Of a stretch of 23,266 nucleotides of DNA, positions 1-23,266 are shown in pieces (the first letter of the stretch is position 1; the number at the start of each line of letters is the position of its first letter). The notes below the pieces were generated by a model. It saw only the letters and a program-made list of their open reading frames with translations. It was not told the DNA's origin and made no database searches. The DNA comes from a virus. Position numbers and translations under genes: made by a program. The stretch spans positions 1-23,266 of the IMG/VR virus record IMGVR_UViG_3300023196_000478; one strand, given 5' to 3'.

Positions 1-194
1 TAATTGAAGCAGTAGGTTGTAATATTTGGAGTGCAGCAGAAGATTGTGGCATAAGAATAACAAAGGCTTTTAAATTAAGCAAGTGGTATCTTCAAGAAAC
101 TAAATTTGAAGATAGGGTTAGAAAAGTTTGGGGGATTAAAAATGGAGAAATGCAAAGCAGTTCTTACGAAGTCCATCAAGCATATAACAGATAG
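1..194 (+). CDS. C-terminal fragment of an HTH-like phage protein (5' end outside window)
   Basis: An open frame runs from the left edge (codons from base 3) to a TAG at 192-194 and gives 63 residues with no usable start, so the gene begins before the window. The peptide contains a stretch like AVGCNIWSAAEDCGIRITKA followed by a Trp/Tyr helix and an F-E-D-R-V segment. This spacing resembles helix-turn-helix domains of small phage DNA-binding proteins, including small terminase subunits (family knowledge, from memory). The tail is polar. It is on the same strand as the early genes but separated from them by 238 non-coding bases. DNA binding is an inference from the HTH-like pattern; a specific role cannot be assigned from this fragment. 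Confidence 0.5.
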   Translation, partial: IEAVGCNIWSAAEDCGIRITKAFKLSKWYLQETKFEDRVRKVWGIKNGEMQSSSYEVHQAYNR

Positions 195-246
195 TGACTG
201 GACTACGCCAGTATAAATAGAACTTTAAGCGTAGAGCGTTCCATTG

Positions 247-268
247 CGTACTGAAATAAGTACGTTTT
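247..268 (+). terminator. Possible weak terminator or regulatory hairpin
   Basis: CGTACT (247-252) and AGTACG (259-264) form a 6-bp stem with a 6-base loop, followed by TTTT. It lies about 50 bases after the stop of the truncated upstream gene, which is a suitable place for a terminator. The stem is short and the T run is only four bases, so an operator-type palindrome is equally possible. Confidence 0.3.
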
Positions 269-316
269 GGGGGTAGTTTTTTAAGCTAAAGTTTAGGATA
301 TGAACTTTATTTTTAC

Positions 317-324
317 TAAGTTTG
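317..324 (+). promoter_or_regulatory. Candidate Bacteroidota-type -7 promoter element
   Basis: TAAGTTTG fits TAnnTTTG, the known -7 consensus of Bacteroidota housekeeping promoters. It lies about 110 bases upstream of the first early gene. No good -33 element is visible, and short AT-rich matches occur by chance. Confidence 0.3.
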
Positions 325-410
325 TAAACTGAATTTATGACAATAATGTCGTTAAACCCTTTAAATTGAATGATTAAGGGATTGTTTCCTTTAAAAATGA
401 TGTTTAAATA

Positions 411-430
411 AATTAAATTAAATTAAATTA
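411..430 (+). repeat. (AATTA)x4 tandem repeat in the leader of the first early gene
   Basis: Four exact AATTA units end two bases before the ATG at 433. Similar AAATTA-rich leaders precede the starts at 2947, 3307, 6731, 7126, 8260 and 8758. No Shine-Dalgarno sequence is present. This agrees with the known weak use of SD in Bacteroidota, where A/T-rich unstructured leaders favour initiation. Confidence 0.6.
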
Positions 431-432
431 TT

Positions 433-1029
433 ATGTCAAAAACAAACATGACTATCTGGAACAATGTTTCCAAGACAAACCCAAAGTACACTAAGCAAGT
501 TGGCTTTGGGCGTAAGTTTACAAGTATCAATGCTCAGTACCAGATTATGGTAGCAACAGAGCAGTTTGGTGCTTTTGGTAAGGGATGGGGAGTTAAAGAT
601 GAGGCATTTCACATGGTATGTGAGGGTCTACTTGGCTACCAGGCTATCCTATTTTGGGTAGATAAAGAAGGTACGCATGAATTTGCTATCAACTCTTCAA
701 TCTCTACACACTCAAAGAAGGGTTTAGATGATGATTGCTTTAAGAAAGTATCAACTGACGCCTTAACTAAGGGTCTGTCTAAGATTGGCTTTAGTGCTGA
801 CGTATTCTTAGGTATGTGGGATGACAACAAGTATGTCGCACAAGTAACCCAAGAGTTTGCAAGTAATGAGCCAAAACCAAGCCTATCCAATGCTCAAATG
901 AAAGCTATGATGAAATTCATAGAAGATGGTAAGGGTAGTATAGTTAAGGGTAAGTTAGATAACTACGAATTAACTGACCAACAGAAAGATGCCTTCAAGA
1001 AAATATTCATGGTTTCTGATAACATATAA
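433..1029 (+). CDS. Single-strand annealing protein (Rad52/Erf-like SSAP)
   Basis: 198 residues. The central block, with KKVSTDALTKGLSKIGFSAD followed by VFLG.WDDNKYV, resembles phage annealing proteins of the Rad52/Sak/Erf type found in Bacteroidota phages (recognised from memory, not searched). Such proteins anneal complementary single strands during recombination-dependent replication. The assignment is supported by the next gene, a PD-(D/E)XK exonuclease starting two bases after this stop; SSAP plus exonuclease is the standard two-component phage recombination pair. The N-terminal part (about 1-95) carries the 'QYQIMVATEQFG..G.GWG' pattern usual for the family. The C-terminal 50 residues are polar and poorly conserved, perhaps a tail for partner binding. 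The ATG at 433 follows the AATTA repeat leader and is the first gene of the early block. The exact subfamily is uncertain. Confidence 0.7.
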   Translation: MSKTNMTIWNNVSKTNPKYTKQVGFGRKFTSINAQYQIMVATEQFGAFGKGWGVKDEAFHMVCEGLLGYQAILFWVDKEGTHEFAINSSISTHSKKGLDDDCFKKVSTDALTKGLSKIGFSADVFLGMWDDNKYVAQVTQEFASNEPKPSLSNAQMKAMMKFIEDGKGSIVKGKLDNYELTDQQKDAFKKIFMVSDNI

Positions 1030-1031
1030 CT

Positions 1032-1796
1032 ATGAATTTAGAAAAGGTAAAACAAGACCTTGCTAGATTTGAAAATGATGAGGATTACTATGGGGACACA
1101 TCTTACGTTAGCAACTCAATGCTAGGTAGATTAAAGAAGTCCCCTAGACACCTCGCACATTACCTAAAGTATGGAAGTGGAACATCTCAAGCGTTAGAGT
1201 TTGGGAGAGCCTTCCATCTTTGCATTCTAGAACCAGAAAAATTCTCTAAGGAGGTTGTTCTGTATCAAGGAAGAAGGGCTGGTAATGACTGGAAAGATTT
1301 CAAATCTGAAAAGAAAAACTTTTTAATACTAAATCAAACTGAATTTGATAGCTTGAGGTACATGAGGGATAGTATAATATCCAATGAAATCGCTAGAGAA
1401 CTTATAGAGAATTGCAAGAAAGAAGTCCCAATGGTTTGGGAAGATTCTGATACTGGAGTTCTATGTAAGGGTAAAGCAGATGGAGTTGCTGATGATTACT
1501 TACTTGACCTAAAGACCACAAGGGAACCAAATTTAAGCAACTTTAAGAGGAGTGCATTGAAGTATGGATACGACAGACAATCTGCGTTCTATCTTGATGG
1601 CTTTAAGAAGAAGGAGTTTTGGTTTGTTTGTATTGAAAAGGATGCACCAAATAATTTGGTTATAGCATCAGTATCAAATGAATTTATTAACAGAGGGAGA
1701 GAAGACTATAAAGAACTGCTATCTCAGTACAAGAAGAATTTTCTTGACAATAGTAGTACGTCTGCTCGCTCCTCATATGAACTAGGAGAATTATGA
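1032..1796 (+). CDS. PD-(D/E)XK exonuclease (RecE/YqaJ/DUF3799-like)
   Basis: 254 residues. Key features of phage and RecE-type recombination exonucleases are visible: S-x-x-x-L near 29-34, FGRAFH with His62, ILEPEKF at 65-71, a Glu at 131 before VPMVWED, then KGKADG (Asp150) and LLDLKTT (Asp159-x-Lys161), which is the D-(D/E)-x-K metal site. Y-D-R-Q-S-A-F-Y follows as the usual conserved Q/Y helix. It should resect double-stranded DNA ends 5'->3' to make single strands for the annealing protein encoded just upstream. It overlaps the next gene by ATGA at 1793-1796, implying coupled translation. Catalytic class is confident; the precise family name is less so. Confidence 0.82.
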   Translation: MNLEKVKQDLARFENDEDYYGDTSYVSNSMLGRLKKSPRHLAHYLKYGSGTSQALEFGRAFHLCILEPEKFSKEVVLYQGRRAGNDWKDFKSEKKNFLILNQTEFDSLRYMRDSIISNEIARELIENCKKEVPMVWEDSDTGVLCKGKADGVADDYLLDLKTTREPNLSNFKRSALKYGYDRQSAFYLDGFKKKEFWFVCIEKDAPNNLVIASVSNEFINRGREDYKELLSQYKKNFLDNSSTSARSSYELGEL

Positions 1797-2299
1797 TTAC
1801 ATACGAAAGAAAGAAGAACTATATTGTTCGACTAAAAGAAAGAGATGTTGATATTTGTAATGGACTTGAAGAAACTATATACTTTTTTATTAAAGATGAA
1901 ATGGGTCTCTCAAGGAAAGATATATTAGGAAAGAGTAGGCATAGAGATTTGGTTGTTGCCAGGAAAGTTATTGTAACTATACTGAACAACTACTATGATA
2001 TTCACGAAGATATATCTGGATTATTTATTAACAGAGACAGAACAACTGCCTTGTATTACATGAGAAATTTCAAATCAGACTATAAGTATGATAGGTTATT
2101 TAGGACTGCGTATGACAAGATATTGTTTAGGACTAATTTTATTGAAAGAAAAAACATTACACCAAATGAGTATAAAAAAGGACTTGAAGAAGAAAACAAG
2201 CACCAACAAGAGACGATTGAAAGGTATAGAGCCAAAATCGAGGAGCTTGAAAGCATCATCAAACAGACTGAAGGGGTTAACGAACTTAGCCTATCATAG
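1793..2299 (+). CDS. DnaA domain-IV-like DNA-binding protein with C-terminal coiled coil
   Basis: 168 residues. The middle part (about 40-100) resembles the DNA-binding C-terminal domain of DnaA: KDILGKSRHRDLVVARKVIV corresponds to the 'SRRRE.V.AR.....L' helix, and NRDRTTALYYMRNF to the 'GRDHTTVLHA' recognition signature. There is no AAA+ ATPase portion, so it cannot act as a full DnaA. It may bind DnaA-box-like sites at a phage origin or act as a regulator. Residues 128-160 are rich in Glu/Lys with regular hydrophobic spacing, probably a coiled coil for dimerisation. It starts in ATGA overlap with the exonuclease stop. Its 3' end is overlapped by the winged-helix gene in the +1 frame. Confidence 0.65.
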   Translation: MITYERKKNYIVRLKERDVDICNGLEETIYFFIKDEMGLSRKDILGKSRHRDLVVARKVIVTILNNYYDIHEDISGLFINRDRTTALYYMRNFKSDYKYDRLFRTAYDKILFRTNFIERKNITPNEYKKGLEEENKHQQETIERYRAKIEELESIIKQTEGVNELSLS

Positions 2300-2591
2300 T
2301 CTAGTAAAAGCTAACTTTTGTACAGATAGAGAGTTAAGGGACACAGAGTTCAATATACTTATATTTGGTTCAGAGTATGAATGCTTTGAGATGAAAGATG
2401 TAACAACGTACTGCCCAAGTGGGAGGACAACAACTATATACTCTCTGAAGTATTTGCTTCAAGATGAGTTTATAGAGATATTAAAGGAGAAGTCTATGTA
2501 TAACAATAGACTCTACTGCCTTACACAAAAGGGTAGGTATTGCGTAACTCAATTTTATAACCAATTAAAAGAATTTTCAAATGAAGATTAA
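2247..2591 (+). CDS. Winged-helix protein, start uncertain
   Basis: From about 2280 to the TAA at 2589-2591 the frame encodes a compact winged-helix-like domain: L-R-D-T-E-F-N-I-L at the start, a helix pair around FEMKDVTTYC and TTTIYSLKYLL, then a beta-wing ending in RLYCLTQKGRYCV, which is like the 'Y.LT.kG' end of MarR-type wings. The start is unresolved because the coding overlap with the upstream gene holds no nearby ATG: ATG at 2166 would give a 134-base overlap, whereas TTG at 2247 gives 53 bases. I chose TTG 2247 for the smaller overlap. A +1 frameshift from the DnaA-like frame would also join the two. Role is likely transcriptional or replication control (inference). It overlaps the next gene by 11 bases. 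Confidence 0.55.
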   Translation: MKASSNRLKGLTNLAYHSLVKANFCTDRELRDTEFNILIFGSEYECFEMKDVTTYCPSGRTTTIYSLKYLLQDEFIEILKEKSMYNNRLYCLTQKGRYCVTQFYNQLKEFSNED

Positions 2592-2919
2592 ACCATTAGA
2601 TATGTTTTTTGTTGTCAAGCATGGCAAGATACATCAAGCAATTATCACAGAGGTAACTAGCACCTTGGGTCTCCCTAAAGGGGATAACCCTAAAGAAAAC
2701 AACAACTCACAAAGGATATATTATTCTGTTAAGAATGGGAGCCACAAAGATGGTACGCCTAGATTTAATTATGAGTTTTTGAGTAAAAATGACATTTTAT
2801 TCACAAGTTATTTAAAAGCACTGCGTTTTTTAAAGGAAAATGTTGTATATTTGTCGAAGTCTGATGTTGAGAATTTAGTGAATCAACAAGACAAAGAAGG
2901 GGTAGAACTACCCTTTTAG
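2581..2919 (+). CDS. Unknown early protein with SSB-like C-terminal LPF
   Basis: 112 residues, not recognised. The N-terminal half begins MKIKPLDMFFVVKHGKIHQA and is beta-rich; a polar Asn-rich loop (about 35-50) follows, then a mixed helix ending at residue 100. The C-terminus reads DKEGVELPF, an acidic tail ending in Leu-Pro-Phe. This is like the SSB-Ct tail (acidic run plus hydrophobic IPF/LPF) that recruits replication and repair proteins. The next gene, an SSB-like protein, also ends in LPF. A function in single-strand DNA metabolism is only an inference from this tail and the position. It overlaps the winged-helix gene by 11 bases. Confidence 0.55.
   Translation: MKIKPLDMFFVVKHGKIHQAIITEVTSTLGLPKGDNPKENNNSQRIYYSVKNGSHKDGTPRFNYEFLSKNDILFTSYLKALRFLKENVVYLSKSDVENLVNQQDKEGVELPF
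2846..2853 (+). promoter_or_regulatory. Candidate Bacteroidota-type -7 element upstream of the SSB-like gene
   Basis: TATATTTG (TAnnTTTG) sits inside the end of the 112-residue gene, about 94 bases before the SSB-like start. With the strong terminator at 3245-3272 it would delimit a single-gene transcript. No clear TTG/TTTG -33 element is seen, so this is tentative. Confidence 0.25.
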
Positions 2920-2946
2920 TAACCTAATTTAATTAAATTATTTATT

Positions 2947-3222
2947 ATGAGTATTATCAATTTAAGTATCAATCTAGAAAAGATTGACAAGACAAAAATC
3001 ATTGAGGGAAAGAAAGGAAAGTACCTTAATGTAACTATCGCTAGAAATAAAGATGGCGAAGACCAGTTTGGAAATACGCACTATGCGTTCATATCTCAAT
3101 CTAAAGAAGAGAGAACTGGAGGACAAGATAAAACATACCTGGGTAATGGTAAGGAGTTTGTGTTTGATAACGCACCTCAAACTGCCACTACAACTACTGA
3201 AGATACTGGATTACCATTCTAG
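2947..3222 (+). CDS. Small SSB-like single-stranded DNA-binding protein
   Basis: 91 residues. The sequence is beta-rich with the pattern '..L.NLEKIDKTKIIEGKKGKYLNVTI..NKDGEDQFGN', then YAFISQSKEER and YLGNGKEFVF, similar to small SSB-like OB-fold candidates I recall from Bacteroidota phages (no search done). The tail is Thr-rich and acidic and ends EDTGLPF. Bacterial SSBs of this phylum commonly end DDLPF, the peptide that binds partner proteins. It is therefore a likely coat for single strands during replication, matching its place between recombination and primase genes. The start follows a TTTAATTAAATTATTTATT-type leader without SD. An intrinsic terminator follows within 25 bases of the stop, so it may be expressed as its own unit at high level. 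Confidence 0.62.
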   Translation: MSIINLSINLEKIDKTKIIEGKKGKYLNVTIARNKDGEDQFGNTHYAFISQSKEERTGGQDKTYLGNGKEFVFDNAPQTATTTTEDTGLPF

Positions 3223-3244
3223 TTTTTTAATTGTTTTGTTTCAT

Positions 3245-3272
3245 GGGGAGGGCGAAAGTTCTCCCCTTTTTT
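3245..3272 (+). terminator. Intrinsic terminator after the SSB-like gene
   Basis: GGGGAGGGC (3245-3253) pairs with GTTCTCCCC (3258-3266), a 9-bp stem with two G-T wobbles closed by a GAAA tetraloop, followed by six T (3267-3272). It lies 22 bases past the SSB-like stop and 34 bases before the replication-initiator start. Downstream replication genes must depend on partial read-through or a separate promoter. Confidence 0.85.
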
Positions 3273-3306
3273 ATCAAAAGTTTAACCCACTTAAATTAAA
3301 TTAAAA

Positions 3307-4008
3307 ATGAAAGTTAATAGAGACTTTAAAGGTGTATGGATACCAAAAGAAATATACCTAATCAAAGACCTTAATTGGACACAGAAAATATTACTAATTG
3401 AAATACACTCTCTTGACAATGGAGAGGGTTGTTTTGCCACTAACCAATACTTTGCAAATTTCTTAGATGTCAGTACATGGACAATATCTACTGGTATATC
3501 TAAGCTAGAAGACATGAAGCTAGTTACCACCAGAACATTTATGAATGGAGGTCAGCAACAGAGGAGAGTATTTACCCTTTTGAAAAACCTAAAGGGGTAT
3601 GGGAAAAACCCAAAGACCCCATTAGTTAAACCTAAAGAGGGGGTTGAGGAAAACCTAATACATAATAATACAACTAATAATACAACTAATAATACAAGTA
3701 AATCTTTATCAAAAACTGATGAATCAAAGTTAGAACTCTTTGAGCAGTTTTGGACAGAGTACGACAAGAAGGTTGGAAAGAAAAGTTGCCAGAAGAGATT
3801 CATGAACTTAAAGATGGCAGACATTGATGAACTTATGGATAAGGTAAAACCATACGTTGAGGCAACTCCAGACGTTAAGTATAGAAAGCATCCCATCACT
3901 TGGTTAAACCAGGAGGCATGGAACGATGTTATAATTAAAGAAGAAGATAAGAGAACAAAGACCTCTAATCTTATAATAGAAACTAATAATGGTAAAATCT
4001 TATTGTAA
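3307..4008 (+). CDS. Phage replication initiator (HTH N-terminal, O-like organisation)
   Basis: 233 residues. Residues 1-80 form a helix-turn-helix domain typical of phage replisome organisers: the 'GVWIPKEIYLIKDLNWTQK' opening, a helix with ATNQYFANFLDVS, then 'TISTGISKLEDMKLV' as recognition helix and wing. A low-complexity linker (about 118-132) encodes N-N-T-T repeats. The C-terminal part (about 140-205) has FEQFWTEYDKKVGKK...FMNLK...HPITWLNQEAW, a block frequently found at the C-terminus of such initiators. The presumed role is origin binding and recruitment of the helicase, encoded immediately downstream with a TAATG stop/start overlap (4006-4010). The start follows a TTAAATTAAATTAAAA leader. 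Confidence 0.7.
   Translation: MKVNRDFKGVWIPKEIYLIKDLNWTQKILLIEIHSLDNGEGCFATNQYFANFLDVSTWTISTGISKLEDMKLVTTRTFMNGGQQQRRVFTLLKNLKGYGKNPKTPLVKPKEGVEENLIHNNTTNNTTNNTSKSLSKTDESKLELFEQFWTEYDKKVGKKSCQKRFMNLKMADIDELMDKVKPYVEATPDVKYRKHPITWLNQEAWNDVIIKEEDKRTKTSNLIIETNNGKILL
3664..3699 (+). repeat. 12-bp in-frame tandem repeat in the initiator linker
   Basis: AATAATACAACT occurs as two perfect copies plus a third ending in AGT instead of ACT (3664-3675, 3676-3687, 3688-3699). It encodes an N-N-T-T linker between the HTH and C-terminal domains. Unit gain or loss would keep the frame and only alter linker length. Confidence 0.75.
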
Positions 4009-5732
4009 TGGAAAACTTTTCAGACTATGGCATCTACATTGGTAGAAAGAGTGGGGGACAGACTAAAGTAACTTGTCCCAAATGTTCTAAAGAAAGAAAG
4101 AACAAATCAGAACCATGCTTATCTGTAAATATAGATGAGGGCGTGTGGAATTGTCACCACTGCGAATGGACTGGTAAATTAAAGACTGGTAATATGATTA
4201 AGAGGGTTGTAAGAAAGGTTTATAAGAAGCCAGTTCACAAGCCACTACACGATATTTCACAGCCAGTTATCACTTGGTTTAAGACAAGGGGAATATCTCT
4301 TAAAACCTTAATAGACAACAAGGTATCTGAGGGCAAAGAGTATATGCCACAGACTAAGAAAGAAGAAAACACGATTCAGTTTAATTACTTTATGGATGGA
4401 GAACTCATCAATGTAAAGTATAGAGATGGTGCGAAGAACTTTAAAATGGTTAAGGATGCAGAGAAGATAATGTATGGTGTTGATGACATAGTATCTAACG
4501 ATACTCAAGATGTTATTGACTGCGTTATTGTGGAGGGAGAGATGGACAAGTTAGCTTTATGGGAGGTGGGAATAACAAACTGCGTTTCAGTTCCAAATGG
4601 TGCTTCAGATAAAACAATGGAGTACCTAGAATCAGCTATGGATATATTTGAGAACATGAAATCAGTATACCTGGCAGTTGATATGGATGAGGCAGGAAGA
4701 GGATTGATGTTTGAACTTGCCAGGAGGATTGGTAAGCACAAGTGTTACAAGGTAAACTTTAAGGATTGTAAAGACGCTAATGAATACCTATTGAAGTATG
4801 GAGAAGATTCTCTATTAGATTGCCTACAAAATGCAGAAGGGTTTCCTGTAGAGGGTCTTGTTACAGTTGATGATATATCATCTGATATTGATAGGGTTTT
4901 TGCAGAGGGATTAAAGAGGGGTGCGTTGAGTGGAGACAAAGCCTTTGATGAAATATTTTCTTGGGGAAAAGCACAGCTTACAGTTGTTACTGGTGAGTCT
5001 ACACATGGTAAGTCTAACTGGGTTGAGGACCAGATGATGAAGTTAGCAGTGAGGTGCGATTGGAAGTGGGCAGTATTTTCTCCAGAACATTATCCATTGG
5101 AATTACATTTCTCTACTTTTGCAGAAAAGTTAATTGGAAAAAACTTTAGTGGACAGAGGGGAGAGAAGATGTCTGAAGATGACTTGTTTGTATCTAAGAA
5201 GTTTATTAACTCACACTTTAAGTGGATTAGACCAGAAAAAGATTTGTATACATTAGATGATATACTTAGCATTGCAAAGGAACTGGTTTATAAGTTTGGA
5301 GTTAATGGTATATTGATAGACCCTTGGAATAAGATGTCTCATGAGATTGGTGGGAAGACTGAAACCAATTACATCAATGACCTTATGATAAAGCTAAACA
5401 ACTTTAAGCAGATGTATGATTGCCATATTGTTTTAGTAGCACACCCAAGAAAGATGGCTAAGAACCCACAGACTGGATTGATAGAGATACCAACACTTAC
5501 AGATATTGCAGGTAGTGGAAACTTTAAGAACCAGGCAGATAATGGTATAACTGTTTACAGAAACTTTTCTAACAATGTTACTGAGGTGTATGTACAAAAG
5601 GTAAAGTTCAGACACATGGGTCAACTAGGTAGTGCTGACTATAAGTTTAACATGGTTAATGGTAGGCTAGAACCAATAGTAACTGCTGTTGGAGACCATA
5701 AGCCAACCTATCAACCTTATTTTATGTCCTAA
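4008..5732 (+). CDS. Primase-helicase (T7 gp4/Twinkle-like)
   Basis: 574 residues. A zinc ribbon (Cys23, Cys26, Cys49, Cys52) opens the protein. A TOPRIM domain follows with VEGEMDK (Glu176) and AVDMDEAG (Asp225, Asp227), the metal-binding acidic residues of primases. The C-terminal half is a RecA/DnaB-like helicase: Walker A GESTHGKS (329-336), Walker B GILIDPW (Asp438), then LVAHPRK with the sensor His, and IAGSGNFKNQAD, a typical helicase motif. It should unwind DNA and make RNA primers at the phage fork. It is linked by TAATG overlaps to the initiator upstream and the DUF1064 nuclease downstream, forming a translationally coupled trio. Length is normal for T7-type primase-helicases. Confidence 0.9.
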   Translation: MENFSDYGIYIGRKSGGQTKVTCPKCSKERKNKSEPCLSVNIDEGVWNCHHCEWTGKLKTGNMIKRVVRKVYKKPVHKPLHDISQPVITWFKTRGISLKTLIDNKVSEGKEYMPQTKKEENTIQFNYFMDGELINVKYRDGAKNFKMVKDAEKIMYGVDDIVSNDTQDVIDCVIVEGEMDKLALWEVGITNCVSVPNGASDKTMEYLESAMDIFENMKSVYLAVDMDEAGRGLMFELARRIGKHKCYKVNFKDCKDANEYLLKYGEDSLLDCLQNAEGFPVEGLVTVDDISSDIDRVFAEGLKRGALSGDKAFDEIFSWGKAQLTVVTGESTHGKSNWVEDQMMKLAVRCDWKWAVFSPEHYPLELHFSTFAEKLIGKNFSGQRGEKMSEDDLFVSKKFINSHFKWIRPEKDLYTLDDILSIAKELVYKFGVNGILIDPWNKMSHEIGGKTETNYINDLMIKLNNFKQMYDCHIVLVAHPRKMAKNPQTGLIEIPTLTDIAGSGNFKNQADNGITVYRNFSNNVTEVYVQKVKFRHMGQLGSADYKFNMVNGRLEPIVTAVGDHKPTYQPYFMS

Positions 5733-6112
5733 TGTTCTATAAAAAAAAGAAAGGAGTTCAGATAAAAAAAGTTCAGTATCAGGGGATAACCTTTGATTCA
5801 AAATTAGAACTCTTTTTTTACAAGGAGTTGAAGAAAGCTAAGATACCCTTTGAGTTTCAGAGGAAGTATGTTCTGTTAGATAAGTTTAGGTATGATGGGA
5901 AAGCAGTGAGACAGATGACCCTCACTGTGGACTTCTACATACCTAAATACAACTCTATAGTAGACACTAAAGGATTCCAGAGGAATGATAATAAAATTAA
6001 ATGGAAATTATTAAGGAGACATTTACTAGATAATGGGAAAGAATACCATATTTTTTTACCAAATACACAGAAAAAATGTCTTGAATTAATAAAATATTTA
6101 TTAAATTTGTAA
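5732..6112 (+). CDS. DUF1064-family PD-(D/E)XK endonuclease-like protein
   Basis: 126 residues. The pattern GITFDSKLELFFYKELK (Glu near 29), QRKYVLLDKF, LTVDFYIP and VDTKG matches DUF1064, a PD-(D/E)XK-fold family; the D-F and D-x-K (VDTKG) residues are the expected catalytic site. Members are predicted endonucleases, possibly Holliday junction or branched-DNA resolvases, common next to replication genes of phages. The very basic N-terminus (MFYKKKKGVQIKKVQY) suits DNA binding. It begins in TAATG overlap with the primase-helicase stop (5730-5734), supporting a role in processing replication intermediates. Exact substrate is unknown. Confidence 0.75.
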   Translation: MFYKKKKGVQIKKVQYQGITFDSKLELFFYKELKKAKIPFEFQRKYVLLDKFRYDGKAVRQMTLTVDFYIPKYNSIVDTKGFQRNDNKIKWKLLRRHLLDNGKEYHIFLPNTQKKCLELIKYLLNL

Positions 6113-6127
6113 AGAACAAAATAAGAG

Positions 6128-6325
6128 ATGATTAACCTAAGAAATATATTCCAAGCTGCAACAAAGAAACAAGAGATGAGTTTAGATGCTCAACTTCTAG
6201 AGATAAATAGAATTGTTGACATAGCACTAAACAAGATTGAGCGAGGACAAGGGTGTAATACAAAGCACATCGCTGGCGTTGTTGCCTTAACTAAAATTAA
6301 AAAAATTATAAAAGATGAAGAGTAA
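6128..6325 (+). CDS. Small protein of unknown function
   Basis: 65 residues, not recognised. It is mostly helical by composition, with M-x-L-D-A-Q-L-L-E-I-N-R-I-V-D-I-A as an amphipathic helix, and no Cys pairs, signal peptide or membrane segment. It follows the DUF1064 gene by 15 bases, and its last 11 bases overlap the start of the next small gene, suggesting coupled expression. Being in an unbroken same-strand gene run supports that it is real. Confidence 0.55.
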   Translation: MINLRNIFQAATKKQEMSLDAQLLEINRIVDIALNKIERGQGCNTKHIAGVVALTKIKKIIKDEE

Positions 6326-6533
6326 AGATGAATGGACAGAGGTTGACAACCTGTTGTATGAAGCACACCTAGTTAACACAGAAGTGAATGGACTAGACAT
6401 ATCAAAAGAAGATAAAGAATCAGCTAAGAGGAGGATTGTAAGAATTTACAATAAGATAAAAGCGATTGACCCACACATGTATAATGTACTCCAGGAGGAG
6501 GGAAAAGAATCATTCATAATATCACAAGACTAA
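6315..6533 (+). CDS. Small acidic helical protein of unknown function
   Basis: 72 residues, not recognised. It is charged and helical, with a basic central part (ESAKRRIVRIYNKIK) and a C-terminus ending SFIISQD. It starts inside the preceding gene (11-base overlap) and is the last gene before the hairpin terminator at 6601-6634, so it closes this transcription unit. Confidence 0.55.
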   Translation: MKSKDEWTEVDNLLYEAHLVNTEVNGLDISKEDKESAKRRIVRIYNKIKAIDPHMYNVLQEEGKESFIISQD

Positions 6534-6600
6534 GAATAATTTATCTAGTCAGTTAGAGTGGACAATTCTTAGAGGAAGATTAAGTGTTCGCAGGGGTTAC

Positions 6601-6634
6601 AAAGAGGGGTTACTGACAGCCACCTCTTTTTTTT
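6601..6634 (+). terminator. Intrinsic terminator immediately upstream of the tRNA
   Basis: AAAGAGG (6601-6607) pairs with CCTCTTT (6623-6629). An added GG/CC pair (6608-6609 with 6620-6621) extends the stem across one bulged A. An eight-T run (6627-6634) follows, partly shared with the stem. The T run ends only four bases before the tRNA, so it separates the replication operon from the tRNA or works as a partial terminator. Confidence 0.75.
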
Positions 6635-6638
6635 ACAA

Positions 6639-6710
6639 AGACCTATAGTTAAATGGATATAACAAAACTCTCCTAAAGTTTAGTTGCAGGTTCGACTCCT
6701 GCTAGGTCTA
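6639..6710 (+). tRNA. tRNA-Arg (anticodon CCT)
   Basis: A complete cloverleaf folds by eye. Acceptor stem AGACCTA (6639-6645) pairs perfectly with TAGGTCT (6703-6709). D-stem GTTA/TAAC encloses AATGGATA. Anticodon stem AAACT/AGTTT encloses CTCCTAA, giving anticodon CCT at 6672-6674 after the invariant T33. The variable region is AGTT, and T-stem GCAGG/CCTGC encloses TTCGACT. The discriminator is A6710 and no CCA is encoded. It reads AGG, a codon used in neighbouring phage genes (for example at least three times in phoH). Phage tRNAs of this kind usually supplement codons rare in the host. Confidence 0.93.
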
Positions 6711-6730
6711 CTAACATAAATTAAAATAAC

Positions 6731-6952
6731 ATGCAAACAAAAGGAAGCTTAGATAGAATAAGGGCAAAGTACCCTGGTTACTATCAGAAAAAATCACCAA
6801 ACTGGAAGAAAGAAAAGGAGGTAAGAGATTTAGCTATTAAAGAAAAAATGTACCAAATTGGCACACAAACCACTAATGAAAATATTTCAGCTTACTCTAA
6901 TGCAATCAACAGTATGGATGAAAACATTAATAAATTATTTAAACTTTTATAA
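6731..6952 (+). CDS. Small basic protein of unknown function
   Basis: 73 residues, not recognised. The N-terminal half is very basic and aromatic (IRAKYPGYYQKKSPNWKKEK), the C-terminal half polar with Asn/Ser and a helical end (MDENINKLFKLL). No signal peptide or membrane segment. It follows the tRNA by 20 bases and has an AT-rich ATAAATTAAAATAAC leader, suggesting it opens a new expression unit. The next gene begins one base after its stop. Confidence 0.55.
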   Translation: MQTKGSLDRIRAKYPGYYQKKSPNWKKEKEVRDLAIKEKMYQIGTQTTNENISAYSNAINSMDENINKLFKLL

Positions 6953-6953
6953 A

Positions 6954-7121
6954 ATGAATTACAGCAGCGTAACAAACAAGTACACAAAGATTAGAACACT
7001 GAAGATAAGAATAAAGGGACAGTCAGCAAGGCTAATGCGTTCCTTTGGATTCAGTGTAAAGTTTATAGCAAAGAAGTTAGACGTAAGCCCAAGTAGGGTT
7101 TATCAATATTTAAAAAATTAA
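6954..7121 (+). CDS. Small HTH DNA-binding protein
   Basis: 55 residues starting at ATG 6954, one base after the stop of the previous gene; a longer in-frame start at 6858 would lie inside that gene and is unlikely. The C-terminal half carries a helix-turn-helix: ARLMRSFGFSVKFIAKKLDV followed by SPSRVYQYL, resembling the HTH of resolvases, sigma region 4 or phage regulators. The N-terminus is basic. It could be a phage transcription regulator, but target and role cannot be read from the sequence. Confidence 0.65.
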   Translation: MNYSSVTNKYTKIRTLKIRIKGQSARLMRSFGFSVKFIAKKLDVSPSRVYQYLKN

Positions 7122-7125
7122 ATTT

Positions 7126-7386
7126 ATGAAACAGAACATTCCAAGTAAACAAGAAACAATAGACCTAAACCTCCTGGTGGCAACCTTCAGATGTTTTAAC
7201 GAACAGTTATACAACTTAAAGGGTTCACACTCTGGTGTGGTTAAGATGAAGTTTAATAGGCTTCTTAATGTTGCAAGACAATATGATAGAGAGATAGTTC
7301 AATGGACAGAAAATAGTCCAGAACTAGAAAATGTTTACGACCAACTAATGGATATAATCGTTGAGGTTAAAGAGCAATGCCAATAA
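7126..7386 (+). CDS. Helical early protein of unknown function
   Basis: 86 residues, not recognised. Almost entirely helical by residue pattern: a Leu-rich first helix (TIDLNLLVATFRCFNEQLYN), a short loop with GSHSG, a basic helix (MKFNRLLNVARQYDRE) and an acidic last helix (LENVYDQLMDIIVEVKEQ). No membrane segment or metal motif. It starts four bases after the HTH gene with an AATTAAATTT leader. Probably a small binding or accessory protein. Confidence 0.55.
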   Translation: MKQNIPSKQETIDLNLLVATFRCFNEQLYNLKGSHSGVVKMKFNRLLNVARQYDREIVQWTENSPELENVYDQLMDIIVEVKEQCQ

Positions 7387-7425
7387 AATAGAAGACTATT
7401 ATTATGATTGCATATATAATTTTTG

Positions 7426-7433
7426 TAGCTTTG
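7426..7433 (+). promoter_or_regulatory. Candidate -7 promoter element upstream of phoH
   Basis: TAGCTTTG fits TAnnTTTG and lies in the 106-bp gap between the 86-residue gene and phoH, about 60 bases before the GTG at 7493. A TTG at 7408-7410 is 15 bases upstream, shorter than usual for the -33 element. The gap otherwise holds only a 13-codon hydrophobic frame. Confidence 0.3.
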
Positions 7434-7492
7434 TTCATGTATTAAATATACAAAAACTCAACAAGAACAATGTTAACTAAAAGTTAAATAAG

Positions 7493-8158
7493 GTGGCAGT
7501 AAAAGATAATAAATCAAAGATTCCTTCAAGGGGTTCAATTCGATTCAGCATTACGCTTTCAGAAGAACAAAAAAAAGCCAAGGAACAAATACTGAAACAC
7601 CCATTTAACTTTATAGTTGGTAGAGCAGGTAGTGGTAAAACATTGCTTGCAGTTCAAGTTGCATTAGACCAATTCTTTAAGCGTCAATTTAATAAAATTA
7701 TTATAACCAGACCAACAATATCAACAGAGGATAATGGTTTTTTACCAGGCTCTGAAAAAGAAAAGATGGAGCCTTGGTTAGTGCCAATTAAATCTAACAT
7801 GAGAAAGGTTTATAATAAACCAGAAAAGTTAGATAAGATGGAGGAAGAAGAGAAAATAGAGTTGGTCTCACTTGCTCACTTTAGAGGTAGGACTTTTGAT
7901 AACGCTATAGTTATTGTAGATGAGTTCCAAAACCTAACTAAAGCACAGCTTAGAATGGCTCTTGGTAGGCTTGGTAAGAACTCAATGATGATTCTGTGTG
8001 GTGACATGCAACAGATTGATTTGAAGGATAATAATTACTCAGCTATACATGAGTTGTCAAAAATAAAAGACTCTAAATATGTTTGCAAGGTTGTTCTAGA
8101 AGACAATCATAGACACGAATCTATTGAGGAAATATTAAAACTATTAACAGGATATTAG
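7493..8158 (+). CDS. phoH: PhoH-like ATPase
   Basis: 221 residues. Walker A VGRAGSGKT (about 42-50), the PhoH block IITRPTISTEDNGFLPGSEK, Walker B AIVIVDEFQNL (near 140) and LCGDMQQID are all present, as is a C-terminal NHRHESI. This is the usual short PhoH of marine phages. The biochemical role in phage is unclear; it is an ATPase of the helicase/RNase-associated PhoH family and often regarded as an auxiliary metabolic gene. The start is GTG: upstream in frame there is a TAA at 7478-7480 and no ATG before conserved sequence. The 106-bp gap upstream holds a possible promoter. Confidence 0.93.
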   Translation: MAVKDNKSKIPSRGSIRFSITLSEEQKKAKEQILKHPFNFIVGRAGSGKTLLAVQVALDQFFKRQFNKIIITRPTISTEDNGFLPGSEKEKMEPWLVPIKSNMRKVYNKPEKLDKMEEEEKIELVSLAHFRGRTFDNAIVIVDEFQNLTKAQLRMALGRLGKNSMMILCGDMQQIDLKDNNYSAIHELSKIKDSKYVCKVVLEDNHRHESIEEILKLLTGY

Positions 8159-8159
8159 C

Positions 8160-8240
8160 GTGGGATATAAACGTAGGCATCTACAACCAAAGAAAGATAA
8201 GATAACACTAGGGAACCTTGTTGTGTTCTGGTGTTCTTAA
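8160..8240 (+). CDS. Possible 26-residue basic peptide (tentative)
   Basis: A GTG-started frame directly after the phoH stop codes for 26 residues: a basic N-terminal half (GYKRRHLQPKKDK) and a hydrophobic end (LGNLVVFWCS). It fills the 101-base gap before the DUF3310 gene. It has no recognised family and no ATG start, so it may be chance; the only support is its tight position. Confidence 0.25.
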   Translation: MGYKRRHLQPKKDKITLGNLVVFWCS

Positions 8241-8259
8241 TAACTAAACAATAAATTAA

Positions 8260-8574
8260 ATGGATTACTTTACAAGCAATACTTTATACAGCAACAACGA
8301 AGAGTCTAAAAAGACTGTTCCTGTAGATTATTCAAGAACAAAAAAGCCAAGCTACTACGTTGGAAACGTATATGGATACGAAGCAAGGGCTATCATAGAA
8401 GATTTTGATTTATCGTACAATGTTGGGACTGCCACTACCTACTTGTTACGCTGTGGTAAGAAAAAAGAAGAAGGATTAAGTGATGGTCAGAAGCATATAG
8501 AAGATGTGCAAAAAGCTATCAATCATTTAGAGTTTGAAATAATTAAATTAAAAAATAAGTATGACAAAATATAA
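8260..8574 (+). CDS. DUF3310-family protein
   Basis: 104 residues. The C-terminal two-thirds show the DUF3310 pattern: P-S-Y-Y near the start of the domain, AIIEDFDLSYNVGTATTYLLRCGKK (in families I recall as 'IE.I.....fn.GN.iKYl.R.g.K') and DVQKAINHLEFEI. Members are small phage proteins thought to interact with nucleotide or DNA metabolism, but function is not established. A Lys-rich segment follows the core. It starts after an ACAATAAATTAA leader without SD and overlaps the zinc-ribbon gene by 14 bases. Confidence 0.72.
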   Translation: MDYFTSNTLYSNNEESKKTVPVDYSRTKKPSYYVGNVYGYEARAIIEDFDLSYNVGTATTYLLRCGKKKEEGLSDGQKHIEDVQKAINHLEFEIIKLKNKYDKI

Positions 8575-8752
8575 GTGTAACTGCAAAGAGTTTGAGATTA
8601 AAGGAACAGTCTCAATAAAAGTAATTAATGGTGAGGTAGTAACACCACAAGCTTACTGCGAAGAATGTAAAACCTATGGCAAAGCCAAGAGAGACCATCA
8701 AGGATTTGGTGGAATCATAAAAAGAAGGGGTGGTAAAGTAGGTAAATTATAA
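8561..8752 (+). CDS. Small zinc-ribbon protein
   Basis: 63 residues with Cys pairs at the N-terminus (KYKCNCKEF) and in the middle (AYCEECKTYG), giving C-x-C and C-x-x-C, a likely single zinc site. The C-terminus is Gly/Lys/Arg-rich (GGIIKRRGGKVGKL). Similar small zinc-ribbon proteins occur in many flavobacterial phages as I recall; function unknown, possibly nucleic-acid binding. It overlaps DUF3310 by 14 bases, implying coupled translation. Confidence 0.65.
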   Translation: MTKYKCNCKEFEIKGTVSIKVINGEVVTPQAYCEECKTYGKAKRDHQGFGGIIKRRGGKVGKL

Positions 8753-8757
8753 TTAAT

Positions 8758-9096
8758 ATGAAAAAGAAAACACCAAAAGGATTTAGCGACATACTTTTAG
8801 ATGATAAGAAGTATAAAATCCCAGTAAAAGTTCACGCTTTTATTGACCAACAACACAAGGTAAATCAAGCTACTCAGCAGCAGATAGGACAGTTGTGTGA
8901 AATCATTTATAATATTATAGAAGAAACTAATTATGAATTTCCTGGTGGAGAATCTATATTAGCTTGGCAACACATGGCTAAAGATGCTCACTCAAAGTAC
9001 CAAGAATTTCTAGAGATTTCTAAAAAGGAAGAGACTGAGACTCCTTCTCCTTCTGAAGTAACGAGTGAGGAAGAGACTGAACATCAGAAAGTTTAA
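8758..9096 (+). CDS. Last early gene, acidic tail, unknown function
   Basis: 112 residues, not recognised. The N-terminus is basic (MKKKTPKGFSDILLDDKKYK); the centre is helical (HKVNQATQQQIGQLCEII), and the last 30 residues are acidic and Ser/Thr-rich (EETETPSPSEVTSEEETEH). Its 3' end overlaps the convergent gene on the opposite strand by 77 bases, so the acidic tail is encoded antisense to that protein's C-terminus. It starts after an AATTATAATTAAT leader. Confidence 0.55.
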   Translation: MKKKTPKGFSDILLDDKKYKIPVKVHAFIDQQHKVNQATQQQIGQLCEIIYNIIEETNYEFPGGESILAWQHMAKDAHSKYQEFLEISKKEETETPSPSEVTSEEETEHQKV

Positions 9097-9538
9097 TGAT
9101 AGATATTTCATCTTTCTGACCTTTACGAGTATATAAAGAATAGAGGGCTTCCTTAGCTTTGGAGACCCTCTTTTTTTTGTCTACTATTTTGTCACACAAC
9201 TTAGCTAAGTCAGTGGTCTGCACAACTATAAATTCATTTACTAATTCAAAGGCTATGTGTGTTGCCTTACCATGAAGCCATCCCTCATTACCCCTTACGT
9301 TTTTAAACTCAACCCATATAATATCTGGGTTAACTTCTTTATCCCACCTACTCATCTTCTTGAGTGCCTTAACATCTACTGACCACTCACTCTCTCCTTT
9401 CCAAAATAAAAAATCAATGTGGTCTTCCCACTGTCTCTTTCCTTTTATTTCTTTGAATTGAAATCCCTCTCTATGTAGTATATCTACAAATCCAAACTCT
9501 CCATTGTTACCTCTTCTGATTGATTCAGGGTTATACAT
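9020..9538 (-). CDS. PD-(D/E)XK nuclease-like protein, last late gene
   Basis: 172 residues. Glu14 (NNGEFGFVDIL), Asp42 (DHIDFLFW) and Asp55-x-Lys57 (SVDVKALKK) are spaced like a PD-(D/E)XK metal site, and the DIIWVEFKNVRGNEGWLHGK segment is a strongly conserved-looking block I associate with phage nuclease-like proteins. Residues 120-140 are basic. It could trim or recycle DNA, but family membership is inferred from the motif only. It ends in SQSLPF, again an LPF terminus. Its start overlaps the preceding late gene by eight bases, and its end overlaps the convergent early gene by 77 bases. An early-operon terminator is embedded antisense in its coding sequence. Confidence 0.55.
   Translation of the reverse strand: MYNPESIRRGNNGEFGFVDILHREGFQFKEIKGKRQWEDHIDFLFWKGESEWSVDVKALKKMSRWDKEVNPDIIWVEFKNVRGNEGWLHGKATHIAFELVNEFIVVQTTDLAKLCDKIVDKKKRVSKAKEALYSLYTRKGQKDEISIIKLSDVQSLPHSLLQKEKESQSLPF
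9027..9080 (+). repeat. 12-bp direct repeat inside the convergent coding overlap
   Basis: GGAAGAGACTGA occurs at 9027-9038 and 9069-9080. On the + strand it encodes part of the E-E-T-E acidic tail; on the - strand its complement encodes Q-S-L-P, once before and once at the protein end. Both C-termini share the repeat in opposite orientation. Confidence 0.6.
9085..9118. terminator. Palindrome at the convergent gene ends, possible bidirectional terminator
   Basis: CAGAAAG (9085-9091) pairs with CTTTCTG (9112-9118). Inside it ATGA/TCAT can add four pairs with TTTA bulged. It sits on the stop of the + strand gene. It lacks a T tract on either side, so termination strength is uncertain. Confidence 0.35.
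9142..9178 (+). terminator. Strong intrinsic terminator of the early operon, inside an antisense gene
   Basis: AGAGGGCTTCC (9142-9152) pairs with GGAGACCCTCT (9161-9171) over 11 positions with one C-A mismatch and one wobble; the loop is TTAGCTTT, and eight T follow (9171-9178). It lies 45 bases after the + strand stop and ends early transcription. The same bases code for about residues 123-133 of the - strand nuclease-like gene. Confidence 0.85.
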
Positions 9539-9839
9539 CTTTATAGTTTATCGTTAGTATTACATCAGTTCCTGCTGATGCTGTAGCAAAGATACTTTTT
9601 TTGTGAGGTATATGCAAATGGCTTGACTCATCAATAATACTAATAGAAACTTGTGGTGGAATGTTAAACGTCACAAAGGTTAACTTAGAAGAGCCTGTAC
9701 CCTGCTGTATCGTAACAAGCTTACTTGCAGATGCGTTTGTGTTTGTTACAAACATGTTAATAATTTCTGAACCCTGCCTTGAAGAAGAGGACATTATTTC
9801 TTTTGAAGCAGTTGTGAGTGTGTGTTGTGAGCTTATCAT
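9531..9839 (-). CDS. Small beta-rich late protein, probable virion component
   Basis: 102 residues, not recognised by family. Ser/Thr-rich with alternating hydrophobic beta-strands throughout (NMFVTNTNASASKLVTIQQ, FVTFNIPPQVSISII, VILTINYKDV). No signal peptide and no cysteines. This composition and its place directly after two tail-fibre genes suggest a minor structural or fibre-associated protein, possibly a small beta-sandwich. The stop overlaps the start of the nuclease-like gene by eight bases; 21 bases separate it from the fibre gene upstream. Confidence 0.5.
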   Translation of the reverse strand: MISSQHTLTTASKEIMSSSSRQGSEIINMFVTNTNASASKLVTIQQGTGSSKLTFVTFNIPPQVSISIIDESSHLHIPHKKSIFATASAGTDVILTINYKDV

Positions 9840-9860
9840 AATATATTATTAAGGTGTTGT

Positions 9861-10526
9861 TTATGTAGTTTGGTCTATTTTAAATATAACAGTAACAAAC
9901 CAGTTTTTGTTTCCTCTTGGAGTACCAGGCAAGTCCATTGACATTAATAGCCTGTCTCCTTTATTAAAAGCAGACGAAGAAGAAAATGTTACTTCCATAA
10001 AGTTTTCTGGTGCTGTAGTTGTTACTGTCTCTGTTTCTAAATCATTAACAGTTGAGCTGTTGTTTCTAACTCTTTTAGACTTTACAGTAAGCGTTACTCC
10101 CTTGCCTCTTTCTAGTAAGCTTTGATTACTTCTAAATATAGCCTTATGAAACTGACCATCAAATGGAGCTATAAATTGATTTCTTCTGTTTGAGTTTGCT
10201 GTGCTTTCTGTTTCTCCATCAGAAAAAGGAACGTAAGACTCTGTGTTTATGTCTCCATAAAAGTTACAAACTATAGGTATGTAAGCCCACTTTGTTACAT
10301 CATTTACTACATGTCTTCTTAATTCCTCTATGTCATCTGCAACTTGCTGTACTGCATATAAAGCTGGAGCTAGGCTTTCAAACATACCCTCGTCAAGTAT
10401 ATGCTCACCATTATCAAACTTACTTTTTATTTCAGTTTCTTTAGCTGAGTCTATAGTTTTAACATCTTTGTCTCCACCTGTCTTTTTGTTAAATATATCC
10501 TGTGATTTTCTGTCTGCTAGTGCCAT
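9861..10526 (-). CDS. Second tail fibre/receptor-binding protein candidate
   Basis: 221 residues. The N-terminal 85 are helical and charged (ESLAPALYAVQQVADDIEEL), probably a trimerising attachment region. Residues about 86-221 form a beta-rich domain similar in layout to the tip of the larger fibre encoded upstream: aromatic opening (CNFYGDINTESYVPF), an APF.G.FHKAIFR element, Ser/Thr-rich strands and F.KGDRLLMSMDL. The shared pattern is Q-(x)-APF/Y-G-x-h-x-K-x-I-x-R then F-x-x-GD. The two genes are one base apart (TAA-T-ATG), so the proteins are made together. A role in host binding is inferred. Confidence 0.6.
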   Translation of the reverse strand: MALADRKSQDIFNKKTGGDKDVKTIDSAKETEIKSKFDNGEHILDEGMFESLAPALYAVQQVADDIEELRRHVVNDVTKWAYIPIVCNFYGDINTESYVPFSDGETESTANSNRRNQFIAPFDGQFHKAIFRSNQSLLERGKGVTLTVKSKRVRNNSSTVNDLETETVTTTAPENFMEVTFSSSSAFNKGDRLLMSMDLPGTPRGNKNWFVTVIFKIDQTT

Positions 10527-10527
10527 A

Positions 10528-11934
10528 TTATATTGTGTATTCCCAAACGATAACTGCTTGTATGTTAGCTGTATCTGTTTCTGATTTTATTAAAGAAACA
10601 TTTACTACATCTCCTGCTGCAAATGTTGCAGAGCTAAATGCTGTAGACACTGATGTCTCTGCTGTGTTTAAATTTACATTAGTAACTTCCTCTACTTCTG
10701 TTCCAAAGTTTAAGTCTGTATTTGTAATTTTATGAAACTGAAGTTTGCAAGCTGTTCCAATAGCTGCACTAGGTCTTATGATTACTTTTACAATCTTCCC
10801 AGCATAAGGAGCTATTGTTCTCTGGTAGTACTGACTTGTGCTACTACCTTCGTTTAAGTTGTTGTATGGAAAAAAGAAATCATTTGTTGTGCTTGCAGAG
10901 TTCATAAAAAAGTTATGATGAGTCATGCTTATTTGTTTAACCTTATTAGATGGCAAAACTCCTGTAACATCTGCTGCTAAGTCTATGGCGTTTCTAGTAA
11001 GCTCTTGTCCAGATATTGTTAAATAATTAAGACTTCCTGCTAACGTAACATCAGTAGAGTTGTCTGTACCAGAAGCATCTACACCAAGAGTAAGTCTAGC
11101 ACCACCTGCTGAGGCTGCTCCAGTTCCACCCTTTGCTATAGGCACAACATCAGAAAGTGTAGAGCCAGCAGCAGTAACTGTTATGTTTGAAGAACCATCA
11201 AAGGCTACTCCATTTATTGTTTTAGTAGCAGCCAGCTTAGTCGCTGTTGCTGAATTACCAGATGTGTCAGCAGCATTATTAGGTATGTTTCCAGAAACTA
11301 TCTCTCCCCTAATTGTTGAAGAGGATTTATTTTCAGCACTACCAAGACCAACATCTGCTTTAGCCAAACCTAAATCTCCCTTTAAATCAGATACTGCTCT
11401 TGTTTTTATTTCACCACTATCATCAACCAATATATTTCCAGAAGAACCTTTACTTGGAAAGTGTGAGGTTCCATTACTATTTTGACTCTTAAGAGCCCCA
11501 CGAAGGATAAGGTTTCCACCTTGGTCTAGTGTTCCCACTGAAGTTCCATTAGCCATAAATTCAAGGGTTCCATCTGTATCTGTATCATCAGCATCGAACT
11601 CTAGGTGTAAGGATTTAAAAGACCTTAGCGTTACAGTAGGCTCTTGAGTTTCAGTTTCACCACCACCAACATTGCTTCCCTGTATGATTCGCATCTCACT
11701 AATGTCATTGTCTAAGTTAACTGTAGCAGCACCTGAAGTACCACCAGTAACTCCAATATTAAGACCACCTATTACAGATGTAATGTCTCCACTAGATACA
11801 TCTTGTTTGTAAAGCTTACCACTAGAATCAATACCAACAACATGGTTTTGAGCAGACTCAGTAAGGTCTTCAAGATATACATCGTTTCTAAATCGAGATA
11901 TAAAATCCCATATATGTTGTCCTATCCACCTCAT
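10528..11934 (-). CDS. Tail fibre protein
   Basis: 468 residues. It opens with RWIGQHIWDFISRFRNDVYL, an attachment motif I recall from fibres of uncultured marine phages. The middle is low-complexity Gly/Ser/Thr/Asn with the classic fibre block PIAKGGTGAASAGGARLTLG (about 265-285) and many short beta repeats. The C-terminal about 336-468 (from MTHHNFFMNSAST) is a compact beta-rich domain ending in AVIVWEYTI, the probable receptor-binding tip, with a partner in the next gene. The ATG at 11934 forms a TAATG overlap with the transglycosylase-like gene. Trimeric fibre and host recognition are inferred from family knowledge. Confidence 0.75.
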   Translation of the reverse strand: MRWIGQHIWDFISRFRNDVYLEDLTESAQNHVVGIDSSGKLYKQDVSSGDITSVIGGLNIGVTGGTSGAATVNLDNDISEMRIIQGSNVGGGETETQEPTVTLRSFKSLHLEFDADDTDTDGTLEFMANGTSVGTLDQGGNLILRGALKSQNSNGTSHFPSKGSSGNILVDDSGEIKTRAVSDLKGDLGLAKADVGLGSAENKSSSTIRGEIVSGNIPNNAADTSGNSATATKLAATKTINGVAFDGSSNITVTAAGSTLSDVVPIAKGGTGAASAGGARLTLGVDASGTDNSTDVTLAGSLNYLTISGQELTRNAIDLAADVTGVLPSNKVKQISMTHHNFFMNSASTTNDFFFPYNNLNEGSSTSQYYQRTIAPYAGKIVKVIIRPSAAIGTACKLQFHKITNTDLNFGTEVEEVTNVNLNTAETSVSTAFSSATFAAGDVVNVSLIKSETDTANIQAVIVWEYTI

Positions 11935-12458
11935 TAATATTCAAATGCCTTTACCTGCTTCATGTATGTTTGAGAGGTTCCATGTGTGTCAGCAGTGGAA
12001 TTATAGTTGGCATCCCAGTAAGAAGCCCTACCCTCTACTGTATTAGGTATTGCGTCTGGAACAATACCATACATCATCCTAGCACCCAAGGTATTTAACA
12101 GTGGGTTTGTTTTAAAATCTTCGTATGTTGAGTTCATAATATCAATATCAAACTTTTCTTTAATTTTTTTATGATACTTAGATAACCCAGGGTGAGACTT
12201 AATATCTTTAACAGCATCAATACCTGTCTCTGTTAGCTGGAAAACATTATTACCTGCCCTAGTATCCATCCCTAACTTAGACTCTACGATAGCAGTTTCT
12301 TTTAGCATGTCTGATGCTCCAGGAAAAACCTTATCAACCTCAGATATGTTTGAAATAGTAATATCTTTTAATGATTTAGTTTCCTCTTTATTATTATCTC
12401 CTTCAGAGCCTCTTGCTTTAAGCATTCTATCTCTTACTAATTTCATCATTAAACTCAT
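11934..12458 (-). CDS. Lysozyme/transglycosylase-like peptidoglycan hydrolase
   Basis: 174 residues. Residues 50-80 carry LKETAIVESKLG with Glu59 as likely catalytic acid, then NNVFQLTETG, the usual E...G...FQ layout of soluble lytic transglycosylases. Residues 120-165 carry LGARMMYG, P-x-T-V-E-G-R-A-S-Y-W and Y-N-S, a tail seen in phage muralytic proteins with YW..YN motifs (from memory). There is no signal peptide or membrane segment. It starts in ATGA overlap (12455-12458) with the amidase-like gene and ends in TAATG overlap with the fibre, so it may be a lysis enzyme or a virion-associated enzyme used at entry. Confidence 0.6.
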   Translation of the reverse strand: MSLMMKLVRDRMLKARGSEGDNNKEETKSLKDITISNISEVDKVFPGASDMLKETAIVESKLGMDTRAGNNVFQLTETGIDAVKDIKSHPGLSKYHKKIKEKFDIDIMNSTYEDFKTNPLLNTLGARMMYGIVPDAIPNTVEGRASYWDANYNSTADTHGTSQTYMKQVKAFEY

Positions 12459-12880
12459 ATCTTACTTTTTTTTAAAAACATATTAACATTAAACCCCTCT
12501 GAATCATATCCAGAAACATTACTATATCCCAAGACCTCAAGTCCTGGATGTCTTAGGGTCATATACTTTATATAAACCTTTAAGCTTTCAGACTGGTTTT
12601 CGTTCAGGGTGTTGTTTGTAAAACCATTAACAACCCCACCAACGTAAGCTACATGTCTAGATTTTCCCCTCAGTCTTTCGTAATCTTCTTTGTATATCCA
12701 GTTGTCTATCCTCTTTGGATTGTATTCTATTGCAGAGTGTATTGTTCCATCAAGCTTTATTACATCTTGAAAAGAGCATATCATTAAGTCTTCATCTCCC
12801 TTGTGAGATAAGGCAATAGATTCTACACCTAGGTCTATATCACACTCTGTTAGTGTTGAATGTATTATTAAAGATTCCAT
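12455..12880 (-). CDS. Amidase_2-like protein with apparent loss of zinc ligands
   Basis: 141 residues. The sequence follows the N-acetylmuramoyl-L-alanine amidase (Amidase_2/PGRP) layout of Bacteroidota phages: LIIHST with His7 at the position of the first zinc His, DVIKLDGTIHSAIEYN, SRHVAYVGGVVNG, a TLNENQ...L helix, then HPGLEVLGYSNVSG and GFNVNMFL. Active members read 'vlGHrDls' and 'CPCFdv' in the last two blocks; here Tyr119 replaces the second zinc His and Ser127/Glu128 replace the zinc Cys region. Catalysis is thus doubtful and the protein may only bind peptidoglycan or use another chemistry. The start overlaps DUF5675 by 13 bases. Confidence 0.55.
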   Translation of the reverse strand: MESLIIHSTLTECDIDLGVESIALSHKGDEDLMICSFQDVIKLDGTIHSAIEYNPKRIDNWIYKEDYERLRGKSRHVAYVGGVVNGFTNNTLNENQSESLKVYIKYMTLRHPGLEVLGYSNVSGYDSEGFNVNMFLKKSKI

Positions 12881-13332
12881 TCTATATCTTCGTATGTTAT
12901 CATCACAAACTCTCCAAGCTCTATCGCATCAGCAATCTTTGGGTATATTCTTTTATACGCTTGTACAGAGCTTCCCACAAACCCATCTCTTGCGACAATG
13001 TTGTTTGTCTGTGTGTCTCCAACGACCAAGCACCCACTAGTATGTTCATCAGTGTTCCCAGTATGGATAAGAATATACTCAAAGCCAGGAACATTAGTGA
13101 TATGAAGCATACCACGATGTAGGTTGCCATACTTTTTAGAATACTTATTATGAAAGCCACCTTCTTTTCTAAATTTAATTTCATATGTTCCTTCTGGTAT
13201 TCTGGTTTCGTGCATAACCTTTACGTCTCTCTTCTCGTCTTCAAGAGTGTAGCATGCAAACTCACCATTAATAAATAGAAGACCATTGGTACAGTCCTCT
13301 CTATTACTGAATCTTAAAACCTTTATGTTCAT
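12868..13332 (-). CDS. DUF5675 family protein, probable lysis/peptidoglycan enzyme
   Basis: 154 residues. The DUF5675 pattern is clear: FACYTLEDEKRD, RIPEGTYEIKFRKEGGFHNK, MLHITNVPGFEYILIHTGN and HTSGCLVVGDT. The I-H-x-G-N...S-G-C layout resembles the His/Cys active site of L,D-transpeptidase-like folds, so peptidoglycan cleavage or modification is likely but unproven. There is no signal peptide; a holin encoded three small genes upstream could release it. It begins three bases after the 21-residue basic peptide and overlaps the amidase-like gene by 13 bases, in a lysis cassette. Confidence 0.75.
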   Translation of the reverse strand: MNIKVLRFSNREDCTNGLLFINGEFACYTLEDEKRDVKVMHETRIPEGTYEIKFRKEGGFHNKYSKKYGNLHRGMLHITNVPGFEYILIHTGNTDEHTSGCLVVGDTQTNNIVARDGFVGSSVQAYKRIYPKIADAIELGEFVMITYEDIEWNL

Positions 13333-13335
13333 AAT

Positions 13336-13401
13336 CTAATAACCTTTTTTCTTAACAGGTTTTTTCTTGATAGGCTTTTTCTTTGTTCCTTTCTTTTGCA
13401 T
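13336..13401 (-). CDS. 21-residue Lys-rich mini-protein
   Basis: ATG at 13401 to TAG at 13336-13338. About half the 21 residues are Lys, in K-K-x-P-x-K-K-x-P-V-K-K-K repeats ending G-Y. It lies four bases after the 42-residue gene and three before DUF5675, so the whole interval is packed with short frames. The regular KKP/KKK pattern suggests nucleic-acid or membrane-surface binding (inference). Expression is plausible through coupling but unproven. Confidence 0.5.
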   Translation of the reverse strand: MQKKGTKKKPIKKKPVKKKGY

Positions 13402-13405
13402 AGTA

Positions 13406-13534
13406 TTATTTTTTCTTGATTATTGTTTTTGTTTTCCCATTGGTTGTTCTAGCATAAATCTTATCCTTGGTTTCCCTTATGAATGTGCCAGTGTATTTTT
13501 TACCACCATATGTCCAGCTTACTTTCTTTGCCAT
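13406..13534 (-). CDS. 42-residue basic mini-protein
   Basis: ATG at 13534 forms a TAATG overlap with the holin stop (13532-13536). The product begins MAKKVSWTYGGKKYTG and ends TIIKKK: a small, basic, beta-rich peptide (WTYGGKKYTGTFIRE) with no cysteines. It could be an SH3-like or nucleic-acid-binding mini-protein, but no family is recognised. The exact coupling to the holin supports it being translated. Confidence 0.6.
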   Translation of the reverse strand: MAKKVSWTYGGKKYTGTFIRETKDKIYARTTNGKTKTIIKKK

Positions 13535-13944
13535 TATTTTTTTTCTTTACTAGAACTTCCTCCAAAGAAGAAGTCTATTATTGTATTTACTTTTGCACTC
13601 ATTGCTCCAAAGATAGTCGAAATAAAACTAATTTCAAACTCTCCTAAGTCAATTATGCCATTAACGAAATGTTGAAACATCACAAAACTGATACCAAAAT
13701 AAGCTACTGTAAATAAAGTAGCGAGTATCTTTTGAATTATAGCATCGTCTTTGTATAAGTCTCTTGCATCTTTCCTGTCTTCTACTTCCTTATTAAAAGC
13801 TTCTTTCTCTGCGTCAAGTAAAACCTTGCGTAGTTGTAGTTTAGCCTCATCTCTTTCTTTGTCAGTAGTAATTACCTTGTCAAGAATACCCTCAGCGTTA
13901 TCTACTACCTTACCAAGTATCCCTCCTAATATATTATTTAGCAT
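13534..13944 (-). CDS. 3TM holin (GTA/HP1-type)
   Basis: 136 residues. It matches the 'holin of 3TMs' layout: an amphipathic N-terminus (LNNILGGILGKVVDNAEGIL), a charged helical segment (TDKERDEAKLQLRKVLLDAE), EVEDRKDARDLYKDD, then hydrophobic helices at about 72-93 and 105-125, and a Ser/Lys tail (FFFGGSSSKEKK). Such holins permeabilise the inner membrane to end infection. It overlaps the upstream unknown gene by 11 bases and the 42-residue gene by TAATG. Placed just before the peptidoglycan genes, it marks the lysis cassette. Confidence 0.82.
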   Translation of the reverse strand: MLNNILGGILGKVVDNAEGILDKVITTDKERDEAKLQLRKVLLDAEKEAFNKEVEDRKDARDLYKDDAIIQKILATLFTVAYFGISFVMFQHFVNGIIDLGEFEISFISTIFGAMSAKVNTIIDFFFGGSSSKEKK

Positions 13945-14197
13945 CTTTCAATAATTTTAATTCATCTAAAACTTCTTTGATTGTGGCACACTTCTCATAG
14001 TCCTCAACCATTACAAAATATGACATGCAGTCTGATAAAACATTTTCAACATTCCAATCACCATCAATATCAAATGGCAAAGCAACATACTTGTCCCCTC
14101 TATCTATAAGGTCATCCATACACTTATCGCCAACGATTATATCGTAAGCGTTGTTCATAGCGATTCCCTCTAACTCCATCTCTTCTTGTATTGTCAT
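13934..14197 (-). CDS. Acidic small protein of unknown function
   Basis: 87 residues from ATG 14197; a start at 14215 would lengthen it, but the ATGA overlap with the 58-residue gene (14194-14197) favours 14197. Acidic, with IIVGDKCMDDLIDRGDKY, VALPFDIDGDW and a C-terminal helix (TIKEVLDELKLLKDAK). Three Cys, no signal peptide. Not recognised. It lies between the secreted-protein cassette and the holin, with an 11-base overlap with the holin. Confidence 0.55.
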   Translation of the reverse strand: MTIQEEMELEGIAMNNAYDIIVGDKCMDDLIDRGDKYVALPFDIDGDWNVENVLSDCMSYFVMVEDYEKCATIKEVLDELKLLKDAK

Positions 14198-14370
14198 GAC
14201 CCACAGTTTTCGCAATCTTCTTGATTTTCTATGTTACAACTAGGCTGCTCTTGCTCCTCAAGTTCATCGAGCCAATTATCAAATCCTGCCCTAGATTTAA
14301 GTATGCAAACGCAATTTTCTGCTTCACAATTAGGTTTACCACAATGTATTTGTTTTTTATCCTCGCTCAT
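14194..14370 (-). CDS. 58-residue Cys-rich protein
   Basis: ATG 14370-14368 overlaps the T9SS-protein stop as TAATG, and its TGA (14194-14196) overlaps the next ATG as ATGA, so the frame is locked on both sides. It has seven Cys: HCGKPNCEAENCVC at the N-terminus and QEDCENCGS at the end, joined by an acidic helix with FDNWLDELEEQEQ. The paired Cys (and His9) could form a zinc site or, less likely without a signal peptide, disulfides. No family recognised. It might be a metal-binding or regulatory partner of the secreted-protein cassette (inference). Confidence 0.65.
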   Translation of the reverse strand: MSEDKKQIHCGKPNCEAENCVCILKSRAGFDNWLDELEEQEQPSCNIENQEDCENCGS

Positions 14371-16328
14371 TATTGTATAATTATTTTTGTTGTTATACTC
14401 ATTTCATCTTTAGATATGGTAACTAAATAGATACCCTTATCTAATTCTATATCTAAAACTTTATCTTCATGATAAACAATCCTACCCAATCCATCGTAAA
14501 CCTTTACGTCAACCAAAGATTTAAAACTAATTAAACCATTCGATGGGTTTGGATAAGGCAACATGCCCATTCTTTCGAAAATAGTTATGTCAGTAGGACC
14601 AGTCCAACCATCTTCGCAATATGTATATAGCCCTTCACATCCATCATCCCATGTAGTATTGCAGCAATATGGGTCTACCTGGATAACCCAGCTAAAACAT
14701 TCATTAGGAATATAGTATACATCGCCAACACTACAACCAGCAGAGTAATAGCAACTACTGTCTGCCATGTTAGCTTCGACATTATAATTAATAGCAGTCG
14801 CATCTGTGCAGCCAGACAAAGGATAAACACAAGACCCATTATTAGAGTTTGCGTTATCATTGTAATTAATTGCTGTGCTATCTGTACATCCATAGTTAAA
14901 AGGAACGCAACTACCATTATCTGTATTTGCTGAGGAGTTATAATTAAACATTGTGTTATCTGTACATCCAAAAATTACTGGCAAACAATTACCATCATCT
15001 ACGTTTGCATCAGCATTAAAGTTAAATGATTCTGGGTCAGTACATCCTAAGACTGGAAGCAAACAAGAACCATCATCTACATTCGCTAGTGAGTCAAAGT
15101 TAAGTGCCTCGCTAATCATGCACCCTTCTACAACAGCTATGCAGGTGTCTGCTACGTTTGCATTAGGATTGTAATTAAATGCCAATTCATTCATACATCC
15201 CAAAACCACATCAACACAAGAGCCATCTAACTCTGTGTTTGCTTCAGGATTATAATTCAAGGCTGTAGAATCCATGCAGCCAAGAACGATTAGTGTAGCA
15301 CAAGTTTCGTTATCAAAGTCAGCATCTGCGTTATACTCAATGTAGATTGGATTCGTACATCCTTCAACGTAATAACAACTTTCGTCATCTGTGTTAGCAC
15401 CATCATTATAATTTAAAGCTGTATCATCAATACAACCATATATTTTTTCTATGCAACTATTACCACAATATGGTATGCCTAAGTTTATTGCAAAAGGAAT
15501 TAAAGGATTTGCAAAACCTCCAGGTTCGCTTATAGTTAAGTGTTCTTCTGAATACAAACTATAACCACATTGTACAGATGTAAATTGTGATTGTTGTGTA
15601 GTATTAAATTTTATTTCTACAGGTTCTGATATACTTAAATCAAAAGTAAATGTAGTATCAAAGCCATCTTCTAAAGTAAATATACCTAAAAAGTTATTGC
15701 CTTGAAATACCTGTAGAAAAGCTCCAGCCCAACCATTACCAGCTAGGTCTGTTAACTCTAAAGTGTAAGAGCAGCTATCTACTAATATGTTTGTGTTAGC
15801 TAGGCTATCGTAATTAAAAGCATCCCCCTCTGTACAGCCAAACACTTTGTCAGTAAAGCACATCCCTGTATCTACTGTTGCTGTTGGTAAAAACTCTACA
15901 AAGTTATTGTTCATGCAACCATATATAGGTGGTGGCAGGGGGCAGTCTTCTACTGTAAATCCATGGTATGTGTACGTGCCAAAGTTAGCTGAATCCATTT
16001 CAACTATAGTATCATTACATCTTATTAAGTAGTATGAACCATCTTGCCCTCCCCATAAACTACCTTGCATACCATCTCCATAGGTATCGTATATGTCAAA
16101 GTAGTAGTCACCATTAGGAACACAAAGCTGTGTTACCTGAGGCGAATAATCTATTATATCAGTATAAGGTCCCCCTGTAACTATAGTGTCTCCATAAGCA
16201 TTAGTAATAGCCCAAGATGTTTCTTGTGGGTATTGGTCAGGATTAATAACTATGTCTACGTAAGTTCCATTAGGACATTGTGCAAACGCTATGTTAATTA
16301 ATAATACTAGTGTAAATAAATACTTCAT
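14370..16328 (-). CDS. T9SS type A-sorted secreted protein with 11 Cys-paired repeats
   Basis: 652 residues. A Sec signal peptide (MKYLFTLVLLINIAFA) is followed by Gln17, obeying the Bacteroidetes Q-rule. Residues about 17-134 resemble a beta-rich domain common in Bacteroidota secreted proteins (YPQETSWAITNAYGDT, YDTYGDGMQG). Two repeats follow, then a related beta domain (LTDLAGNGWAGAFLQV, about 182-295), then nine more repeats (about 295-530) of the type GC.D..A.NYN..AN.D.GSC, each with a Cys pair. The end (from LPYPNPSNG to TTKIIIQ) is a T9SS type A C-terminal sorting domain: YPNP..G, VKVYDGLGR.V and L..GIYLV. The host T9SS should export it and possibly anchor it at the cell surface. The start is TAATG-coupled to the thioredoxin-like gene. 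Confidence 0.85.
   Translation of the reverse strand: MKYLFTLVLLINIAFAQCPNGTYVDIVINPDQYPQETSWAITNAYGDTIVTGGPYTDIIDYSPQVTQLCVPNGDYYFDIYDTYGDGMQGSLWGGQDGSYYLIRCNDTIVEMDSANFGTYTYHGFTVEDCPLPPPIYGCMNNNFVEFLPTATVDTGMCFTDKVFGCTEGDAFNYDSLANTNILVDSCSYTLELTDLAGNGWAGAFLQVFQGNNFLGIFTLEDGFDTTFTFDLSISEPVEIKFNTTQQSQFTSVQCGYSLYSEEHLTISEPGGFANPLIPFAINLGIPYCGNSCIEKIYGCIDDTALNYNDGANTDDESCYYVEGCTNPIYIEYNADADFDNETCATLIVLGCMDSTALNYNPEANTELDGSCVDVVLGCMNELAFNYNPNANVADTCIAVVEGCMISEALNFDSLANVDDGSCLLPVLGCTDPESFNFNADANVDDGNCLPVIFGCTDNTMFNYNSSANTDNGSCVPFNYGCTDSTAINYNDNANSNNGSCVYPLSGCTDATAINYNVEANMADSSCYYSAGCSVGDVYYIPNECFSWVIQVDPYCCNTTWDDGCEGLYTYCEDGWTGPTDITIFERMGMLPYPNPSNGLISFKSLVDVKVYDGLGRIVYHEDKVLDIELDKGIYLVTISKDEMSITTKIIIQ
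14740..15445 (-). repeat. Nine-unit degenerate tandem repeat within the T9SS-protein gene
   Basis: Nine consecutive units of roughly 23-27 codons encode GC-[TMI]-[DN]-x2-[AFY]-x-x-[NE]-[YF]-N-x2-A-[ND]-x-x-[DN]-x-[SNT]-C. Two further units lie near 15790-15940, separated by a beta domain. Units have diverged in DNA sequence but keep both cysteines, suggesting old duplications under structural constraint. Boundaries are approximate. Confidence 0.7.
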
Positions 16329-16651
16329 TAGAATTTGCTTATTATTAATTCGTCAATATATTCTTGTACTTCTTTTCTTGTAGCAACCATTTTAAAACTT
16401 ATGTCTGCTTGAAATCTTTTTACTTCTTCACCATCATCAAACACAATTATTGTAGGGACAATAGCTATTTTGTATTTAGTTTGATTATCGTTTTGCTCTA
16501 TCAAAAGTGTTTGTCTATCACATTCCTTTAATTTTGAGAACCAAACTACATCATTAGCTGAATTAAATCCAGCGTTAAAATGCTTTATTTCTATCTGCCC
16601 AAAAGAAAATTGATAGGTAAACAAAATAAATATTATTGTCCAGAGCCTCAT
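16328..16651 (-). CDS. Secreted thioredoxin-fold protein lacking CXXC
   Basis: 107 residues. The signal peptide (MRLWTIIFILFTYQFSFG) is followed by Gln19, again the Q-rule. The mature part has a thioredoxin-like layout: a first strand (IEIKHFNAGF), a helix region with a single Cys44, IEQNDNQTKYKIAIVPTIIV with the cis-Pro66 motif, FDDGEEVKRFQA as the last hairpin, and a C-terminal helix. The CXXC redox motif is missing, so it is unlikely to be an ordinary oxidoreductase; it may be a chaperone-like or binding thioredoxin fold. It is TAATG-coupled to genes on both sides and lies just upstream of the Cys-repeat secreted protein, possibly its folding partner (inference). Confidence 0.65.
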   Translation of the reverse strand: MRLWTIIFILFTYQFSFGQIEIKHFNAGFNSANDVVWFSKLKECDRQTLLIEQNDNQTKYKIAIVPTIIVFDDGEEVKRFQADISFKMVATRKEVQEYIDELIISKF

Positions 16652-16926
16652 TATCTTAACGCATCAATTTTGTTCTCCATTCGAATCATTCGCTCTTCTA
16701 ACTTTTCCACATTTTTCTCTGTGTTCTTAATAGACTGACGTATATTAACATCTTTCATATTAAACTCCATCTTAGAAATTTCTGGTTTAGGAAGTTCTTT
16801 TGCCTCAGCTATATCAGCTTGTAGTGTAAACCACATACCTATTAAGGTTGCCATTGCAAAGCCTATACCTATTAATGTTTTTACACTTATGTTGAACCCT
16901 GTTTCTTCGTTTAGTTCTTTTGCCAT
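16651..16926 (-). CDS. Single-TM protein with C-terminal coiled coil
   Basis: 91 residues. A polar N-terminus (MAKELNEETGFN) is followed by a membrane helix at about 13-34 (VKTLIGIGFAMATLIGMWF), a linker (AEAKELPKPEIS) and a heptad-like coiled coil to the end (NIRQSIKNTEKNVEKLEERM). The topology is probably N-in with the coiled coil in the periplasm. That is the layout of inner-membrane spanins, but no outer lipoprotein partner is evident beside it, so a virion- or envelope-associated linker is equally possible. It starts five bases after the stop of the beta-barrel-like gene and is TAATG-coupled to the thioredoxin-like gene. Confidence 0.6.
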   Translation of the reverse strand: MAKELNEETGFNISVKTLIGIGFAMATLIGMWFTLQADIAEAKELPKPEISKMEFNMKDVNIRQSIKNTEKNVEKLEERMIRMENKIDALR

Positions 16927-16931
16927 TTTTT

Positions 16932-17966
16932 TTAAAAAATTACATAGTTGATTCCAAACTTGAAATCATACCATTCTTTGTTCCAGTATTTATTATACTT
17001 ACCCTCAGCAAATATACCAAGGTGTTTGTTTATTTTATATCCAAAGATTAACCCCCCTGAGTAATCTAACCATTGTTTACCTTCGTACTTGTGATATGAA
17101 TATTCACCCCCACCATCATAATGATAAGGCATTAAGTTACCCCAAGAGTGTAACCAGAAGTTTTTCTTATAATGATAGAAATCAAATCCTACCACTAAAG
17201 AGTGTTGCCATTGATTATCTAACGCATTCTTTTTCCTTTCAACATAATCTTTCAGAACCTGTGGCATAACCACCTCGTTCCATACTGTAGCGTTGTTAGC
17301 AACAATACCTCCCTCTGGGTCTCTGTATTCTGAATTGTAAACATCTATACTGTATCCCTCCTCAATAGCTAAACATGTGTAGTGTATTTCTCCTGAGGCT
17401 ATTAACCAGTCTTCTAAAGGGTCATAACCATAAGGTTCTGCTAATCTTTGTACAGCACCAAAGTTAAATGATAACTTTTTACCTGCCTTTAATCTAAACC
17501 TTTGTGTTGACTCAAAGTATTTTATATCAGCAAACCCTTCTTTAACATACTCAGCTTTTGTAAACCACAAATCTTTAACATAACGCAAGAAGTGATGCTG
17601 GTCTAAATACTCAACCCCCTCCTGTCTCCTGTAGTCTATCTCAAATAAATACTCAAATGGATTTCTCCCTATGTTTGCTGCGTCAGAGAAAGAATTTTCT
17701 GTACCATCCTTAAATTGTGATGTCCCCTCATACTGAAACCTCTGTATCTTTCTTATCCCCATTGATAATGAATAATCATATGGAGTTATTATGGTGTCAT
17801 ACATAAGCTTACTTCCATCAAGAGAATACACATCTTGATTAGCTAATGAAGTTCCACCATTTGCTGCCACATAGAATGTAGAGAACTTTAAAACTTTCTT
17901 TAGTTGTGCGTCTGCTGTATTTGCAAAAGACGCTAAAAATAAAAATATAAAAATCTTTAGTGGCAT
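16932..17966 (-). CDS. Outer-membrane beta-barrel-like secreted protein
   Basis: 344 residues from ATG 17966; an upstream TTG at 17972 would add two residues but ATG is preferred. The signal peptide (MPLKIFIFLFLASFANTADA) is followed by Gln, the third Q-rule protein here. The mature part is rich in Tyr/Trp/Phe with alternating strands (SLVVGFDFYHYKKNFWLHSW, GGLIFGYKINKHLGIFAEGK), and the end, YDFKFGINYVIF, terminates in Phe like substrates of the outer-membrane BAM complex. It therefore probably forms a barrel or sits in the outer membrane. Nothing ties it to a known porin or T9SS component. It opens the coupled secreted-protein cassette, 11 bases after the large polyvalent protein. Confidence 0.6.
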   Translation of the reverse strand: MPLKIFIFLFLASFANTADAQLKKVLKFSTFYVAANGGTSLANQDVYSLDGSKLMYDTIITPYDYSLSMGIRKIQRFQYEGTSQFKDGTENSFSDAANIGRNPFEYLFEIDYRRQEGVEYLDQHHFLRYVKDLWFTKAEYVKEGFADIKYFESTQRFRLKAGKKLSFNFGAVQRLAEPYGYDPLEDWLIASGEIHYTCLAIEEGYSIDVYNSEYRDPEGGIVANNATVWNEVVMPQVLKDYVERKKNALDNQWQHSLVVGFDFYHYKKNFWLHSWGNLMPYHYDGGGEYSYHKYEGKQWLDYSGGLIFGYKINKHLGIFAEGKYNKYWNKEWYDFKFGINYVIF

Positions 17967-17977
17967 ATGCAAATATA

Positions 17978-20900
17978 CTATTTTAATTCTTTTTTAACAA
18001 CTTTTCTCATATCATAATCCCAGATATAATCTCCTGTAGATAATAGTTTAATTGCATCCCCTTGTATGTCATTAATTAAATACTTTCTAAATATAGATTT
18101 TATCTCAGAACCATTAACAATTCCTACGCTTGCTCCAACCAATAAGTTATTAGCAATAGTTTGAAGTTCAGACTGATTAATAGGTCTATGAGAAGGCATT
18201 AATGGAAACGCCTCTCCTATATACATAGAGATTTGATTTTTCTTACCAATGTAAATATCCTTTTCTGCTGGCATCTTAGTCATCTTTAACGCCCTCTTAG
18301 GATTCATTCCTAGAGTCTCAAGGTTTTTCCTGTGGTTGTAAAGTGTTTCAAAAGTTTCTTGAAGCTTAGTGTTTGCTTTTTGCAAAGCACTTTCTTTATC
18401 AGAATTACTAACGTCATCTTTGTTTGCCACATCAAAGTATAACCTAGAGTTAAGCTTTGAATCATCAACAGCATCTTGAACCCTAAAGTAATATTGTTTC
18501 TCAGAGTTTAATTCTGATACCCTTACCCCTGCAAATGTAGAAACAAATTCTTTAGTGAAATCTTTATCTGGGTCAGTCATTTTCATGAAAGACTTTATTG
18601 TTCCTGGAGTCAACACCTTAGCTATATGAACAAACCCTTTAGAGGCTATAGAGCCTGCATCGTCAGTTGCGTTGTATATAGGGTTTCCATATCCATCTTT
18701 GTTAGCATTAACCTCTGCGATTGCTTGAGTCACTGGCTCTACACCCAAGTATGGACTGAACGACTCTCTTAAAAACTCATTAAGAGAATCTTCAGCGTAA
18801 CCTTTTCCAGTAAATATATATGATAATGTTTTGCCAGATTTTTTAATGTGAGCAAATGGGTCTAAAGAACTAAAGTCAAAGTAGTAAACACTACCATCTT
18901 CGTACTGAACAGGAACTAAGTCAGAGTTTCTAGACCAAGGTGCAACCTCGCTTTGTAGTGCTTCAGTTTTTTCATCATCCCAGTCTGGTAAAAGATTCTT
19001 TACCATTGACGCAATCAGTGTTGCAAAACCAGAGGCTCCAAGTAATCCAACGCCTCTTCTTATTCCCATCTTCTTAATATCATCATTACTAGACATAACC
19101 ATCTTTGGAGTGTCTTCAATGTGATTGATTGTATTCCTCATCATTTCAGTCACAAACGAAGGGAATGTACCAACCAGTGGAAACTTTCTAATTTCTTTAA
19201 TTGCATGAGGTATCTTACTGTAGGTAGGCATGTGTCTTATAACATCGTTTGCTGACATTTCATCTAACTGTTCTTCAGTAGCATTAGGGTAAGCCTTAGT
19301 ATATTGCTCTCTAAGATTGTAGTATACAAATACCTTCCAGTAATCATCCTCTGCTTGGTATGCTTTTTGTGCTATATTAGAAGCTCCCTGTACAATCAAC
19401 TTAGCCTTGTTGGTAGCTAGCTTTGTCGTGGGAACATCTTCTCCCATTGTATCGCTTATGATTGCCTTAACCTCTCCTGAGTAAGCCCCATCTTTTATTA
19501 CGCCAAGCTGTATAAGTTTTTTAATTTCTAATTCATTCCACTTGCCATTTGTTTTAAGCTTTCCAAACATGTAAGAATGTGAGGATGGATTTAGTGGGTT
19601 AATCCCTAGTGCAGTAACAACCAATGTATTAGACATGAAGTTTCTGATGTGTGTTTGTACACTCAATATAGTAGCCCCATACTTAAACATATAGTTTGCA
19701 GTCATTAAAGATTGCATTAATAATCCATTCTGATTAATGTCAGTTGTAAACATCCTAAGAACCTCAGCAAATTCAGGAGTAGTGTATAAGGCTAGTCCAT
19801 GAGTTAGTGGATAGTATTGACTAAACTTAGAAGTATCGTCTTTAGTAATTCTTTTAGGGAATTTTTTACTATCATATTTATCAGACAAAAACCCCTCGTT
19901 AAAACCAATCTCTCTAAGACTAGATAGTAGCTTGGTTTGCTCTATTATGTGTATAAGCTTAGAAGATGTTTTAAAGAAGTTAGACACAGGGTCTTTAGAC
20001 TCTCCCATTACCTCCCTCATCCAAGATGGTATATCTTTTCTTTGCTTTAGAGACTTAACATCTCTCTTAATTAAATCTCTAGACATAAAGAAAGATAGTG
20101 GATTGTTACCAACACCCTTCATTTCTGCAAACAACTCGTTTAAAATTTCAGTAGCCTGCTCCACTGAGAGCTCTTGACCTATCTCACTATAAGACTCTTT
20201 TAGTTTGTAAACAGCATTGTTCCAAACCTCAGGAGCAACTTCATAGTGTGGGTTTTCAAATACCTCGTATGTTCTGTTTACATACACCCCAATGTTTTTA
20301 GATACAATAGCCTCTAAGTCTCCCTGAATCATACCCTCATCTATCATGTGTTGAGACAAAGCATCTATGTAGTCTCTCATTTCAACAATAACTTTTTGGA
20401 TGTTATTAGGTAGTAGTTCTACAAGTTCGTAAGTTCCTGTCAATGATGAGTTTATAGAACTCAGAGTTTCTTTAGTTAAATCTTTGCCATACTCTTTCTC
20501 TACTGCAACCTGAAAGTTTTCTACAATCATTTCAACATCATACATTTTAGCCTTCGTCTCATTCTGTTTTGTGATACTAGCATCGTATGTTGCCTTAGTC
20601 ATCAAGCCTTTAGTTGTAAAGTTCTTCTTAAACTGTAGTTTAGCATTGGTTCCATTAAAGCTAAAGAAACCATTATCCTGTATTCTTATGTTGTCTGTGT
20701 GTATTTCTAAGGCAGGAAGCTTAGACTCTTTACTCCTTAAAGATATAGCCCCCAATACTGCACCATTTTTTGTGTACCCACCTAACTTTTTATTTCTTTC
20801 TGCGATGTCTCCCTCAAAGTATTGTTCGCCTTGAGATGTTAGTGTGTAGTTCATTAACCCTGCAATGTTAACTCCTGCCTCTGAATTAATACCTAAGAAC

Positions 20901-23266
20901 TCTCCATTAATTGTAATAGGGTATCCTGGATGAATTTTTTCTCCCCTTGGATTTTGAGAGTCTATTCTACCAACACTCATTATAGTTCCCCTTGGTACTT
21001 TAGTTAAATCATTATTTGTATTCTCAGATTTTAGTGGCATAGACTTTTCTAAAGTCAACTCTAACATCTTAGGTATGTTTGGAAAACCTTTAAATTCTCC
21101 ACTGTCAAATTTAGCATTAGGATTTTTAACTGCCAATACTCCTACTGCACCCATAGCATCCATAAAGTCTCTACGAACATCGTAAGTACCACTTGTTATA
21201 AGAACATCTCTAAGTTCCTCTAATGAGTTAATGTTGTTGCCATGTATTTTAGGAAATCTTTTCTTTCCTGTTTTTGTTGTTGAGTTAATCTTTTCGTTTA
21301 TAAATGCAAACGCCTCATTAATTGTTAACTCTTCTCTTTGAAAAGATTCTTCTAGCTCAAGAATATATAGATTAGAAAACTCTTGGTTACCCCTGTGAGA
21401 TATTGGACCTTGAGAAACAATGACCATGTACATGTCTTTTGTTTTATATGCCATGTTCATAAAACTAGAAAACGAAGCCTCTGTTGTTGATGCCCATAGA
21501 GCATTCTTATCTTTAAACTTATTTCCAAATAGTGGACCACCATTAATATTCACTCGTATATTAGAGCCATCCCTGTATCCAGTGTAAACACCAGTACCCA
21601 TTAAGTCTCCTGGAACAACCAACACTAATTTATTCTCTAATTCTTGCAGATTAAATATTGGTAAACCACCAAACTTAGATTCTTTTGGTTTCTTGTATCC
21701 AACCCTTTCAAAGTAACCCTGAGGAATTTCAGTAAGACCAAATGGTTGTCCTTGTTGAAGTTCATCTAGCAAATCTAATTTAGATTGCTTAGGCTCTTTT
21801 GATTGGAAGTCAATATCTTCAACAGATATAGTAGGTATAAATTCGCTTGGCAGTCTTCCACTACCAAATTCAAAGTAGTCTTTAGAAAAGTCAGTGCTCA
21901 TGAAACCAGTCATAGGATTAAAGTTTTCAATACCAGTTAACTCATATTTGTTTTTATCAAAGAACCATCTTGGAACTGACACCCTAACCTTATCTCCTAC
22001 CTCTTGAATCGTTGTTATAGAGTTTGGTAAGTAGTTAAACTTATAACTTTTTTCTTTGCTTCTACTTCCAGAATACTTAACAGCTTTTCCTGATGCAGTT
22101 TCTCCATGAAGTCTGTCAGAACTTATCTCAAACATAACAGGATTGTTTTTAATCTTGTCGTACTTTTCTTTGTACTCTTGTTCTGCTTTTGCCCAAAGTT
22201 CTTTTTGTATTTGGAACTTGTCAGAAGATTCCTGCATCTGTCTTAGCAAGTCATACTTAGAGGTTATCTGCTCTGATGAAAGATTCTTATCGCTACCATA
22301 CTGTTGTTTCCATCCAGACATTTTAGAAAACTTAATTTTCTTTCCTGTCTTTTTTTCTTCAGCCTCAAACGCTTCATCTTGTGGAGTAGTCTTTACTGCG
22401 TTCTTAGCGTAAACTAGCCCACCTATTTGAATTACTTCATCAGCATGTAGTAAAGGCATACCATCAGCCCTATCGTAGAAGTACGAGTGCCTAAAAGGAT
22501 TCATACCCACCTGAACCCAAGCTGGGTTTTTTACTATAGACTCAATAGTGTTCATAGCATTTGCTCCTTTTTCTTGAGAGGTAGCTCCCTCTATTGGAGA
22601 CCACTCACCCTGCATCCTGGCAATGGTAGCCTTACCCATTCTTCTTCCCCCTGGCTTTAACTCTGCGTGTCTAGCTATGTTTATAGCAACAACAGGATTA
22701 GAGGTGAAGTCTACATTTTTTATTCTAGCTACATTGTTATATGATAGTGGGGAACCACTTGTTCCTCCCTCATGAACTGTAATAGCCCATATATTACTAT
22801 TAGTATATGCAGGTATATCAAGCCTTAAACCAACAGACTTACCCTCTTCAAATTCTAAATTTATTTTTCCCTCTGACTTTACACCAACAGCAGTAGCTAT
22901 ATCTTCAGCTTTTGCTGGCTCAATAAATCCTATGATTGGTTTGATTGGACTGTATTGATTTACTGTAGCAAGATATTCCTCTTGTGTAATCTCTTCGTTG
23001 TAGTATGCTTCAGCAGCATCTCTAACAATATTATTTCTTTCTGTTATAGCTCTGTCTCCCCTCCCTATCATTGATGGTGACCATTGAAGCTTTGATTCTT
23101 TAACATTAAGTTTTTCAGTAAACAAAGAGGATTCTACAAATATTATGCTTTTTTCTTGAACGTCTTCTGTCATGTCTAACAAGGCGTTTCTCCTCTGCTC
23201 TTCTGTAAGGTTCAATCTTCTTTCTACATTTCTAGATTCAACCTCACCATAATTTGAATAATAAGC
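17978..23266 (-). CDS. Large polyvalent protein, 5' end outside the window
   Basis: The frame is open from the right edge through 1762 residues; a TTG at 23213-23215 is not a convincing start because the preceding 17 codons read into GEVESRNVERRLN, a segment typical of these proteins. About 170 residues further on is NPFRHSYFYDRADGMPLLHA followed by DEVIQIGGLVYAKN, a block recurring in phage polyvalent proteins. The last 550 residues (YGATILSVQTHIRNFMSNTL, EDDYWKVFVYYNLREQY, FDFSSLDPFAHIKKSGK) resemble LPD38-type domains (recognised from memory). Such giant multidomain proteins are thought to be packaged and injected with the genome to counter host functions. It ends 11 bases before the beta-barrel-like gene. 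Confidence 0.7.
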   Translation of the reverse strand, partial: AYYSNYGEVESRNVERRLNLTEEQRRNALLDMTEDVQEKSIIFVESSLFTEKLNVKESKLQWSPSMIGRGDRAITERNNIVRDAAEAYYNEEITQEEYLATVNQYSPIKPIIGFIEPAKAEDIATAVGVKSEGKINLEFEEGKSVGLRLDIPAYTNSNIWAITVHEGGTSGSPLSYNNVARIKNVDFTSNPVVAINIARHAELKPGGRRMGKATIARMQGEWSPIEGATSQEKGANAMNTIESIVKNPAWVQVGMNPFRHSYFYDRADGMPLLHADEVIQIGGLVYAKNAVKTTPQDEAFEAEEKKTGKKIKFSKMSGWKQQYGSDKNLSSEQITSKYDLLRQMQESSDKFQIQKELWAKAEQEYKEKYDKIKNNPVMFEISSDRLHGETASGKAVKYSGSRSKEKSYKFNYLPNSITTIQEVGDKVRVSVPRWFFDKNKYELTGIENFNPMTGFMSTDFSKDYFEFGSGRLPSEFIPTISVEDIDFQSKEPKQSKLDLLDELQQGQPFGLTEIPQGYFERVGYKKPKESKFGGLPIFNLQELENKLVLVVPGDLMGTGVYTGYRDGSNIRVNINGGPLFGNKFKDKNALWASTTEASFSSFMNMAYKTKDMYMVIVSQGPISHRGNQEFSNLYILELEESFQREELTINEAFAFINEKINSTTKTGKKRFPKIHGNNINSLEELRDVLITSGTYDVRRDFMDAMGAVGVLAVKNPNAKFDSGEFKGFPNIPKMLELTLEKSMPLKSENTNNDLTKVPRGTIMSVGRIDSQNPRGEKIHPGYPITINGEFLGINSEAGVNIAGLMNYTLTSQGEQYFEGDIAERNKKLGGYTKNGAVLGAISLRSKESKLPALEIHTDNIRIQDNGFFSFNGTNAKLQFKKNFTTKGLMTKATYDASITKQNETKAKMYDVEMIVENFQVAVEKEYGKDLTKETLSSINSSLTGTYELVELLPNNIQKVIVEMRDYIDALSQHMIDEGMIQGDLEAIVSKNIGVYVNRTYEVFENPHYEVAPEVWNNAVYKLKESYSEIGQELSVEQATEILNELFAEMKGVGNNPLSFFMSRDLIKRDVKSLKQRKDIPSWMREVMGESKDPVSNFFKTSSKLIHIIEQTKLLSSLREIGFNEGFLSDKYDSKKFPKRITKDDTSKFSQYYPLTHGLALYTTPEFAEVLRMFTTDINQNGLLMQSLMTANYMFKYGATILSVQTHIRNFMSNTLVVTALGINPLNPSSHSYMFGKLKTNGKWNELEIKKLIQLGVIKDGAYSGEVKAIISDTMGEDVPTTKLATNKAKLIVQGASNIAQKAYQAEDDYWKVFVYYNLREQYTKAYPNATEEQLDEMSANDVIRHMPTYSKIPHAIKEIRKFPLVGTFPSFVTEMMRNTINHIEDTPKMVMSSNDDIKKMGIRRGVGLLGASGFATLIASMVKNLLPDWDDEKTEALQSEVAPWSRNSDLVPVQYEDGSVYYFDFSSLDPFAHIKKSGKTLSYIFTGKGYAEDSLNEFLRESFSPYLGVEPVTQAIAEVNANKDGYGNPIYNATDDAGSIASKGFVHIAKVLTPGTIKSFMKMTDPDKDFTKEFVSTFAGVRVSELNSEKQYYFRVQDAVDDSKLNSRLYFDVANKDDVSNSDKESALQKANTKLQETFETLYNHRKNLETLGMNPKRALKMTKMPAEKDIYIGKKNQISMYIGEAFPLMPSHRPINQSELQTIANNLLVGASVGIVNGSEIKSIFRKYLINDIQGDAIKLLSTGDYIWDYDMRKVVKKELK

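Follow-up and report, generated by a model that had tools for sequence, protein, structure and literature searches.

Cargo of the type IX secretion system (T9SS) is known to use barrels of the outer membrane. Type B cargo needs a cognate PorP/SprF barrel, which is often encoded nearby and which binds, and may anchor, the cargo (PMC9143113, PMC12618676). Type A cargo uses PorV (PMC12618676). In phages, T9SS type A cargo has been reported for Cryophage as a unique occurrence, and the authors of that study suggest a role in exclusion or competition (PMC7468147).

We analyzed a 23,266-base IMG/VR virus record (the window) that encodes a predicted outer-membrane beta-barrel together with a coiled-coil protein (COIL), a thioredoxin-like protein (TRX), and a T9SS type A cargo. 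The barrel resembles PorP/SprF (PF11751, TIGR03519) in being an outer-membrane barrel of about 310-350 aa beside a T9SS cargo gene. PorP/SprF has been proposed to hold cargo at the surface, and we propose the same for the phage barrel. Unlike PorP/SprF, the phage barrel is found in phages only, accompanies type A rather than type B cargo, and has TRX-like and COIL partners. Type A cargo is also linked to an outer-membrane barrel in the case of PorV (NF033709), but PorV is cellular and general, whereas the phage barrel accompanies a single cargo gene. Cryophage likewise encodes proteins that have a T9SS type A sorting domain and would rely on the host machinery; its cargoes are variable (endoglucanase, GH39, PA14), and the accessible part of the report describes no barrel, thioredoxin, or coiled-coil partner (PMC7468147).

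Homology searches placed the barrel in neither cellular family. For PorP/SprF there was no Pfam match, TIGR03519 matched 1 of 51 members at E 0.23, and hhalign gave 36% over 53 columns, compared to 100% for the positive control. For PorV, the search with NF033709 found no member and the hhalign probability was 0.7%. As controls, PF11751 found members in 29 of 30 bacterial genomes and NF033709 did so in 29 of 30 genomes. Phage remodeling of the host surface is a known kind of phenomenon. The conserved four-gene cassette is apparently new, and a literature search of incomplete coverage found no description of a barrel-cargo-thioredoxin-coil cassette.

A phage family of predicted outer-membrane barrels

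The barrel gene and the elements within it are:

16932..17966 (-): outer-membrane beta-barrel, 344 aa, predicted from the modeled structure and fold matches; ATG at 17966, stop at 16932
17907..17966 (-): signal peptide, residues 1-20, read by eye from the N-terminus
17214..17438 (-): L4, the long folded loop that joins strands 7 and 8 (residues 177-251), from the AlphaFold model and conservation
16935..16964 (-): C-terminal FKFGINYVIF, the last beta-strand, from the translation and the model

The barrel gene is real and is under strong purifying selection. The median dN/dS was 0.069 and the maximum 0.148 over 444 pairs of homologues. The N-terminus is hydrophobic and reads MPLKIFIFLFLASFANTADA^Q, ending A^Q by inspection, as expected of a Sec signal peptide. 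An N-terminal export signal is kept throughout the family and its type varies. In 45 of 179 barrel homologues (e.g., L040, L043, and L046) the plain signal peptide is replaced by a lipobox-like Cys and a twin-Cys start (SC[AV]APKKCCSQ). By analogy, these proteins may be lipidated barrels, for which TamL is a precedent (PMC12045153), or may carry a disulfide tether like that of SprF (PMC12635249).

Just 5' of the barrel ATG, at 17970-17977 on the minus strand, is TATATTTG, which fits the Bacteroidota -7 promoter motif, TAnnTTTG. Only 3 nt separate it from the start codon, and in AT-rich DNA it may be a chance match.

The protein is well supported, on the basis of structure prediction, as an outer-membrane beta-barrel, which is what the initial annotation had proposed. 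AlphaFold models made with 51 relatives (pLDDT 73.8) and with 106 relatives (pLDDT 80.8, pTM 0.69) both had a signal helix followed by 12 long antiparallel strands joined mostly by short turns. The predicted strands are amphipathic and, at 12 in each of the two models, even in number. In a Foldseek comparison to the PDB, the matches listed were membrane barrels: NanC was the best (E 1e-6 to 2e-5), and the others were porins, autotransporter barrels, Tsx, FapF, OmpG, Omp85 barrels, and mitochondrial barrels. A soluble beta-sandwich, the fold that the initial annotation had named as speaking against a barrel, was absent among the matches listed. TM-scores to the known PDB barrels were low to modest (0.3-0.4 by query), and therefore the barrel class is supported and a subfamily is not. 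NanC, a 12-strand porin, has the same strand number and fold class; it is about 10% identical, smaller, and has no L4 insertion. The alternation of polar and aromatic residues that had been noticed in the mature protein was borne out, in that the in-strand alternation of hydrophobicity exceeded that of within-strand shuffles (p = 0.004), a result that is supportive only since the strands were taken from the model.

Three long loops (L1, L4, and L5) are on the presumed extracellular side of the modeled barrel, and residues 74-103 form a long turn on the opposite side. From the strand count we infer that L4 is extracellular, provided that the N and C termini are periplasmic. The first part of L4 (residues 177-205; EPYGYDPLEDW...HYTCLAIEEGY) was as conserved as the strands, and a comparison of loops and strands among the relatives revealed no hypervariable loops.

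The terminal phenylalanine fits a barrel without proving it. The protein does end in FKFGINYVIF, exactly as first described, and the C-terminal residue of 106 non-redundant relatives was F in 79, L in 15, R in 8, I in 2, and Y in 2, compared to a background of 3.4% terminal F among 1,915 neighboring phage ORFs. However, F was also the last residue in 156 of 157 of the adjacent TRX proteins. Because TRX is no barrel, a terminal F is not diagnostic by itself. The terminal F that a BAM targeting signal would have is present here and in most relatives and is not specific; we consider it weak evidence and rejected it as decisive. Barrels with a C-terminal R make up one subclade (e.g., L046, L048, and L058), and L is found in others. 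Ten of 13 R-ending barrels were paired with a cargo whose tail has DxLGR in place of the PNP type A motif, a count that ignores kinship.

The barrel has many viral relatives and none that is convincing in the protein family databases. Pattern scans found relatives encoded by at least 585 IMG/VR stretches. The barrel in the window had no sequence match in Pfam, PHROG, or the PDB, nor did a profile of the alignment match the PDB, and the family as a whole has no convincing relative in Pfam, NCBIfam, PHROG, or the PDB. Weak hits of single members (phrog_28240, 0.0024; LPD16, 0.003; entericidin, 0.0019; and others) were scattered and inconsistent among family members, and were therefore taken as chance. 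Among cultured phage genomes, tblastn found no match at E 0.01. Three weaker hits (E up to 10) were in an apparent purD gene in human-gut contigs and were also taken as chance. The assertion in the initial annotation that phage-encoded barrels are rare is doubtful. BFVD matches include several phage proteins whose names denote porins or outer-membrane barrels (porin-like, OmpC, phiAS5), which share the barrel fold and are generic fold matches. The best BFVD match, A0A516LKJ4 (342 aa, TM 0.62, 21% identity), is possibly a distant barrel relative.

In bacterial genomes, matches were limited to five MAG contigs. When 395 genomes from the class to which one carrier MAG belongs were searched with a profile, the barrel was in none of the other 394, and in the carrier MAG it sits within the same four-gene cassette. 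We conclude from these searches that the barrel is a phage family.

A conserved four-gene cassette

The neighbors of the barrel gene, and a tRNA gene elsewhere in the window, are:

17978..23215 (-): upstream virion structural protein, 1745 aa; phrog_22602, 5.5e-41; TTG start as listed, frame open to the window end
16651..16926 (-): COIL, 91 aa, with a coiled-coil-like helix after a single transmembrane segment; its start lies 5 nt past the barrel stop
16328..16651 (-): TRX, 107 aa, exported protein with a thioredoxin fold that lacks CxxC; 1-nt overlap with the COIL stop
16553..16564 (-): NSAN where thioredoxins carry CGPC; two Asn invariant in the alignment, exact register ambiguous
14370..16328 (-): T9SS cargo, 652 aa, 35 Cys; 1-nt overlap with the TRX stop
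14751..15437 (-): cargo GC-x-D...NYN...ANxDDGSC repeats, residues 298-526
14373..14555 (-): cargo T9SS type A sorting domain, residues 592-652; PF18962 6e-8, TIGR04183 3.4e-9
13534..13944 (-): holin-like protein downstream of the cassette; phrog_3427 holin, 4.4e-4
12868..13332 (-): DUF5675 protein, possibly a peptidoglycan enzyme; PF18925 3.3e-32, Tlde1_dom 0.0013 (below cut-off)
6639-6711: tRNA-Arg (anticodon cct), early region

The barrel is almost always found with the same three genes. COIL, TRX, and cargo-cluster genes were present at 161, 158, and 158 of 179 distinct barrel loci, respectively, where the cargo-cluster counts include some large virion-like proteins; the next most frequent neighbor family was present at 76 of 179. 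When only loci with flanks of at least 5.5 kb on both sides were considered, all four genes were together, and the barrel thus linked genetically to a T9SS type A cargo, at 70 of 74. The reciprocal search starting from TRX gave the same picture, with the other three genes at 38 of 38 well-flanked loci. All of these loci are mostly relatives near enough for pattern scans, they are not independent samples, and the locus sets partly overlap. The order of the genes is mostly conserved cyclically (OCTS, SOCT, CTSO), and the median gaps between them are -4 to +3 nt. The contigs that carry the barrel are between a few kb and 171 kb long and differ in the surrounding genes. As judged from gene content and order, linkage that outlasts rearrangement points to a joint function.

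The cargo has the features of a T9SS type A substrate. It has a signal peptide and a C-terminal TIGR04183/PF18962 domain; TIGR04183 scored above cut-off in the protein in the window and was present in 31 of 40 cargo relatives. Its repeats have the form GCTDxxAxNYNxxANxDDGSC. The cargo cluster also holds large proteins without a signal peptide that are upstream, carry the same GCTD Cys repeats, and are probably virion proteins (L088:1358-5332, L050:799-5064, and L090:827-5293). Similar Cys repeats are present in a virion structural protein of cyanophage S-CAM3.

TRX has a thioredoxin fold and lacks the active site. The profile matched a PDB thioredoxin at E 4e-8, and PF00085 was recognized in 30 of 46 members, with the member in the window below cut-off. 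The alignment contained no CxxC in the TRX family; in its place the stretch reads W/F-N-x-x-N, with the Asn residues invariant and the register ambiguous. COIL is predicted to be an inner-membrane coiled-coil protein with about 55 residues outside the membrane.

The cassette is probably expressed late in infection. Holin- or endolysin-like families were near the cassette at 48 of 72 loci, and in the window the stop codon of the upstream virion gene is 11 nt before the barrel ATG. Late expression is what this setting leads us to infer. Relatives of the upstream protein are structural proteins detected by MS in Cellulophaga phage phi18:3. Its N-terminal part separately matches other phage proteins, which suggests from sequence comparison that the protein is a mosaic.

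The hosts are probably marine flavobacteria, or more broadly mostly marine Bacteroidota, based on the T9SS domain, the occurrence in MAGs, and the kinship of the virion protein to those of Cellulophaga phages.

Possible functions of the cassette

We think that the 12-strand barrel belongs to a near-obligate and probably late four-gene envelope cassette and works with the T9SS cargo as a surface-display module, a reading to which we assign a probability of roughly 0.4. The barrel would be exported by Sec and inserted into the outer membrane by the host BAM. The Cys-repeat cargo would also be exported by Sec and would then cross the outer membrane through the host T9SS by means of its type A C-terminal domain. 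The conserved L4 of the barrel may receive, hold, or position the cargo at the surface, as PorP/SprF does for type B cargo. TRX and the membrane-anchored COIL could be helpers on the periplasmic side, perhaps as a chaperone or tether of the Cys-rich cargo. The infected cell would thereby display a phage-made surface protein, most likely to bar competing phages or to change adhesion before lysis. We speak of a barrel that works like PorP/SprF rather than of a member because there was no homology to PorP/SprF or PorV and the cargo is type A. The cargo type also counts against the model, since as a rule it is type B cargo that has a dedicated barrel, and the phage encodes a type A cargo. We rejected co-divergence as evidence for contact between barrel and cargo: the Mantel r for this pair was 0.60, no higher than that with unrelated neighbors (0.52-0.79), and there is thus no special signal of co-evolution.

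Other functions would account for some of these observations. As the initial annotation suggested in pointing to exclusion factors that alter receptors, the barrel might be a stand-alone superinfection-exclusion protein that occupies or masks a phage receptor, with its neighbors merely other envelope genes, and its predicted location in the outer membrane and the suggestion made for the Cryophage cargo (PMC7468147) are consistent with this. We consider it unlikely, given the near-obligate linkage to three specific genes in both search directions and an L4 segment conserved like the strands, where a factor that faces changing receptors might be expected to vary. Also, there was no significant Pfam or PHROG match to known exclusion protein families, the closest being Cor (phrog_1119) with 2 of 51 members and a best E of 0.11. 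The conserved part of L4 and the near-inseparable cargo and envelope genes point instead to a partner protein that is fixed, although the cassette as a whole could still serve exclusion. A set for disrupting the outer membrane at lysis, in which the barrel and the inner-membrane COIL act like spanins, would fit the holin- and endolysin-like genes so often nearby, the frequent adjacency of COIL to the barrel, and the finding that no spanin was recognized when the late genes in the window were scanned against Pfam and PHROG. It would leave the almost constant T9SS cargo and thioredoxin fold unexplained, and only roughly 55 residues of COIL are outside the membrane. We know of no spanin that is a 12-strand barrel, and we view this explanation as rather improbable.

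Two further possibilities relate to the barrel alone. Small channels such as NanC and Tsx give the best fold matches, as would be expected of a porin for nutrients or small molecules that acts as an auxiliary gene and aids the infected cell. These matches (about 10% identity or less) are of the generic kind that a 12-strand barrel gives, and a porin would leave the cassette unexplained, making this role very improbable. The least probable of the functions considered is that of a virion protein, such as a tail or ejection component. The barrel gene does directly follow a virion structural gene in the window, but the cassette is beside different genes in other phages, and a signal peptide and membrane-barrel fold would be unexpected in virions that are assembled in the cytoplasm.

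The surface-display reading can be taken further, more tentatively. The virus-specific barrel might be a dedicated shuttle or anchor for phage T9SS cargo, unrelated to PorP/SprF and PorV and equipped with TRX and COIL helpers of its own, and so a widespread add-on to the host T9SS that repaints the infected cell. We regard this extended version as possible and somewhat doubtful.

Bacteroidota are major degraders of algal polysaccharide. The cassette suggests that phages rebuild the surface of the infected cell in a manner not yet described. If the surface-display model is true, uncultured phages of Bacteroidota that are abundant carry a compact module with which they turn the phylum-specific secretion system of their hosts to remaking the cell surface. 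The cassette would then offer a direct way into exclusion and adhesion in these phages and a test of which factors other than PorV a type A cargo requires, and its sequence would mark phages whose hosts have a T9SS.
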